From assembly GCF_009177065.1 (NCBI RefSeq), contig NZ_WEZF01000026.1, positions 46,212 through 110,211 of the forward strand: a DNA stretch of 64,000 nucleotides, given 5' to 3'. This stretch comes from Tautonia marina (GTDB lineage: Bacteria; Planctomycetota; Planctomycetia; Isosphaerales; Isosphaeraceae). A program made the position numbers and the translations under genes. Position 1 is the first letter of the stretch. Every line of letters begins with the position of its first letter. The notes below the pieces were generated by a model. It saw only the letters and a list, made by a program, of their open reading frames with translations, was not told where the DNA came from and searched no databases. Shown piece by piece: positions 1 to 64,000 of the stretch.

Positions 1-365
1 GGGACGGGACCAGTACGACGCTGATGGCGGGCGAGCGTTCTCGAAACGTCGCCGATGCCACCTGGGTCGGCGTCATCCCCTACGCCGAGGTCTGCACCAA
101 CCCCGAGTGGAGAGTGCAGGAGTGCGAGACGGCCAACGTGATGGTCCTCTCGCACACCGGCCCGTCTCCCGACCAGCGTTGGGTCGACGCCCCCAATCAC
201 AAGGGGGCCGGAGCCGACGACTACTGGAGCCTCCATCCCGGCGGCTGCAATTTCCTCTTCTGCGACGGCTCGGTCCGGTTCATCAAGGAATCAGTCGACC
301 CTCGCATCTTCAGCTTCCTCTCGACACGGGCGGGAGGCGAGGCCGTCTCGGCCGACCGATTCTGA
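1..365 (+). CDS. DUF1559 family protein, C-terminal part (cut by window start)
   Basis: The reading frame is open from base 3 and enters the window as [11 protein letters not shown], so the N-terminal pilin-like helix lies upstream. The visible C-terminus carries the family signature: the stretch [20 protein letters not shown], then a terminal [14 protein letters not shown]1559 proteins are a planctomycete-expanded family with a type IV pilin-like N-terminal methylation helix and a C-terminal H-x9-DG motif; they are thought to be exported, but their role is unknown. A complete paralogue lies at 49463-50473 and ends in the comparable [10 protein letters not shown]. No other gene in the window is linked to this one. 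Confidence 0.93.
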
Positions 366-674
366 CGCGTCCGGACCATCCTCTTGGGGAGAACCCTCGC
401 CAGGCGGCGGCCGCCCCGACCAGAGGGCGAATGGCGGGTGGCCGTCAGGCGGGTTAGGGGGGCTGCATCTGGCACGAACGGCCCTGCGTCCTGGCCCCAT
501 CCCCCGCCGAGATCATCCGCAATCGTGGGCGCGATTCTCGGTCTCGACGATCCCCCTCGGCCCCGGCCACTCTCGATTTTTCCCCCCACGGCTCAAGTCT
601 CTGGCACACGCAAACGCGGCTCCGTAAACTCTTTGAACTTTGTTGCGCAACGCAGGTGCCGAGAGGCCGCCGCA
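366..674. other. intergenic region before the creatininase-family gene
   Basis: No supportable gene is seen; a long frame continuing upstream from the creatininase gene has no conserved-looking sequence. A 10-base perfect palindrome, GTTGCGCAAC, lies at 642-651 shortly before the start codon and could be a protein-binding site. TAAACT at 625-630 could be a -10 box but lacks a good -35 partner. Confidence 0.5.
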
Positions 675-1436
675 ATGGATCTGATGGAACTGAACTGGCC
701 CGCCGTGGCCGCCCTCGACCGAAACACCCCCGTCGTCTTCCCCATCGCCGCGCTTGAACAGCACGGGCATCACATGCCCGTCTTCACCGATAGCATGCTC
801 CTCGGCGAGGTCCTGCGCCGCGTGAAGGAAACCCCCGTCGCCAACGAGGTCCTCTTTGCCCCGTTGCAATGGCTGGGGAACTCGCATCATCATCTCGATA
901 TGCCTGGAACCCTTTCCGCAACCCCGAGGCTCTATCTCGACCTGCTCCGCGATCTTGCCGAGAACCTCCTCGTGCACGGCTTCCGGCGGATCGCGTTTCT
1001 CAACGGTCACGGCGGCAACATCGTCCCCTCGCAGCAGGTGATCTTCGAACTCCGGCAAACGCACCGCGATCGCGACGACCTGCTGCTCACCTCCCTCACC
1101 TACTGGGAGAGCGCCGACCCCTCCTCGTCCATCGCCGGCCTTTCTCAGACGGCCATGGGCCACGCCTGCGAGTGGGAAACCTCCATGATGCTCGCCCTTC
1201 ATCCCGACCTGGTTTCCCCCAATTATCGCGACGTTCCCGAGGTCCCCTTCGGCGCCGGAGCCTCGCCCGCCTCTCGCGGCTGGACCATGCGCGATCGCAG
1301 TCCGATGGGGCACATCGGCCACCCGGCCGTTGCCTCGGCGGAAAAAGGCGAGGCCCTGTTCCGCGTCTTCGCCGAGGGAGTGAGCCGTTATCTCCAACGT
1401 ATGATCAACTGGTCAGGTGACTCGTGGAATCTCTAA
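675..1436 (+). CDS. creatininase family protein (metal-dependent amidohydrolase)
   Basis: This 253-residue protein has the creatininase/MftE-type metal site: ALEQHGHHMP near residue 25 (Glu, His and His ligands), FTDSML just after (Asp ligand), NGHGGN in the middle, and HACEWETSMML (Glu ligand). Family members hydrolyse cyclic amides such as creatinine, FAPy deaminase substrates or mycofactocin peptides, so the substrate here is open. I chose ATG 675, preceded by GAGAGG, because the frame upstream (from 384) is Pro/Arg-rich and unlike the family. The stop overlaps the start of the MFS transporter by 13 bases, which suggests translational coupling and a shared uptake-plus-hydrolysis role. Confidence 0.9.
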   Translation: MDLMELNWPAVAALDRNTPVVFPIAALEQHGHHMPVFTDSMLLGEVLRRVKETPVANEVLFAPLQWLGNSHHHLDMPGTLSATPRLYLDLLRDLAENLLVHGFRRIAFLNGHGGNIVPSQQVIFELRQTHRDRDDLLLTSLTYWESADPSSSIAGLSQTAMGHACEWETSMMLALHPDLVSPNYRDVPEVPFGAGASPASRGWTMRDRSPMGHIGHPAVASAEKGEALFRVFAEGVSRYLQRMINWSGDSWNL

Positions 1437-2728
1437 CTCCTCCCGCGCTCGGCGCTCGCGTTTGGCTCATCTGTGGCGTCCTCCTGCTGGCCACCATGCT
1501 CAACTACATGGACCGGCAGGCCCTGGCCGTCACGCTCCCCACGCTCAAAAACGAGTTCGCGCTGACCGAGAGCCGTGTCGGCATGATCGAAGGGTGCTTT
1601 GGCTACGCCTTCGCCTTCGGCTCGATCTTCTTCGGCCTCCTCGCCGACCGCTGGGGACCGCGCTGGCTTTACCCGATCGTCCTGATCGGCTGGTCGATTG
1701 CCGGCATCGCCACGGCCGGCGCCGGCCAGCCCTGGATCACCGATTGGTTCGAGACGCCCGGCGACTCCCCCGGCACCGGCACCTATCGCTGGCTCCTCCT
1801 CTGCCGGGTCGTGCTCGGCGTCTTCGAGGCCGGCCACTGGCCCTGTGCCCTCTTGACGGTCCGCGCCGTCCTTCCCCCGCAGGGGCTCGCCCTGGGCAAC
1901 GGCATCCTTCAAAGCGGCGCCTCCATCGGCGCGGTCGCCGTCCCCCTCTACATCGAGGCGGCCGAACGGTCGGGATTCTCCTGGGAATTCCCGTTCTGGT
2001 CCATTGGTCTCGTCGGCCTCGCCTGGGTCCCTCTGTGGGGTTTTGCGATCCGAGACCAGCAACTGCGCCTGCCTCACGGCTACTCCAGTGACCCGATACC
2101 GACCCCCGGCGATCGCGGCATCCTCCTGCGCCGGCTCGCCGTCCTCGTCGTGGTCATCGCCTCCCTGACCATTAGCTGGCAGTTCCTCCGCGCCTGGCTC
2201 GGCCTGTTCCTGCAGGACTACCACGGCTACGGCAAGTTCGCCACCCGAGGTATCATGTCTGCATACTTCATCGTCGCCGATGTCGGCTGCATCCTCTCCG
2301 GCCTCCTCGTGGCCCGCCTCGCCCTCCGAGGCTGGCGCGTCTCCAGCGCTCGACGCCTCGGCTACCTCCTTTTCTCCCTGCTCGCCCTGGGTGCCTCGCT
2401 CGTCCCCTTTGCCGGCGATGGTGCCCTCATGGTCGCCCTCCTCCTCATCGCCGGAGCCGGAATCCTCGGCCTCCACCCTTACTACTACGCCTTCACCCAG
2501 GAACTTTCCGCCCGCCGCATGGGCATCCTTTCCGGCGGCCTCGCCGCCTGGGGCTGGGTCGCCTCCAGCCTCTGGCAGATCCGCATCGGCAGCCTCATCG
2601 AGCAGACCCGCAGCTACGGCCTCGGCCTCGTCATCGTCGGCCTCGTGCCGATGGTCGGCTGCCTTGTCCTCCTCCTCTTTTGGCCCCGCTCCGAACCCAA
2701 ACCCATCACCCCCGGCTCCCCCTCGTAA
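1424..2728 (+). CDS. MFS transporter (anion:cation symporter-like)
   Basis: The 434-residue protein has the 12-helix profile of the major facilitator superfamily. The N-terminus has a typical first helix followed by MLNYMDRQALAVTLPTLKNEF, the pattern of the hexuronate/phthalate-type anion:cation symporters; GLLADRWGPRW is the A-like loop between helices 2 and 3. The start is GTG 1424 inside the end of the creatininase gene. A substrate linked to that hydrolase, such as an organic acid or cyclic amide, is an inference from coupling only. Confidence 0.88.
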   Translation: MESLTPPALGARVWLICGVLLLATMLNYMDRQALAVTLPTLKNEFALTESRVGMIEGCFGYAFAFGSIFFGLLADRWGPRWLYPIVLIGWSIAGIATAGAGQPWITDWFETPGDSPGTGTYRWLLLCRVVLGVFEAGHWPCALLTVRAVLPPQGLALGNGILQSGASIGAVAVPLYIEAAERSGFSWEFPFWSIGLVGLAWVPLWGFAIRDQQLRLPHGYSSDPIPTPGDRGILLRRLAVLVVVIASLTISWQFLRAWLGLFLQDYHGYGKFATRGIMSAYFIVADVGCILSGLLVARLALRGWRVSSARRLGYLLFSLLALGASLVPFAGDGALMVALLLIAGAGILGLHPYYYAFTQELSARRMGILSGGLAAWGWVASSLWQIRIGSLIEQTRSYGLGLVIVGLVPMVGCLVLLLFWPRSEPKPITPGSPS

Positions 2729-2741
2729 CCTTCCGCAGTCC

Positions 2742-2780
2742 GGTTGGTTCGGACACCATCCCGCCGTGTCCGGACCAACC
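2742..2780. terminator. strong hairpin between convergent genes
   Basis: Two 15-base arms (2742-2756 and 2766-2780) pair with a single G-T wobble around a 9-base loop. The hairpin sits between the stop of the plus-strand MFS gene and the stop of the minus-strand EF-hand gene, where a bidirectional terminator is expected. There is no long T run. Confidence 0.6.
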
Positions 2781-2857
2781 CGCGAACAAGATCTGAGCGA
2801 GAAACCCACGAATCGCGTTCGGATCGAGCGTTCAATCGGGTTGATGGATCGCCCGGG

Positions 2858-4207
2858 TCACCGAGTCTCCTGGGCGCCGGCCTCGTCGTCGATCTGGGAA
2901 TGGGCCTGGGCTTCTTCCATCAACAGCAAGGCCAGCGCCTGCTCCAGCTCGGCCGGCTTGAACCCGAAGGGGCCCCGGCCACTCTTGAAGGCGACCAGGC
3001 CCTCGCGATCGATCAGGTAGAGTCGCGCAGGCATCCCACTATAGAGCGTTCCCACCGGGTCCTCGATCGAGTCGACAACCATCGGCATCCCCAGGTCGAG
3101 CGTCCGCTGGCAGAGGCGGGCCACCTCCACCCGGCCGGCGTCGTCGGTCGGCTGGGGAAGGGTGTAGCCCTGTCGGAAATTGTCGAACATATGCCAACCG
3201 TCCGTCGGGTGTGCCTCTCGGACGTAGACAAGCAGGAAACCGGCCCGGTCCCGGTATCGGCGGAAAAGCTTCTCGATGTTCCCGGCCTGGCTCCGGAACG
3301 GGCCGCACGTGAAGTTACCAAAGATCAAGACGACCGGCTTGTCCAGCCGTTCGCGGTAGGCCGAGAGCGTCACGTCGCGGTCCCCATCCACCGAACCCAG
3401 GGTGAAGTCGGGCGCGACATCGCCGATGCCAGGTCCAGGCCAGAGCGACCCGATTTCCTGCGTGAACAGACCACGAATCAGGGTCGACTTGCTCGGCCCC
3501 TCCGGTGAAGGCGGCAGCCCTTCTCCCTTGATCCCCGGTTCCATCATCAAGCGATTGAACGTCCCCTGATTGAAAACGCCCTTCAGCTCATCTCGCGACA
3601 GGAAGCCGAGATCCCCCCGGTCCAGCCGCTCGAACAGCGCGAGGAACTCGGCCCGACCCACCTTCCCGTTCCCATCGGTATCGGCCAGATAAAACAGGGC
3701 CGTACCCGGCCCCCCGGCCAGCGCATGTTCCGACCAATCAAAGTCATCTCTGGTAATCAGCCCGTCGCCGGTTCGGTCCACGGCGATGAAGTCATCAGCC
3801 GTGCCGGGCCACTCCTCTTGAGAAACAAATCCGTCGTTGTTCATGTCAAGGCGGCTGCGGACTTCCGTCCAGGAGAATCGAGAGCCCCCCGTAGGGCGTC
3901 GGAACCAGCCGTCGGACGCGTTGAGCTGACTTCCCCGGAGAATGTCTGTAAGCATTAACATCCATTCTGGTCGTTGCTCGGAAGGCGTCTGCTCCAGCCG
4001 CTTCGCCAGCCAATTGCCGAGCCTTCCCGCCAGTTCGGAATCCCAGAAGGCCCTGGCGGCCGGAGACATCACCTTGGCTGTCGAACCGTCGCCGCTCCCC
4101 TCCTGAGCCTGGGCCAGACCAGTGAGCGTAACCACCAAGAGTCCCACCGAGAGGACCGCGAGCCGCCGACTCCTTGAAGGAAATTCGATCGGAAAACGCT
4201 TGTTCAT
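2858..4207 (-). CDS. EF-hand protein with iodothyronine-deiodinase-like thioredoxin domain
   Basis: 449 residues with an N-terminal signal segment (about residues 14-35). Three EF-hand loops follow: DMNNDGFVSQEE near 121, DRTGDGLITRDD near 144 and DTDGNGKVGRAE near 176. The C-terminal half starts GDVAPDFTLGSVDG like a redoxin, then shows IFGNFTCGPF (Cys301) and VYVREAHPTDGW. These two motifs match the deiodinase family, where animal enzymes read NFGSCTUPSF and EEAHxSDGW. Cysteine replaces selenocysteine here (codon TGC). Bacterial deiodinase-like proteins are probably thiol oxidoreductases or peroxiredoxin relatives; true deiodination is unproven. Likely exported and calcium-binding. The gene stands alone between a terminator and the ClC gene. 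Confidence 0.85.
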   Translation of the reverse strand: MNKRFPIEFPSRSRRLAVLSVGLLVVTLTGLAQAQEGSGDGSTAKVMSPAARAFWDSELAGRLGNWLAKRLEQTPSEQRPEWMLMLTDILRGSQLNASDGWFRRPTGGSRFSWTEVRSRLDMNNDGFVSQEEWPGTADDFIAVDRTGDGLITRDDFDWSEHALAGGPGTALFYLADTDGNGKVGRAEFLALFERLDRGDLGFLSRDELKGVFNQGTFNRLMMEPGIKGEGLPPSPEGPSKSTLIRGLFTQEIGSLWPGPGIGDVAPDFTLGSVDGDRDVTLSAYRERLDKPVVLIFGNFTCGPFRSQAGNIEKLFRRYRDRAGFLLVYVREAHPTDGWHMFDNFRQGYTLPQPTDDAGRVEVARLCQRTLDLGMPMVVDSIEDPVGTLYSGMPARLYLIDREGLVAFKSGRGPFGFKPAELEQALALLLMEEAQAHSQIDDEAGAQETR

Positions 4208-4492
4208 CGATCTGCCTTTCTCCCAGGCCTGAAGGGCAATCCGCCGCCAGATCCATCACTGAGCATTCCACACTTTACCCATCACTCATCCCCAATCGAT
4301 AGGGGCCCTTGTCATCCGCAGCACACCAGGAGTCCCCGGCTTGCCGCAGAACAGAGGAATGTCTCTCTGGAATCAAGAGGTTTCTGAACAATGGCCTTTT
4401 CACAATGGCAAGTCCTGCAAGGACGGAGAACGCCCCCCGTGCTCCGGGCTTCGAAGCTGCAACAGGCGTGATCCAAACCCACAGAACCGGAT

Positions 4493-6391
4493 TCAGGCCG
4501 CGGTCGGCTCGGCGGGAGCGCGAAGGGCCTCGATCTGGGCGGTGTAGGCCCTCACCAGATCCTTGCGGCCGAGCAGGCCGATCAGCCGGTTCGGGCCGTC
4601 GGCGGGGACGACGGGCAACTCGTCCACGTTCAGCTCGGTCATCCGCTTCAGCGCGGTGTGCAGGTCGTCTTCAGGGGTGACGGTCATGGGAGATCGGGCG
4701 ATGTCGTCGGCAACCACCAGCGCGCCGAGGTTCCCCGTGCCCAGCAGGGCAAGGCGAACGTCTCGCAGCGAGAAAATGCCGGTGAGCAACCCCTCGTCGT
4801 CGACCACCGGGAAAAGGGTCTCGCTCGACCGAGCCACCCGGCGCACGACCTGGCTAAACGGAGTGGCCTCGGGCACGATCTCCAGCCCCTCGGTACGAAC
4901 GCGCACCTGGTCGACCCGGAGCCGCTCCAGCACGTCGACCACAAAGTCTCCCTGGTGCGCCGGGCTGTCGACCGGCGAGGCGACCTGCTCCTCGTAGATC
5001 GTCCAGTGGCGAGAGAGCCCGACATTGAGCCCGCACACAAGCATCAAGGGGACGAGCAGGCTGTACGATCCGCTCATCTCGCACACCAGCACGATCGAGG
5101 CCAGCGGTGCCTTCGACACCCCCGCGAAGAAGCCCCCCATCCCCACCAGTGCGAAGGCGGCGGGGTTCAGATCCCAGGTCGGCAAAGCGGCGTCGAGCAG
5201 TTGGCCCAGCGCCCCGCCGAGCATGCCGCCGATGAAGATCGACGGGCCGAACACGCCGCCGCTGCCGCCCGAGCTGATCGTCAGACCGGTGGCCGCCGTC
5301 TTCAACAACGCCAGGCTCAGCAGCAACCACACGCCCATGCCGGGGTCGAAGACCGACTCTCCGGGCAGCACCAGCGAGGGCGGCAGGCCGATCGCCCCCC
5401 ACTGCACCCAGCCGTATCCGCCGGTCATCAGTTGCGGGAAGGCCAGCGCCATGATCCCCAGCAGCAACCCACCGATGGCCGGTTTCACGTGCTTCGGCAG
5501 CGGCAAGGGGCGGAACAGATGATCGCGCATCCCGTAGAAGACCCGCACATACAGCCAGCCGACCCCCGCGCAGGCCAGCCCGAGCATGGCAAACAGCGGC
5601 AGCTCCAGCAGGCCGTGGAACTCCAGGTCCGGGACGATGAAAATCGGCCTCGGGGTGATGAATACCGCAAAGGTCGAATACGCCACGATCGCGCTGGCCA
5701 GACACGGCAAGAGCGCCGCCGACTCCATCGCGGCCGTCATGTACAGCACTTCACATGCAAATAAGGCCCCACCCAGCGGTGCCCGGAAGATGGCGCCGAT
5801 CCCGCCGGCCGCGCCGGCGAGCATCAAGAGCCGGCGCTCGTCGGGCGTCAGCTTCAGCACGCCGGCCAGCAACGATCCGAAGCCGGCGCCGACCTGGGCA
5901 ATCGGCCCCTCCGAGCCGGCCGACCCCCCCGAGCCGATGGTGATGATCGACGAGAGCCCCTTGATCAAGGGCACTCGGCCCCGGATCTGGCCGCCGCCTC
6001 GGTGGAAGGCGCGGATCAGCGCGTCGGTTCCATGCCCCTCGGCCTCGGGAGCCCAGGTGAAGACGATCAAGCCCGAGATCAGGCCGCCCACGGTCGGAAT
6101 CAACAATACCAGCCACCAGGTCGCCGGATACGCGATCGGGTGCGGTGTCCCTTCACCCGTCGGCGGCGGCCGCAGGCCCATCCACTCCCCCAGCACCCCG
6201 TGAACCACCGCATCCAGCAGCAGCAGAAAGGCGACCGCCCCCAGCCCCGACACCACCCCCACCAGCGGGCTGCACACCCCCACCCGCCCCGAGCCCGGCG
6301 TCGCCCACCGGGTCGCCAACTGGTTCATCAACCGGAAGATCAAGAAGTCAGCGCGACGGTCAGGAGTTGAAGCGGGGTCGGGATCAGCCAT
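4493..6391 (-). CDS. ClC-family chloride channel/transporter with two CBS domains
   Basis: This 632-residue membrane protein carries the ClC signatures: SAGSEGPIAQ with the gating glutamate at residue 161, and SGGSGGVFGPSIFIGGMLGG in the second half. About ten hydrophobic spans are followed by a C-terminal pair of CBS domains (roughly residues 500-620), which usually bind adenine nucleotides. I chose the ATG at 6391 because the extra 36 residues upstream are Arg-rich and unlike the family; MNQLATRW at 6328 is another possible start. The likely role is Cl-/H+ exchange or chloride conductance in the inner membrane. No operon partner is obvious. Confidence 0.92.
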   Translation of the reverse strand: MADPDPASTPDRRADFLIFRLMNQLATRWATPGSGRVGVCSPLVGVVSGLGAVAFLLLLDAVVHGVLGEWMGLRPPPTGEGTPHPIAYPATWWLVLLIPTVGGLISGLIVFTWAPEAEGHGTDALIRAFHRGGGQIRGRVPLIKGLSSIITIGSGGSAGSEGPIAQVGAGFGSLLAGVLKLTPDERRLLMLAGAAGGIGAIFRAPLGGALFACEVLYMTAAMESAALLPCLASAIVAYSTFAVFITPRPIFIVPDLEFHGLLELPLFAMLGLACAGVGWLYVRVFYGMRDHLFRPLPLPKHVKPAIGGLLLGIMALAFPQLMTGGYGWVQWGAIGLPPSLVLPGESVFDPGMGVWLLLSLALLKTAATGLTISSGGSGGVFGPSIFIGGMLGGALGQLLDAALPTWDLNPAAFALVGMGGFFAGVSKAPLASIVLVCEMSGSYSLLVPLMLVCGLNVGLSRHWTIYEEQVASPVDSPAHQGDFVVDVLERLRVDQVRVRTEGLEIVPEATPFSQVVRRVARSSETLFPVVDDEGLLTGIFSLRDVRLALLGTGNLGALVVADDIARSPMTVTPEDDLHTALKRMTELNVDELPVVPADGPNRLIGLLGRKDLVRAYTAQIEALRAPAEPTAA

Positions 6392-6621
6392 CTGCCTAGC
6401 TCGGTCCTGGGCGCGGTCAGAAATTGGGACAGCTCGGACCCCGCGCGGGCGATTGTCGAGCCGTTCGCCCCGCCGCGATCTCCACAGTCCGTCCCCCATA
6501 CGGAGCCGACCAGCCTCGATCCGTCAGAGGGCCTGGCCTCGATCGACATGAAAACGCCTATCCTACAGAGTTTCGCCCGATCCGTCGATGAGCCCTGGCC
6601 ACCCGTCGGACCCGACACGGC

Positions 6622-7314
6622 TCAACGAATGATGACGAGTTCCGGCCTTCTCTCCCGAAGTCGCTTGAGAGCATCGTCGGTGATCGTCGGATTCCCGGCC
6701 AGGAAATGGACCTTTCGGAGGCTGCGAATCGTGCCGAGGGACTCCAGCCCGGCGTCGCCGATGGCGGGGGCCTCAGGGCGGGAAGGGCCGCGAGCGCCAC
6801 CAAAGGTGAGCTCTCGCAGGCGGGGGAGCCCCTTCAAGTGCTCCAGGCCGGCGTCGCGAATCGCCAGATCGTCGCTGAGGGACAGGACCTCCAGGCGATT
6901 CATCCCGCCGAGGTGCCTCAAACCCTCATCGGAGAAGCGAGGGCCCGTGAAAATGCTGAGCGTCTTCACCCGGCGAAGTGGTGCAATGAGACGCAGATCC
7001 TCATCCGTCGCACCGTTGAGATGGACGAACACGACCGAACCGAAGAAGTCGGGGCCGAGTCGATCGAACAGCCAGCTCGGGGCCCAACCCGGCTTGACGG
7101 AGCCATTCTGCGCGCCGTTTGTGTCCTGCCAGTCGTACCGAACGAAGCCGTTGGACTGTTCGATCTCCTTGACCGCATCTCGCTGGATCCGGGCGGAGTT
7201 GATCCACCAGCCCCCGCAACCCCCGATGAGCAGGACGAGCCCCATCAGCACCCGGACACTCAAGCGGAACACTGGACGCCTTTGCGGGGCGTCAAGATTC
7301 TCATGAGAGTTCAT
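6622..7314 (-). CDS. membrane-anchored leucine-rich-repeat-like protein
   Basis: The 230-residue protein has one N-terminal transmembrane helix (VLMGLVLLIGGCGGWWI, about residues 22-40). Leucine-rich-like repeats follow, such as DEDLRLIAPLRRVKTLSIF, DEGLRHLGGMNRLEVLSL and DAGLEHLKGLPRLRELTF. This is the common planctomycete pattern in which each repeat starts with D-x-G/D-L. A GGAG site sits before the ATG at 7314. The protein probably lies outside the membrane as a binding scaffold; the ligand is unknown. Confidence 0.8.
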   Translation of the reverse strand: MNSHENLDAPQRRPVFRLSVRVLMGLVLLIGGCGGWWINSARIQRDAVKEIEQSNGFVRYDWQDTNGAQNGSVKPGWAPSWLFDRLGPDFFGSVVFVHLNGATDEDLRLIAPLRRVKTLSIFTGPRFSDEGLRHLGGMNRLEVLSLSDDLAIRDAGLEHLKGLPRLRELTFGGARGPSRPEAPAIGDAGLESLGTIRSLRKVHFLAGNPTITDDALKRLRERRPELVIIR

Positions 7315-7593
7315 GCCGATGATCTCCGGCAGGGTGGTGCAGCCGCACGAGGTCTCTGGCCGACTGTTGGCCTGACCTTGAACGCTTCACCCTCGCTCAA
7401 CGAATCGTGCAAACCTCGACGGCCGATCGACAGACCGTGTTCCATCCCCGGCAAAATTTTCCCGCTTTCCCCGGAATCACGCAATTAACCCGCCCCCATT
7501 TCCTGATCTTATCAGACAGGGGCTCCGCTTAGGCCGCCCTCCCTGTTCCACCTGTCGACCTCGCATCCTGGCGCCTTTCGGAACACCGTCATC

Positions 7594-8676
7594 ATGGCCA
7601 CCTCCCTGTCGCAGACGATCGCCAACCGCCTGAACGCCCTGTTGTCCACCGGCCCGAAATCGCGGGAGGGCAAGGCGCGATCGAGCCGGAACGCCCAGAC
7701 GCACGGCCTCTCGAAGCTTGGCAGCCGACCGCCGGCCGAGATGGCCGAGGCGATTTCCGAACGAACCGACCAGTGGCGCGGCGACTACCGCCCCGAAGGC
7801 CCCGCGCAGCAATGGCTCTTCGAGCAGCTCGTGGCCGAGTCCGTCCGTCTCGATACCTGCGTGGCACGGATCTGCGCCGCTCGGGCCGAGCAGGCCGATC
7901 GGGCCGTCGAATCGTGGGACGACGACCGCGCCGCCGCCATCGCCACCCTCGCCGCCCGATTGCTCCATCACCCCGACCGCATCCAGCCCCAGTTGCTCCA
8001 GACCAGGCACGGCGTGCTCTGGCTCCTCGACCGCTGGGCCGAGATCACCGAGGCCATCACGCAAGCCGATGGCTGGACCCGCGACACCTGGCACCGCGCT
8101 CTCGACCTCCTCGGCGTTCCCCCCTCGGCCCGCGACGGCTCCGGCCCCTGGGATCTCCACCCCGAAGACTCCAGCGCCGCCCCCGGCCTCGACCTCATCC
8201 ATCAGGCCACCGCCGCCCTCCGCTCCCGCTTGGAAACGTACCTCAACGCCCGAGACGACCGCGCCCAGGCCGACGCCGCGCTCGGCCTCGCCACCGACGA
8301 CCCGCCCGCCCTCCGCCTTCTCGAACGCTACGCCGTCGACGCGCGTCGCCAGTTCTCTCGTCACCTCAACGAGTTGCGCCGTCTGCAATCCCTCGCCCCT
8401 CACGACGCTCCCACCGCTTCCCGCTCGACCCCGAGCCATCCTCCCGGCCCTCGACCCGACCGCCTCCGACCCCGCGCCGAGTCTTCCTCCCCTCTCTCGG
8501 AGCCCCACTCCACCCCCACCCTTTCCCCCACCGAGCCCACCCCCCCGGCGCGAAACGAACCCAAATCCGGCTCGTCTCTCCGCCCGGTCTCGATCCTCGC
8601 GACCCTTCCCGGTGCCTCCGCCCCCTTGAATCGCCGCGCCCGCCGTGCCCTGGCCGCCGCCGCTCGCCGCTCCTGA
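7594..8676 (+). CDS. conserved hypothetical protein with N-terminal STGPKSREGK..NAQTHGL motif
   Basis: The N-terminus shows ANRLNALLSTGPKSREGKAR and then SSRNAQTHGL. This signature is found at the start of many uncharacterised planctomycete and proteobacterial proteins (N..NA..STGP.T.EGK..S..NA..HG). The remaining ~320 residues are Ala/Arg-rich, helical and probably soluble, and the last 100 are Pro/Ser/Arg-rich and likely disordered. No enzymatic motif is visible and the function is not known. Antisense frames across it are long only because of the GC bias. Confidence 0.75.
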   Translation: MATSLSQTIANRLNALLSTGPKSREGKARSSRNAQTHGLSKLGSRPPAEMAEAISERTDQWRGDYRPEGPAQQWLFEQLVAESVRLDTCVARICAARAEQADRAVESWDDDRAAAIATLAARLLHHPDRIQPQLLQTRHGVLWLLDRWAEITEAITQADGWTRDTWHRALDLLGVPPSARDGSGPWDLHPEDSSAAPGLDLIHQATAALRSRLETYLNARDDRAQADAALGLATDDPPALRLLERYAVDARRQFSRHLNELRRLQSLAPHDAPTASRSTPSHPPGPRPDRLRPRAESSSPLSEPHSTPTLSPTEPTPPARNEPKSGSSLRPVSILATLPGASAPLNRRARRALAAAARRS

Positions 8677-8800
8677 CGCCCCCAAACCACCCGGCTCATC
8701 CCAGATGACACGAACCACGGATCATCCGCATGCCCTGAGTCCGCGCCTCGGCCACCTCCCTGCGTGCCGCATCCGCCACCGTCTCCGACCGATCGCTTCC

Positions 8801-8843
8801 GGCCCTTCTCCCGGCTCGTGGGGAGAGGGTTGGGGAGAGGGGG
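8801..8843. repeat. REP-like palindromic repeat, copy 1
   Basis: The sequence pairs CCCTTCTCCC with GGGGAGAGGG around a short spacer, then runs on as TTGGGGAGAGGGGG. A close relative lies at 53881-53920. Elements with this core are scattered through many bacterial genomes and are non-coding. Confidence 0.6.
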
Positions 8844-9131
8844 CTTTGCGTTCAAAGCCCACCCCGGCGCATCGTCCGAGCCCCTCCTTTCCCCGCCTCC
8901 TCGGAGCATTACGACCACCCTCCACCACGCGCCAACCCGCAGGAGAAATCACCGAACCGGCCCGCGGTTCACCATTCCATCCCGATCAGATCCGAGCGCG
9001 GCGCAAAGGCGCTCGAAGGCACCGCTTCACGCATCGCATCGACGTTCCTGCATCGAGGTATCGAGGCCAAACCTTCATCGCCCCTTCACGTTCAGGAAAT
9101 CGACCGTGTTGAACCTTTGTTGTGCGGCGTC

Positions 9132-9160
9132 TTGACGTTCGGCCGAGAAGTGGCTAGACT
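9132..9160 (+). promoter_or_regulatory. sigma-70-type promoter for the PEGA-like gene
   Basis: TTGACG at 9132-9137 and TAGACT at 9155-9160 are separated by exactly 17 bases. The next plus-strand gene starts about 200 bases downstream at 9366. Confidence 0.55.
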
Positions 9161-9365
9161 CGCCATGCGTGGCGTTTATCCTGCCACCACTCCTGAACGC
9201 ACGCATTGTTGGGCATGAGGCGCACTTGCCTCGCTCGCGAAACCCAACCCCGCCCCTTTTTCCATCCGAAACCTGAGCCGCCGCCGTTCCCCTTCGCTCG
9301 CCCCAGTGTGCGAAGCGGGCCCCGCCCCAGGGCGAGCGCTCATCCTCCCCCCCGGAGTCGGAATC

Positions 9366-9752
9366 GTGGTTTCTTCCAGCATCGCCGAACTGGTCATCAA
9401 GGTCCCGTTCCTGATCCCCTTCACCCGGGCGATGATGAGCGGACTCATCAGCGTTTCCGTCCTGGGTTGGGTGGTCAATCAGGCCGGCGACCCGAACGGC
9501 GAGGTGGTGATCCACGTCGCGGAATCGGAGGTTGACGTGGCCATCGGTGGCATCGTCTACCGGATCGAGAACCGCCGATACGAGCCGATCGTCTGCAAAC
9601 TCCCCGCCGGCCGCCACGAGCTGTCGATGCGCCGCGATGGGCAGGTCGTCTACTCCGAATCGTTCGACCTTGATCGTGGGGCCCGACTGATCCTCACCGC
9701 CTGGGACCCCGCCGTCACCCCCGGGCCTCCGCTGTCTCAACCGGAGCGGTAA
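9366..9752 (+). CDS. membrane-anchored PEGA-like domain protein
   Basis: This 128-residue protein begins with one or two hydrophobic segments (about residues 5-35). It continues with EVVIHVAESEVDVAIGG and KLPAGRHELSMRRDGQVVY, a pattern like the PEGA beta domain that planctomycetes attach to kinases and WD40 proteins. GTG 9366 was chosen because GGAG lies eight bases ahead; an in-frame ATG at 9306 would add 20 Pro/Ala residues without such a site. A single promoter-like sequence lies at 9132. The likely role is surface or periplasmic binding, with the ligand unknown. Confidence 0.65.
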   Translation: MVSSSIAELVIKVPFLIPFTRAMMSGLISVSVLGWVVNQAGDPNGEVVIHVAESEVDVAIGGIVYRIENRRYEPIVCKLPAGRHELSMRRDGQVVYSESFDLDRGARLILTAWDPAVTPGPPLSQPER

Positions 9753-9876
9753 TGCGGCGGGGATCGGTCCGATTCCCGGCTGATCCGTCGATCGCCCCGT
9801 CGCCGAGTGAGTGGCTGAGGTCGGCCAGACACTCCTCCCTCCCTCTGCCACGGGGCGTCACAGAACTGGCCGTCGA

Positions 9877-11985
9877 TCAGGGCTGGTCGTCCGTCGATTC
9901 CGGAGCGATGCGAACGGCCTCGGCACCTCCCTCGGCAAACCGGACGGGGACGGTCCACGCATACTGCTTCACCGTGCAGAAGCCGCCGACCTCGGCACAG
10001 GCGAAGATCGAGGCCGAGACCTTCAGGGTCAGCTCGTCACCGGCCTCGAATGCTCGGGCCAGCGGGACGGGAATGGGAATCGAATCCCCCTCGGGCTCGA
10101 CCGTCTCCCCCGTCTCCGACACGCCATCCGCCAGGGCGTCGGGCGCCTCGGGGGCCTCGACGAGGAACAGAACGGGGGAATCGGGCTGGAGCTTGAAGCC
10201 GGGGATTGTCAGGGCCAGATCGACGGTCAGGGCGTCGCCGGGCCGGATCTCCGCTTGCGGCACGTCGATGGCGGTTGCATTGGCGAAGGTCGGTTTCCGC
10301 TTCGGCGGTTCCGGAGGGTTGATCCCCTCGATCGCCAGGGTCCGGACCTCCTTCGACTCCAGGTCAAAGGCGCGGATGGCATGGTTGTTCGTGTCGGCAA
10401 TGTAGAGCCTCGATCCCGCCAGCGAGATGCCGCCAGGCTGGTAGAAGGTCGGCTCCGCGTCGGACGAACCGGCCTCACCTGTACCCACCAGCGACGTGAC
10501 GCTGCGCTCGTCGGGCGTGCATGCCTTGATCTTGTTGTTGTACGTGTCGGCGATGTAAAGCCTGCCGTCGCCGTGGGCGAGTCCGAGGCAGTGCTGGAGC
10601 CGGACCTCGTCTCCGGTGCCGTCGATGTCGCCGAACTCGAACAGGCCCATGCCGACGACCGTATCGACCTGCGGTTCCTGCTCTCCCGAGAGCGAGACGC
10701 GCCGGACGCCCGAGACCTCGGAGTCGGCCACATAAAGATACGTGCCGTCGGTCGCCAGGCCGCTCGGCTGGGCAAAGGCCCCGGTGTCGTAGGTCCCGTC
10801 GGTAATGTCTTCTCGACCCGACCCAGCCCAGATCGACACCATCCCTGTTTCCAGGTTCAGCTTCCAGAGCTGATGCGGCCCGGCCATGGCGATGATCAAT
10901 TCCGAGGTCCCCGGCACCTGGATCAGATCCCAGGGGCTATTGAGCCCTTCGGCCGTTCCCTGGAACTCGCCGTTGCGGCGGTACGACTGTTCGCCGGTTC
11001 CGGCGATCGTCTCGACCGTCCGGTTCTCCAGGTCCACCTTGCGGATGGCGTGGTTCTCGGTGTCGGCCACGTACAGGGCACCCTCGACGAGCCTCGTCCC
11101 CTGTGGCCGGTTGAACCGGGCGGTGGCGAAGTCGCCGTCTTCCAGGCCAAGCTGACCGCTGCCGATGACAAACTGCCCCTGGCCGTTCAGGTCGGTGACG
11201 ACGATCCGGTGATGACTCGTATCGGTGATGAACAGCCGGTTGTTCTCGGCATCGGCCGTGACCTTGCCCGGGAAGAGCAGGGGGCCATCGCTCGGCCGGT
11301 CGCTCTCGGCATAGACGACGAACGGCGTCTCGTCCAGCTCCCCCTTCTCGCGGTGCTGGGCCACGAGCTTGCCGATGAACTCATCCAGCGTGTCGTAATG
11401 CCCCTCGCCGCTGAGCGACCCCCGGAAGTTTCCCTTCGCGTCGATCAGGGCCAGGGTCGGCCAGGCCCTGACGCCGAAGCGTCGCCAGATCGCCATGTCG
11501 GCATCATTCACAACCGGGTGCTTTACCTGATACTCGCGCACCTTCTGCCGAATGTTTTCCGAGTCGCGCTCGGCCTCAAACTTGGGCGAGTGGACGCCGA
11601 TGACCACCAGCTCGTTGGCGTACTTCTTTTCGAGCTTTTCCAGGTCGGGAATGATGTGGTGGCAGTTGATGCAGCAGTAGGTCCAGAAGTCGAGCAAGAC
11701 GACCTTGCCCACCAGGTCCTGCGTGCTGATCGGCTTGGCCGTGTTGATCCAGTCGATCCCGCCGGCAAACAGGTCTTGCTTGGCGCCGGGGCCGAGATCA
11801 TCGTCGTCCTGCACACGCAACGGGGCGGCGTTCACCGTGGCACCTTGCTCCTGAGAGGCATTGGCACCCGGAGTCGTCCCGGCCTTCGGGACCGCGTAAA
11901 TGGCGATTCCGGCGGCGATGGCCAGCGTCACGGCCATGGCCGCGACGGTTCGGGGTGCGGATCGAAGGGCTCTCCGTGTGGTCAT
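9877..11985 (-). CDS. NHLRC2-like protein: thioredoxin domain plus NHL-repeat propeller
   Basis: 702 residues: an N-terminal membrane helix (about 13-33), a thioredoxin-like domain (about 75-215) with the motif WTYCCINC (C105-x-x-C108), then a beta-propeller of NHL repeats. Repeats include NRLFITDTSHHRIVVTDL, GALYVADTENHAIRKVDL and RLYIADTYNNKIKACT. A final beta-rich domain (about 590-700) ends the protein. This order and the CCINC motif match animal NHLRC2 and its bacterial homologues. It is probably an exported thiol-disulfide protein; its substrate is unknown. The ATG at 11985 follows GAGAGGCGG. It is divergent from the PRPP-synthetase gene. Confidence 0.88.
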   Translation of the reverse strand: MTTRRALRSAPRTVAAMAVTLAIAAGIAIYAVPKAGTTPGANASQEQGATVNAAPLRVQDDDDLGPGAKQDLFAGGIDWINTAKPISTQDLVGKVVLLDFWTYCCINCHHIIPDLEKLEKKYANELVVIGVHSPKFEAERDSENIRQKVREYQVKHPVVNDADMAIWRRFGVRAWPTLALIDAKGNFRGSLSGEGHYDTLDEFIGKLVAQHREKGELDETPFVVYAESDRPSDGPLLFPGKVTADAENNRLFITDTSHHRIVVTDLNGQGQFVIGSGQLGLEDGDFATARFNRPQGTRLVEGALYVADTENHAIRKVDLENRTVETIAGTGEQSYRRNGEFQGTAEGLNSPWDLIQVPGTSELIIAMAGPHQLWKLNLETGMVSIWAGSGREDITDGTYDTGAFAQPSGLATDGTYLYVADSEVSGVRRVSLSGEQEPQVDTVVGMGLFEFGDIDGTGDEVRLQHCLGLAHGDGRLYIADTYNNKIKACTPDERSVTSLVGTGEAGSSDAEPTFYQPGGISLAGSRLYIADTNNHAIRAFDLESKEVRTLAIEGINPPEPPKRKPTFANATAIDVPQAEIRPGDALTVDLALTIPGFKLQPDSPVLFLVEAPEAPDALADGVSETGETVEPEGDSIPIPVPLARAFEAGDELTLKVSASIFACAEVGGFCTVKQYAWTVPVRFAEGGAEAVRIAPESTDDQP

Positions 11986-12252
11986 CGTCTACCGCCTCTC
12001 CTGGTGCTTCGGTCATCAAACCGCGGCGCATCCGGACCAGCCGAACGTGCCGCACGGCCTTTGGGTCATCATGATTGTAGCGGTTTCGGCCCGGCGCGAC
12101 ATCGGTCTGATCGGGAATCGAGGGGCGGCTCCGCTGGTTCTCCAGAGAGGTCGGGGTTATACTCAATCGTGATTCGTCCTGCCCCCGAGTCGCTGTCTCT
12201 CCGGGCGGTCTTTGCTCACTTCGGCCGGCTCTCTCGCGAGGTTCCTCCCGTC

Positions 12253-13317
12253 ATGGACCGCTCCTTGATCTGCACCTCCTCCAAGGATCGCGACCCCTAC
12301 GGGGAGATGAAAATCTTCGCCGGGTCGGCGAGCCGAGGACTCGCCCGCGCCATCTGTCGGCACCTGGGCGTCCCCCTGGCTCAGTCCGAAACCAAGATCT
12401 TCAGCGAGGGGAACATCTTCGTCCGCGTCCTCGAAAATGTCCGAGGGCGAGACGTCTACATCGTTCAGGGGACCGAGCAGCCCGTCAACGACAACCTGAT
12501 GGAACTGCTCTTCTGGATCGACGCCTTCAAGCGAGCCAGTGCAACTCAGGTCACGGCCGTCATCCCTTTCTTCTCCTACGCCAAGGGAGACAAGAAGGAC
12601 GAGCCCCGCGTCTCCATCCGCGCCCGAGTCATCGCCGATGCCCTCGAAGCCGTCGGGGCCGACCGCGTCTTGACCATGGACCTGCACAGCCCGCAGATCC
12701 AGGGGTTCTTCAAGATTCCCGTCGACCACCTGTACGCCGGCCCTGTTCTCACCGCCTATTTCCGCAAACTGAACATCCCCAACCTCGTCGTCGCTGCCCC
12801 CGACGTCGGCTTCGCCAAGGCCGCCCAGCGCTATGCCGACCTGATGAACTGCGACCTTGTCATCGGCAACAAGAACCGGCCCGATCACGAGGAGCGAGCC
12901 GAGATCCTCGACGTCATCGGGAATGTTCAGGGCAAGAATGTACTGCTCGTCGATGACTTCACCATCTCCGGCGGCACCCTGATCGAGATGGCCCACGCCT
13001 GCAAGGCCCGCGGAGCGCTCGATGTCTACGCCTGTGTTTCGCACGGCGTCTTCTCCCGAGGATCGGCCGAGAAGATCCGCAACAGCCCCCTCAAACAGCT
13101 CGTGCTGACCGACACCATCGGCCACTGGCCCGAGCCTTTGGCCGAGAACTGCCGACGGATCAGCGTCTCTCGCCTGTTCGCCGAGGCGATCCTCTCCATC
13201 CACCAACGTGAGAGCGTCAGCCGCCTGTTCGATACCCAGGTCGAGCCCGAACTGGTCGAGGTTTGCGACGATACCGAGACCACCCTGGACGATCGCTCGA
13301 TCGTCGGCCCTCGTTGA
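12253..13317 (+). CDS. prs: ribose-phosphate pyrophosphokinase (PRPP synthetase) family protein
   Basis: The 354-residue protein follows the PRPP-synthetase fold: KIFAGSASRGLARAI at the start, NDNLMELLFWIDAFKRASA, VLTMDLHSPQIQGFFKIPVD, and a late NVLLVDDFTISGGTL. Family enzymes move pyrophosphate from ATP to ribose-5-phosphate for nucleotide and amino-acid synthesis. The catalytic-loop Lys and Arg are kept in NKNRPDH. Two regions depart from the usual type: IPFFSYAKGDKKDEPRV replaces the YARQDRR region, and the PRPP loop reads DDFTISGGT instead of DDxIDTGGT. It may be a divergent subclass. ATG 12253 was chosen over GTG 12169; TATACT at 12158-12163 may be a -10 box, which would exclude the earlier start. 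Confidence 0.85.
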   Translation: MDRSLICTSSKDRDPYGEMKIFAGSASRGLARAICRHLGVPLAQSETKIFSEGNIFVRVLENVRGRDVYIVQGTEQPVNDNLMELLFWIDAFKRASATQVTAVIPFFSYAKGDKKDEPRVSIRARVIADALEAVGADRVLTMDLHSPQIQGFFKIPVDHLYAGPVLTAYFRKLNIPNLVVAAPDVGFAKAAQRYADLMNCDLVIGNKNRPDHEERAEILDVIGNVQGKNVLLVDDFTISGGTLIEMAHACKARGALDVYACVSHGVFSRGSAEKIRNSPLKQLVLTDTIGHWPEPLAENCRRISVSRLFAEAILSIHQRESVSRLFDTQVEPELVEVCDDTETTLDDRSIVGPR

Positions 13318-13444
13318 CGCCTCGCAACGCCCTGCCTAGCATGTTCCTTGAAGCGGCTTCGCGTGTTCGTTGCGACCGAACCTCACTGACATTGCGACCG
13401 CTCTCGCATCACCCCCGCCGCCTTGAATCAAGGAATCAGCATCG

Positions 13445-14872
13445 ATGGCATCTGACCGACCCCGGACCCTGGGCGAGCTGAAACAGAGCGGCTACCGTGT
13501 CGAGTCGGTCAAGGACGAGATGCGCCGCAACCTGATTGCGATGATCCGTCGCGGGGAGCCCCTGTTTCCCGAGATCCTCGGCTACGAGGAGACGGTTGTT
13601 CCCCAGATTCAGAACGCCATCCTCTCCAAGCACGACATGCTCTTCCTCGGCACCCGAGGACAGGCCAAAACCCGGATGCTCCGGCAACTCGTTCGTCTGC
13701 TCGACGACACCATCCCCATCGTCGACGGCTCCGAGGTGAACGATCACCCGTACCATCCCGTCAGCCGAGAGGCCCGCGACAAGCTCGACGCGATGGGTGA
13801 CGCCACTCCGATCTCCTGGGTCGGCCGCGAGCAGCGCTATCAGGAAAAGCTCGCCACGCCCGACGTCACCATCGCCGACCTGATCGGCGAAATCGACATG
13901 ATCAAGCACGCCGAGGGGCGCTACCTCTCCAGCGAGCTGACCATGCACTTCGGCCTCATCCCCCGGACCAACCGCGGCATCTTCTGCATGAACGAGCTGC
14001 CCGACCTCTCCCCCAAAATCCAGGTCGGTATGTTTAACGTGCTCGAAGAACGGGATGTTCAGATCAGAGGTTATCCGGTTCGCCTGGAGCTGGACCTCTG
14101 CATGGTCTTCTCGGCCAACCCGGAGGACTACACCAACCGCGGTCGGATCGTCACCCCCTTGAAGGACCGGATCGGCTCGGTCATCCGCACGCACTATCCG
14201 CTCACCCGAGAGGTCGGGATCTCGATCAACGACCAGAACGCCTGGGTCGATCGGGCGGGGGAACAGGTGGCCGTTCCGTTCTTCGTCAAGGAGGTGGTCG
14301 AGGAGACCGCGCGGCTGGCCCGGACCTCGTCGCACGTCAACCAGGCGTCGGGCGTCTCGGTGCGAATGTCGATTGCCAACCTGGAAAACGTCGTCTCCAA
14401 CGCCGAGCGACGGGCGTTGGTCAACCAGGAATCGTGGGTGGTACCTCGGATCGGTGACCTCGCCCATGTCGTACCCAGTACTCGCGGGAAGATCGAGCTC
14501 ACGATGGCCGACGACGACGGTTCCGAGGATGTGCTGATCGGCCGGATCGTGGGAGAAGCAGTCAAGAATGTCTTCTCCGAACGCTTCAACCCGAAGGAAT
14601 TTCGCGCCGCCGTCGAACACTTTGATAATGGCGGAGGTGTGGAATTGACTGATGTTTTGCCGACGCGAGAACTGTTGAAGCGGATTGAGAAAATCCCTGG
14701 CCTGCTCAAGAAGGCGGAAGACCTCGCCAAGGATTCCTTGCCCGACCTGTCCGACCCCGACCTGCATCACGCCGCTATCGCCGCGTCGGCCGAGTTCATT
14801 CTCGAGGGTTTACATGTGCATAATCGTCTGAACAAGAATGTGAAGGCGGGTGTGGCGTCGTACGAGCGTTAA
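13445..14872 (+). CDS. magnesium-chelatase-like AAA+ ATPase
   Basis: The 475-residue AAA+ protein has a divergent Walker A, FLGTRGQAKTRML (about 68-80), and a Walker B-like strand GIFCMNELPDL. Asn183 sits where Asp is normal, with Glu184 kept. SANPEDYTNRGRIVTPLKDRIGSVIRT holds sensor 1 and the arginine-finger region. IQVGMFNVLEERDVQIRGYP matches the ChlI/BchI-like clade often annotated as sigma-54-interacting. The VWA protein starts 56 bases downstream on the same strand, the usual AAA+/VWA pair resembling chelatase subunits I and D. Such pairs are thought to remodel proteins or load metals; the target is not shown here. Confidence 0.85.
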   Translation: MASDRPRTLGELKQSGYRVESVKDEMRRNLIAMIRRGEPLFPEILGYEETVVPQIQNAILSKHDMLFLGTRGQAKTRMLRQLVRLLDDTIPIVDGSEVNDHPYHPVSREARDKLDAMGDATPISWVGREQRYQEKLATPDVTIADLIGEIDMIKHAEGRYLSSELTMHFGLIPRTNRGIFCMNELPDLSPKIQVGMFNVLEERDVQIRGYPVRLELDLCMVFSANPEDYTNRGRIVTPLKDRIGSVIRTHYPLTREVGISINDQNAWVDRAGEQVAVPFFVKEVVEETARLARTSSHVNQASGVSVRMSIANLENVVSNAERRALVNQESWVVPRIGDLAHVVPSTRGKIELTMADDDGSEDVLIGRIVGEAVKNVFSERFNPKEFRAAVEHFDNGGGVELTDVLPTRELLKRIEKIPGLLKKAEDLAKDSLPDLSDPDLHHAAIAASAEFILEGLHVHNRLNKNVKAGVASYER

Positions 14873-14928
14873 GCTGGTCTCTCCGGAATCCTTCGACCAT
14901 CCTCTGGCCACGGGCCATTGAGGCTCTC

Positions 14929-16071
14929 ATGCCCCAGTACGAATATTCCAAGTGGGACGGGTCGCAGGAGTTTCGCCCTCAGTCGGCCGAGAAGGCGTTT
15001 GACGAGTTGAGCGAGTACCTGCTGCACTACGGTGATCAGGTGCTCCGCCAGCTCGATCGCTTCGACGACGACGACAACCCCGAAATCGTCGAGCTGCTCC
15101 AGCAGGAGGGGTTGATCGAGCGGGACCGCGAAGGCAAGTTCGTCGTCGCCCCCAAGGGGCTTCGGCGCATCCAGCAAAGTGCGCTCACCGATCTGTTCCA
15201 GACCTTCAACCGGGATGCGATCGGCAAGCACGACTCTCCTCACAAGGGAGACGGTACCGTTCGGCACGAGGACTCACGTCCGTATGTTTATGGTGATTCG
15301 CTGGCGAACTTGAACCTGCACGAGACGATCAAGAACGCCTACACCCGCCAGGGGGGCGGCGTGCCGATTCGGGTCGAGCGTGACGACTGGGTCGTGTACG
15401 AGACCGAGCATCAGACCCGCGCCGCCACGGTTGTTCTGATCGACATGAGCGGGTCGATGGGCCGTTACGGCAAGTACGGCATGACCAAGAAGGTCGCCTT
15501 GGCGTTGCAGGCGATGGTCCGAGCGCAGTACCCGACCGATTCGTTGGAAATGGTCGGGTTTTACACGCTCGCCAGCAAGATGACCGAGCGCGAGCTCTTG
15601 AACTCGGCCCCTAAGCCGGTGGGGCTGTTTGACCCTCGGGTGCATCTGAGGATCAGCCTCGATGCCCCGCTCCCCCGGCAGGTGCAGCACTTCACCAACA
15701 TCGACGCTGGGTTGAAGCTCGCCCGGAACATGCTGAACAAGCAGGCGGCCGAGAACAAGCAGATTATCGTCATCACCGATGGCGAACCAACAGCACACAT
15801 CGAAGGACGTGAAGCCGTCTTGATTTACCCCCCCGCCGAGAAGACCGCCGCGGCCACGCTCGCCGAGGCGAGGCGCTGTGCCACGGCCGGAATTCGCGTC
15901 TCGTCGTTCGCCCTGATCGAAGATTACTTTTATCTGGGCCTGGTCAACTTCGTCGAGGAGATGGCCCGCGTGACCCAGGGGGTCGCCGCCTACTGCTCGG
16001 CCGACGACCTGGGGAAATATGTCTTCGATAGCTTCGTCGGCGGTCGTCGTCAGCGGAAGATGACTCGCTGA
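14929..16071 (+). CDS. VWA domain protein, partner of the AAA+ ATPase
   Basis: This is a 380-residue soluble protein. The N-terminal ~160 residues are helical and acidic. The C-terminal VWA domain opens with VVLIDMSGSMGRYG, a complete MIDAS motif (D172, S174, S176), and continues with HFTNIDAGLKLARNML and IIVITDGEPTAH. It follows the AAA+ gene by 56 bases in the same direction and is probably co-transcribed. In chelatase-type pairs the VWA protein binds the AAA+ ring and the client through a metal. No signal peptide or membrane anchor is visible, so the complex should be cytoplasmic. Confidence 0.87.
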   Translation: MPQYEYSKWDGSQEFRPQSAEKAFDELSEYLLHYGDQVLRQLDRFDDDDNPEIVELLQQEGLIERDREGKFVVAPKGLRRIQQSALTDLFQTFNRDAIGKHDSPHKGDGTVRHEDSRPYVYGDSLANLNLHETIKNAYTRQGGGVPIRVERDDWVVYETEHQTRAATVVLIDMSGSMGRYGKYGMTKKVALALQAMVRAQYPTDSLEMVGFYTLASKMTERELLNSAPKPVGLFDPRVHLRISLDAPLPRQVQHFTNIDAGLKLARNMLNKQAAENKQIIVITDGEPTAHIEGREAVLIYPPAEKTAAATLAEARRCATAGIRVSSFALIEDYFYLGLVNFVEEMARVTQGVAAYCSADDLGKYVFDSFVGGRRQRKMTR

Positions 16072-16096
16072 GCGCCCGATCGGCCGCTCACCCTGC

Positions 16097-17500
16097 TTAC
16101 GGCCAGGGGTTCGGCTTCGGGTTGGCCACTGGGGCTTGAATGAAGCCGGAATCCTCAGGAGCCTCGTAATCAATCGAGGCCAGTTCGGGCGTTTCGATCC
16201 GCACCGAGCCGCGAATCCGGCTCTCCAGCGCCACGTCGAGGATCCCCCCGGTCAGTTGCGTGCGCTCGGCGGGGTAGGGGGGATGGCCGGTGCGGAAGAA
16301 GTCCTCGATCCGCAGCACGAGCGGCGTGAAAAAGTCGGCGCCGGGTGGGGCAGGAAGATAAACAAGCGTGGACACGTCGGTGGGAGTTCCGTCGTCATTC
16401 ACGACCCGGCTTGCGATGGTCGTGTCATCGACGTGACCGTTGAGAATCAGGACGGTCCCCTCGAAGCCGTCGGCATACTCGACCAGGAAGGCGACCGGCT
16501 GGAGGAAGGTCGGCCGGCCGGCGGGGTGGACAAAGTCCCTGGTATTCTGCTGGACGTCGCCGGGGTTCCGGGTGTAGCTGCGGCTGAGGGCCTCGTCGAG
16601 CAGATCCCAGGACCAGCGGCCTGCGTCTCCGGCCTCCCAGACGGCGTCTCCTTCCAGATAGGTCACGGCCACAACCCCTTGAGGCTTGCCGCCCCGGTCG
16701 CGCCGCTCGACCATGCACTGGAGCGTCTCCAGGGCGTGGAATCCAAAGATTTCGATTTCCCCCCGGGACGCCACCAGGGCATCTTGCCAGGTTTTTCCCA
16801 GCGGGACCTCCAGGTGGGGGATACGCCAGGTCACCGGCAGGCTCGAACCGGCCATGAGCGGCACGCCCAGCTCGCGGGCAGAGGCGATCATCTCGGCCGC
16901 TTCCGACCGATCGTAAGAGAGGTGCTTGTCGATGAACACCGGCACGCCACGGCCCGAGCGGCGCACCACATCGAGCACCTCTCGGAAGTAGGCTCCCCTC
17001 GGGTAGCGTTTCTGGAGCTTCTCGTTGAGGGGATAGTCGCCGTGCTCGGCGATCAGGAGGATCGCATCGACGGCCAACTCTCCCGAGCCGAGGGTGAGGG
17101 CATCCTCGATCGTCGGACTGAGCCGGACGCCATGCTCGGCGGCCTTGGCCCGGCCCAGGTCGCCGACCCCCGAGGGGGCGACTCCGTCCGGGAACTGTTC
17201 GATGTAGAGGCTGCTGATCTCGACATCGGGGCGGAAGTGGCCTCGACCATCGTTGACGACGAACCCGTCGAGGAATCGCCCAACGATATGATAGGCGTGA
17301 GAGAGGTAATAGTATGTCGATGCAAGGGCTGCGACCTTCAGGCGGCCTTGCTTCGGTTCAGCCAACGGGCCGCCCAGGGCGTGGGGAATCGCGGCCGGGC
17401 TGGGCCGGTCGGCCGTCGCAAGAGCGGCCCCGGCGCCGGGCAACATGACGGAGAGACTGGCGGCGTTCAGGAATCCTCGACGGGTCAGATCGTCTTGCAT
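16097..17500 (-). CDS. Tat-exported Gfo/Idh/MocA-like oxidoreductase
   Basis: The 467-residue protein starts with a twin-arginine signal, DLTRRGFLNAASLSVMLPG. The next domain looks like a Rossmann-type Gfo/Idh/MocA fold without a clear GxGxxG: LKVAALASTYYYLSHAYHIVGRFL, then a helix-strand region containing VPVFIDKHLSYDRSEAAEM, close to the family's EKP site. Planctomycetes encode many Tat-exported relatives of sugar dehydrogenases. ATG 17500 is preceded by GGAGAGG; the longer frame from 17575 is not needed. The gene lies 71 bases after selD on the same strand, but a functional link is not evident. Confidence 0.75.
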   Translation of the reverse strand: MQDDLTRRGFLNAASLSVMLPGAGAALATADRPSPAAIPHALGGPLAEPKQGRLKVAALASTYYYLSHAYHIVGRFLDGFVVNDGRGHFRPDVEISSLYIEQFPDGVAPSGVGDLGRAKAAEHGVRLSPTIEDALTLGSGELAVDAILLIAEHGDYPLNEKLQKRYPRGAYFREVLDVVRRSGRGVPVFIDKHLSYDRSEAAEMIASARELGVPLMAGSSLPVTWRIPHLEVPLGKTWQDALVASRGEIEIFGFHALETLQCMVERRDRGGKPQGVVAVTYLEGDAVWEAGDAGRWSWDLLDEALSRSYTRNPGDVQQNTRDFVHPAGRPTFLQPVAFLVEYADGFEGTVLILNGHVDDTTIASRVVNDDGTPTDVSTLVYLPAPPGADFFTPLVLRIEDFFRTGHPPYPAERTQLTGGILDVALESRIRGSVRIETPELASIDYEAPEDSGFIQAPVANPKPNPWP

Positions 17501-17571
17501 CGGCCTCTCCAATCGTCCGGGATCAAAGCTTTCGTGCGATTTCAAGACGATCGGTTGTCCGCCCAGCCGCG

Positions 17572-18657
17572 TCAAGTCGTGACCGACCGCGCCGAATCGA
17601 ATTGTCCGAGCCGGATCGAAATTCCCTCGATCCGGGGCACCACCCGACCGATCGTGGCCGCGGCCAGCGTCTCTCGTTGCTTTAATTGCTCAAGGAAGGC
17701 ATCGAGATGGTCGGGAGCGATCGCCACGAGCAGGCCGCCCGAGGTCTGGGCGTCGAACGCAAATTCGACGCGCTTCGGATTGGCCCCCGAGGCGATGTCG
17801 AGCCGACCGGCCAGAAAAGCCCGATTGGTCGCGCTGGCTCTGGTGAAATTCCTGGGAACGGCCAGAGGTTCGGCCCCATCAATGAGCGGAAGGGCATTGA
17901 GATCCAGCTCGATCGTGATGCCCGAGCCGTCGGCCATCTCGGCGGCATGCCCGGCGAGGCCGAAGCCGGTCACGTCGGTCAGGGCGTGGACGCCGCCGGA
18001 GGCCCGGCCGGCCTCGCTTGCGTCGGCGTTCAGGCGAATCATGCTTGTGATGGCCCGGTCGAGGACCTCGGCGGGACAGCGACCGTTTTTGGCCGCGGTG
18101 GTGACGAAGCCGGTTCCCAGCGGCTTGGTCAAGACCAGCAGGTCGCCCGGCCTCGCCCCGGCGTTGGTCAAGATGTCGTCGGGATGGACGAGGCCGGTGA
18201 CACTCAGGCCGAACTTGATCTCGGAATCTCGGACCGTATGACCGCCGACGACCGAGGCTCCGGCCAGCGCGACCCGTTCACCGGCTCCGGCGATGATCTG
18301 ACCCAGCACCTCCAGGGGCAGGCGATCATCGGGAAAGGCGGCGATGTTCAGGACCGTGAGCGGCCTGCCGTTCATCGCGTAGACATCGGAGAGGGCATTC
18401 GCCGCGGCAATCTGACCGAAGATGTAGGGGTCGTCGACCAGCGGGGGAAAGAAATCGACGGTTTGTACCAGAGCCAGATCGGGCGCAATGCGATACACGC
18501 CCGCGTCGTCGCATGTTTCGGTGGCGACGAGCAGGTCGGCGGGTCGGGGTGGTTGTGGCAAGCCGCGCAGAACCTGCGCGATCCCCTCGGGGGGAAGTTT
18601 GCCTGCTCACCCAGCGCAGTTGGCGTAGTCGGTCAGGCGTTTCTGTCGTCCGAACAT
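17572..18657 (-). CDS. selD: selenide, water dikinase with in-frame UGA (selenocysteine)
   Basis: SelD makes selenophosphate from selenide and ATP. From ATG 18657 the gene reads MFGRQKRLTDYANCAG, then UGA (18607-18609), then AGKLPPEGIAQVLRGL and on without a break. The UGA falls at codon 17, where E. coli SelD has catalytic Cys17, and Lys20 is kept. Other landmarks are VQTVDFFPPLVDDPYIFGQIAAAN, GHTVRDSEIKFGLSVTG, LTDVTGFGLAGHAAEM and FDAQTSGGLLV. The full length, 361 residues, fits the family. A caller that treats UGA as stop would start at TTG 18561 and lose the active site. A hairpin suited to SECIS function follows the UGA. The gene shares its strand with the SelW-like gene upstream. Confidence 0.93.
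18565..18579 (-). promoter_or_regulatory. candidate bacterial SECIS hairpin in selD
   Basis: On the mRNA, GCGCAG-GUU-CUGCGC forms a perfect six-pair stem starting 28 nt after the UGA. Its apex, GCAGGUUCUGC, resembles the GCAGGUCUGC apex of the E. coli fdhF SECIS. SelB needs such a hairpin just downstream of the selenocysteine codon. Confidence 0.65.
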
Positions 18658-18749
18658 GCTGAACAGGGGCTCCGGGGCCGGTCGATTCGGCGCTGAGGGG
18701 AAGAAAGTCGTCCGATCGGCCGAACCCTGCTTCGCTTCACTTTGGGGTC

Positions 18750-18936
18750 ATTCAGGAACAACGACCAAGGTTCTCGGGTGGCCGCGGTTGCTGTGCAATC
18801 GGGGCGGTGTCGCCGCAAGAGGGCTGCGGGTCATCCTGGCGCCTCGGTCGGGCCTCTCGTCGCTGCGCGACCCCGGTTGGCGAGCAACCGGGGCTACCCG
18901 AGAACCTCACTCGAAACGCGGACGTTGTTCCTGAAT
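18750..18936. repeat. large imperfect palindrome between selD and the SelW-like gene
   Basis: ATTCAGGAACAACG at 18750-18763 recurs inverted at 18923-18936. Further in, AGGTTCTCGGGT and CGGTTGCT also recur inverted, and a self-contained hairpin with 9-base arms (CCCCGGTTG/CAACCGGGG) sits at 18871-18893. The centre lies close to GGCGCC near 18841. It resembles a non-coding repeat or MITE-like element without a coding frame. Confidence 0.6.
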
Positions 18937-18942
18937 GTCTCC

Positions 18943-19182
18943 TTAGCGGTGGAGCAGGCGGCCGACTTCCTCGACCAACGCGGTTTCGTCCGGGAAGTGA
19001 CCGGTCTTGAGCTTTGAGTACACGATCGTCGTGCCCACGGTCAGCTCAAAACAGCCCCCTTTCGAGGGGATCAGGGTCATGCGGCCGATTGATCGCTTGA
19101 ATCGAGGCAGCAGCAGGGCCGTCAGACTGACGGCCTGGGGCTCGTAATTTCAAAGAGCGCAATATTCGAGTGTGATGTCCAC
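18943..19182 (-). CDS. SelW/Rdx-family selenoprotein with in-frame UGA
   Basis: From GTG 19182 the frame reads VDITLEYCAL, then UGA (19150-19152), then NYEPQAVSLTALLLPRF, later GGCFELTVGTTIVYSKLKTG and HFPDETALVEEV, ending at TAA 18943 after 79 codons. This is the whole Rdx/SelW/SelT/SelH thioredoxin-like fold: beta strand, a CxxU redox motif replacing CxxC, then FEV..G..I.SK...G.FP. Length matches the family. GTG is the only standard start after the preceding in-frame stop, and no strong ribosome site is visible. A hairpin at 19117-19135 follows the UGA. Rdx proteins are small thiol/selenol oxidoreductases. The AI-2E-type gene ends 62 bases upstream and selD follows downstream on the same strand. 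Confidence 0.9.
19114..19137 (-). promoter_or_regulatory. candidate bacterial SECIS hairpin in the SelW-like gene
   Basis: After the UGA the mRNA forms GGCCGUC-AGUCU-GACGGCC, seven perfect pairs around a five-base loop with GU 23-24 nt from the UGA. Outer CAG/CUG pairing can extend the stem past a bulged C. The spacing and GU loop fit bacterial SECIS elements. Confidence 0.65.
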
Positions 19183-19244
19183 TGAGAATGGTCCCGTGAT
19201 GGAAGGATTGCCTGAGACGTCCGCGTCTCAAGCGTTGGTTGAGA

Positions 19245-20393
19245 TCAGTTGGAATTCGATCGTCGGGCCAGCATCCAGCGCCTCGCGGCTGGGGGTTCTG
19301 GGGAGGGGCTCTCGGCCACGGCGGGTTCGTGCGAGGATTCCGCCAGGCTCATGAGGTCGGCCCAGTGGCGGAGCGACGGCACATGCTGGAAGACCAATTT
19401 TAGACTGACGGTGATGGGGATGGCGAGGATCAAGCCCATCAGGCCCCAGAGGAACCCCCAGAACAGGCAGGCGATGAGGACGGTCGTCCCGTTCAGGTCG
19501 AGCGAGCGTCCCATGACGTAGGGCATCACCAGATACCCCTCGACCGTGACGATGACCAGGAAGACGGAGGCGACGATCAGGCCGTCGGCGATGGAGCCGC
19601 GCTGGCCGAGCGTGATGAGGACCGAGAGAACTCCTGCCGCCACGTTGCCAAGATAGGGGATATAGTTCGTCACGGCGGCGAAGACGCCGAGCGCCACGGC
19701 AAAATCGATTCCCAGGAGCATCAAGGCCACGGCGGTTGCCACCCCCAGACCGATGTTCAGGACGGTTCGGGCCAGCAAGTACGCTCGGATCTTCCGTGTC
19801 AGATTCTTCAGGGTGCGCTCGACGGCCTTCGACTCGGCGGATTCGACCGAGATGAGGTGGACCAATCGCGGGACGAGGGTATCTCCCTCGGCCAGCAAAA
19901 AGAGCACCAGGAACAGAACGATGACCCCGTAGCCGACCCAGGTCGTCAGGTCCGAGAGCCGGTAATTGAGCGAGTTGACCAGCAGCTCGCGATTGGTGTA
20001 GCCGAGAATGTCGATCGTGCCCGGCTCGGGCAGGATGTTGGCAAGATACGGGTGGTCCTTGCCGGCGTCGTTGATCAGGTCGCTGACCTTTGAGGCGAGC
20101 CGCTCCACGTCTGCCGGAAAGGTCGCGGCGGCTCGAACGAGGCTCTCGGCCGTAAGGCTGGCGCCGTAAAGTCCGGCCACGGCCATCAGCAGGAAGAGGA
20201 TGACGGCCGCTCCGACCGGACCCACCGGCAGGAGCTTCCGTAGCAGATGGGTGGCCGGAGACAGCAAGCAGGTCAGCAGGATCGAGAGGGCGATCGTGAC
20301 CAGGATGGGCTTGAGCAGGTAGAGCGCAGCGATCAGGCCGAGCGTGGCCAGAATGGTGAGTGATGAACTGGCCGGTTTGGTTGTGGACTCCAT
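19245..20393 (-). CDS. AI-2E family transporter (PerM/YdiK-like)
   Basis: This 382-residue membrane protein has the AI-2E transporter profile: N-terminal helices LTILATLGLIAALYLLKPIL and ALSILLTCLLSPATHLLRKL, a soluble middle segment (about 100-180), then several helices with VTNYIPYLGNVAAGVLSVLI and GLMGLILAIPITVSLKLV near the end. The family exports autoinducer-2 or acts as Na+/H+ antiporters; substrate is unknown here. ATG 20393 is preceded by GGAGGAGG; a longer frame to 20450 lacks conserved sequence. The SelW-like gene begins 62 bases downstream. Confidence 0.88.
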   Translation of the reverse strand: MESTTKPASSSLTILATLGLIAALYLLKPILVTIALSILLTCLLSPATHLLRKLLPVGPVGAAVILFLLMAVAGLYGASLTAESLVRAAATFPADVERLASKVSDLINDAGKDHPYLANILPEPGTIDILGYTNRELLVNSLNYRLSDLTTWVGYGVIVLFLVLFLLAEGDTLVPRLVHLISVESAESKAVERTLKNLTRKIRAYLLARTVLNIGLGVATAVALMLLGIDFAVALGVFAAVTNYIPYLGNVAAGVLSVLITLGQRGSIADGLIVASVFLVIVTVEGYLVMPYVMGRSLDLNGTTVLIACLFWGFLWGLMGLILAIPITVSLKLVFQHVPSLRHWADLMSLAESSHEPAVAESPSPEPPAARRWMLARRSNSN

Positions 20394-20510
20394 CCGGCCT
20401 CCTCCCGCTCGGACCTTCCGGGCGAGCAACACGCTCGCTTCACAATTCAATCTTCGGGAAGAGGGGCCAGTAAGACAAGAGAGCCCCGTCGAGATCGAAG
20501 GTTCTTCGGA

Positions 20511-20532
20511 GCGACCGGCCTCGACCGGTCGC
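20511..20532. terminator. hairpin downstream of the nitroreductase gene
   Basis: GCGACCGG at 20511-20518 pairs perfectly with CCGGTCGC at 20525-20532 around a 6-base loop. It lies after the nitroreductase stop on the minus strand, but no T run follows, so termination is uncertain. Confidence 0.35.
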
Positions 20533-20561
20533 CCTCGATTGACCGGGGCGCTCGCAAGGGT

Positions 20562-21158
20562 TTAAAACGCGAACGGTCCTTCGCAGATGCTCTGTTCAAT
20601 GGGACGGCGGAGGGAGGGGACCTCGCGCTGGCGAAGATCTTCGGGCAAGGTGGCCGGGTCGCCCGGCCGACCGAGGGCGATCATGGCGGCCACGTCGAAG
20701 TCTTCGGGAACATGGAGGGCGGTTCGTGCCTGGTCGTAATCGAACCCGGCCATGCCGTGAACGACCAGCCCCATGGCCGCGCCCTGCAGGGCCAGGTTTT
20801 GCCAGGCGGCGCCGGCGTCGTAGAGATGGACCGGATTGGGCGCTCCGGTGTTCGAAAAGAACTTGTGCGCGACGACCACCACCAGCACGCTTGCCTGCTT
20901 GCACCACCCCTGATTGCCCGGCGCGAGCAGGTCAAAGAACGTTGGCCAGTGCGGCGAATCCTTGTGGGCAAAGAGGAATCGCCATTCCTGCTCGTTGCGG
21001 GTTGAGGGAGCCCATCGAGCGGCTTCGAAGAGCCGTTTCAGTTCGCCATCGGTGATCGGCTCGCCACTCATCGCGCGGGGGGACCACCGCTTGAGGAATA
21101 GGGGCTCGATCGGATGATCGGCCTTTCGGACGGTTAACGGGTTGGGATGCTGCCCCAT
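20562..21158 (-). CDS. nitroreductase family protein (FMN-dependent)
   Basis: This is a 198-residue single-domain protein of the nitroreductase fold. FLKRWSPRAMSGEPITDGELKRLFEAARWAPSTRNEQEWRF is the FMN phosphate-binding N-terminus, DAGAAWQNLALQGAAMGLVVHGMAGFD is the central helix, and MIALGRPGDPATLPEDL the C-terminal turn. Such enzymes reduce nitroaromatics, quinones or other electrophiles with NAD(P)H. No partner reductase lies nearby. The next gene upstream on the strand, the ceramidase-like one, ends 105 bases away. Confidence 0.88.
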   Translation of the reverse strand: MGQHPNPLTVRKADHPIEPLFLKRWSPRAMSGEPITDGELKRLFEAARWAPSTRNEQEWRFLFAHKDSPHWPTFFDLLAPGNQGWCKQASVLVVVVAHKFFSNTGAPNPVHLYDAGAAWQNLALQGAAMGLVVHGMAGFDYDQARTALHVPEDFDVAAMIALGRPGDPATLPEDLRQREVPSLRRPIEQSICEGPFAF

Positions 21159-21263
21159 GAGCGGTTTGACTCGTTCAGGGTGTGGGAATCGGGTGGCGGC
21201 GGGCTCCCTTTGGCTCGCCTGATCGGAGCGATTGTAGGCAGGGCGCGGCCAATGGCGGGGCGG

Positions 21264-23402
21264 TTAGTCGTGATCGTTCGACGTTGCTGCTTCGAAAAGG
21301 GATGCGACGTCCTCCGCCGTCAAGGCCCGGTCGAACACGGCCACCTCGTCGAGCTTCCCTTCGAGACCGGCGAAGCGGTCGGTCCGTCCTCCGAACACGA
21401 GCAGATTGTCGGCGATGGGGCGGGTGACGGGGAGTTCGGCGTCGATCTCGGGCTCGGGGTTGCCGTTGAGGAAGACCCGGACGCGAGCTCCGTCCCGAAC
21501 AAGGACGACGTGGCACCATTCCCGACGGGGTAACTCGGTTCGACCGACCCGCACGTCGTTCGCGGAATTGCCGTTGAAGACGAACAGACGACCGGCTTGG
21601 AGGTCGGCATGCGTGCCGCCAATCCCGAGATGATCGCCGGGGGCATCGGGGTTGGCATCGGGACCGATCGACGCCAGGTAGCCGGTGACGGCTCTCGCGT
21701 CGGTCGGCAGGCCGTTCCAGAACCAGAAGGCGAGGCTGTAGGAGCCTTCCAGGTCAATCTGATCAGCGATGAGTCGGCCGCCAGCGCAATGGATCGCGCG
21801 ATTCGGCTCCTCGTTGGCTCCGACGAAGGCTGAACCTTCGGGACCGGGCAAGGCCAGGGCGACTCCCGGCTCGACGTGGGCGGGAGCGCCTCCCATCAGG
21901 TTGGCAGGGCGTGAGCCATCCAGCTCATCGAGGCGGAAGGTGGCGATCGGACCCGCCTCGACGACCGATTGGGCGTACGAACCTCCTTGAGGACGGACGG
22001 GCCGTCGGGAGCTGCCGGAGACCGTCTCAAGCAGCTCGACCAGAGTTGCGACGATTTTCGGCTCGGCCTCGACTTCCAGGCCCGCCGTGCGAGCCGGCCA
22101 GGTGGTGTAACCGCCCAGCGCGTGCTGTTCGGGAGGAGGGATGTAGCCGTCGGCGCCGTTGGCCAGCTCGATGTTCATGGTGATCGGCAGGGGGCTGGCC
22201 GCCTTGAGTTTCAGGCCGGTGATGCCGTACACCTCGTTCGGGATGGCGGTGATGGCCACGTCTCCGATGCGGATGGCCTGGAGCTTCAGCTCACGCTCGG
22301 GGACGTCGAGCAGATGGAACTGTTCCAGCGCGTAGACTTCGGGGATGGCTCGGGGTTCTTCCCCTTCCATCGCTGAGCGGACCGATCGAGCCCAGTCTTG
22401 CCGGTCGTCGTCGGGCAGGCGACGGCCGAGCGTCAGGGGGGCTTCGGCCATGGCCAGGGTGACATCGTCGCGATAGGAGAGGTTCTTCAGGGCACCGAGC
22501 GCGACCTCGGCCACGGCATCGGCGTAGGCGAGGACGTCGCGATTGGGAGTCGGGGCGCCGTAGTCCATCCACATCAGGTCGCCGCTGGTCCCCTGCGACA
22601 TGGACACAACCAGGCCCTCGCCGCCGCCGAGCTCCTCGGCCAAGGTGGTCGAGAACCGGCCGAAGTAGTCGGACGAGATGGCGTCGGTGCCGTAATAGTG
22701 CATGGAGTAGTTGGCGAGAACGCCCAACGGTTTGCCGTCGGCCGTCTGAATCGCCAGGACGGACAGCGCCGGATCGACCGGGCCGGAGGGGCCGATCGCG
22801 TCGGGGTTCTGGTGCCCCGGGTGCATGTTGGCCCGGACGGTGCGGTGGCCGAAGGGATCGGTGAGCATCCGGTCGGATCGATAAATCCATCGGCGACAGA
22901 ACGTATGATCAAAATCGTCGACGACCGCCGCGCCCAGTATTGCGGGTTCGAGACGGTTGGCCGCTGTGATGATGGCCTCGGCGATTTTCGAAGGGAGCGA
23001 GGCGGCGTACACCGGATCGACCGGGCAGCCGAGGCATCCCATGGCCGCGGGGGCGGTATGGGTGTGGGTGGCGGAGACCATCATGCGGTCGGTCGGAATG
23101 CCCACGCGGTCGCTGGCCAGGGCCTTGGCCTCGTCAATCAACTCGCGAGGCATCATGCAGGTGTCAACCACACAGAGCGCGATCCGGGTCTGGCCGTCAT
23201 CCAGGACGAAGGCCCGGGCGAACAAGGGGTCACGCACCTGATCGGCGTCTCTCCGCAGGAAGCCACCGTTGATGATCGCCGGTAGGGTTTCCGGGGAGAT
23301 GTCAATGGCCGCGACCCCGGCTCGGAAGTCGTGCGCCTCGGCCTGCGATCGGAGCCCGCCGAGACAGACGGCCAGGACCGCGAGAGAAACGCTGTATCGC
23401 AT
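21264..23402 (-). CDS. neutral ceramidase-like protein with C-terminal LamG-like domain
   Basis: 712 residues, opening with a Sec signal (MRYSVSLAVLAVCLGGLRSQAEA). FRAGVAAIDISPE starts the neutral/alkaline non-lysosomal ceramidase-like domain, with THTHTAPAAMG as the metal-binding His pair; VLANYSMHYYGTDAISSDYFGRF and VSMSQGTSGDLMW follow. About residues 510-705 form a LamG/concanavalin-like jelly roll (SYSLAFWFWNG, LPRREWCHVVLVRDGARVRVFLNG, GKLDEVAVFDRALTAEDV). Planctomycetes have many such hydrolases, and the true substrate, perhaps an amide or glycan, is not shown. ATG 23402 follows GGAG; the frame to 23495 is not needed. Confidence 0.85.
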   Translation of the reverse strand: MRYSVSLAVLAVCLGGLRSQAEAHDFRAGVAAIDISPETLPAIINGGFLRRDADQVRDPLFARAFVLDDGQTRIALCVVDTCMMPRELIDEAKALASDRVGIPTDRMMVSATHTHTAPAAMGCLGCPVDPVYAASLPSKIAEAIITAANRLEPAILGAAVVDDFDHTFCRRWIYRSDRMLTDPFGHRTVRANMHPGHQNPDAIGPSGPVDPALSVLAIQTADGKPLGVLANYSMHYYGTDAISSDYFGRFSTTLAEELGGGEGLVVSMSQGTSGDLMWMDYGAPTPNRDVLAYADAVAEVALGALKNLSYRDDVTLAMAEAPLTLGRRLPDDDRQDWARSVRSAMEGEEPRAIPEVYALEQFHLLDVPERELKLQAIRIGDVAITAIPNEVYGITGLKLKAASPLPITMNIELANGADGYIPPPEQHALGGYTTWPARTAGLEVEAEPKIVATLVELLETVSGSSRRPVRPQGGSYAQSVVEAGPIATFRLDELDGSRPANLMGGAPAHVEPGVALALPGPEGSAFVGANEEPNRAIHCAGGRLIADQIDLEGSYSLAFWFWNGLPTDARAVTGYLASIGPDANPDAPGDHLGIGGTHADLQAGRLFVFNGNSANDVRVGRTELPRREWCHVVLVRDGARVRVFLNGNPEPEIDAELPVTRPIADNLLVFGGRTDRFAGLEGKLDEVAVFDRALTAEDVASLFEAATSNDHD

Positions 23403-23428
23403 GGTAATGCTCCGATCGAAAAAAATGG

Positions 23429-24481
23429 TCAGCCTGCAACGCCCGGTCGGACGACGGGGACCTCGCCGGGCTCCTCGGAAAAGCTGTCGAGACACCTGCG
23501 CAGTTCCGCGGCAAGATCGTCGAACCGCTTCGATTCCAGGGTGAATTTTGCTTCATACGAGAATCGGTCTCCCTGGAACCGCCGTTCCAGGACCGTCATC
23601 GAGAACGAACCTCGCTGGGTGCGTACCACCGTCTCGACGGCCTGGCCGACTCCGGGCTGGTCGACGACCTCGCACGAGAGGACCTCGCATCCGGGTTCCT
23701 CGCGCTGGAGCAGCGCCGGGATTTCCTGGACGAGCCGATCGGGATCGAACCGCTCGGACGGGCGGGCGATCACCAGGAAGTTGTCCGACCAGATCCCGAA
23801 CGCCGGTCCATTGGCAAAGAGCAAGGCGAGTTGGCTGGGGGCCAGGGCCGGCTGCCACTGATCGGGAAGATCAATGGCGAACTTGAATTCGGTTTGAACC
23901 CAGCGGTTTGAGTCGCTCTGGTCGTCACGGGTTGCCCCGGTATCGGGAGGCGAGAACGAGGCGTCGTTCACCATCGTCTCGAACGCGGCGAGCGTGGTGT
24001 CGTGCGAGGGATCTTCGAGGTCGGAATTGATCTTGAAGACATACATTTGTCGATGAGCGATGCGCCGGACGGTTGTCTCTCTCCAGACACCGCCGAAGGG
24101 AGGGCGAAATTCGGTGACGGTGATCAGGCGAGGCTCTCCCTCGTGGTCGATCAGTTCGTTGCGGATCAAATCGCCGGGAATGCGCCCTCGTTCGGCGTTG
24201 GCGTCGATCCGGGTCCGGTACTCATCGAGTGATTCGGGGGCGAGGGCGAGTTCGCAGCCGACTGCGGCTGGTCGTTCCGGATCGCGCTGAGGGATCCGAG
24301 CCACGAAGATCAGGTCATCGCGCTCGCGGATCACCACATCCCAGTTCGGGGCAAGTGGGCAGGTGATGCCATACTTTTCCGAGGAGAACGCGGTGTCGGT
24401 GGCGGCCGGGCTCCCCTCATCGGCGATCACTGCCGAGGCGAGGGTGAGGGCGACCGCAAGCGCTCCGATGAATATCCTCAT
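23429..24481 (-). CDS. exported hypothetical protein with two similar domains
   Basis: 350 residues with a Sec signal (MRIFIGALAVALTLASAVIA). Two related halves follow: SSEKYGITCPLAPNWDVVIRE around residue 35 and TEFKFAIDLPDQWQPALAPSQ around residue 198. Each is followed by a strand with F..ARP or the like and a helix such as DEYRTRIDANAERG. The repeat pattern resembles the DUF1795/DcrB-type or PsbP-like fold, where a Y.I..P..W opening is typical. Function is unknown. It sits 26 bases upstream of the ceramidase-like gene on the same strand, so they probably form an operon. Confidence 0.7.
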   Translation of the reverse strand: MRIFIGALAVALTLASAVIADEGSPAATDTAFSSEKYGITCPLAPNWDVVIRERDDLIFVARIPQRDPERPAAVGCELALAPESLDEYRTRIDANAERGRIPGDLIRNELIDHEGEPRLITVTEFRPPFGGVWRETTVRRIAHRQMYVFKINSDLEDPSHDTTLAAFETMVNDASFSPPDTGATRDDQSDSNRWVQTEFKFAIDLPDQWQPALAPSQLALLFANGPAFGIWSDNFLVIARPSERFDPDRLVQEIPALLQREEPGCEVLSCEVVDQPGVGQAVETVVRTQRGSFSMTVLERRFQGDRFSYEAKFTLESKRFDDLAAELRRCLDSFSEEPGEVPVVRPGVAG

Positions 24482-24514
24482 GTGTTCTCCCTGTTGAGGT
24501 GGACTCCGCAGTTA

Positions 24515-26404
24515 TTACATGTCTCTGATGAAGTCTGCCGCGTACGATCGAACATGCTTGCCATTGAGCACGTGAAACGTGCGCAGTCGCTCCAGAAGTT
24601 GCCCGCTGAACCGTTTGATCGGGAGATGGATGAGCTTGCGACCATGACGACGCGCCAGGCGCCGCCAGGAGGCCGGAGGCGGCTTGGGGCTGACGAGTGC
24701 GACGTGGCGTTCCTTGCTGTGCAGAAGGGCCCCGCCGAGCAAGCGTTCTTCCAGCGTTTCGAGACGGTCGAGCCTTGGGTCTTCCCAGACGTCCGGGATC
24801 AATCGAGGAGGATACAGGAACAGGGCACCGCCGTATTCGGCCTGGGCGATCCCCGGTCCGATCAGGTTTTGCATCGGGTCGGTGGCAAAAAAGGCGAGGG
24901 TCGATTCCTCGGCATGCTCGGCGTACCAGGTCGCACGATGCACGTAGACCGCAGGATCGGCCGGCACGTCGAACAGGAAGACGACCGCGTCGATCGATCC
25001 TCGGCTCGGGGGGATGACCTTGACATAAAGATCACCCTTATGAAAATTCCTCAAGGTCTCGCGGATGTCGATGCCGTCGCGAACGCTCGTGGTAAATTTC
25101 TCGGAGCGAGCGAGGTCGGCCCCCAGAATCGCCCTGGCTTGCTCGGCCACATGGCGCTGAAAGCTCTCGATGCGGTGGTCCTCCGGCGGCCACGAGCACA
25201 TCCCGTACGGGTCCCATCGCTGTTTCCACTTTTTTTGATCCGGCTCGTCCGGTTTCGGGCGCAGCTCGCACGATCGCCAGGAAATCGCCTGGCCGGGCAG
25301 GCGGCTGGTCATGGGTGCCGTGCCCCAGGCGGGGACCTCGGCGCGGCCGTCTCCCATGCGGAGGTTCGGCTCGTCCCACCACCAGGGGCGCTCCCCTCGA
25401 TCAAACGTATCGGAGTAGGGATAGTCGCGGGCCTGTTCACCGATCGCCAGCGCGAAGTCGTCTCCCGCCGTCTGCTTCGCCGCGATCACCAGCGAGTACA
25501 GATCCGGGGTCAATCGCCGCTCGATGAGTGAAAGATTGCGGACGTAACGGATGTAGACCGAGAGCAATTGCGGGGTGATCCGGTTCGCGACCTTCGGGCG
25601 ATCCTTCGAGAGCCGTTCCCGGGCGGCCAGGGCCATCTCCTTCACGCCGTCGACCGAGAGATTCTCGTCCTCGGTCAGCTCGCGCCGGCCACGCTCATAA
25701 AGCCCCGTGATGAAGGGAAGCTCCCCGAGCAGGAAGATCAGGGTCTGGGGGTCGACTCGGCAGGTCCTCATCTGCGGCAAGAACCATTCCGGCGGCGGGA
25801 CCTCGGCCTCGCGATGGTAAGCGTCCCGCACCCAGGGCCAATCCATGAGCGAGCAGACGAACAGGATCGATTCGTGCCGATCTTCCAGTTCTCGCAGCTT
25901 TGCCGCCATCCAGGCGAACCGTGCCGCCTCGGTGCCGTCCGGGTCGGGCGGCGGGATTGCCGGGAGCACCGCCGCGGCGAACCCCTCGACCCGAACCCGC
26001 TTCAGGGCATAAGGGTCGGGGTAGTATCCGGTCCGACCTTCGAACCGGGGGGATTCCCGATCGACGAATGCCCGGGGGATCCGCTCCCCCATCGCCGTGC
26101 GGATCGCGGCGATGACCGGCTGGCACGGGTCGATCGGGACATACGTGAACCCATCGGTCTCCCCTTCGGCGTCGCGTTGCAGCACGACCGAGATCGAGGG
26201 CAGGGCGTCGACCGATTCCTCCACCTCATCCTGGAACGACGGAGGTAACGGGATCGCCACGCAATCATACGGATGCGCCAGCAATTCTTCCCGGACCCGG
26301 ATTGCGCAGTCTCCCGAGCCGTGAATGATCGGCAAGGCCCGGATTTTGGGGCCGATGGCGAGGACGTCGTTGGGCTGGGATCGGTCGTCCGGAAGCTTCG
26401 TCAA
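24515..26404 (-). CDS. hypothetical protein, possibly TraB/ChaN-like, in the MoxR cluster
   Basis: This 629-residue soluble protein has no signal or membrane segment. Near the start, IRALPIIHGSGDCAIRVREE resembles the opening of TraB-type folds. Around residue 165, RFAWMAAKLRELEDRHESIL and the following FVCSLMDWPWVRDAY resemble the second TraB segment (R..MA..l..l......vvGa.H). The central part is helical and rich in Trp and charged residues, and the C-terminal part has VVFLFDVPADPAVYVHRATWYAEH. Large TraB-like proteins are often encoded beside MoxR ATPases, and here the gene follows MoxR and Uma2 by 36 bases. The fold call is tentative and no reaction can be assigned. Confidence 0.6.
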   Translation of the reverse strand: MTKLPDDRSQPNDVLAIGPKIRALPIIHGSGDCAIRVREELLAHPYDCVAIPLPPSFQDEVEESVDALPSISVVLQRDAEGETDGFTYVPIDPCQPVIAAIRTAMGERIPRAFVDRESPRFEGRTGYYPDPYALKRVRVEGFAAAVLPAIPPPDPDGTEAARFAWMAAKLRELEDRHESILFVCSLMDWPWVRDAYHREAEVPPPEWFLPQMRTCRVDPQTLIFLLGELPFITGLYERGRRELTEDENLSVDGVKEMALAARERLSKDRPKVANRITPQLLSVYIRYVRNLSLIERRLTPDLYSLVIAAKQTAGDDFALAIGEQARDYPYSDTFDRGERPWWWDEPNLRMGDGRAEVPAWGTAPMTSRLPGQAISWRSCELRPKPDEPDQKKWKQRWDPYGMCSWPPEDHRIESFQRHVAEQARAILGADLARSEKFTTSVRDGIDIRETLRNFHKGDLYVKVIPPSRGSIDAVVFLFDVPADPAVYVHRATWYAEHAEESTLAFFATDPMQNLIGPGIAQAEYGGALFLYPPRLIPDVWEDPRLDRLETLEERLLGGALLHSKERHVALVSPKPPPASWRRLARRHGRKLIHLPIKRFSGQLLERLRTFHVLNGKHVRSYAADFIRDM

Positions 26405-26440
26405 CGGGGCCGGCTCCGCTCAAGGGGTCGCGTTCCGTGC

Positions 26441-27139
26441 TCAATCGAACAGAATGCCACGAAGGTTGAGGACGAATCCCGGCAGCACATCGCCGCCGTC
26501 GAGTTGCTCGGGCCGGGTCAGCGTCTCCGGTTTTTGGCCCGGCCGGGAAATTTCAACCGTGCCGTCGAGCGGGTCGATCAGCCAGCCGAGCCGGGCGCCG
26601 TTGGCGAGGTATTCCCGGAGCTTGTCGCGGAGTTTCCGCTTCGAGTCGGAGGGGGAGCGCAGCTCGGCGACGAAGTCGGGGCAGATGGGGGGGAAGACGA
26701 GGCGTTGCTTGGGGGTCAGGGCGAGCCAGCGGTCGCGGGCGATCCAGGACGCATCGGGGCCCTTCGTCGCCCCACTCGGGAGTTTAAAGCCGGCGGAGGA
26801 ATCGAAGCAGACGCCCGCATCATCGCCCCTTGCTTCGTTCCAGTTCACGAGCCTTGCATTCAACAGGCTGTTCTGCCGAGACGATTCACCACCGGCCGGG
26901 TACATGATTTCCAGGTTCCCTTCGGCGGTCCGCTCCAGGCGAAGCTCGGGGTTGGCCGCGCAGATCTTCCAGAACAGATCGTCGGTCAGTTCGATCTCGG
27001 GGGCGAAGCAGAGCGTCAAGGGGGAGGGGTTCATCATCGGCAGGTCGCTCTCCAACCGGGGGTATTCGGCAGGGGCGAGTTCTGCGTGGTCCTGGACATC
27101 GTCCAGGGGAGGCAGGTGCGAACGGGCCTCAGTAGGCAT
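26441..27139 (-). CDS. Uma2 family endonuclease-like protein
   Basis: The 232-residue protein fits the Uma2 (DUF820) PD-(D/E)XK family. [20 protein letters not shown] gives the conserved [12 protein letters not shown] gives the E-x-S segment, and [25 protein letters not shown] gives the following helix and strand. Uma2 proteins are abundant in cyanobacteria and planctomycetes and their role is not settled. ATG 27139 lies inside the end of the MoxR gene (11-base overlap), which implies translational coupling. The residues of a longer frame to 27313 are a shadow of the acidic MoxR tail. Confidence 0.85.
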
Positions 27140-28130
27140 CGTCGTCGTCCTCCTCGTCCTCGTCGTCCTCGTCGTCGTCGAAATCGGCGTCGGGGTGGAG
27201 CGGATCGTCGGGGGAGAAGAAGAGGTCGCCAAGGCCCATCGGGGTGGCCTGGCCGCCGAGGGCGCGGCGGCGGCGGTGGGCGAGGGCGTCGAGGTCGGCC
27301 GCTTCTTCACCAAGAACGCAGAGGATCGACTCGGCCCAGGCGCGATCGCGGCCGAGCGGATGGTCGGGGTCCTGGGCCATCCGTTTGATGGCGAAGCGGA
27401 GGATGTTGATCCCGTCTCTTGGGGAGAAGTCGAGCCGAAGCTCGTGGGCCTTCTGGAGGAAGTCGACGGTCATCTCCAGCAGCTCGGAGGCGGCGAAGGG
27501 GAGGTGGTACTTGAGGATCGCCATCTCGTCGTCGCGCTCGGGGAAGCCGAGGGCGAGCTGCGGCTGGAGTCGGCTGAGGATGTAGTCGGGGACCTCGTAG
27601 GTGGACTCGTCCTCGTTCATCGTCACGCAGCAGCGGAACTCGGGATGGGCCTTGATGGTGATGCCGGCGATGATGCTCTCCACGTAGCGCCGGTGGTCGA
27701 GCAGGGGGGCGAGGCTCGCCCACGACTTCTCGTTCATCCGGTTCCCCTCGTCGAGGACACAGACGCCACCGACGATCATCGCTGTCACCAAGGGGGACGC
27801 GTGGTAGGAAATCTTCCCTTGCTCGGAGAGAACCGGGGTGACGAGCAGGTCTTCCGGCCGGGTGTCGGCCGTGCACTGGTTGATATAAAGCGGTTGCTTG
27901 CGCAGCTTGGCGGCGGCCATGGCCAGCGTGGTCTTGCCGATGCCGGGAGGCCCGACCAGCCGGGGAGCCAGGGGGAGATCCTTCGGGTCGACCATCAGCC
28001 AGCAGGCCGACAGTTGGCGGAGAATCTCGTCCTGGCCGATCCACTCCTGCTCGGTCGTGTCGGGAGCGCTGAGATGCAGGGTCACGCCACCGATTTCGAC
28101 TGTTTTGGCCTGCTGGGCTGATGCCGCCAT
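27129..28130 (-). CDS. MoxR-type AAA+ ATPase
   Basis: 333 residues with Walker [14 protein letters not shown] (about 58-70) and Walker [11 protein letters not shown] (Asp127-Glu128). The sensor and arginine region reads [41 protein letters not shown]. It ends in a striking acidic tail ([18 protein letters not shown]). ATG 28130 is preceded by AAGGGACG; a longer start at 28154 is possible. MoxR ATPases act as chaperone-like loaders, typically with a VWA protein; none is adjacent here (the nearest VWA is at 14929-16071, with its own ATPase). It is coupled to Uma2 and the TraB-like gene. Confidence 0.88.
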
Positions 28131-28280
28131 GCGCCGATCGTCCCTTCGTCTCATCGTTGCGGCCGGGCCGCCGGCTCCCGGCTTCGTGGTGCGGTGCGCG
28201 TCGATCCTGGGTGCGATTGCAGTCTAACGGAGGAATCCGCGAGGGGCGAGCATCGGGTTCAGGCAAATCGAAGGGGGCGA

Positions 28281-28649
28281 TTAGATACCGATTTGCGCCA
28301 GCAGGTCGAGGAAGCGCCGGACCACCTGGGTGGCGAAGGGGGCCTCGGCCTCGGCGTGAGCGGCGGCCTCGTCGAGCCGGGCTCGGGTGGTCGAGAGGAA
28401 CCCTTCGTCGCGGTGCTCGTGGAGCGCTCGGGCCAGGGCCGAGGCGCTGGTGGCCAGATTGGCGGCGGTTTCGGGGGGAGCGTTGGGGTCGAGGGCCTGG
28501 CCCAGTTCGTCGATCAGCTCGGCCAGGCGGCCGCGTTCCTCGGGGTCGAGGTGGTGCGCGTCGCGCAGCAGTCGGGCCGATTCCATCAGGTTCGCCCGGA
28601 GCTGGTCCAGGTGTTCGGGTTCGGCGGGGGGCGGGGTTTCCTGAGCCAT
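28281..28649 (-). CDS. DUF4404 family protein
   Basis: 122 residues, soluble and mostly helical: HLDQLRANLMESARLLRDAH, LDPEERGRLAELIDELGQAL, SALARALHEHRDEGFLSTTRARLDEAAA, and a C-terminus EAPFATQVVRRFLDLLAQIGI. This matches the DUF4404 layout, which ends in a helix followed by LxxIGI or LSNLGI. Function is unknown. It lies ahead of MoxR on the same strand with a 150-base gap. ATG 28649 was preferred over 28676 because the N-terminal extra residues are not needed. Confidence 0.65.
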   Translation of the reverse strand: MAQETPPPAEPEHLDQLRANLMESARLLRDAHHLDPEERGRLAELIDELGQALDPNAPPETAANLATSASALARALHEHRDEGFLSTTRARLDEAAAHAEAEAPFATQVVRRFLDLLAQIGI

Positions 28650-28817
28650 TGCGGGAGCGTCCTCGGAGCGGGGCAAACCGATGCGGTGGCAAACTCCACC
28701 GCCGTTCGTTCCATTATTGAGTCATCGCCGGGGATCATGAACCCCCGAGCCGTCGTGATTCCGTCGATCCGGCGTTTCAGGAGTCGCAACGCGTTCTCAT
28801 GGCCGAGTCAAACCGGA

Positions 28818-30044
28818 TCACCTGCGCTCCAGATCGGGACCGGGATTTTCGTACCAGATCACTCCCAGACCATCGGTTTCTTCGCAGGTCAAGACGTCGA
28901 GATCGCCGTCGCCGTCGAGGTCGATCAGGCGGACGAGGTCGAATTTTGTGCCCTCTTGAGCACCGCTGATGGTCCGGAGACGCACCGGGCCGTCAATCGT
29001 CTTGCCGATCCAGGTGATCTGGACAAGGCCATGCTTCCCCCGTGCGTTCTCGGTGGAGACGACGAGGTGGAGCCAGCCGTCGCCATTGAGTTCGCCGACG
29101 GCCACCGCCTTGCCGGTCCCGATCGCATCGCCGAGCGGGATGCGAGACGATTGCCAGGAATCCTCTTCGGTTCGGAAGATCTGGACGCCCCGATCGCGGG
29201 TGGCCACGAGGATGTCCTCCCGGCCGTTGAGGTCGGCCACGTCGAGGAACATCACCTCGGCGTCCTCGCCACCGATCGGGTGCTCGACCCACTCGGTCGA
29301 GTGCGCCGGGCCTCGGCGTTCGAGCCAGAAGACGCCCCGGCGATCGCCGCGACGGTCGGAGCCGATCAGGTCGAGGTCGCCGTCGAAGTCCAGGTCGTGC
29401 GCCAGGAGAGACATGATCCAGCCGACCGGGCGAATCGGATGCCAGCGCCAGGCACTCAGATTGCGCGGATTCTCGGGCGCTTCGAGCCAGCCGAGGCTCG
29501 CCCCGTCGTTCTTGCCCGCGACGACCAGATCGACCCCGAAGCGGCCATCGACCTGCATCGGTACGCACCACATCCACTGTTGCATCCCGACGGTCGCGGG
29601 GATCGGTTCGGTGGTCCAGGCCTCAGGATCGAGCAATGCGGCCGGGTCGCCCGGGTTCCAGTGGACGAAGACCGTCTGGGTCTTCCCCTCGCACGAGCTG
29701 ACGATATCCGGGAATCCGTCGCCGTCCAGGTCAACGATGACGGCGTCTTCGGGAGAGGCCACCTGCCCGACGGTGACAGCCGGCCACGGAGCCTTCGCCC
29801 GATCGGGACCGGGGTTCAGGTACGCGCGAACGATTCCCCCTTCTTCCCAGCCGGTGGCGAGGTCGAGCAGGCCATCGCCGTTGAGATCCGCCAGTCGGAC
29901 GCCGTCGGCTCCGCTGGAGGAGTCGTCGATCGTGTGGCGGACCCAGCCGTCGCCATCGAGTTCGAAGACGGAGGCAACGTGCGGATCATCGATTACCAGG
30001 CCGATCGCGAGCAACCAGGCCAGGGGAAGCGTGAGCAAGGGCAT
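28818..30044 (-). CDS. exported FG-GAP/VCBS repeat protein
   Basis: 408 residues with a short signal segment (MPLLTLPLAWLLAIGLVI). Repeats with calcium-binding loops follow: RLADLNGDGLLDLATGW, VIVDLDGDGFPDIVSS, LLAHDLDFDGDLDLIGSD, VAVGELNGDGWLHLVVS and RLIDLDGDGDLDVLTCEE. Each fits the FG-GAP/VCBS beta-propeller. Planctomycetes secrete many such proteins and no catalytic motif is visible. It lies 160 bases downstream of csrA on the same strand. Confidence 0.88.
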   Translation of the reverse strand: MPLLTLPLAWLLAIGLVIDDPHVASVFELDGDGWVRHTIDDSSSGADGVRLADLNGDGLLDLATGWEEGGIVRAYLNPGPDRAKAPWPAVTVGQVASPEDAVIVDLDGDGFPDIVSSCEGKTQTVFVHWNPGDPAALLDPEAWTTEPIPATVGMQQWMWCVPMQVDGRFGVDLVVAGKNDGASLGWLEAPENPRNLSAWRWHPIRPVGWIMSLLAHDLDFDGDLDLIGSDRRGDRRGVFWLERRGPAHSTEWVEHPIGGEDAEVMFLDVADLNGREDILVATRDRGVQIFRTEEDSWQSSRIPLGDAIGTGKAVAVGELNGDGWLHLVVSTENARGKHGLVQITWIGKTIDGPVRLRTISGAQEGTKFDLVRLIDLDGDGDLDVLTCEETDGLGVIWYENPGPDLERR

Positions 30045-30204
30045 GGCGGTGCGGCCTTTGTTCGGGAGGTGATCGGTTCGGCCGCGATGGGGAGACGCCC
30101 CCAGGGGGAACGCGGCGCGAGGCTCCGATCCTACCGTACCCGGGCCTGCCGTCTCGATGCCGAGGTGTCTCTGATGGGTTTCGATTGCCGGGCAGCCCGA
30201 GCCA

Positions 30205-30411
30205 TCACACCCACTGAGCGGAGGAAGCCCGAGCGTGCGCGGCGTCGTCGTCCGAGGGCTCGCGGGTGAGCAGTTCTTCCCGATAGATCATCTGACCATC
30301 GGGGGCTTCCACGCCGATGCGAATGGAGTTGCGGTCGATCCGGACGATGGTCAAGCGGATGTCCTCGCCGATCTGAAAACGCTGACCTTGCTTGCGGCTC
30401 AGAACCAACAT
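30205..30411 (-). CDS. csrA: CsrA carbon storage regulator (RNA-binding)
   Basis: 68 residues: MLVLSRKQGQRFQIGEDIRL, then IVRIDRNSIRIGVEAPDGQM and the RNA-binding region around IYREELL. This is the full CsrA core with a ~15-residue C-terminal extension. CsrA dimers bind GGA motifs in mRNA leaders and change translation or decay. ATG 30411 follows AAGGAG. The longer frame to 30654 is spurious: its first 80 residues are unlike CsrA. Confidence 0.95.
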   Translation of the reverse strand: MLVLSRKQGQRFQIGEDIRLTIVRIDRNSIRIGVEAPDGQMIYREELLTREPSDDDAAHARASSAQWV

Positions 30412-30724
30412 GGCGGACTCCTTTCCCTCGTTTCGGTAAGGTTCGCAAGAGAGGGATGATCTGGGTTGGAACGGGCATCCTGCCCTTGCTCCAGGGCAAT
30501 TGCAGCCCTCGTGCCGAATTCGAGCAATTCCCGAACGTTGACCTGTTTGTGGTTCGAAGTCCCTGGATCGCAAAGGGTTTCGTAGTTGGCTTGTTTCGCG
30601 TGTCGAGGGATTCAGCCCTCGGATCAAGGAACTTGAATCACGACTTACAATCAAGCCGTGCAGGTCAGTGCGTCGATCCTGTAAAGTTTACCGATCATCC
30701 GAGAACGGGTTGAGGAGCGGCGTT
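30412..30724. other. divergent intergenic region between csrA and the YfhO-like gene
   Basis: No gene is supported. The region must hold the csrA promoter (minus strand) and that of the YfhO-like gene, but I see no hexamer pair I trust. TGAGGAGCGG at 30711-30720 is the ribosome site of the plus-strand gene. Confidence 0.5.
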
Positions 30725-33247
30725 GTGGGCAAGGGGATGGTCGGATCAGGGATTGCCAGGGGCCTGGGCCCGGTGTTGCTCTGCGCCTTGATGCTGGCGT
30801 GGCTCTGGCCGATCGGACTCGGCGGGGCGATGCCGGTCGGCGGCGACGTGACCCAGTTTCAGATGGGCCTGATGAGCGTGCTCGGCGAGGCAATCCGCGC
30901 CGGTCGCTTGCCGCTCTGGAACGATCGCTGGGGCTTCGGATTTCCGGGCCTGGCCGAAAGCCAGATGGGGGTTTATTACCCGCCGCACTGGGTCTGCTTC
31001 GGCCTCCTGCCGGTCGAGGCCGGTTACACGGCAAGCATGGTCGTGCACCTGCTCTGGGGAGCCCTCGGTGCGTACTGGGCGGCCCGGCGCTTCGGGGTGT
31101 CGTCCTGGGGGGCGACGCTGGCGGGAGGCGCCTGGGGGGCCTCCGGCTTCTTCCTCATCCATCTGCCGCACCTCTGGGCCCTGAGTGTCGGAAGCTGGAC
31201 CCCGTGGATCTGGGGGTTGGGCTGGTCGATTGTCTCAGGCCGAGGTGGTCGCGGTGCCTCCTGGCTGCTGGCGGCGGCGTTGACGGTACAGGTTCTGCCT
31301 GGGCATTTTCAGCTCGCCTTTTGCACGCAGGTGAGCCTGGGGGTGATGGCCCTCGGGGGGCTGCTGATGGGCAAGGGAGCGCGTCGGGAGATGGCCCGGC
31401 GATCGGTCCTGGTGCTGTTCGCCTTGATCGCAATCCTGCCGATGGCGGCCGCTCAACTCATGCCGACGGCCCAACTCGCCCGTCTGGCGGAAACGCAGCG
31501 TGACTTCGAGTACCTCTCCGGGTTTGCCGCCACGCCGCTCCATCTGGTCAACCTCGTGGCTCCCGATCTCTTTCACCGCTCCCCGCTCTGGCGGCCGGTG
31601 GTCTGGGATCCGTTCCACACGTCTCCCGAGGAGCTTCGGCTCTACGTCGGCCTGATCCCCGTGTTTCTTGCCCTGTTGGCGATCATCCGACCAGGACCGC
31701 ACGCTGGGGTCATTCGAGTGCTGTTCCTCGTGGGGGTGGTGGGGCTGTTCCTGAGCCTCGGCCCGTATGTGCCGGGCTTTCGGGTGTTCAGTCAGTGGCC
31801 GGGCTTCTCGTTTTTCCGGGCACCGGCGCGCTGGGGAATGATTGTCTCGCTTGCCCTGGCCTTGCTCGCAGGCTTCGGCCTCGATGCGATCCGAGACGGC
31901 CGCCTGCTCCGGCCCGGTCGATGGCTGGTCGGGTGTGTGCTGGGAGCCGTCCTCTGGATCGTGGCCGTGATCGGCCTGTTTGAGCTGGGGCTGAACGCCA
32001 CCGAACGCCCCGGCCCTTCGGGAGTGGTCGCGGTCTACGACCGGGTCTTCGCCCAGTTGCCCTGGACGAACGATCCTCCCGTCACCGAGGTCTTCGCCCG
32101 AGCCCGACGCCCGCAGGGCGATGTCCGCGTGGTCGCCGCCCAGATGAGAGAGGGGCTCGGTTCCGTGCCGACGGGGGGCCTTCGGCTCGATCGGGAACGA
32201 TGGCGGATCGCTCGGGCCGAACTGGGAACCACCGCCGCCCTCCTGGTTGGCGTCGTGCTGCTCGCTCTCCTGGCCAGGCGACGACAAGCGCTGGTGTTGG
32301 GGCTGCTGGTGGTGACGATCGTGGACCTCGGCCTGATGGCTCGCCGTCGTCCGGTGGACTCGGCACCGATTCGCCCGCTGACGGAACAAAGTCGCGTGCT
32401 GGGCCGCCTCGCCGAGCTTCCCGAAGGAACCCGGTCGATCGACCCGATGCGCAACCTGACGATGGTCTCGGGCGCGGCTCCGATCCAAAGCTACCGGACG
32501 CTCGACCTGCCGATTCAACCCGAGCTGCGCGGCCTGGCCGACGCTATCCCCCGAGCGACCGGCGAGGCCGAGACGATTCTCGACGCCCAGCGCAGCCTTG
32601 GCGCTCGGGTCCGGGTGATCGGGCCGATCGGCCCCGGCATCGAGCTGCTCCGTGACCGCTTCGCCGAAACCGGGCGGATCGAGTCGGCCGAGATCCTGGA
32701 AGATCCCTCGTTGACGTCCTGGCTGCTCGGAGCCGGATTCGCCGAAACCGACGAGGGCCGAGCCGGGCGCTACCTGGTCCTCGATGCCGGTTCGGCTCCT
32801 CGGGCCTGGTTCCTGCCAACCAATGACCCTGATCCAATCGAGCAATTCCGCGGTCTGACGGCCAACCCCGCCGCGATCGTTTCCCTGCTTGGCGATGCCC
32901 GGCCGCTCGATCTTCAAACGATGACGCCCGAGCAACTCTCACTGACTGTCTCGACCGACGGCCCCGGCCTTGTGCTGGTGACGCAGCTCGATTATCCCGA
33001 GTGGACCGCCTCGCTGATTGATGCCGAGGGAATGGCGAACCCCGTGCCGATCCTCGGCGTCCTGGGGGGATGGCAGGGCGTCGGTTTGTCCGGTCCCGGC
33101 TCGTGGACGATTCAACTCTTCTACGAGGGACGGGCCGAGCGATTGGGCCTCGCCGTCTCCGCGGTGGCGTGGACCATCTGGTGTACGGGGCTGCTCATCA
33201 CTCTGCGTCGGGCTCGACCACGGCACGGAATCTCAACTGGGGAATGA
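30725..33247 (+). CDS. YfhO-like multi-pass membrane protein
   Basis: 840 residues. About a dozen hydrophobic segments fill the first ~420 residues, including a loop with PVGGDVTQFQMGLMSVLGEA and PLWNDRWGFGFPGLAESQMG. Another membrane helix near 520-550 (TTAALLVGVVLLALLARRR) and a ~250-residue extracytoplasmic part end the protein, with a last helix at the C-terminus. This is the layout of YfhO-type GT-C-like proteins, which in Gram-positives glycosylate lipoteichoic acid; the planctomycete role is unknown. GTG 30725 has GAGGAG nine bases ahead; ATG 30737 is the alternative. Confidence 0.78.
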   Translation: MGKGMVGSGIARGLGPVLLCALMLAWLWPIGLGGAMPVGGDVTQFQMGLMSVLGEAIRAGRLPLWNDRWGFGFPGLAESQMGVYYPPHWVCFGLLPVEAGYTASMVVHLLWGALGAYWAARRFGVSSWGATLAGGAWGASGFFLIHLPHLWALSVGSWTPWIWGLGWSIVSGRGGRGASWLLAAALTVQVLPGHFQLAFCTQVSLGVMALGGLLMGKGARREMARRSVLVLFALIAILPMAAAQLMPTAQLARLAETQRDFEYLSGFAATPLHLVNLVAPDLFHRSPLWRPVVWDPFHTSPEELRLYVGLIPVFLALLAIIRPGPHAGVIRVLFLVGVVGLFLSLGPYVPGFRVFSQWPGFSFFRAPARWGMIVSLALALLAGFGLDAIRDGRLLRPGRWLVGCVLGAVLWIVAVIGLFELGLNATERPGPSGVVAVYDRVFAQLPWTNDPPVTEVFARARRPQGDVRVVAAQMREGLGSVPTGGLRLDRERWRIARAELGTTAALLVGVVLLALLARRRQALVLGLLVVTIVDLGLMARRRPVDSAPIRPLTEQSRVLGRLAELPEGTRSIDPMRNLTMVSGAAPIQSYRTLDLPIQPELRGLADAIPRATGEAETILDAQRSLGARVRVIGPIGPGIELLRDRFAETGRIESAEILEDPSLTSWLLGAGFAETDEGRAGRYLVLDAGSAPRAWFLPTNDPDPIEQFRGLTANPAAIVSLLGDARPLDLQTMTPEQLSLTVSTDGPGLVLVTQLDYPEWTASLIDAEGMANPVPILGVLGGWQGVGLSGPGSWTIQLFYEGRAERLGLAVSAVAWTIWCTGLLITLRRARPRHGISTGE

Positions 33248-33304
33248 CTGATCGAACCCGCCTCTGATCCTCCTCCTTCTCGCCTTCCGCTCAAGGACCG
33301 ACCG

Positions 33305-34327
33305 ATGACCGACGTGGCGATTGTGGGCGCCTCCGGATATACCGCCCGAGAACTGATTCAACTGCTCCTCCGGCACCCTGGTGCCCGGATTCGCCTGGCA
33401 ACCTCGCGGAAGGATGAAGCGCCGAAGCTCGATGCGCTGCATCCGTCACTTGCCGGTCGGATCGACCTCGCCTGCGAACCGTTCGATCCCGACCGGGTGG
33501 CCGAGGTTGCTCAGGTCGCCTTCCTTGCCTTGCCGCACGGGGCGAGCATGGCGGCGGTTCCCGAACTTCGACGCCGAGGGGTTCGCATCATCGACCTCAG
33601 CGCCGATTACCGCCTGAACGACGAAACGGTTTACGAAGACTGGTATGATCATCCCCACACCGACCCGTCCGGGCTTCGTGAGGCGATTTACGGGCTGCCC
33701 GAACTGTACCGCGAGGCGATTCCCTCGGCCCCTCTGATCGCCAATCCGGGGTGCTACACCTCGACGGCGATCCTCGCGCTGGCACCTCTGATTGCCCAGA
33801 ACCTGATCGAGCGGTCGGGCATTATCATCGACGCCAAAAGCGGCGTCTCGGGTGCGGGTCGATCGCCGAAGCTGACCACGCACTACCCGGAATGCAACGA
33901 GAGTCTGTCGGCCTACGGAGTCGGTCGGCATCGGCACACACCGGAGATTGAGCAGGTTTTGACGGATGTCGGCCAATCCTCGGCCGGCGAGGCCGTCGAG
34001 GTCATTTTCACCCCTCACCTTGTGCCGATGGATCGCGGCATCCTGGCCACGATCTACGCGCAGCCGAGGGGGGCGGTGACGGAGCATGATCTGCTCGACC
34101 TGTACCGAGCGTTTTATCAGTCGTCTCCCTTTGTCCGGGTGGTCAATCGCCTGCCCGCGACCAAGGACTCGGCCTTCACAAACTTCTGCGATCTGACGGT
34201 TCGGGTCGTTCGAGGCAAGGTGTTGGTGATCGCCTGTCTCGACAATCTCATCAAGGGGGCCTCAGGAGTGGCCGTGCAGAACTTCAACCTCCTGACCGGC
34301 CATCCGGAGACAACCGCCTTGCTTTGA
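33305..34327 (+). CDS. argC: N-acetyl-gamma-glutamyl-phosphate reductase
   Basis: 340 residues, normal for the family. [22 protein letters not shown] is the NADPH-binding start, [13 protein letters not shown] carries the catalytic cysteine, and [13 protein letters not shown] the active-site histidine. ArgC reduces N-acetyl-glutamyl phosphate to the semialdehyde, the third step of arginine synthesis. AAGGA precedes ATG 33305. No other arg genes are adjacent in the window. It lies 57 bases after the YfhO-like gene in the same direction. Confidence 0.95.
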
Positions 34328-34468
34328 GCCGCCAAATCCATCGGCGGATCGCTGCCCGGTCGACGGCCCGGCGACCGATTCGATACGATCAAAGATGAGG
34401 TTCGGCCACCCGCTTCGGGTCGTCTCCCGAAGTGCGGGGGCCAGGTCTACAGTTGGGGAGACGCGACG

Positions 34469-34915
34469 ATGAACCCGTCGATCCGGACGACCTTGCTCGC
34501 CCTGACCTGCCTGAGTGCTCTGGGAATTGTCGGCAGTCGTGTCGGGGCTCGTGCTCAAGAGGAACAACCCCAGGACCGCACCCTCTCGATGTTCATGCAG
34601 GCCAAGCTCGACCATTCCAAGGATGTACTCGAAGGCTTGACCGTGGCCGACTTTGATCAGATCGTGCAGGGGGCTCAGGCCCTTCGGCAACTGGCCGAGA
34701 ATGAACTCTGGCGCGTCAGCCCAAACATGACGTACGTGCGCTACACCGAAGAATTCATTCGACTCACCGAAGCCCTCGAACAGCAGGGCCGCGAGAAGAA
34801 TATCGACGGTGCCACGCTGAATTATGTGAATCTGACGATCAATTGTGTCAACTGTCACAAGTTCGTCCGAGATCAGCGCGTGACGGTCCTCGATCCCGAG
34901 ACGCTCCGCCGCTGA
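34469..34915 (+). CDS. cytochrome c'-like haem protein, exported
   Basis: 148 residues. The N-terminal signal (LLALTCLSALGIVGSRVGARAQ) is followed by a four-helix-like body with FMQAKLDHSKDVLEGLTVADF, and a C-terminal CVNCH haem-binding motif near residue 128. A haem motif near the C-terminus of a helical bundle is the cytochrome c' (class II) layout. Possible roles are electron transfer or binding of NO or CO; there is no clue to partner. The gene lies 140 bases after argC. Confidence 0.8.
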   Translation: MNPSIRTTLLALTCLSALGIVGSRVGARAQEEQPQDRTLSMFMQAKLDHSKDVLEGLTVADFDQIVQGAQALRQLAENELWRVSPNMTYVRYTEEFIRLTEALEQQGREKNIDGATLNYVNLTINCVNCHKFVRDQRVTVLDPETLRR

Positions 34916-34947
34916 TCGGCTCCGATCGCCCGAGCTGATCGCCGCTG

Positions 34948-35685
34948 CTAGGTCAGGAACAATCGGAATCCGGCGGCGATCAGCAAGACCGCCAGCACCC
35001 GACGCAGGGTCGTCGGGTTCAGGCGATCGCGTCCCAACCGCGCGCCGATCAACCCTCCGAGCATCGCCGCCGGTGCCCAGAGTACCAGCCCGATCGGCAA
35101 GTGCGGGGTCGAGCAAAGGTAGCCGGTCAGCCCCGCAACCGAACTGACCAGCACGAACGGCGCGACCAGCCGAGAGGCGTCTTTCGGGTCTGCCCAGCCG
35201 AGCAACTGAAGGGCGGGAAGGAGAAAGATGCCTCCGCCCGTCCCGGTGATTCCCGAGGCAAAGCCGATGGTGCCTCCCAGCGCAATTCCCGCGGCGAGGG
35301 GAATTCGCCTCGCCCCGCGATTCTCGGCATCCTCGCGCGTCGGCCAGAGCAGCCGCGCCGCCGACAGGATCAAGAGGCTGCCGACGACCGGCAGATAGAT
35401 TTCTTCCGGGACTCGGATCAGGCCTCCGAGAAACGCCATCGGAACCGCGGGAACGGCAATCGCCGCAACGGTCTGGAGTCGTTCCCAGCACCCTTGCAGA
35501 AAGACCCAGGATCCGATCAGGGCGACGAGGCCGTTGAGCAGCAACGACGCCCCCTTCATGGCCAGCGGATCGACCCCAACGATCGCCAGCACCGCAAGGT
35601 AGCCCGATGCCCCGGCAAGCCCGACACTGGCATACAGCGTCGCCACGATCGCAATGAACAAGGCCGTCACCACGGGTTCCATCAA
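34948..35685 (-). CDS. TauE/SafE family sulfite exporter-like permease
   Basis: 245 residues with about eight helices in the two-fold repeat of the TauE/SafE family. The first repeat carries ASVGLAGASGYLAVLAIVGVDPLAMKGASLLLN and the second IGFASGITGTGGGIFLLPALQLLGW. Family members export sulfite, sulfoacetate or similar anions across the inner membrane. It is convergent with the cytochrome gene and shows no partner. Confidence 0.88.
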   Translation of the reverse strand: MMEPVVTALFIAIVATLYASVGLAGASGYLAVLAIVGVDPLAMKGASLLLNGLVALIGSWVFLQGCWERLQTVAAIAVPAVPMAFLGGLIRVPEEIYLPVVGSLLILSAARLLWPTREDAENRGARRIPLAAGIALGGTIGFASGITGTGGGIFLLPALQLLGWADPKDASRLVAPFVLVSSVAGLTGYLCSTPHLPIGLVLWAPAAMLGGLIGARLGRDRLNPTTLRRVLAVLLIAAGFRLFLT

Positions 35686-35745
35686 CGGTTCCCCCGTGGT
35701 GCCGGCCAGTTCCTTAGAAGCGTCTTCTGATCCACGACGAAACGT

Positions 35746-37179
35746 TCAACCGCCGAACAGGGGGGTATCCCGATCGCCGAGCCCACCCTTCAAGGGAATC
35801 TTCCGCTCCTTCTTGGGGCGAGGAGTTTCGTCTTCCCCCTCGTCGTCCTCCTCGACGACGGCGGGCTCATCCTTGGCGGTCGGCTTGAGCGAGAGGCTCA
35901 TGCGCTTCGCCTCAGCGTCGATGTCGAGAATCCGGGCCTCGACCTCCTGGCCTTCCTGGACGATGTCCTTCACGCGCCGGACCCGTCCGGGGGCAAGCTC
36001 AGAGATATGAATGAGCCCTTCAACCCCCGGCTCGATCTCGACGAACGCGCCGAACTCCATCAGCTTGACGACCTTCCCCTGGATCATCTGGCCCCGGCCG
36101 AAGCGGTGTTCGACGGTGTCCCAGGGACTCGGTGCCAGTTGCTTCAGGCCGAGGCCAACCCGGTCCTTCTCCTTCTCGATCTTGAGGACCTTGACCTCGA
36201 CCTCGTCGCCGATCTTGACCACCTCCTCGACCTTCGTCCCACGCGACCAGGACAGATCGGAGACATGAATCAGGCCATCGACGCCGCCAAGATCGACGAA
36301 CGCGCCGAAGTCCTTGATCGAGCGGACCACGCCCTTGCGGATCTGGCCTTCTTGCAGCTCGGCCCAGGTCTTTTCTCGCATCTCGGCGCGTTGCTGTTCC
36401 AGCAGTTCCCGACGCGAGACGACGAGGTTCTTCTCCCTCGGGTTCGCCTCGGTCACGACCACCTGGAAGCGCTGATTGAGGTACGCTTCGGGATCGGCCA
36501 CGAAGCCCAGCTCGATCTGGCTGACTGGCAGAAAGCCCCGCATGCCATCGACATCGACTTCCAGGCCCCCTTTGATCGCCTTGGTCACGCGGGCCTCGAC
36601 GACCATGCCGCGCTGAACGCTTTCCCAGTCGGCGTCAACGGCGGCCCCCTTCAGGTTCAGGCGGGTCAGGCCGGCGGCGGGGTCGTAGCGATCGACCATC
36701 ACCTCGATGGAATCGCCCACATTCGGCAGCGGTTTCTTGGCGCCGAACTGCGAGACGGGAATGAAGCCCTCGCTCTTGGTGCCGAGGTCCACGATGATCT
36801 CGTTTTCGCGGACCCGGACCACCCGGCCGACCTTCGGCGCCTTGGCCGGTTCCGTGCCTCGACGGCCGCCCGAAGGGGCCGAAGCCGGCGGGGCGGCTTC
36901 CGACCGAGCCCGGCGGTTGACCGAACCGGGAACCGAATCCGGATCAAACCCTTCAAGGGCCTTCTCCAGCTCGGCTTCCAGCTCGTCGTCCCAGTGGCGT
37001 TTCAGGTTCACTTCCGGCTGCACGTCCTGGCCGGTTGCGGCGTCGAGGGCGCGATCGATCTCGTCATCGAGCGGATGATGGTACGGATCCGGCTCGGGCT
37101 TGAGGCTCTGCCCGGGGCGGGGCCTCGGCGGAGTGCCGGCGGGAGGTTCGTTCAGATTGCGGATCGGTTCGTCGGACAT
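35746..37179 (-). CDS. rpsA: ribosomal protein S1-like protein with four S1 domains
   Basis: 477 residues. After a disordered Pro/Glu-rich N-terminus (1-120), four S1 RNA-binding domains follow: KVGRVVRVRENEIIVDLGTK (about 128), VEARVTKAIKGGLEVDVDG (about 215), KGVVRSIKDFGAFVDLGGVDGLIHVS (about 300) and IQGKVVKLMEFGAFVEIEPGVEGLIHIS (about 385). The tail is acidic and basic (EEDDEGEDET). The S1 family here recruits mRNA to the ribosome; a four-domain form is shorter than the six-domain E. coli S1. It heads a block of housekeeping genes on the minus strand. Confidence 0.85.
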   Translation of the reverse strand: MSDEPIRNLNEPPAGTPPRPRPGQSLKPEPDPYHHPLDDEIDRALDAATGQDVQPEVNLKRHWDDELEAELEKALEGFDPDSVPGSVNRRARSEAAPPASAPSGGRRGTEPAKAPKVGRVVRVRENEIIVDLGTKSEGFIPVSQFGAKKPLPNVGDSIEVMVDRYDPAAGLTRLNLKGAAVDADWESVQRGMVVEARVTKAIKGGLEVDVDGMRGFLPVSQIELGFVADPEAYLNQRFQVVVTEANPREKNLVVSRRELLEQQRAEMREKTWAELQEGQIRKGVVRSIKDFGAFVDLGGVDGLIHVSDLSWSRGTKVEEVVKIGDEVEVKVLKIEKEKDRVGLGLKQLAPSPWDTVEHRFGRGQMIQGKVVKLMEFGAFVEIEPGVEGLIHISELAPGRVRRVKDIVQEGQEVEARILDIDAEAKRMSLSLKPTAKDEPAVVEEDDEGEDETPRPKKERKIPLKGGLGDRDTPLFGG

Positions 37180-37298
37180 GGCCTGACCCCGTTCGGGAGG
37201 GTCCTCGGATCGGTTGGATCGGGTCGGATCAAATCAAATCACGTCGGAATGCAAATCGGTGTGCGGATTGTGGACCACACCTGCGCGGAAGCCTCGGA

Positions 37299-37973
37299 TT
37301 ACTCGATCAGCTCCAGGGTAGCCCAGAGGCTCGGGTCCTCGCCGACCGGGAATTCTCTCCCGACGGTCAAGAACTGGTCCCCTCGGTCCGGGTCGGTGAC
37401 GCGATACGAGAACCCAAGGCGCCGGTTCGTGTCCGGGTCAAATCCGTTCAGGACCGACCCGGGCAGGAAGACCTCCAGCCGGTAGCCCGATCGGGTGCGC
37501 TGGGCCGCCGATTGCACCGGCTTCAGGTCGGCCAGAGGAGCATCGACGGTCGCCCTGGGAATCTTCAGTTGGCGGACTTCCGCATCGAGCGTTTTTCCCT
37601 TGCCCGGCACGACACCGAGGTGGAACCGATGGCAGTGGCGGCTGGCCCGGTGGATGTCTCGCGTGTCTCTCGTGTCGATCCAGAGCTGCGCGCCGTCGGA
37701 ATCCTCGGGGTGGGCGGGCACGTGGGTGATGGAGCCGACCTTGCCGGTCACCTCGACCGCAACGCCCAGCCCTTCGCTGTTCCAGGCGATCCGGACTTCG
37801 GCCCAGCGGGACCGTCCATCGAGCGCCCCCAGGTCCGGCAGCGTGCACGAAGGGGCCAGGTCGAGCAGCCGAGCCTTGCCCGATCGGGGAATTCCCTCGA
37901 CCTTCGGGCAAGGGAGGGCGATCCGGAAGTAGAACCCTTGCGGAATGAGCGGCGCTGCGGATGGTGTGGACAT
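37299..37973 (-). CDS. DOMON/CBM9-like hypothetical protein
   Basis: The 224-residue protein lacks a signal peptide. Its beta-rich body has WAEVRIAWNSEGLGVAVEVTGK, SDGAQLWIDTRDTRD and GYRLEVFLPGSVLNGF, then a last strand FSYRVTDPDRGDQ. The W-x-E-x-R-x-A-W opening and D-x-x-x-L-W-I-D-T core are typical of the DOMON-like/CBM9-like jelly roll. Function is unknown. ATG 37973 is preceded by GAGGAGGTC; the longer frame to 38048 is not needed. It lies between the S1 and ribH genes. Confidence 0.65.
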   Translation of the reverse strand: MSTPSAAPLIPQGFYFRIALPCPKVEGIPRSGKARLLDLAPSCTLPDLGALDGRSRWAEVRIAWNSEGLGVAVEVTGKVGSITHVPAHPEDSDGAQLWIDTRDTRDIHRASRHCHRFHLGVVPGKGKTLDAEVRQLKIPRATVDAPLADLKPVQSAAQRTRSGYRLEVFLPGSVLNGFDPDTNRRLGFSYRVTDPDRGDQFLTVGREFPVGEDPSLWATLELIE

Positions 37974-38059
37974 CGTGGCTCGACCTCCTCTGTCGCCCTC
38001 CTCGACCCCGTTGCGTGGCGTTGCCGGATCAAGACGCGAACTCCTCAACGATCGCGAGG

Positions 38060-38557
38060 TTAGCCGCCCGCCTTCGAGTCGGCAACCGGCTCGGCTCGGA
38101 TTTGAGCGAGCAGATTGACCATCTCGATGGCCGCCAATGCCGCTTCGCCCCCTTTATTTCCGGCTTTCAGGCCCGATCGGTTGAGCGCCTGCTCGACCGT
38201 TTCGGTGGTCAAAACGCCGAAGATCACCGGCACGCCGGTCGCCAGGCTCGCCGACATCAGGCCGCCGGCGGCCTGACCGGCGACGTGGTCGTAGTGTCCC
38301 GTCTCCCCTCGGATGACGCAGCCGAGGCAGATCACCGCCGCATAGTTGCCCGACTCGGCCATCGCCTTGGCCACGATTGGCAGCTCAAACGAGCCGGGCA
38401 CCCAGGCGACGTCAATCCGATCGTCGGCCACGCCGTGCCGGATGAACGCATCGCGGCACCCAGCCAGTAGGGCCTCGGTCACCATCGCGTTGAACCGCGC
38501 GGCGACCACGGCAAAGCGGCCGGCGGGGGGGGAAAAATCGCCTTCGAAGGTGGGCAT
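38060..38557 (-). CDS. ribH: 6,7-dimethyl-8-ribityllumazine synthase
   Basis: 165 residues, the normal subunit size. Landmarks are FAVVAARFNAMVTEALLAGC, VPGSFELPIVAKAMAESG and VICLGCVIRGETGHYDHVAGQ with the catalytic histidine, then GVLTTETVEQALNRSG. It joins a butanedione phosphate to an aminopyrimidine in the penultimate step of riboflavin synthesis. ATG 38557 was chosen because the extra residues of the frame to 38656 are rich in Asp/Arg and unlike the family. The rho gene lies 100 bases upstream on the same strand, with a hairpin between. Confidence 0.95.
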   Translation of the reverse strand: MPTFEGDFSPPAGRFAVVAARFNAMVTEALLAGCRDAFIRHGVADDRIDVAWVPGSFELPIVAKAMAESGNYAAVICLGCVIRGETGHYDHVAGQAAGGLMSASLATGVPVIFGVLTTETVEQALNRSGLKAGNKGGEAALAAIEMVNLLAQIRAEPVADSKAGG

Positions 38558-38589
38558 CGGTGTGTCAAACAGGTCAGGAAGGATGAAAA

Positions 38590-38630
38590 GGAGGGGAGCC
38601 GACCGATCATCCCGGTCGAGTCCCCCCTCC
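38590..38630 (-). terminator. candidate intrinsic terminator or attenuator between rho and ribH
   Basis: On the plus strand GGAGGGG (38590-38596) pairs with CCCCTCC (38624-38630), and inner GACCG pairs with CGGTC. On the minus strand the hairpin is followed by CTTTT. It could end rho transcription or limit readthrough into ribH. Confidence 0.45.
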
Positions 38631-38657
38631 GTGTCCCGATCACCAAGGGGCGTCACA

Positions 38658-40460
38658 TCAGGCGTGATCCACCGTCGCCAGGAAGTCGTCGTTGGACTTC
38701 GACGTTTTGATCCGAGCGACCAGTTGATCCATGGCCTCGACCGGTCCCAGATCGTTCAGCTCGCGGCGGAGTGCGTAAATCCGCTGCAATTCGTCGTCGG
38801 GGACGAGATTTTCCTCGCGACGGGTTCCGGAACGGTTCAGGTCGATCGCGGGCCAGATGCGTCGATCGACGAGCTGACGATCGAGGTACAGCTCCATGTT
38901 GCCCGTGCCTTTGAACTCCTCGAAAATCACCTCGTCCATTCGGCTGCCGGTCTCGATCAGGGCGGTGGCCAGAATCGTCAGGCTGCCCCCTTCCTCAACC
39001 TTCCGGGCCGCGCCGAAGAATCGCTTCGGCTTCTGGAGGGCCGAGGCGTCGATCCCTCCGGTCAGGACCTTGCCTGAGTGAGGGGCCTCGGTATTGTAGG
39101 CGCGAGCGAGCCGGGTGATCGAGTCGAGCAGGATCACGACGTCCCTGCCGTACTCGACCATGCGCTTGGCCTTCTCGATGACCATCTCGGCCACCTGGAT
39201 GTGCCGCGAGCTTGGTTCATCGAAGGTCGAGCTGATGACCTCGGCCGTCGGGCTGTTGACGGCCCGTTCCATGTCGGTCACTTCCTCGGGCCGCTCGTCG
39301 ATGAGCAGGACCATGAGGTAGGCCTCGGGGTGGTTTTTCAAGACGCTGTTGGCGATCTTCTGCAGGAGGATCGTCTTGCCCGTGCGAGGAGGGGCGACGA
39401 TCAAGGCACGCTGGCCGAAGCCGATCGGCGTCATGAGGTCGACGACCCGCATGGTCGTCTCATCGGCCGTCGTCTCCAGGGCGATCTTCTTCAGCGGGTG
39501 CAGAGGGGTCAGATCGTCGAAGCTAACCTTCTCGGAGAGCTTGTCGGGATCTTCGTAGTTGATTGCCTCGACCCGGAGCAGGGCGAAATAGCGCTCGTTT
39601 TCCTTCGGAGGGCGAATTTGACCGGCCACGATCGCCCCGGTCTTCAGGCCGAAGCGGCGAATCTGGCTCGGCGAGACGTAGATGTCGTCGGGGCAAGGGA
39701 GGTAGTTGTAGTCGGGGCTCCGGAGGAATCCGAAGCCATCGGGCAGGACCTCCAGGGTCCCCTCGCCGTACATCAGGCCGTTTTGCTTGACCCGTTCCTT
39801 GAGGATCTTGAAGATCAGGTCCTGCTTCTTCAGGCCGGTGTACTCGGTCACCCCCTCGCGCTTGGCGGCGGCGATGAGCTGCGGCATGGTCATCCGTTGC
39901 AGTTCGGTCAGATGAATCTCGCCGCGCTTGATGACCTCGTAGCGGTCGTGAATCTCCGAATCGCCGAACAGGGACTCGTCGTCGGCAAACTCGGCGAGGT
40001 TGCCTTCGAGGTCGGCCTCGGCGGCCTCGGCCTTGACGAACTCGTCCAGGTCGGGGTCGAGATCGTCCTCGACCATCGACGTGGTGGAACGGTTCAGCTG
40101 CTCGGGAGCCTCATCGACATCGAGCCCCTCGCCGAAGGATCGGCCCGAGCCGTGGCCCCGGGAATCGTCGGTGTCGGCCTCGGCTCGTTGGCGTTCGGCC
40201 CGAGCCGCGCGATCACGCTGCAAGCGGTCGCGGAGGGTCGGGGCGGCGGCGCCGTCTCGATCGCGAGCGGTTTCTCGGTAGCGAACCGGTTCCCGAGTCC
40301 CCTCGCGGCGCGAGGAACTCGGCGGCCCTTCGCCTGCGGTTGAGTCGGCAGGAATCACGGTGTCTCCAGTCGTCGAAAGGTTGGCCTGGTCGGTCTGAGA
40401 CGACTTGCGGGAGCGAGACGGGGAGGGATTGGGCTCCCGGCGACGGGTGTCGTTGGCCAT
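38658..40460 (-). CDS. rho: transcription termination factor Rho with long N-terminal extension
   Basis: 600 residues against about 420 for E. coli Rho. The first ~185 residues are disordered and rich in Arg/Ser then Asp/Glu. The Rho core begins at [21 protein letters not shown]. The RNA-binding region has [21 protein letters not shown], Walker A is [13 protein letters not shown], and [15 protein letters not shown] and [18 protein letters not shown] follow. Rho is an RNA-dependent ATPase that ends transcription. ATG 40460 was chosen; a further 19 residues up to 40517 are possible but unneeded. The long acidic-basic N-terminus is typical of high-GC Rho proteins with inserted or extended RNA-binding parts. 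Confidence 0.95.
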
Positions 40461-40682
40461 TTGAGGACGATCTCCTGAACTACTCGGCCGGGCGGCGAGA
40501 GCCGTCGGCCGCGACAAGGTGGCGTGATCGAGTGGCGGGTCGCGTCGTCGAACCTTGAGAACATGATTCGTCCTGGTGACAGGTGCGAGCGACGTCGGTC
40601 GAGTGATGGAAAACGATTGGTTAGGTTAGGGGATACGAAGAGATTGGTGGTCGTCAGGGTTCGGCGGGTCAACGGTCGAGAT

Positions 40683-41516
40683 TCATCGTTTCCGACGGCT
40701 GCGGCTTCGAGGACCGCCGGGCCGGCCCTGGCCCGGAGTGAACCGTCGGGGCCGAGCCGCCGGGCGTTCGGGATCGACGATCGGCTCGGCCCGATCCGTC
40801 GCAGCCCCCCGGGCGTCCGGGGCGACCGAGAACTCGGGGCGTTGGATCAAGACCCCCCAGAGGGCGTCGAGGCGGGCTGTCAGTTCCTCGGGGGTCCCAT
40901 GATTGTTCAAGACGTGGTCAGAGTGTTCCCGCTTGCGGGGCAGGGGCCACTGGGCCGCCTCTCGGGCAGAGAGTTGTTCGCCCGACCAGCCCCGAGATTC
41001 CGCGATTCGAGCCCGACGGACTCGATCCGGGGCGTCGACGAAGACGATCGCGTCGCAGAGGTCATCCCATCCGGCTTCGAACAGGACCGCGGCGTCGAGG
41101 ACCACCATCCGGGCTTCTCGTCGCCGACCGATGCGCCGGATGGCCTTTTCGAACGTCGATCGCATTCGGGGGTGCAAGATCGCCTCCAGGGCTCGCAGCG
41201 CGTGCGGCTCGGCAAAGACGATACGCCCCAGGGCCGACCGATCAATCTTCGGCTCCTCTCCCTCGCCGACCGACGTGTCGAGCACCTCCTCGCCGAACCG
41301 GGCAACGACGGCATTGCGCGACGGTCGCTGATCGAGCAGGGCATGGCCGATTGTGTCGGCGTCGAGCACCGCGGCCCCCCGAGCGGCCAGTTCCGAGGCC
41401 ACCCGGCTCTTGCCGGCCCCGATCCCACCGACCAAGCCAACGACCGGCAACGGACCATGTTTCCACGGACCCGGCAGACGACGTTGACCGGAAGGGCGAC
41501 GTGCGTAACGCGGCAT
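40683..41516 (-). CDS. coaE: dephospho-CoA kinase
   Basis: 277 residues. VVGLVGGIGAGKSRVASELA is the P-loop near residue 25, followed by GAAVLDADTIGHALLD, the family's dephospho-CoA-binding start. ALEAILHPRMRSTFEKAI and VVLDAAVLFEAGWDDLCDAIVFVDAP are the usual lid and core motifs. The C-terminal ~50 residues are Pro/Arg-rich and probably disordered. The enzyme carries out the last step of coenzyme A synthesis. ATG 41516 was picked because upstream residues (to 41738) do not look conserved. It lies upstream of rho on the same strand, with a 220-base gap. Confidence 0.93.
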   Translation of the reverse strand: MPRYARRPSGQRRLPGPWKHGPLPVVGLVGGIGAGKSRVASELAARGAAVLDADTIGHALLDQRPSRNAVVARFGEEVLDTSVGEGEEPKIDRSALGRIVFAEPHALRALEAILHPRMRSTFEKAIRRIGRRREARMVVLDAAVLFEAGWDDLCDAIVFVDAPDRVRRARIAESRGWSGEQLSAREAAQWPLPRKREHSDHVLNNHGTPEELTARLDALWGVLIQRPEFSVAPDARGAATDRAEPIVDPERPAARPRRFTPGQGRPGGPRSRSRRKR

Positions 41517-41968
41517 GATCGTCGGACTCGTTGTTGGACCGAGGGGTTCGGTCCCACCAATCCCGTCTCGAGAACCGACAGGAACGGCGAGAGCGCGATG
41601 GAACAGGACGTTTCGGTCGGATCGCGAGGTTCGAAGACGCTCACGAGGTGGGTTCAGGAAGGAGTAAGCGGTGGCCCGCACGACGGGACAACCGGAGAGG
41701 ACGGCAATGCGTGCGAAACCGATCACCGCACGCCTCATGAAAGAGACGTCATGTTCGGGGTCGCAAGGCCCCCCGAGGCTGATCCGCGTTGATCGAGTGA
41801 TTCAATCGCCGCGGCAGGGCTCGCGGGCAGGAAGGGGGGCCGGGGTGGTGCGAGTGCGAGAGACCTGCGAACTCTGCGTACATATATACTCGACCTTCGG
41901 GCTTCAATCAACGGGATTCCGTCGCTTCGATCGAATTGTCACGCCATCCGCCCCTCAATCGGCCTGGC
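41517..41968. other. intergenic region between polA and coaE with a minus-strand promoter
   Basis: No supported gene. A minus-strand promoter at 41883-41911 points at coaE and would leave a ~360-base leader, longer than usual; a start codon further upstream (to 41738) or a leader element is possible. Confidence 0.5.
41883..41911 (-). promoter_or_regulatory. sigma-70-type promoter for coaE
   Basis: On the minus strand TTGATT (41911-41906) and TATATA (41888-41883) are separated by 17 bases. It is one of the few AT-rich spots in the surrounding 450 bases. Confidence 0.6.
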
Positions 41969-44662
41969 TCAGAGGGAGGACACATCCAGCCAGTTCGGGC
42001 CAGCCGCAAGATCCACCTGCAATGGCACATCCAGCGGCAGGGCCGACGCCATCGCGTCGCTCACCATCGCCGAGAGTGCCGGGAGTTCCTCGACAGGCGC
42101 TTCGAAGACAAGCTCGTCGTGGATTTGAAGCAACATTCGGGCGGCAAGCCCTTCGGAACGCAACCGCCGGTCCACCTCCAGCATCGCCCGCTTGATCAGG
42201 TCGGCCGCCGAGCCCTGAATCACCGTATTCACGGCGGTTCGCTCGGCCAGGTTCCGCACCCGGCCGGTCGTGTTCTTGATCCCGCTGATCGCACGACGGC
42301 GCCCGAGGATCGTCTCGACCCGACCCGCCACCAGGGCCCGTTCCAGGGTTTCGGTGATGAACCGATCCACCCCTTCGTACTGTTGAAAGTAGGCGTCGAT
42401 GAACAGCGCCGCATCGCTTTGCGAAATCCCCAGCCGGCCCGCCAGTCCAAACGCGCTGAGGCCGTAGATCACGCCGAAATTGACGGTCTTGGCCATCCGT
42501 CGCTGGTCCTTCGTCACCTCCTCCTCGGCCACGCCGAAGATCTGCGATGCGACCACGCGGTGAATGTCCCGATTCTCGGCAAAGGCCCGCACCAGGGCCG
42601 GGTCCTTGCTGAAATGGGCCAGAATCCGCAGCTCGATTTGCGAGTAATCGGCCGTCAGCAGCGACCAACCGGGGGCTCCGGCCACGAACGCCTGACGAAT
42701 CTGCCGCCCGTCCTCGGTGCGCACCGGGATATTCTGGAGGTTCGGGTCCGATGAGCTGAGCCGCCCCGTTGCGGTGACCACCTGATTGAACGAGGCGTGA
42801 ATCCGGCCGTCCGGGTGGACCAGCTCGGGCAGGGCATCGAGGTACGTCCCCTTGAGCTTGTCCAGCTGCCGGTGCTGCACGATGAGCCTCGGCAACGGAT
42901 GTTCGGCCGAGAGCGCTTCGAGGACCTCGGCATCGGTGCTCGGCTCGCCGCCGGGGGTCTTCTTCGTCGGCTTGAGCTTCAGGTCCTCGAACAACACCTG
43001 CCGAAGTTGCGGGGCCGACCCGATGTTGAACTCGCGGCCGGCGATCGAAAAAATCTCCGCTCGGATCGTTTCCAGCCGATCGGCAAACTCGGCCGACAGT
43101 TGCCGGAGCTTGCCCACATCAACCGCAATGCCGGCCGCCTCCATTCGCGCGAGCACGGCGATCAGCGGCCGCTCGACCTCGTCGTACAGCGTCCAGAGCC
43201 CCTCCTCGCGGACCTTCGGCGCCAGGATCGCATCGAGCCGCCAGGCGGCATCGGCGTCTTCCCCGGCGTAGGCGGCCACGCGATCAATCGCGACCGTGTC
43301 GATGGTCGTCTGGAGCTTTCCTTTACCGATCAGGCTCGAAATCGGGATCATCGAGTGGTCGAGCAACCGCCTCGCCAGCTCGTCGAGGTTGTGGTTCCGT
43401 TCGCCGCTTTCGAGCAGGTAGCTCAACACCATCGTGTCGGTCATCGACTCCGACAGTTCGATTCCGAGCTTCCCAAGGACGAGCAGGTCGTATTTCAGAT
43501 TCTGGCCGATGATCTCCCGCTCCGGGTCGGTCAAGATCGGCTTCAAGGCCGCCAGGGTGGCCGTTTCGTCGAGGGTCGCGCTCCCTTCCGGACCTCGAAT
43601 CGGCAGGTAGGAGGCCTCGCCCGCCTTCCAGCAGAACGACATCCCAACCAGCTCCGCCTGCAACGGATCGATCGCGGTCGTCTCGGTGTCGAAGCTAAAG
43701 CGCCGTTGCTTGCGGAGCGTAACGAGAAACGAATCGAATTTCTCGGGAGTGTCGATCACCTGATAGCCTTCGACCGGCCAGATGTCCTCCGGCCGATCCG
43801 GCTCGCTGGCGGCGATTTCGTCCAGAAAGCGATGGAATCCGCATTCAATACAAAGCGCCTTCAAGGCCGCGTGATCGATCCCGTCTCGGTGCAGATCGGC
43901 CCAGTCGAAGGTGATTGGCAAATCGGTTCGCAGCGCGATCAACTCGCGGGCCTTCCGAGCCACGTCCGCATTCTTGTACAGATTTTCCTTTCGCTTGACC
44001 CCCGAAACCTTCGGGATGTTGTCGAGCAATCCATCCAGTGATCCGAACTGCTGGAGCAACTGTGCCGCCGTCTTCGTGCCGATTCCCGGGACTCCCGGCA
44101 CGTTGTCCACCGCGTCTCCGGTCAGAGAGAGCAGATCGACGACCTGATCGGGGCCGATTCCCCAGTCCTTCTGCAACCCTTCGACGTCGAGCACCTGCTG
44201 TTTGCGCAGGTTATAAATGAACACGTGATTGCCCAGGAGTTGCCTGGCGTCCTTGTCCGACGTGCAAATGAAGACGTCCATCCCGTGATCGACCCCTAGC
44301 CGGGTGATGGTGGCGATCACGTCGTCGGCCTCGGCCCCTTCGTATTCGAGGATCGGGATGCGAAAGCCCTCGAACACGCGACGGATCAAGGGGATCTGCG
44401 GTTGCAGGTCATCGGGCATGGCCGCGCGATTGGCCTTGTAGTCCTCAAACAGGTCCGAACGAAAGACCCGCCCCGGACCATCGAACGCCGCGGCCACCGA
44501 ATGCGGCTTCCGGTCCCGATGCAGATTCAAGACGTCTCGCATGATGCCGAACACGGCGTTTGTCGGCTGCCCCGCCGGTCCCGTCATGGTCGGAATCGCA
44601 TGGAAGACCTGATAGATGATCGAATACGCATCCAGCAAGTAGAGCGTCGGGCGGTCGTTCAT
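41969..44662 (-). CDS. polA: DNA polymerase I
   Basis: 897 residues with all three domains. The 5'-3' exonuclease occupies about 1-290 (LYLLDAYSIIYQVFHAIP, VFICTSDKDARQLLG). The 3'-5' exonuclease keeps its acidic residues (FSFDTETTAIDP near 333, GQNLKYDLLVLG, YAGEDADAAWRL), so proofreading is likely. The polymerase has motif A LLTADYSQIELRILAHFS, motif B RRMAKTVNFGVIYGLSAFG and motif C LQIHDELVFEAP. It fills gaps and removes primers in replication and repair. A promoter lies just upstream. Confidence 0.97.
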   Translation of the reverse strand: MNDRPTLYLLDAYSIIYQVFHAIPTMTGPAGQPTNAVFGIMRDVLNLHRDRKPHSVAAAFDGPGRVFRSDLFEDYKANRAAMPDDLQPQIPLIRRVFEGFRIPILEYEGAEADDVIATITRLGVDHGMDVFICTSDKDARQLLGNHVFIYNLRKQQVLDVEGLQKDWGIGPDQVVDLLSLTGDAVDNVPGVPGIGTKTAAQLLQQFGSLDGLLDNIPKVSGVKRKENLYKNADVARKARELIALRTDLPITFDWADLHRDGIDHAALKALCIECGFHRFLDEIAASEPDRPEDIWPVEGYQVIDTPEKFDSFLVTLRKQRRFSFDTETTAIDPLQAELVGMSFCWKAGEASYLPIRGPEGSATLDETATLAALKPILTDPEREIIGQNLKYDLLVLGKLGIELSESMTDTMVLSYLLESGERNHNLDELARRLLDHSMIPISSLIGKGKLQTTIDTVAIDRVAAYAGEDADAAWRLDAILAPKVREEGLWTLYDEVERPLIAVLARMEAAGIAVDVGKLRQLSAEFADRLETIRAEIFSIAGREFNIGSAPQLRQVLFEDLKLKPTKKTPGGEPSTDAEVLEALSAEHPLPRLIVQHRQLDKLKGTYLDALPELVHPDGRIHASFNQVVTATGRLSSSDPNLQNIPVRTEDGRQIRQAFVAGAPGWSLLTADYSQIELRILAHFSKDPALVRAFAENRDIHRVVASQIFGVAEEEVTKDQRRMAKTVNFGVIYGLSAFGLAGRLGISQSDAALFIDAYFQQYEGVDRFITETLERALVAGRVETILGRRRAISGIKNTTGRVRNLAERTAVNTVIQGSAADLIKRAMLEVDRRLRSEGLAARMLLQIHDELVFEAPVEELPALSAMVSDAMASALPLDVPLQVDLAAGPNWLDVSSL

Positions 44663-45054
44663 CGTGATCAGGGGCAGAGGTGAAGGAAGAGGGGACGGAA
44701 CCCGGTGTGGGGTTGACCAACCGAGGCCGCACGCGACGGAGGGATCGAACTTGATCGACTATCCCCCGCAACGCTCAACCTGTCAAGACGCCGATTGACC
44801 TGCGGTCCATCTCGACGCGGGGCAAGGCCTCCGACCCCGACTCGCCCCCCGTGGAACCGGGAACATCCGGCAAGGATTCTCCGACTCGACCGGCTTGCCT
44901 CTCCCGGATGGGTGGCGTCAGAACTCGGGTCCAGGAAAACCGTCCTCTCCCTCATCGCGTTCCCCGTCCGTCTTCTCGTACAATCCCCATTCCGGAACCC
45001 ATCTGTCCAGCCTTTCCGACACGACGATCCTCTTTCGTCGAGGAGCCATCGCTC
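44663..45054. other. divergent intergenic region between polA and a CBM9-like gene
   Basis: The region carries the polA promoter at 44758-44786. A plus-strand frame runs through to the CBM9-like gene from 44851 but its sequence is unlike that family, so I treat it as upstream. GAGGAG at 45040-45045 is the likely ribosome site for that gene. Confidence 0.5.
44758..44786 (-). promoter_or_regulatory. sigma-70-type promoter for polA
   Basis: On the minus strand TTGACA (44786-44781, a perfect -35) and GATAGT (44763-44758) are 17 bases apart. Transcription would start about 90 bases before the polA ATG. Confidence 0.65.
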
Positions 45055-45801
45055 ATGAGAACCGCGATCGTTCTGACACTCCCCTTGCTCCTCATCGCTC
45101 CCGCAATCGGCAACGACGACCCGCCGATCACGCGAGAGGCCGTTTGCCGACGGGTCGAGACCCCCCCGGTCCTCGACGGCAAGCTCGACGACCCCGCCTG
45201 GAAGGCCGCCGAGGCCGATGAGATCAACCGCTTCTCCGCCTTCTGGGTCGGCGAGGCTCGGGGGGAAGGCACCCGCTCCTGGCTTGTCTGGGACGACGAC
45301 GCCCTCTACTTCGCCGCCACCATGACCGACGCCGAGCTGCGCGCCTTCGGCACCGAGCGCAACGACCGCCTCTGGCTCGGCGACGTCTTCGAGCTGTTTT
45401 TCAAGCCTTCCGAGGACGATCCGCGCTACTACGAGTTTCAGGTCAATCCCCGCTCCGTGATTCTCGAACTCCCCTTCCCGCGCCGCGGATATTCCTTCGA
45501 GGAACTCGCCGCCTTGCCCCCGCTGGGCTTCGAGGCCGTCGCCGTCGTCGATGGCACGCTCGACCAGCCTGGCGATACCGACCGCTCCTGGTCCGTCGAA
45601 GGACGCATTCCCTGGTCCCTGTTCGAGGCCACCGGCGGTCGTCCTTCCGTCGGCGACTCGTGGCGCTTCGCCCTCTGCCGCTACGACTACGGCCCCGAGG
45701 GGACCGAACCCCTTCTCATGAGTTCCGCCCCCCTCTCACAACCGAGCTTTCACCGATACGAGGATTACGGCCTGCTTCTCTTCAAGGGGCCCAACGACTG
45801 A
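45055..45801 (+). CDS. exported CBM9-like carbohydrate-binding domain protein
   Basis: 248 residues with a Sec signal (TAIVLTLPLLLIAPAIG). The domain begins VETPPVLDGKLDDPAWKAAEA and continues SWLVWDDDALYFAATMTDAEL, VFELFFKPSEDDPRYYEFQVN and YGLLLFKG. This is the family 9 carbohydrate-binding layout, with the PVLDGKLDDPAW opening. It may bind glycans or serve as a binding module. No catalytic domain is attached. ATG 45055 follows GAGGAG. Confidence 0.85.
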   Translation: MRTAIVLTLPLLLIAPAIGNDDPPITREAVCRRVETPPVLDGKLDDPAWKAAEADEINRFSAFWVGEARGEGTRSWLVWDDDALYFAATMTDAELRAFGTERNDRLWLGDVFELFFKPSEDDPRYYEFQVNPRSVILELPFPRRGYSFEELAALPPLGFEAVAVVDGTLDQPGDTDRSWSVEGRIPWSLFEATGGRPSVGDSWRFALCRYDYGPEGTEPLLMSSAPLSQPSFHRYEDYGLLLFKGPND

Positions 45802-45819
45802 GCCTGAGGGATCAAGCCC

Positions 45820-46644
45820 TCAACGCTTCTTTCGTTTCCTCGACTGAGACCGAGCCTGTTTCTGCTGCTTCTTTTTCGACTTGAGCTTCTTGAAGTCCGG
45901 GCGCTTCGCCCCGAGCGACGGATCCCAGCCGGCCCCGAAACCTTGTGATGCGAACGCAGCGTTGCGGCCCCTGCCTCGTTTCGGCTTGGGACCAAGACCC
46001 AGGTAATACTTGACCTCCGGCCAATCTCCCGCGATCGAAGGATCAATCCGATCTTGTTCGAAGGCCGCCTCGATCACCGGGGCGGCCTCGGTCGCTTCCA
46101 GATCAATGAGCGCGCTGACGACGAACCCGTTCAACTCCGGGTCGTTTTCGGGGTGCTCCGTGAGGAGGTTCGACAGGTAGGTGACCACCCGATCTCGCGC
46201 TTCGGGGTGTGCCTGGGCCACCTTGACGAACGATTCACTCACCCCGAGCCGGTTGAGGACGTTGTGCGAGTCGTCCGCGAAGTAGCGTTCACATGCCGGC
46301 AGGACGTCGGGCCCTAGAATCGACATCACCTCGGCAAATTCTTCCATCCAGAAATCATGGATATCGGCGATCTTTGCATAATTGGCCAGAAGGGGCTCGA
46401 CGGCTTCGACCGCGCCGAGCTGTCCCAAAGCGCGCAAGGCGTGTTCACAGGCCCAGGCTTGAGCCTCGTCAACACCCTCCTCGTCGCACTGAAGTAAAAG
46501 CTCAGAGTCGGTCGCCATGTGAACCAGATCCGGAACATGCTCCGGCCCGATCCCCATTGCCCGGTAATCGGGCCGTTCGCCCCCCAGTTCGGTTTCGCCG
46601 AGGCGAAGCAGTTGGTCGAGCGGAGGTGGATAGCGATCGTTCAT
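45820..46644 (-). CDS. hypothetical protein, DUF1186/HEAT-like with basic C-terminus
   Basis: 274 residues. ALRALGQLGAVEAVEPLLANYAKI, MEEFAEVMSILGPDVLPACE and LIDLEATEAAPVIEAAFEQD are paired helices like HEAT or DUF1186 repeats. The last ~40 residues are very basic (KKLKSKKKQQKQARSQSRKRKKR is broken into Lys/Arg clusters), suggesting nucleic-acid contact or charge tethering. Function is unknown. It overlaps no neighbour and is convergent with the CBM9-like gene 18 bases away. Confidence 0.65.
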   Translation of the reverse strand: MNDRYPPPLDQLLRLGETELGGERPDYRAMGIGPEHVPDLVHMATDSELLLQCDEEGVDEAQAWACEHALRALGQLGAVEAVEPLLANYAKIADIHDFWMEEFAEVMSILGPDVLPACERYFADDSHNVLNRLGVSESFVKVAQAHPEARDRVVTYLSNLLTEHPENDPELNGFVVSALIDLEATEAAPVIEAAFEQDRIDPSIAGDWPEVKYYLGLGPKPKRGRGRNAAFASQGFGAGWDPSLGAKRPDFKKLKSKKKQQKQARSQSRKRKKR

Positions 46645-46724
46645 CGGTTCGTCCGGTCTCTTGCTGGTGAGCATCTGCTCGTCCAGCGATCACGCAGTCT
46701 CAAGCGATTTGCGCGTGCTCGCAT

Positions 46725-48116
46725 TCAGAACAGCGTATGCAGCGGTGTTCCTTCCGCCAACGGATAGGGACGACGTTGCAGGTCATGGATCAGGGTTTCG
46801 TGATGAACCCCAAGACTGTGATGGAGCGTGGCGATCAGGTCGCCCGGTGTGACCGGATCGCTCGTCGGATAGGCTCCGATCGCGTCGGAGGCCCCCAACA
46901 CCTGACCGCCTTGAATCCCTCCCCCGGCCAGCACGACACTGAAACAATGGGGCCAGTGATCGCGGCCTGCGTTTTTGTTGAATCGAGGAGTTCGGCCAAA
47001 CTCTCCCATCAGGATGACGAGCGTTTCATCGAGCAATCCACGGTCATGCAGGTCTTCGAGCAGGGCGCTGAAGGCCGCGTCGGTCGGCGGCATCAGTTCG
47101 GTTTCCGACCAGGAAAGATGGTTCCGGTGGGTGTCGTATCCTTGCCCACCCTTGCCGCCATCGTGCCGGACCCAGTTGACGTGCACGAGCCGCACCCCGG
47201 CCTCGACCATCCGACGCGCCAGTAAGACCGACTGGCCGAACACATGCCTGCCGTAGCGATCGCGCACCGCTTCGGGTTCTGCCTCGATGTCGAAGGCCCG
47301 CCGGGCCTCGGGAGAGGAGATGAGGTCGAAGGCCGCTTGCGCATAGGCATCAAACTCAGAGACTCCCGCCGTCCGGGTAAGATGCTCGGCCGTGCCTTCC
47401 ACGACGCTCAGCAATTGCCGACGCCCTCCAAACCGCTCCGCCTTCATTCCCGCGGGCGGACTGACCGCTCCGGGGTCGTAATCGAACAGGTTCGGGTCAC
47501 TATTGATCCGGTACGGGTCGAACGCCGCGCCGAGAAACCCCGCATGCTGCCCCGATCGCTCCGGCCCGTTCGGTTGCATCGCTTCGGGAAGCATGACGAA
47601 GGGGGGCACGCCCGGCGTCGGGCCGAGGATCTTCGCCAGGGCCGACCCCGGATGCGGACGATCGGCGCGGCTCATGAACCCCGAGTCACGCACCGGCCGG
47701 GCAATCGGGCTTCCGACCATCATCCAGTAGGCCGCCGCCGGGTGATTGGCCTGCGGATGCTGCACCGACCGCACGATGGCGAACCGATCGGCCAGCCGAG
47801 CCGTTCGGGGCATCTGGTCGGCGATCATCACGCCGGGCACGTTCGTTGCGATCGGACGGAAGGTTCCGCGAATCTCCTCCGGAGCCTCGGGCTTGAGGTC
47901 GAACGTGTCGAGATGCGACGGCCCCCCCGAGAGGAACAGGATGATCACCGATCGCGCCTTGCCTGGCTTCCGACCCCGGCCGGCCGCCTCGTCCTGCGCC
48001 CGGAGCAATCGAGGAAGCGTCAATCCTCCCAGACCGAGGGCCCCGATCCGCATTGCCTCTCGTCGCGAGGGGCCCGAGGCCACGAGTCGACCGTCAGCGG
48101 CTTTGATCCGGATCAT
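46725..48116 (-). CDS. DUF1501 family Tat-exported protein
   Basis: 463 residues. The N-terminus has a Tat-type signal SRREAMRIGALGLGGLTLPRLL. RSVIILFLSGGPSHLDTFDLKPEAP opens the sulfatase/phosphatase-like fold of DUF1501. FGRTPRFNKNAGRDHWPHCFSVVLAGGGIQGGQVLG is its C-terminal signature. These alkaline-phosphatase-like proteins are abundant in planctomycetes, usually beside DUF1549/DUF1553 genes; no such partner is in the window. Function is unknown. Confidence 0.9.
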   Translation of the reverse strand: MIRIKAADGRLVASGPSRREAMRIGALGLGGLTLPRLLRAQDEAAGRGRKPGKARSVIILFLSGGPSHLDTFDLKPEAPEEIRGTFRPIATNVPGVMIADQMPRTARLADRFAIVRSVQHPQANHPAAAYWMMVGSPIARPVRDSGFMSRADRPHPGSALAKILGPTPGVPPFVMLPEAMQPNGPERSGQHAGFLGAAFDPYRINSDPNLFDYDPGAVSPPAGMKAERFGGRRQLLSVVEGTAEHLTRTAGVSEFDAYAQAAFDLISSPEARRAFDIEAEPEAVRDRYGRHVFGQSVLLARRMVEAGVRLVHVNWVRHDGGKGGQGYDTHRNHLSWSETELMPPTDAAFSALLEDLHDRGLLDETLVILMGEFGRTPRFNKNAGRDHWPHCFSVVLAGGGIQGGQVLGASDAIGAYPTSDPVTPGDLIATLHHSLGVHHETLIHDLQRRPYPLAEGTPLHTLF

Positions 48117-48925
48117 CGCGCTGGTCCCTCAGAAATCGTCCGCGCGGTTCTGCTCCGATCGCTCACGCTGACCGTGATTGTGGCCCACGGGGCATCACTG
48201 TGCAACGGTCGATCGTTCTGGATCGTTCCGCGATGATTGCCCCACGTTTCCAGGTCAAGCCAGGCCTCGATACCCAAAGAGCGACCACAAACAATCCGTT
48301 CCTGCCGATTCTTGATTTTTAAGGATGTATCGGTATCTTGACTCAGCCAGAGGGGTGTGTCATTGTAAACTCGCCTGTTCAACTTCGCGCCAACAAACTG
48401 ATCCTGATTTTCGGGTTTGACGAACGCAAGGATTCATTTGGGTGTTGTTCCTGGTCCGTTCCCAAGGACCCGGAATGGTCTTTCGTACCGGCGTTTCTCC
48501 GCCTCCCAACCTTTGCTGCCCGTTCCCGTTCCTTCCGTGTGATCCTCAAAGGACCTGACTCACTCCGCTCCCGAGACCCGTACCAAGGAATCACTCGACG
48601 CTTGCGATTGCGCTCTGCCCGCCTGGGCCGAGATCTCGTCCGAGGATTCGTTTGAGTCTTCAGGCGTGATTCGGAAAACCTCCCTCTCCCTTCCCGTGCC
48701 TGGGTGGTGGGTTGGTCGATCGATCGATCCGAGCTTGAGCGTTGGTTGATCGTTTTCCTCTTGAACTCCGTGCGGCCGAGATTCGGGCCGCTTCGGACGC
48801 TCGTTCTGCTGCGCCCTGCCCCCCCACTGTGACCTCTGGAGAATTGCCGGGTGGCCGTGCCACGGTGGAGTGGTTTCCGGCACTCAGGTCGCGATGCTCC
48901 AGAGTCCCTCGGAACCTCGCGTCTC
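48117..48925. other. long region without a convincing gene before a lipoprotein gene
   Basis: No frame in these ~810 bases looks coding. The frames at 48338-48655 (plus) and 48379-48927 (minus) are low-complexity, Arg/Ser-rich and overlap each other. AT-rich sequence near 48300-48370 should hold promoters for the divergent genes, but I cannot pick a hexamer pair. Confidence 0.5.
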
Positions 48926-49381
48926 ATGAATCATCGCGCCACAAGATCCTTCTGCCGATGGACCCTCGTCGCCACCCTGACCATCGCCTATGCCTCCGGG
49001 TGCGGAGGGGGTGACGGTCTGCAACGCATGCCGATCGACGGCACCGTCACCTTCGACGGTCAGCCGTTGGAGGACGGCCGAATTCAGTTCTTCCCCGATC
49101 CCGGCAACGCCGAGCCCATCATGAGCGGCGCGCCGATCACGTCGGGGTCATATTCCATTGCCCAGGTCGATGGGCTCGTTCCCGGCACGTATGTCGTAAG
49201 AATTTCGAGCGCATCGGGCGAAGAAGTCGCTGTTACAGGAGAGGGGGATGCTCAAATGCCCGGGCTCGGCCCGATTCACCCTATTGAGCTGATCCCCTCG
49301 AAGTACAACACCGAATCGACCCTCACCGCGGAGGTCACCTCAAGCGGCTCGAACACCTTCGACTTTTCTCTCGAGAAATGA
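48926..49381 (+). CDS. lipoprotein with transthyretin-like/carboxypeptidase-regulatory domain
   Basis: 151 residues. The signal ends in a lipobox, TIAYASGC, with Cys near residue 25. The body MPIDGTVTFDGQPLEDGRIQ, SGSYSIAQVDGLVPGTYVVR and FDFSLEK fits a Greek-key beta domain of the carboxypeptidase-regulatory type. Planctomycete genomes often encode such a lipoprotein beside a DUF1559 gene, and a DUF1559 gene starts 82 bases downstream here. The two probably form an operon; the role is unknown. Confidence 0.82.
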   Translation: MNHRATRSFCRWTLVATLTIAYASGCGGGDGLQRMPIDGTVTFDGQPLEDGRIQFFPDPGNAEPIMSGAPITSGSYSIAQVDGLVPGTYVVRISSASGEEVAVTGEGDAQMPGLGPIHPIELIPSKYNTESTLTAEVTSSGSNTFDFSLEK

Positions 49382-49462
49382 CCACCCACCGGGTGGGACC
49401 GAAACCCCTCTCGCTCCGTTCGCTCCCGTCCTTTGACCTTGCACTCGCAAGAGGAGTTCCCG

Positions 49463-50473
49463 ATGCGTCGACTTCGCTCAGGATTCACGCTCATCGAATT
49501 GCTGGTTGTCATCGCCATCATCGGCGTCCTGATTGCGCTGCTGCTGCCCGCGGTTCAAAGCGCCCGAGAGGCGGCCCGCCGTGCTCAGTGTGTCAATAAT
49601 CTGAAGCAAATCGGCATCGCCATGCATAATTATCATGACATGGCGGGAGTCTTGCCTCCGGGGCACCGCACGGCCGTTTTCGGCACGTTTCAGGTCTACA
49701 TCCTGCCCTACATTGAGCAGGTGAACATGTACAATTCGTATAACCAGTATGGCCGTTACTGGTCTCCCGGGACCACCTCGGGTGGTGGCAACGGCCCGGC
49801 GAATCAGCTCCGCTATGGCAGCCCCCCGAACCTGACCGTGACCCGATCGATCGTCAACAACCTGCTTTGCCCGAGCGACGGCGAGAAGCCCTCCGACCGA
49901 TCGATCTATAACGGCATCACCTGGCACAACTACGCCGTCAACTTCGGCAATGGCGACATTTACCAGTCGCTCGGCACCGTAGGCGGCGGTTACACCGTGG
50001 GCATCTACCCCGACGCCCCCTGGCTCGGCGCCGCCTTCTCCGATGCCGATACTACCCAGCGCTTCTATCCCTCGCGCGGCCGCTGCTACGGCTTCGCCGA
50101 CTTCCGCGACGGAACCTCCAACACGCTCCTGGCCGGCGAACTCATCAAGGGCATGGGGGCCGACCTCCGCGGCTTTACCTGGTGGGGCGACGCTGTCAGC
50201 GCCTCGACCTACCTGAGCCCCAACAGCTCCCTGCCCGACGTCCAGAACAGCGCCGGCTATTGCCGGTCGCTCGTCGACGGAAACCCGCCTTGCGTCGTCG
50301 CGACCACCTCTCAGCCTCCCACCTATGCCTTCCGCAGCCGGCATCCCGGCGGCGTGAACATGGTCTTCGGCGACGGTAGTGTTCGCTTCATCAAGAACAC
50401 GATTAACCTGTTCACCTGGCGAGCGCTTGGGACCACCCGAGGCGGAGAAGTTCTCAGCGCCGACCAGTTGTGA
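49463..50473 (+). CDS. DUF1559 family protein, complete (pilin-like signal, H-x9-DG C-terminus)
   Basis: 336 residues. The N-terminus has the type IV pilin-like signal [20 protein letters not shown] followed by [19 protein letters not shown] and [15 protein letters not shown]. The C-terminus carries [20 protein letters not shown] and [12 protein letters not shown], as in the fragment at 1-365. Export through a prepilin peptidase pathway is likely; function is not known. ATG 49463 follows AGAGGAG. It shares a direction with the lipoprotein gene and ends before a strong hairpin terminator. Confidence 0.95.
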
Positions 50474-50499
50474 TCGTTCCCCCTTCGAGAACGTGATCG

Positions 50500-50534
50500 C
50501 CGCGCCGGCTTCGGGATTCCTGAAGCCGGCGCGG
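50500..50534 (+). terminator. hairpin terminator after the DUF1559 gene
   Basis: CCGCGCCGGCTTC (50500-50512) pairs perfectly with GAAGCCGGCGCGG (50522-50534) around a 9-base loop, then TTCTC follows. It ends the lipoprotein-DUF1559 pair 26 bases after the stop. Confidence 0.65.
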
Positions 50535-50659
50535 TTCTCATTCCGGGTGTGATGTCCCCCTTGAATCGCTCGGTCTCGCCATGATCCAATAGCACTCGAT
50601 GCCGCTTCGGAATCGGGGCCCGAGCCCCCGAACGTCCCTGAACGAATCGAGCCCGACTC

Positions 50660-51544
50660 ATGGCCACCGTCACCGACCTCTCGCAGTCCCAAGGGCCTGT
50701 CGGCGACCTCTTCGCCGAGGCCCTCCGCGCCGACCCCGACCGCTTCCGCCTCTCCGACGATCAGGTTCGGTTCTACCACGAGAACGGCTACCTGCCCGGC
50801 GTTCGCATTCTCGACGAGGCCCAGGTCGAGGCCCTTCGCCAGGAACTGGCCGAGTGGTTCGATCCCGACCACCCCGGCCGAGACCTCTGGTACGAGTATC
50901 ACAGCAACGAATCGGCCGATCCGGACCGCGTCCTCTTTCACGCGCTCGGCGCCTGGCGGATCAAACCGGGCTTTCACGATCTGCTCTGGAATCCAGCCTT
51001 CACCGTTCCCGCCTCGCAACTGCTTGGCGGCGCTGTCCGGTTCTGGCACGATCAACTCTTTTGCAAGCCCGCCAAGCACGGCGGCGTGGTCGCCTGGCAC
51101 CAGGACTATTCCTACTGGACCCGCACGATCCCGATGGCCCACCTGACCTGCTGGATCGGCCTCGACGATAGCACCATCGACAACGGCTGCGTCCACTATG
51201 TACCTGGCAGCCACCGCTGGCCCCTCTTGCCCATTACGGGCCTTGCCGGGGATATGGAGGCGATTCGAGAGGTCCTCGACGACGAGCAATGGGCCATGTT
51301 CCAGAATCCCGTCGCCGTCGAGTTGAAGGCGGGCGAGGCCACGTTCCATCATCCGTTGATGGTCCACGGCTCCTTCGCCAATCGGACCGATCGCCCCCGT
51401 CGCGCCACCGTCATCAACGTCTTTCGAGACGGCGTTCGTTCCGACACCAACGACGTTCTTCTCGACGGCGTTCCCCCGATTCCCCAGGGAGCCCCGATGA
51501 ACGGGCCGTTTTTCCCCTTGCTGTACGATCCAGCCGGGCGTTGA
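50660..51544 (+). CDS. phytanoyl-CoA dioxygenase (PhyH) family protein
   Basis: 294 residues with the PhyH/Fe(II)-2-oxoglutarate fold. [14 protein letters not shown] holds the metal-binding HxD, and [21 protein letters not shown] the second His and the 2-oxoglutarate Arg. [22 protein letters not shown] at the start is also typical. Such enzymes hydroxylate small molecules; the substrate cannot be read off. No signal peptide. It precedes a GT2 glycosyltransferase and a sulfotransferase. Confidence 0.88.
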
Positions 51545-51781
51545 TACCCACACGCCCGGTTAGTCCTGGCCACACGAGGGGGTGATCAACCCTCGACCGG
51601 CCACCCGCTTCGACCGTCACAGTTCGCCGATCGATCCGTGATACCCAGACACGGTCCCGAGCCTTGGCAGGCGATTGCAGGGGCCTCTGTTGATTCCTAC
51701 GCTCGGGCCTTCGTTGGTCCGTCCTCCCCGGCCTCTTGCAGACTCGGCCGGTGATTGGGAGCCGATGCGCAAGAGGATCGA

Positions 51782-52837
51782 GTGAAACGCCTTGCGATTG
51801 TGATTCTGAACTATCGAACCCCTCAGATGGTGCGCGATTGCCTGGCCTCGCTCCAGAGTGAAGTCGATCCGCTCCAGGATCGGGTGGTGGTCGTCGATAA
51901 TGCCTCCGGCGACGCTTCGGTCGAACAAATCCGACAGGCCATCGACGAACATCACTGGCACGACTGGGTTGACCTCCTCCCCTCAGAGGTCAACGGCGGG
52001 TTCTCGGCCGGGAATAATCTGGGCATTCGGGCGGTGGACGCTCGGGCCTATCTTTTGCTGAACAGCGACACGATCGTCCGGCCCGGGGCGATTGCTAGCC
52101 TCCTTGCGGGGCTCGACGCCCATCCCGAGGCCGGGCTCATCGGCCCTCGGCTGGAGTGGCCCGATGGTCAGCCCCAGATCAGTTGCTTTCGGTTCCCCTC
52201 ACCCGCCAGCGAGCTGATTGCCGCCGCCCGGACCGGCCCGGTGACCTCTCTCCTCCGGGCGTTCGACGTGCCGATCCCGGTCTCGGACGAACCCTTCGAA
52301 CCGCAATGGATCAGCTTCGCCTGCGTTCTGGTCCGCCGCGCCGTCATTGATCAGATCGGGCCGATGGACGAGGGGTACTTCATGTACTTCGAGGACATCG
52401 ATTACTGCCGACGCGCTCGTCAGGCCGGTTGGCGCGTCCTCTCCTGGCCCGAGGCCCACGTCGTTCACCTCCGAGGGGGAAGCAGTCCGGTCAAGGAGGA
52501 GATGGCCGCCCGGAAGCGCCCGCGTCCCTATCTCTATGCATCGCGGACACGTTATTTCGCCAAGTTCTACGGCGGGTTCCGGGGAGTGTTCCTCGCCAAT
52601 CTCCTCTGGTATGCTGGTCGGCTTGTCTCGCTCTCCCGAGAAGTCCTTGGCTCGAAGACACCGCACACGTGTGAGGCCGAGGCCCGCGATCTCTGGACCA
52701 ACTGGCGATCTCCGCTCCAGGAATGGCCGCTTCCCCCCGTCCCTTCTCCCAGCCGGAAGCCGCTCGGACCTTCCGATCCCGACTCCATCCCCACTCCCGA
52801 GCCGCTCGCCAAACCCGGCCCACTTCACCATTCATGA
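51782..52837 (+). CDS. GT2 family glycosyltransferase (WbbL/rhamnosyltransferase-like)
   Basis: 351 residues. LAIVILNYRTPQMVRDCLASL is the GT2 opening, EVNGGFSAGNNLGIR is the WbbL/RfbF-type segment, LLLNSDTIVR is the DXD-like site, and DEGYFMYFEDIDYCRRARQAGWRV is the acceptor-side signature with a catalytic Asp. It likely transfers a nucleotide-sugar, possibly a deoxyhexose, to a surface glycan. GTG 51782 follows AGAGGA; the frame to 51755 is not needed. Its stop overlaps the sulfotransferase start by an ATGA, coupling them. Confidence 0.88.
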   Translation: MKRLAIVILNYRTPQMVRDCLASLQSEVDPLQDRVVVVDNASGDASVEQIRQAIDEHHWHDWVDLLPSEVNGGFSAGNNLGIRAVDARAYLLLNSDTIVRPGAIASLLAGLDAHPEAGLIGPRLEWPDGQPQISCFRFPSPASELIAAARTGPVTSLLRAFDVPIPVSDEPFEPQWISFACVLVRRAVIDQIGPMDEGYFMYFEDIDYCRRARQAGWRVLSWPEAHVVHLRGGSSPVKEEMAARKRPRPYLYASRTRYFAKFYGGFRGVFLANLLWYAGRLVSLSREVLGSKTPHTCEAEARDLWTNWRSPLQEWPLPPVPSPSRKPLGPSDPDSIPTPEPLAKPGPLHHS

Positions 52838-53811
52838 CCTTTTCGTATTCTGAACCAATCCTCATGAATACCGCGCCTGACTTCATCATCATTGGGGCCA
52901 TGAAGTGTGCGACCAGCACCCTCCATGAGCAGCTCGCCCGCCAGCCGGGCTTCTTCATGACCGACTTGAAGGAGCCGAACTTTTTTAGCGACGACGACCA
53001 GTACGCCAGGGGGAAAGACTGGTATCTCAGCCTCTTTGCCGACGCCAAGCCCGGCGACCTCCGAGGCGAGTCAAGCACCCACTACACCAAACTTCCCACC
53101 TATCCTCAGACGATCGATCGCCTCCGCGAGCATTGCCCCGACGCAAAGCTCATCTACGTGATGCGGCATCCGATTGATCGTTTAATTTCTCAGTATGTTC
53201 ATGAGTGGTCACAGTGTGTCATCCCGAACCAGATGGGAATTGACGAGGCGATCGACGCTCATCCCGAGCTGATCGCCTATAGCCGCTACACCATGCAGTT
53301 GCTCCCGTATTTCGAAACCTTCGGCAGCGATCGGATTTTGCCGGTCTTCTTCGAGCGAATTGCCTCGGCACCGCAGCCGGAGCTGGAACGAGTCTGCCGA
53401 TTCCTTGGCCACCCGCACACGCCGACCTGGCAGCACGACCTCGACGCGCAGAACGTTTCCAATCAGCGGATGCGAAAAAGCCCGTTGCGTGACGCGATCG
53501 TCGAGGCTCCTGGCCTGAAGCAACTGCGCCGCGCTCTGGTGCCCAAATCGGTGCGTACCTGGGTTCGGGGGCTCTGGACCCTCAAGCAAAAGCCCCGGCT
53601 CTCTCCCAGCCAACTCGCCCGGCTCGTCGATCTGTTCAACGAAGACCTGGCGACGCTCGGCTCCTGGCTTGGTGTTTCCTTGTCCTGCCCGACCTTCAAG
53701 GACACCGTGAAGGCCGGCGGCCTCGAATGGCAAGCCCCCCCCGCTCAGACCTCCACTGCGCCAATCGCCTCCGCTGCCGCCGAGACGCCGAGTACCTCAG
53801 ATCGCTCGTAA
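52834..53811 (+). CDS. sulfotransferase (PAPS-dependent)
   Basis: 325 residues. DFIIIGAMKCATSTLHEQLAR is the 5'-phosphosulfate binding loop, and KLIYVMRHPIDRLISQYVHEW is the 3'-phosphate motif with the RHPxxR start and later Ser. It moves sulfate from PAPS to a glycan or lipid. The ATG at 52834 overlaps the glycosyltransferase stop; the alternative ATG 52864 just before NTAPDFIII would also give a full domain. Coupling to GT2 suggests it sulfates the product of that enzyme. No signal peptide is seen. Confidence 0.86.
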   Translation: MTFSYSEPILMNTAPDFIIIGAMKCATSTLHEQLARQPGFFMTDLKEPNFFSDDDQYARGKDWYLSLFADAKPGDLRGESSTHYTKLPTYPQTIDRLREHCPDAKLIYVMRHPIDRLISQYVHEWSQCVIPNQMGIDEAIDAHPELIAYSRYTMQLLPYFETFGSDRILPVFFERIASAPQPELERVCRFLGHPHTPTWQHDLDAQNVSNQRMRKSPLRDAIVEAPGLKQLRRALVPKSVRTWVRGLWTLKQKPRLSPSQLARLVDLFNEDLATLGSWLGVSLSCPTFKDTVKAGGLEWQAPPAQTSTAPIASAAAETPSTSDRS

Positions 53812-53880
53812 CTCGCCCTCGTGCTCGCCAAACGGGCCGGTACTGGGTGCATGGCGTTGTTCTGACCGAACGATTCTGGC

Positions 53881-53920
53881 CCCCTCTCCCTGGTTTCGGG
53901 GAGAGGGTTGGGGTGAGGGG
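53881..53920. repeat. REP-like palindromic repeat, copy 2, with a further inverted copy
   Basis: CCCCTCTCCC pairs with GGGGAGAGGG, followed by TTGGGGTGAGGGG, matching the element at 8801-8843. About 50 bases downstream CTCACCCCGACCCGCTCTC is a partial copy in the other orientation. Non-coding. Confidence 0.6.
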
Positions 53921-54045
53921 ACTGTGCGTGCGGAGCCGAGCCCAAGGCATTGTTCTGGCCCTGCTCACCCCGACCCGCTCTCACTCGACACGGGGCAGAG
54001 GGGGAACACGCACTCAACCGCCAATGAATGGGCCTGTCCAGCCCC

Positions 54046-55008
54046 TTACTCCTCCGCCTCGACCGGGTTGACGAGTGTCCCGATCCCCTCAATCTCCGCC
54101 GTCACCACCTCTCCCGGTTTCAGGAACCGGCCGCGACCCTTGCCGGTGCCGCCGGGGGTGCCCGTGCCGATGATGTCGCCCGGCTCCAGCGTGATGAACG
54201 AGCTGATGAACGCGATGATCGCCGCGACCGGGAAGATCATCTGCGCGGTCGAGCTGTTCTGCATCTCCTCGTCATCGACCCAGAGCTTGAGCGAAAGCCG
54301 CTGCGGGTCGGTCAGGCTGTCGGCCGACCGGATGCAAGGGCCGATCGGGCAGAACCCATCGTGCCACTTGCCATGCATCCAGTCGAAGAAGGCGTCGCGT
54401 TCGCGCTTCTTCCTCCCCGGATTGGGGCGGAACCCTCGGTCGCTCACGTCGTTGAGCACCGTGTAACCCGCCACATATTTCAGGGCGTCCGCCTCCGAGG
54501 CTCCCCGGCAGGTCTGGCCGATGACCACACCCAGCTCGCACTCCCAGTCGATGCCGTCGGGTGAGATGTTCGGGATCACGATCGGGTCGCCCGACCCGCT
54601 GACCGTCGTTCCCGGCTTGAGGAAAACGTACGGGAACGTCTCGGCCCGCTCGGCCGCGATGTCCCCCACCTCGACGCTATGCTCCGGATAGTTCCTCGCC
54701 AGCATCAGGATCTTGCCCGGCCGCTCGATCGGCGGCAACAGCCTGACCTCGTGCAGCGGCACCGACAGCTCGCTCAAGGTCTCCTCATCGAGCCCCTCAA
54801 CCCATTTCGACAGCTCCCAGGCTGCCCGGTGCGACCGACCGCTCGGTGGCAAGAGGCCGATCAGGTCGTCCGTGTCAAGGATCAAGAGTTCCAGATCCAT
54901 CGCCTCGGTGAACGCCTCGATCGCCTGGTCGAGCGGGACCACGTGATCGTCCATGAAATAGCCGGTCAACGCCACGTCGTCGTCGAGTGCGAAACGGCAA
55001 AGTCGCAT
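54046..55008 (-). CDS. fumarylacetoacetate hydrolase family protein
   Basis: 320 residues. After an N-terminal cap domain, ILMLARNYPEHSVEVGD opens the FAH-fold core; IDWECELGVVIGQT contains two of the metal-binding acids and VLNDVSDRGFR the third. LEPGDIIGTGTPGGTGKGRGRFLKPGEVV is the usual substrate-loop signature. Family enzymes cleave C-C bonds in acylpyruvates or hydrate 2-keto acids, so the substrate is open. ATG 55008 follows GAGG; a longer frame to 55101 is unneeded. Confidence 0.9.
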   Translation of the reverse strand: MRLCRFALDDDVALTGYFMDDHVVPLDQAIEAFTEAMDLELLILDTDDLIGLLPPSGRSHRAAWELSKWVEGLDEETLSELSVPLHEVRLLPPIERPGKILMLARNYPEHSVEVGDIAAERAETFPYVFLKPGTTVSGSGDPIVIPNISPDGIDWECELGVVIGQTCRGASEADALKYVAGYTVLNDVSDRGFRPNPGRKKRERDAFFDWMHGKWHDGFCPIGPCIRSADSLTDPQRLSLKLWVDDEEMQNSSTAQMIFPVAAIIAFISSFITLEPGDIIGTGTPGGTGKGRGRFLKPGEVVTAEIEGIGTLVNPVEAEE

Positions 55009-55250
55009 CGGGCAACCTCGTTCCCTGGTCCCGAAGAGGAAAGATGACAGATCCTTCCGAGGGGAGCGCATTAAATTACCCCCGAGACCCGTTCCCGGCA
55101 ATGCTCACCTCGCCTCAGTTGCGAACCACGCTATAGTCACCTCTGGACTGGGCCCTTCGGACTGGCCCAACCTTGGTCTCTCGGTTAAGATGATTTTGCA
55201 ATACGATTCTCAATCAATGGGTCGAGGACTCCTTCCGACATCTTCCTGGC

Positions 55251-55595
55251 ATGACTCTCGCTGTCGGTCGTCTCCTCATCGCCTGGTTGCTGGTCGCCTA
55301 CGGGGTTGGAGCCCTGGTAGGACCGGCCCTTCATGCCTTGCCCGGCTGTGATCATCACGACTCGGGTGAGTCCTCCTCGAATGCGCCTGACCCGGTCTCC
55401 CCGACGCACGACGACTGCCTGATCTGCAAAACGATCAACGCCGTCTCGATCCCCCTCGCAATCCCGGCTCCTCCGTTCCCTGAGTCGATCAGAATCGCCG
55501 AGGTTGCAACCCCTCCCCTGACCACCTTGGACAGGCCTATCGGGCTTCATGGCCCTCGCGCCCCTCCCGACAAACGGTCAGCCAGCGCCGCCTGA
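55251..55595 (+). CDS. small Cys/His-rich membrane protein (DUF2946-like)
   Basis: 114 residues. One N-terminal helix (LLIAWLLVAYGVGALVGPAL) is followed by HALPGCDHH, then HDDCLICKTI, with three cysteines and several histidines spaced as in DUF2946-like proteins. These are thought to be exported metal-linked proteins. The C-terminal part is Pro-rich. It lies ahead of an unknown gene and a CobW GTPase, which fits metal homeostasis as an inference from context only. Confidence 0.55.
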   Translation: MTLAVGRLLIAWLLVAYGVGALVGPALHALPGCDHHDSGESSSNAPDPVSPTHDDCLICKTINAVSIPLAIPAPPFPESIRIAEVATPPLTTLDRPIGLHGPRAPPDKRSASAA

Positions 55596-55818
55596 TTTGA
55601 CCGTTCTGTTCTTGAATCCGCCCGAGATCCGATTCTGGGATCACTTCGCGCCGGGCTTGCACGATCTTCCGATGCCACGCCTATCCCCTGCAGGGCGTGT
55701 CGTGTACCGGACGATCACGCGCCCCTCGGTCTTGGTTCCAGGAGTGCTCCCTTCGGCCTTTCGTCCGCCAAGGGTGAGGGGATCCGGGCGCCGGCTCGCA
55801 CTGGGAGGAACGTATTTC

Positions 55819-56457
55819 ATGGCTTTGCCCCTGACCAAACGACGGCTCCGCACCGGAGGCCCCCGAACCGGTTTGCCGATTCCGCCCACCTTACGCCGAG
55901 AGGCCGCCAACCTGCTCGACCTCCAGTTGTGGTGCTGGGGTCTCGACATCCGACGCCCTCAGGGAAACGCCCTGATCGGCTTCGGCTTCCAGCGCATTCC
56001 CGTGGCCGAAGGTGGTCGAGGCACCAGCGCTTATCAAAAACCGCTCGACGAGGGTCGAACGCTCGTGCTCTGGGGTTCGGGCCTTGTCCTGACGGATCCG
56101 ATCGTCGGGGCCATCGGGGTCCGTCGCTTCGAGTTTCGTCTCTCATTCGATCGATCCCCGACGCTGACTTCCGAGCTGCTGGCTGCCGGATCGGTCCCGG
56201 AACTCGGCCCGATCCTCGATCCCGACGATTGTGGCCGGGCCCATCGCCTCGTCCTCTCCGTCTTCGAGGCGATCATCGCCTACGAATCCTGGGCGATCGA
56301 CCACCTTGGCCCGGGCGAACGCCAGCGAGGCATCAACGCCTGGCCGAAACTCCGAATCCCCGCCGAGCAGCTCGTCTCCACCTGGAAAGATATCGCCAAC
56401 CGCTGGCGCGTTGGCATGCCCTTGCAATCCTCTCCGACCCGGACCGACCTCTCATGA
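55819..56457 (+). CDS. hypothetical protein coupled to the CobW GTPase
   Basis: 212 residues, soluble. Segments such as [57 protein letters not shown] and the late [31 protein letters not shown] look conserved rather than random, but I do not recognise the family. ATG 55819 follows GGGAGG; the frame could start as early as 55549. Its stop (ATGA) overlaps the start of the CobW gene, so the pair is translationally coupled. Confidence 0.65.
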
Positions 56458-57710
56458 GCCAATCCCCCCATCGCCTCCCTGTCACGGTCCTTTCAGGCTT
56501 CCTTGGCGCGGGCAAGACGACGGTCCTGAACCACGTCTTGCACAACCGCGCCGGGCTCCGGGTCGCCGTGATCGTCAACGACATGAGCGAGATCAACATC
56601 GACGCCCGCCTCGTCCGCGACGGTGCAAGCCTCCGACGTGTCGAGGAGCGTCTCGTCGAGATGACCAACGGCTGCATCTGCTGCACCCTTCGCGAGGACC
56701 TGCTCATCGAGGTCGCCCGCCTCGCCCGCGAAGGCCGCTTCGACTACCTCCTGATCGAGTCCACGGGCATCTCCGAGCCGATGCCTGTCGCAGAAACGTT
56801 CACGTTCGAGGATGATCAGGGGCAATCCCTCTCCGAGATTGCCCGACTCGACACCATGGCCACCGTCGTCGACGCCGGCGCCTTCCTCCCCGAAATCGAG
56901 CGCTCCGACGATCTCCTCGACCGCGGCCTCGCCATCGGCGATCACGACGACCGCACGATTGCCGACCTCCTGCTCGATCAGGTCGAATTCAGTGATGTGA
57001 TCGTCCTCAACAAGACCGACCGCGTGCCCGAAGCCGACCTGGCCCGCCTCGATGCCCTCCTGCGACGCCTGAACCCCTCGGCCTCAATCGTCCCCACCCA
57101 GTTCGGCCGGGTCCCGCTCGACGCCATCCTCGACACCGGCAGGTTCGACTTCCAGCGCGCCGCCGAGGCCCCTGGCTGGCTCGCCGAGCTGCGCGGCGAA
57201 CACACGCCCGAGACCGAGGAATTCGGCATCCGATCCTTCGTCTATCGCTCCCGACGCCCTTTCCATCCCTTGCGCTTTCATGCCTGGATTTCTTCCGATC
57301 ATCCCGGTCTTCTCCGCGCCAAGGGGACCTTCTGGCTTGCCTCTCGCCCGTCGTTCGTCGGCCTGTACTCCCTCGCTGGAGGTGCCTGCCGGACCGAGCC
57401 TGCCGGCTTCTGGCTCGCCGACACCCCCAAATCCGAATGGCCCGACGACCCCGTCGAATGCCAGGCTGCGCTCGACGACTGGCACCCCGACTTCGGCGAC
57501 CGCCGCCAGGAACTCGTCTTCATCGGCCTCGACCTCGACCCAGACGCACTCTCCGCCTCCCTTGACGCCTGCCTCCTCACCGACGCCGAGCGATCTCTCG
57601 ACCTCTCCTCCCTGTCCGACTCCTTCGATTTCTGGGATCTCGGCCCTCCCGCCTGTGACCACGATCATGGCGCGTTCGAACACCTGTCACCGCCTCGGCC
57701 GTCATCGTAA
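56454..57710 (+). CDS. CobW/COG0523 family GTPase (metallochaperone-like)
   Basis: 418 residues. [20 protein letters not shown] is the P-loop, [20 protein letters not shown] carries the CxCC metal-binding motif, [19 protein letters not shown] the switch region, and [11 protein letters not shown] the NKxD. The C-terminal domain ([37 protein letters not shown]) is the CobW_C type. Family members insert zinc or cobalt into client proteins. Coupling to the upstream hypothetical gene hints that it is a partner or client. Confidence 0.9.
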
Positions 57711-58115
57711 GTCGCTCACCAGGACGGGGCAGGTCCGCACGTTCCGGCACATCCCGTCCGCGTTCCCAGTGCCCACCGTCGAGCCCTCTCGGCCTCAACC
57801 ACTGCCCCCACCAGGATTCTTCGGGGCACGCACCAGCCTTCTCACGCGAGCCGACGCGATCCGCGGAAGTTCCCAGGCGATTTTCCCTCGATTACAACGC
57901 GATTCGAACTTTTTCCAGGTTTTTATCCTGTTGTCTGGCAAGAGCTTGCGGCAAATTTCTTTCCTGGTTTTTCATGTGTTTTTGTGCTCTGGCACCAAAT
58001 GTGGACCACAGAGCTCCACGTCACCTGAGCACGATGCCAAATCGACAACTGGTCAGGTGAGCCAGATCAAGAACACCACACATTCAGCATCACCTGCGAA
58101 TTCAGGAGCCCTGAC
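57711..58115. other. AT-richer intergenic region before the PDZ gene
   Basis: No gene. Runs of T near 57900-57995 make this one of the lower-GC spots in the window, so promoters are likely. An 8-base inverted repeat lies at 58021-58060. Confidence 0.5.
58021..58060. repeat. inverted repeat TCACCTGA...TCAGGTGA
   Basis: TCACCTGA at 58021-58028 and TCAGGTGA at 58053-58060 are perfect inverted copies with a 24-base spacer, 55 bases before the PDZ gene start. It may be an operator. Confidence 0.45.
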
Positions 58116-58751
58116 ATGTTCTACCGAACGATGATCTCCCTGCCGACCCTCGCCGTGATCTCGGGCATCGTCCTCGCCAGTGGGTCGAACCAGGCTCAGG
58201 CTCAGGTCCCGCAACAGTTCGTCAACCAGCTCAAGAAGCAGGTCGCTCCGTTCCTCGTCGGCGGCCAGCCCCCCGTGCAACAGCCCCCGATCCAGCAGCC
58301 CCCGATCCAACAGCCTCCGATCCAACAGCCGGCCCCCGCGTACATTCAGCCGGCCCCAACGCCGACCAATGGCTACTCGCTGGGCGTTTACACGCAGGTC
58401 GTTTCGCTGCCTCCTTCGTTCGGCGCGCCCGGCGGTGGACCGGCCGTCGCTTACGTGAATCCGGGGCAGGGGGGCGCTCCTCCGCAGGTTGGCCTGATGA
58501 TCACCAGCCTGATGCCGGGTGGAGCGGCCCAGCGGGCCGGTCTGGAAGTTGGCGACATCATCGTCTCGGTCAACGGTCAGCCGACGCCGAACGTCGATTG
58601 GCTTCGATGGATGCTGAACAACTCGAATGGCTATGTGAACCTGATCGTGCGGAACGTTCGACCGCCTCACGCGTTCGTCCCGGTGCCGGTTTCCCTCGTC
58701 GGTGGCGGTTACCCCATCGGCCAGCCCGCCGCCGTCTCCTACGGACAGTGA
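58116..58751 (+). CDS. exported PDZ domain protein with QPPIQ repeats
   Basis: 211 residues. A signal peptide (TLAVISGIVLASGSNQAQAQ) is followed by four QPPVQ/QPPIQ units (about residues 51-70) encoded by near-identical 15-base repeats at 58266-58325. A PDZ domain then has GLMITSLMPGGAAQRAGLEVGDIIVSVNG and DWLRWMLNNSNGYVNLIV. It probably binds the C-termini of exported proteins; no protease domain is present. CAGGAG precedes ATG 58116. Confidence 0.85.
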   Translation: MFYRTMISLPTLAVISGIVLASGSNQAQAQVPQQFVNQLKKQVAPFLVGGQPPVQQPPIQQPPIQQPPIQQPAPAYIQPAPTPTNGYSLGVYTQVVSLPPSFGAPGGGPAVAYVNPGQGGAPPQVGLMITSLMPGGAAQRAGLEVGDIIVSVNGQPTPNVDWLRWMLNNSNGYVNLIVRNVRPPHAFVPVPVSLVGGGYPIGQPAAVSYGQ

Positions 58752-58886
58752 CTCGCGCAACCACGAAACACCTCACCTCGCCGAGCGTTGCAATCAACAC
58801 GCTTTCGACTCGGCGTCTATCGCCTCCTCGATCGGGGTCTACCCCCTCGATCCGGGAGGCGATTCGTCATTCAGAAAAACATAAAA

Positions 58887-59789
58887 TTAGATCTGCATGC
58901 GATCCGATTCCTCTCCCCTCGGCTCATCGCTCGATTTCGGAATCGCCGAAGCCCTTGGTGGGCCAAGATCACCCATTCGATATCCCTTCGGATAGCTTTT
59001 CGTGCGCCTGTTGCTGTGATAGTACGGCCGACGTCTGGGCGGCATCATCCGTAATCCGACCGCCCGAGCCCTCAAGGCCCCTTCCACCAGCCGCCTCATC
59101 GTCTTCGAGGGGCGTGGAAAGTCGAACGCCCTGAGAATCGCCTCGTCCATCATCGCGTACATCGCCGGGCGCACCAGCGGTCGGATCGCCTTCGGATACC
59201 AGCTCAGGAACAGGTCAAGCGTCGCTTGCCCGATCTTCACGTTCGATTCGGCCAGCCGGAAGTGCTCCTGCTCATACGCGACGTTGTACTGCTCGAATGC
59301 CGCATAATCCTCGGGAATCTCCTTGATCCCCATCCGCTTGCCCACCGCTCGCCAGAAGTGGAACATCGCCAGCCGTTCCTGTTCCACATACGCCCGCCAC
59401 CCGAACCGCGCATTCCACCGGATCGGCTCGAACACGAAGGTTGAAAGCACGTAGCGATAATCATCATTGGCGATAGCGAATCTCTGATGCATCCCGTTCA
59501 TCGCCCGTAACGCCTCCTTGCCCCGATCGCTCTCGTACCCGTGTTCCATCAAGATGCTGACGATGAGGTCCGTATCGTCGTACCGCTTCTGCGGCCTCGC
59601 CGCGAACTCCCCCGTCCGATCCAGCAATCCCGAGATGCTCGGCACGCAATACGTCCGAAACAGCGCAAATTCCAGGGACCGCGCCACGTCGAACGAAAAA
59701 TCAAACGTATTGCTCAGGCTCACGATCCGCTGACAATCCGTCACCGGATCGAGCCGCTGGATCTCATCAAGCACGGGAGATTTGGCCAT
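58887..59789 (-). CDS. oxygenase MpaB family protein (DUF2236-like)
   Basis: 300 residues. TYCVPSISGLLDRTGEF near the start, TDLIVSILMEHGYESDRGKEALRAMNGMHQRFAI in the middle, and MFHFWRAVGKRMGIKEIPEDYAAFEQYN further on. The histidine-containing helix (GMHQRF) and FWRAVGKRMGI segment are typical of the MpaB/latex-clearing-protein group, which bind b-type haem and oxygen. Substrate unknown. ATG 59789 was chosen; the frame extends to 60482 but the extra part is an antisense shadow of the sigma-factor gene. Confidence 0.8.
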   Translation of the reverse strand: MAKSPVLDEIQRLDPVTDCQRIVSLSNTFDFSFDVARSLEFALFRTYCVPSISGLLDRTGEFAARPQKRYDDTDLIVSILMEHGYESDRGKEALRAMNGMHQRFAIANDDYRYVLSTFVFEPIRWNARFGWRAYVEQERLAMFHFWRAVGKRMGIKEIPEDYAAFEQYNVAYEQEHFRLAESNVKIGQATLDLFLSWYPKAIRPLVRPAMYAMMDEAILRAFDFPRPSKTMRRLVEGALRARAVGLRMMPPRRRPYYHSNRRTKSYPKGYRMGDLGPPRASAIPKSSDEPRGEESDRMQI

Positions 59790-60102
59790 CAAGGGAACCC
59801 TCTGAGATGAAGCGCGTCTCCCCACTCTACGCCGGTTGTCCCTCCTGAACCACCGACGGCCCGTCCTCGCACTCCTCTCGGGCCGCGACGGTCCCCGATG
59901 GGGCCCAGCGCCACTCTTGCGTGCCGATGCGATCGCGACCATCCTGAAACCGCCCAATCCCCCCAACCCTGGGAGCAACCTCCGGCGCCCCGGCCTGTCC
60001 CTCGTCCGATTCCCGTAATTCGCGTAACCGATCGCCCCCAACTCCGCCTCTTTCTCCTCGAACAGACCTCCGGACGCCGACCCTTCCCGAAGGACCGCCC
60101 TC
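59790..60102. other. divergent intergenic region between MpaB-like and ECF genes
   Basis: No supported gene or clear promoter in these ~310 bases. It should contain the start sites of both divergent genes. Confidence 0.45.
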
Positions 60103-62664
60103 ATGCCCGGCAACCCCCGGACCGCCGGAATCCGCGAGTTCGACCGCCTCTTCCGCCAGGGGACGCTCCTCGGCCGCTCCGAGGCCGAGCTGCTCGACCT
60201 GTTCGTCTGCTCCCGAGACGAATACGCCTTCGAGGCCCTCGTCACCCGCCACGGGCCGATGGTCCTCCGCACCTGCCGCGCCCTGCTCGCCGACCCCCAC
60301 GACGCCGACGACGCCTTCCAGGCCACCTTCCTTGTCCTCTCCCGCCGCGCCGGCTCGATCCGCAACGCCAAACTGCTCGGCCCCTGGCTCCACCGCGTCG
60401 CCCGCCGCGTCTGCTCCCGATTGATTGCCGATTCCTCCCGCCGCTCCCACCTCGAACGCCCCTCGACCGCCACCCTCGCCACCCTCGCCGCTCCCTGCGC
60501 GAGCCTCCCCCACGCCGACCGCGTCGCCCTCCACGAGGCGATCGACCGTCTCCCCGAACGCTACCGCCGCGTCATCATCCTCTGCGATCTCGAAGGCCAC
60601 TCCCACGCCGAGGCCGCCGCGCGCCTCCGCTGCCCGATCGGCACCGTCAAGGGTCGCCAGTCCCGCGACCGCTCCCTCCTCCGCCGCCGCCTCACCCGAC
60701 TCGGCCTCGCCCCCGCCTCGCTCCTCTCCGGCACCCTCCTCTCCCTCCCCACCCGCGCCTTCAGCGTCCCCCACGCCCTCATCCACCGCACCTCCCGCAC
60801 CGCCGCCACCTTCGCCCTCGGCAGTTCCCTCGCCCCCGGGACCGTCCCCGGCGTCGCCCTCTCCCTCGCCACAGGAGTCTTATCCGGCATGGCCGCCCAC
60901 CAGCTCAAATTCACCGCCCTCGTCGTCCTCCTCGCCCTCGGCCTCGGCTCCTCCGGCCTCGCGGCCCTGTGGCACACGACCAACGACGGCCCTCGTTTGG
61001 CAATTGTGCCCCCGGTGCTCGGGGGTTCGGCTCCCGACGCCGCCGACGATCTCCCCGACGCGGTCCGTTCGCTGATCGGCGGTTGGAATTGCGTCTCGAT
61101 CAACGGACATCCCATCACCGAGGGCACGAGCCGTTTCGAGATCGCGTTCGTGGGGTGTGTCCAGGGCGGATCGAAGGTGATACTCTCGGGCAAATCGACC
61201 TTCATCCCGTTCGAGCTGGTTGATGGTGACGTGCGGGTGACTGCCAAAAATGCTCGGGTGAATCAATGTGTTCTCGTCGATACCGACGCAACTCCCCTGA
61301 CCTGGGATTACTGCTCCTTCGAACCCGAGTCCGCCTCGGTCCCAATCTCGGAGGACTCCCTCATCATCGCGAATCGGGGAATCTGTCGCCTAGACAAAGA
61401 GACCTTGACCCTTCACGTCGCCTTTGCCAACTCCGCCCGGCCCGATGACTTCGATTACGGGGGGGAGTCCACCTCGCTCATGGTCTTTACTCGGGTTCGC
61501 GACGAGGCTCCGCGACGCTCGACGCCGAACGCGGGCGGGGTGGCTGATGTCGTCCCAACCCCGGCAGAACATGCGGAAGGCGACCGCCCCGACGGCCTGG
61601 ATCGTCCCGCCCCTGGCGACCTCGACGCGGCGAAGGCTCCCCCACCCTTCGAAGGCGTGGCGGATCTTCTGGGGAAATGGCGTCTTCAGTCGATCGAAGG
61701 CGATGTGCTCAACAAGGACATGGTCCCAAGGATCGACATCGGACCGATTCTCGACCTTGGTATGCCGAAGGACGACCCGATCCCGCTGATGGTCGGTGTG
61801 CATCATGGGGCGGTTGGTCACGGGATCGGGCCGCCCTTCCCCACGAGCGAATACCCGATTTATCTCGTCGATCCGACCGCGACCCCTCCCCGCATTGAAC
61901 GGTCCACCAGGGAAGGCCGGGAATCCCTTCCCCGGTCCCGCGGCGTCTACCGGATCGAAGGTGATCGTCTCACGCTCCATTTCGTCGATCCCGACGCCCC
62001 CCATCCCTCCGGTTTCGAACGAACCGACCCAGGTTCGACCCGCTACATCTACCGTAGGATCAACTTCGGCGGGGTGGCTGGGGTCGTGCCGACCCCATCG
62101 GAAGACGTGGAAGGCGACCGCACCGACGTTCGGGGCCGGGTCAGTACCGACCAGCTCAAAGACTCACCGGGCGAGCCCCTAGCCAGTCCTTTCGAACGGC
62201 CGGTGGTAACGGGCGGTCCCCGACAATCAAGCTTGGAAAAACTCCATCGAGAGCAGGAGATGCTTCGGCGTGCGATCGCCCGGGCTCGACCAGAGGTCGA
62301 ACTGCTCACCATCGAGGCGGAGGTCTTCGGTGAACTCTATCGGGAGCGTTTGGAAGATTCTGGGCGCAGGGCTCTCGACCATGCCCAGCGCCCTGACGAT
62401 CGTAACCAGAGGATCACCCTTGAGCACGCCTTGGACAGTATCAAGCAACAGTATCTCGACCGTATGGGCGAGGCCGCGGACAGGCAGGCCTACCTCCGAT
62501 CGATCGAATCCGCTCTCGAGGGGAACCAGCGTCAGATGGAAGCCATGCGATCCCCGGCCGACGGACGCCCCACGCTACCGGTCGAATCCATCGAACACCG
62601 CCTCTCCGCCCTCGAATCCAAGCTCGACCGCCTGCTCGAACTGCTCGAAACACCCGACCGCTGA
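60103..62664 (+). CDS. ECF sigma factor fused to a membrane helix and two TIGR03067-type domains
   Basis: 853 residues, against about 200 for a plain ECF factor. Sigma region 2 lies at about 39-105 (YAFEALVTRHGPMVLRTCRALL, DADDAFQATFLVLSRRAGSI) and region 4 at about 148-198 (LPERYRRVIILCDLEGHSHAEAAARL). A membrane helix follows (FTALVVLLALGLGSSGLAAL, about 270-290). Two beta-rich TIGR03067-like domains begin at about 323 (LIGGWNCVSINGHPI) and 523 (LLGKWRLQSIEGDVL). A coiled coil at about 710-840 ends the protein. The outer part could sense an envelope signal and control the sigma domain directly. Similar linkers (GGVADVVPTP and GGVAGVVPTP) point to an internal duplication. Confidence 0.9.
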   Translation: MPGNPRTAGIREFDRLFRQGTLLGRSEAELLDLFVCSRDEYAFEALVTRHGPMVLRTCRALLADPHDADDAFQATFLVLSRRAGSIRNAKLLGPWLHRVARRVCSRLIADSSRRSHLERPSTATLATLAAPCASLPHADRVALHEAIDRLPERYRRVIILCDLEGHSHAEAAARLRCPIGTVKGRQSRDRSLLRRRLTRLGLAPASLLSGTLLSLPTRAFSVPHALIHRTSRTAATFALGSSLAPGTVPGVALSLATGVLSGMAAHQLKFTALVVLLALGLGSSGLAALWHTTNDGPRLAIVPPVLGGSAPDAADDLPDAVRSLIGGWNCVSINGHPITEGTSRFEIAFVGCVQGGSKVILSGKSTFIPFELVDGDVRVTAKNARVNQCVLVDTDATPLTWDYCSFEPESASVPISEDSLIIANRGICRLDKETLTLHVAFANSARPDDFDYGGESTSLMVFTRVRDEAPRRSTPNAGGVADVVPTPAEHAEGDRPDGLDRPAPGDLDAAKAPPPFEGVADLLGKWRLQSIEGDVLNKDMVPRIDIGPILDLGMPKDDPIPLMVGVHHGAVGHGIGPPFPTSEYPIYLVDPTATPPRIERSTREGRESLPRSRGVYRIEGDRLTLHFVDPDAPHPSGFERTDPGSTRYIYRRINFGGVAGVVPTPSEDVEGDRTDVRGRVSTDQLKDSPGEPLASPFERPVVTGGPRQSSLEKLHREQEMLRRAIARARPEVELLTIEAEVFGELYRERLEDSGRRALDHAQRPDDRNQRITLEHALDSIKQQYLDRMGEAADRQAYLRSIESALEGNQRQMEAMRSPADGRPTLPVESIEHRLSALESKLDRLLELLETPDR

Positions 62665-62856
62665 AACGACCAGCCGCACCCGGTGCAGCCCGCTCGGTAT
62701 CCCAACGCCCGACCCGGGGCTATTGCCTGGCATCAAACCAATGTGTAGGACTGCTTCCTGTCTGTCCTCTTGGGTCGAACGAACGCAGAAGCCAGATCCG
62801 AAAACGGTGAACCCACCGATTCAGACTGGCAGCAGCACTCCTCACACGCCGGGCGA

Positions 62857-63330
62857 TCACCGATCAGCGGTCTCCGGCTCGTTCATCCGACGAAGGTGCC
62901 GACGGACCGCCCCCCGGAGTAGCAGCGAGATCAACAAGAGGAAGGGCCGGGCGACGACGGACCGAGGATGCAGGTCGAACGTGCGGACGACCCGCGTGCG
63001 ATCGCCCAGCTCTTCGAACGTCCAGGTCTCCTCGAAGTCGGTCGCCAACCGCGACAGCGGCGGGGAGAATCCGCCCAGCCGGAGCCGGATGCGCCGTGGC
63101 GGGCTCCACTCGGTCACGGTCTCCGTGTGGGTTGAACCGTCCGCGTTCGACACCCGAACCACGCTGCCGACGACCTCCGGCGTCCGAACCTCGAACGACG
63201 CCTCCCGAATCCCTGGCAGCGGCCCATAACCCTGAAAATCGGGCCATCGGTCCAACTCAAGCATGCCGCGAGCGATCTCCTCGGCAGAAATTCCCAACGA
63301 CGCTTCGCACGAGAACGAGATCGGCTTCAT
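62857..63330 (-). CDS. SRPBCC family protein (polyketide cyclase-like fold)
   Basis: 157 residues. ISFSCEASLGISAEEIARGM and LDRWPDFQGYGPLPGIREASF open the helix-grip fold, and TVTEWSPPRRIRLRLGGFSPP and FEETWTFEELGDRTRVVRTFD are its strands. Family members bind hydrophobic ligands or act as cyclases. ATG 63330 follows GGAG; a longer frame to 63408 is not needed. No partner is apparent. Confidence 0.82.
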   Translation of the reverse strand: MKPISFSCEASLGISAEEIARGMLELDRWPDFQGYGPLPGIREASFEVRTPEVVGSVVRVSNADGSTHTETVTEWSPPRRIRLRLGGFSPPLSRLATDFEETWTFEELGDRTRVVRTFDLHPRSVVARPFLLLISLLLRGAVRRHLRRMNEPETADR

Positions 63331-63699
63331 CTCGAACGCTCCAGTATAGCCTTTGACAGTCCAGGCAGTTTGCCGAGTCGAGTGCCCCCAGACCCTCACC
63401 AGGCCCACGACGGACTCACGCTACCCGACACGCGTTCCCTTCGATGGGATGCACAGAATGAAGTGTGTGCGAAGATGTCCAATTCCATGAATTGACGCGA
63501 AGGATTCGAGGCTGCTGCCGTCCCCGTGCCAAACGTTGCCCCTCCGCCTGACCAACGCCAGGCAATCGTCGGAAACGGACATGGTTTGATATCCTCTGTC
63601 GATCGGTGAAGGTAGACAGAATTTCTCAATGCAATCGTGAGGGGGGGGTGGTGTATTTTGTCATCATGCACTTGTGTCCGTTGGGTAGGCCCGCTAGGG

Positions 63700-63745
63700 T
63701 TCGAACTCGCTCAAGAGGAATTGAATGCGCTTGAGCATGCTCGAA
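63700..63745. repeat. imperfect 16-base inverted repeat
   Basis: TTCGAACTCGCTCAAG (63700-63715) and CTTGAGCATGCTCGAA (63730-63745) pair with three mismatches around a 14-base loop. Confidence 0.5.
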
Positions 63746-63753
63746 TTTCCTGA

Positions 63754-63786
63754 CAATGCCGTGGAAGCGGATTTCCTCCGGCATTG
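63754..63786. repeat. perfect 8-base inverted repeat with inner stem
   Basis: CAATGCCG (63754-63761) pairs with CGGCATTG (63779-63786), and inner GGAA (63763-63766) pairs with TTCC (63773-63776). It lies 34 bases before the final gene and would form a hairpin in its leader. Confidence 0.55.
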
Positions 63787-63819
63787 GAGGATTCAGCCGA
63801 TCGAGGAAGAGAGTGTCAG

Positions 63820-64000
63820 ATGAGTTTGCTTCGAATCACCTGGATCAGTCTCACGCTCGCTACTGTTGCAATGCTTCCCAGCGGGACACAGGCTGGTCAA
63901 ATCTTCACGTTCGACAACGCGGGTGATGTCACCCTTTCTCCGACCCAGACGGCAGGGTCATGGTACACTGACCGCTACGCTCCTGCAGGGTTTGTGTCAG
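63820..64000 (+). CDS. secreted protein, N-terminal part (cut by window end)
   Basis: The 60 visible codons start with a Sec signal (LLRITWISLTLATVAMLPSGTQA) and run into GQIFTFDNAGDVTLSPTQTA and SWYTDRYAPAGFVS. This resembles the first strands of planctomycete PEP-CTERM-type or LamG-like secreted proteins, which cannot be decided from this piece. ATG 63820 follows AGGAAGAGAG. Two inverted repeats lie upstream. Confidence 0.75.
   Translation, partial: MSLLRITWISLTLATVAMLPSGTQAGQIFTFDNAGDVTLSPTQTAGSWYTDRYAPAGFVS

Follow-up and report, generated by a model that had tools for sequence, protein, structure and literature searches.

A SelW/Rdx-like gene with a predicted selenocysteine codon upstream of selD in Tautonia marina

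Introduction

On the minus strand of the 64,000-nt stretch of Tautonia marina DNA analyzed here (the window), a short reading frame resembling the SelW/Rdx family contains an in-frame UGA, and a little further downstream lies selD (Table 1). The locus raises the question of whether this UGA ends translation or is read as an amino acid and, in the latter case, as which one. Our analysis leads us to regard rdx, with near certainty, as a SelW/Rdx gene with an internal UGA that SelA, SelB and tRNA-Sec are predicted to translate into selenocysteine (Sec), yielding a small, likely redox-active CxxU protein. The protein family is already known. The evidence for this reading comes from the frame itself, from the codon found at the site in relatives, from the RNA hairpin behind it and from the Sec-insertion genes of the genome.

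Table 1. Positions in the window of rdx, selD and the associated elements
Feature	Position	Strand	Remarks
rdx (SelW-like) CDS	18943..19182	-	79 aa, GTG start at 19182, TAA stop, CALU at residues 8-11
In-frame UGA of rdx, predicted selenocysteine 11	19150..19152	-	TGA conserved at the site in relatives
Putative SECIS hairpin of rdx, GGCCGUCA-GUC-UGACGGCC	19117..19135	-	loop 22 nt after UGA, 8 bp, -13.2 kcal/mol
199-bp imperfect palindromic repeat between rdx and selD	18744..18942	.	inverted arms, dispersed repeat family
selD (selenophosphate synthetase)	17572..18657	-	361 aa, ATG start at 18657, in-frame UGA
In-frame UGA of selD, predicted Sec17 (NCAGUAGK)	18607..18609	-	codon 17, 1 TGA inside
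Putative SECIS hairpin of selD, UCGCGCAG-GUU-CUGCGCGG	18563..18581	-	loop 33 nt after UGA, 8 bp, -11.4 kcal/mol

Reading frame and family assignment of rdx

Translation of positions 19182-18943 of the minus strand with TGA read as U gave 79 residues followed by TAA, with U as residue 11. The first-pass annotation of this DNA had proposed a complete 79-residue Rdx-family protein with a CALU motif running through this UGA, which proved exact to the base. The product matched the Pfam family Rdx (PF10262) with an E-value of 1.8e-18 and 66.9 bits (cut-off 22.6) and the NCBIfam model TIGR02174 (CXXU_selWTH) with a score of 57.4 (cut-off 34.2); against NF041051, an equivalog model from Campylobacter, it scored 67.4, which is under the cut-off of 88. 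When the whole genome (7.07 Mb, 97.76% complete) was searched for Rdx, the rdx locus, with one TGA inside, was the sole match at E <= 0.001. A plasmid search returned 17 records, all of them below 60% identity and none a close match.

The rdx genes of T. marina and of the same-genus genome G041 displayed a dN/dS of 0.0 over the 10 codons upstream of the UGA and of 0.108 downstream. In every computable comparison with the T. marina gene the ratio was below 1 on both sides, three values being undefined. The codons just upstream of the UGA, encoding LEYCA, were conserved in the alignment of relatives (A1), for which TGA was read as C; a trailing C in some of its rows represents a terminal TGA stop, and the first row, which ends in TAA, is unaffected. 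The frame around the UGA looks to be under purifying selection on both sides, and its continuation across the UGA is not due to chance, as the first-pass annotation had already stated.

The rdx product was modeled with AlphaFold2 from 16 sequences with U read as Cys, and the model reached a pLDDT of 94.4, with a strand at E3-8 and a helix at H14-28. Cys8 closes strand 1 in this model and residue 11 precedes helix 1, thus the CxxU motif is placed between these two elements. The top match in Foldseek was 2fa8 (TM 0.86-0.88, 36% identity). A redox function of Rdx is likely by analogy with the other members of its family.

Conservation of the UGA in relatives

A total of 45 genomes of the Isosphaeraceae, that of T. 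marina included, were searched, and 19 of them contained Rdx. Among the 20 matches, 18 were intact and carried a single TGA in the CxxU position, one (L019) was a CxxC paralogue with Cys at the Sec site and one was decayed. All of the 18 genomes with UGA-containing Rdx belonged to the 30 genomes with a selA over the cut-off, and none of the 15 others had any Rdx match (Fisher p 5e-5, not corrected for relatedness). In this count G022, whose selA is in two pieces below the cut-off, was taken as being without selA, and incompleteness affects several of the genomes that lack Rdx or selA (e.g., G036, 64%; G044, 74%).

Across the phylum, Rdx was detected in 143 of the 392 genomes sampled, about a third, and among the 150 matches listed 139 had one TGA and 11 had none. 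The codon at the site was TGA in 79 of 80 named relatives and TGC in the remaining one (L134); since these were the best 80 of 349, they lean to close kin. To control for this, a further 30 loci were chosen from the phylum search by score, of which 26 had TGA and four Cys. Over 98 loci, duplicates included, 97 TGA and one TGC were found. Every codon read in relatives was therefore TGA or Cys, these readings leaving out seven further stop-free phylum matches listed; the first-pass annotation had pointed to any other codon at this site as evidence against its proposal.

Some of the loci deserve mention for themselves. L134, the lone TGC among the 80 named loci, has kept much of the hairpin sequence, and its persistence suggests a recent Sec-to-Cys switch. 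L158 (positions 3022-3033) is an Rdx gene with two in-frame TGAs, resulting in UxxU in place of CxxU; it was found in one MAG, and because of this it may be an error. L165 and L177, loci titled Acidobacteria and Blastocatellia, display the same UGA and hairpin core as the planctomycetes, hinting at transfer, shared descent or a binning error.

SECIS hairpins behind the two UGAs

The legend of Fig 2 in PMC13188914 gives limits for a bSECIS element: a loop of 3-9 nt, a stem of 4-16 bp, a spacing of 16-37 nt, an MFE <= -7.5 and a G in the first two loop positions. The hairpins of rdx and selD both lie within these limits as given in that legend. As a control, all 1719 TGAs on both strands of the window were analyzed; 155 passed -7.5 kcal/mol, and 25 of the 1719, the rdx UGA among them, were followed by a hairpin matching that of rdx in strength. 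A hairpin alone therefore proves little and becomes convincing through comparison only. An Rfam search at a lax threshold yielded no SECIS-type RNA and only a chance miRNA match.

For this comparison, 85 distinct TGA sequences were obtained from the 98 loci, duplicates and L134 (TGC) being left out; L019 (Cys) and the decayed L036 are outside the 98. Over the eight pairs of the rdx hairpin, 85.4% of the cells were paired, the covariation score was 0.141 and 10 cells showed double changes, and each of these three values was reached by none of 500 shuffles. Slid versions of the hairpin were 19.7-42.5% paired, with scores of up to 0.067. These slid controls were not all worse: slide -2 gave 11 double-change cells where the hairpin gave 10, four pairs with double changes were likewise seen at slides +1 and +3, and slide +3 equalled the hairpin in further pair types (12). 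The rdx relatives had a consensus fold of five pairs, not eight, and the bSECIS energy limit was passed by 45 of the 85 distinct sequences under a scorer that takes an uninterrupted stem and allows no bulges.

The selD hairpin was compared over 21 distinct Sec-type sequences. It was 97.6% paired, scored 0.283 and had 10 double-change cells, values that none of 500 shuffles attained; its slid versions were 23.2-63.7% paired with scores up to 0.089. For the number of pairs changed on both sides, 16 of 500 shuffles did as well, and for further pair types 248 of 500, the latter count being no better than in shuffles. Four Cys-type selD genes recovered by motif search paired at 5, 5, 5 and 6 of the same eight positions. 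In L038-L046 and L065-L067 the motif search gave no selD match, and L065 was read separately.

Codon constraint over the loop

Codons were counted in 77 of the 80 named loci; the other three (L123, L158 and L167), missed by the motif, all have TGA at the site. The Ser located over the rdx loop (UGA+8) was encoded by AGT in 73 of 75 sequences, by AGC in two and by TCN in none, and the Ser of YSK (UGA+45) by TCN in 77 of 77. The Val ahead of the loop Ser was GTC in 71 of 75, and the Ala codon was GCC in 67 of 76. In the 26 further TGA loci of the phylum the loop codon was GGT (14), AGT (7), AGC (4) or AGG (1), and all five core pairs formed in 21 of these 26 loci versus none of the four Cys copies.

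Comparative sequence data thus support the putative SECIS hairpin of rdx by compensatory changes as well as by strong codon constraint, and the latter is the clearest sign for it. From these codon and pairing counts, it would seem to be the loop of the RNA that determines which amino acid is encoded over it. The rdx set could serve as natural material on how an RNA element in a coding region dictates amino acids.

Selenocysteine machinery and selD

The T. marina genome encodes selA (C3:315690-317057; 521.9 bits, cut-off 267.9), which adjoins selB (C3:317135-319027; 367.2 bits, cut-off 242.25), and a tRNA-Sec with anticodon TCA is located on C4 (66.5 bits versus a gathering score of 47). Together with selD, all of selA, selB and selC are present over their cut-offs. 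The first-pass annotation had taken rdx and selD together as a sign of active Sec use, a claim that hinged on selB and the tRNA-Sec; the gene set supports it, and Sec insertion itself stays predicted.

The selD gene downstream of rdx holds an in-frame UGA of its own, which was absent from the first-pass annotation. Its product scored 356.6 bits with the NCBIfam selD model TIGR00476 (cut-off 125) and contains the Pfam domains AIRS and AIRS_C. Within the family, 19 rdx loci bear the UGA if the decayed copy is included, and in 15 of them selD lay within 1.5 kb downstream; 13 of these selD genes carried TGA and two Cys.

The spacer between the two genes contains in T. marina the 199-bp element, which has 83 matches in the genome (strands counted apart), with one further full-length copy of 88% identity at C30:2230-2428. 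It is absent from the rdx-selD spacer of the same-genus G041. Judged from these copies, the element is a dispersed, MITE-like repeat.

A decayed copy in the genus

The rdx of G042 (L036), a genome of the same genus, is decayed. TGA is still at the site, the partner Cys is lost and the GU of the loop is changed. Out of 33 residues that are invariant in 16 intact sequences, eight are lost, the CxxU cysteine included. Compared with L029, the nearest of three relatives compared, 29 non-synonymous and 10 synonymous codon differences were counted. G042 retains selA and a TGA-bearing selD, and because L036 decays while these are kept, rdx looks dispensable; in this genome the Rdx protein appears to be on its way out while selA and the UGA-bearing selD stay.

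Other selenoprotein candidates

Rdx was considered as the sole reason to keep Sec and this was ruled out, as 12 of the 30 selA genomes of the family are without an intact UGA-containing Rdx, and T. marina itself also has a ResA-like UxxC candidate. The latter gene (L181:2164-3591 on C1, with TGA at L181:2368-2370) encodes a ResA/TlpA-like, likely exported protein with the motif ASW-UGA-AGC (UxxC), and a hairpin with the loop GGUCU is found 23 nt after the UGA (-9.2 kcal/mol). The protein is a likely third selenoprotein of this genome.

A Sec-containing formate dehydrogenase was also considered for T. marina and rejected, the three PF00384 matches having no TGA in the matched stretches; one of them spans profile positions 282-352 only. 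In other genomes of the family (e.g., G018, G020 and G002) molybdopterin oxidoreductases with one TGA were identified among the matches listed, where they were of two kinds, one covering the full-length profile and the other profile positions 46-302. These are likely further selenoproteins.

Proposed mechanism

We propose that SelB carrying Sec-tRNA would bind the rdx hairpin through its GUC loop, 22 nt after the UGA, and that Sec would be inserted at codon 11. According to the AlphaFold2 prediction, Rdx would adopt a thioredoxin-like fold in which strand 1 ends with Cys8 and Sec11 sits in the loop ahead of helix 1. A reversible selenenylsulfide would form between these two residues, and electrons would be exchanged with a thiol partner. 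SelD, predicted to be a Sec protein too, would provide the selenophosphate needed for Sec in both SelD itself and Rdx.

A more far-reaching proposal is that rdx and selD form a selenium-gated unit, in which the UGA of each gene would act as a stop when Sec is short and rdx would serve as a selenium gauge for selD, with the hairpin rather than the protein fixing the loop amino acid (Ser AGU or Gly GGU) throughout the phylum. We consider this proposal doubtful.

Alternative readings of the UGA

Among the database relatives of Rdx, 84 of 88 begin past the UGA, and in 51 of these 84 the start is residue 20, whose TTG/CTG codon is inside the hairpin; of those that extend to the site, three have W there and one has C. 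One entry (P0008) derives from the T. marina contig itself and is a 45-aa remnant of Rdx; the first-pass annotation was slightly off in stating that no gene is left when the UGA is seen as a stop. Taken at face value, the predominance of such short entries and the decay of the copy in G042 favor a true stop, with rdx being either a pseudogene or a shorter protein that starts downstream. This is very unlikely given the near-universal TGA at the site in the named loci, with Cys in the single exception, the dN/dS values of less than 1 both before and after the UGA, the conserved LEYCA codons upstream of it and the covariation of the rdx hairpin. With the Sec reading preferred, the short entries indicate that gene callers cut a family that occurs in roughly one third of the phylum genomes sampled, and the likely active site is lost in the process, which is a lesson for annotation.

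The three entries with W (P0004, P0005 and P0011) could also mean decoding of the UGA to a different amino acid without Sec, as Trp or by near-cognate suppression, although they are most likely the product of gene calling with code 4. UGA ends selD itself at 17574-17572, homologues with a solved structure (2fa8) have Cys at the aligned position and the genome has selA, selB and tRNA-Sec, which leaves a non-Sec amino acid at this codon with hardly any probability. A sequencing or assembly error from TGC to TGA, for which nothing was found even though a single base change would suffice in one genome, is refuted by independent genomes, the same TGA being present in 18 genomes of the family and across the phylum, and its probability is negligible.

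Comparison with known systems

The novelty of the locus implied by the first-pass annotation is not supported: bacterial SelW-like CxxU selenoproteins have been published, as has the use of Sec by planctomycetes (PMC1088965, PMC2398784, PMC4807772). SelW-like CxxU selenoproteins were reported in 2005 as the largest family in the Sargasso Sea set, with 48 genes (PMC1088965), and another count gave 427 SelW-like proteins and 357 SelD (PMC2398784). Rdx is listed with CxxU in PMC9312934, and 38 bacterial SelD selenoproteins are listed in PMC1794560. Full Sec-insertion gene sets were described in 2016 for P1, P2, Gemmata obscuriglobus and Isosphaera pallida (PMC4807772); the main text of that paper contains neither "SelW" nor "Rdx", and its supplementary candidate list may name the family. 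Neither "planctomycet" nor "SelW" occurs in the main texts of PMC5029168 and PMC12013277. In the open-licence literature searched, no paper on an Isosphaeraceae Rdx or on the rdx-selD pair was found.

The rdx gene resembles the published bacterial SelW-like selenoproteins in its family scores, its CxxU motif, its small thioredoxin-like product and the SECIS predicted inside the coding region. It differs from these systems in that rdx of the family studied is mostly located directly upstream of selD, which usually bears a UGA. The SelW-related Atu0228 of Agrobacterium (PDB 2fa8) shares the fold of the rdx model; however, it has CTQC, with Cys where rdx has the UGA. The selD described here is like other Sec-containing SelD proteins in that its predicted Sec17 lies in CAGU and a SECIS hairpin comes after it. 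T. marina, with its full Sec-insertion gene set, is in line with the planctomycete Sec users reported in PMC4807772.
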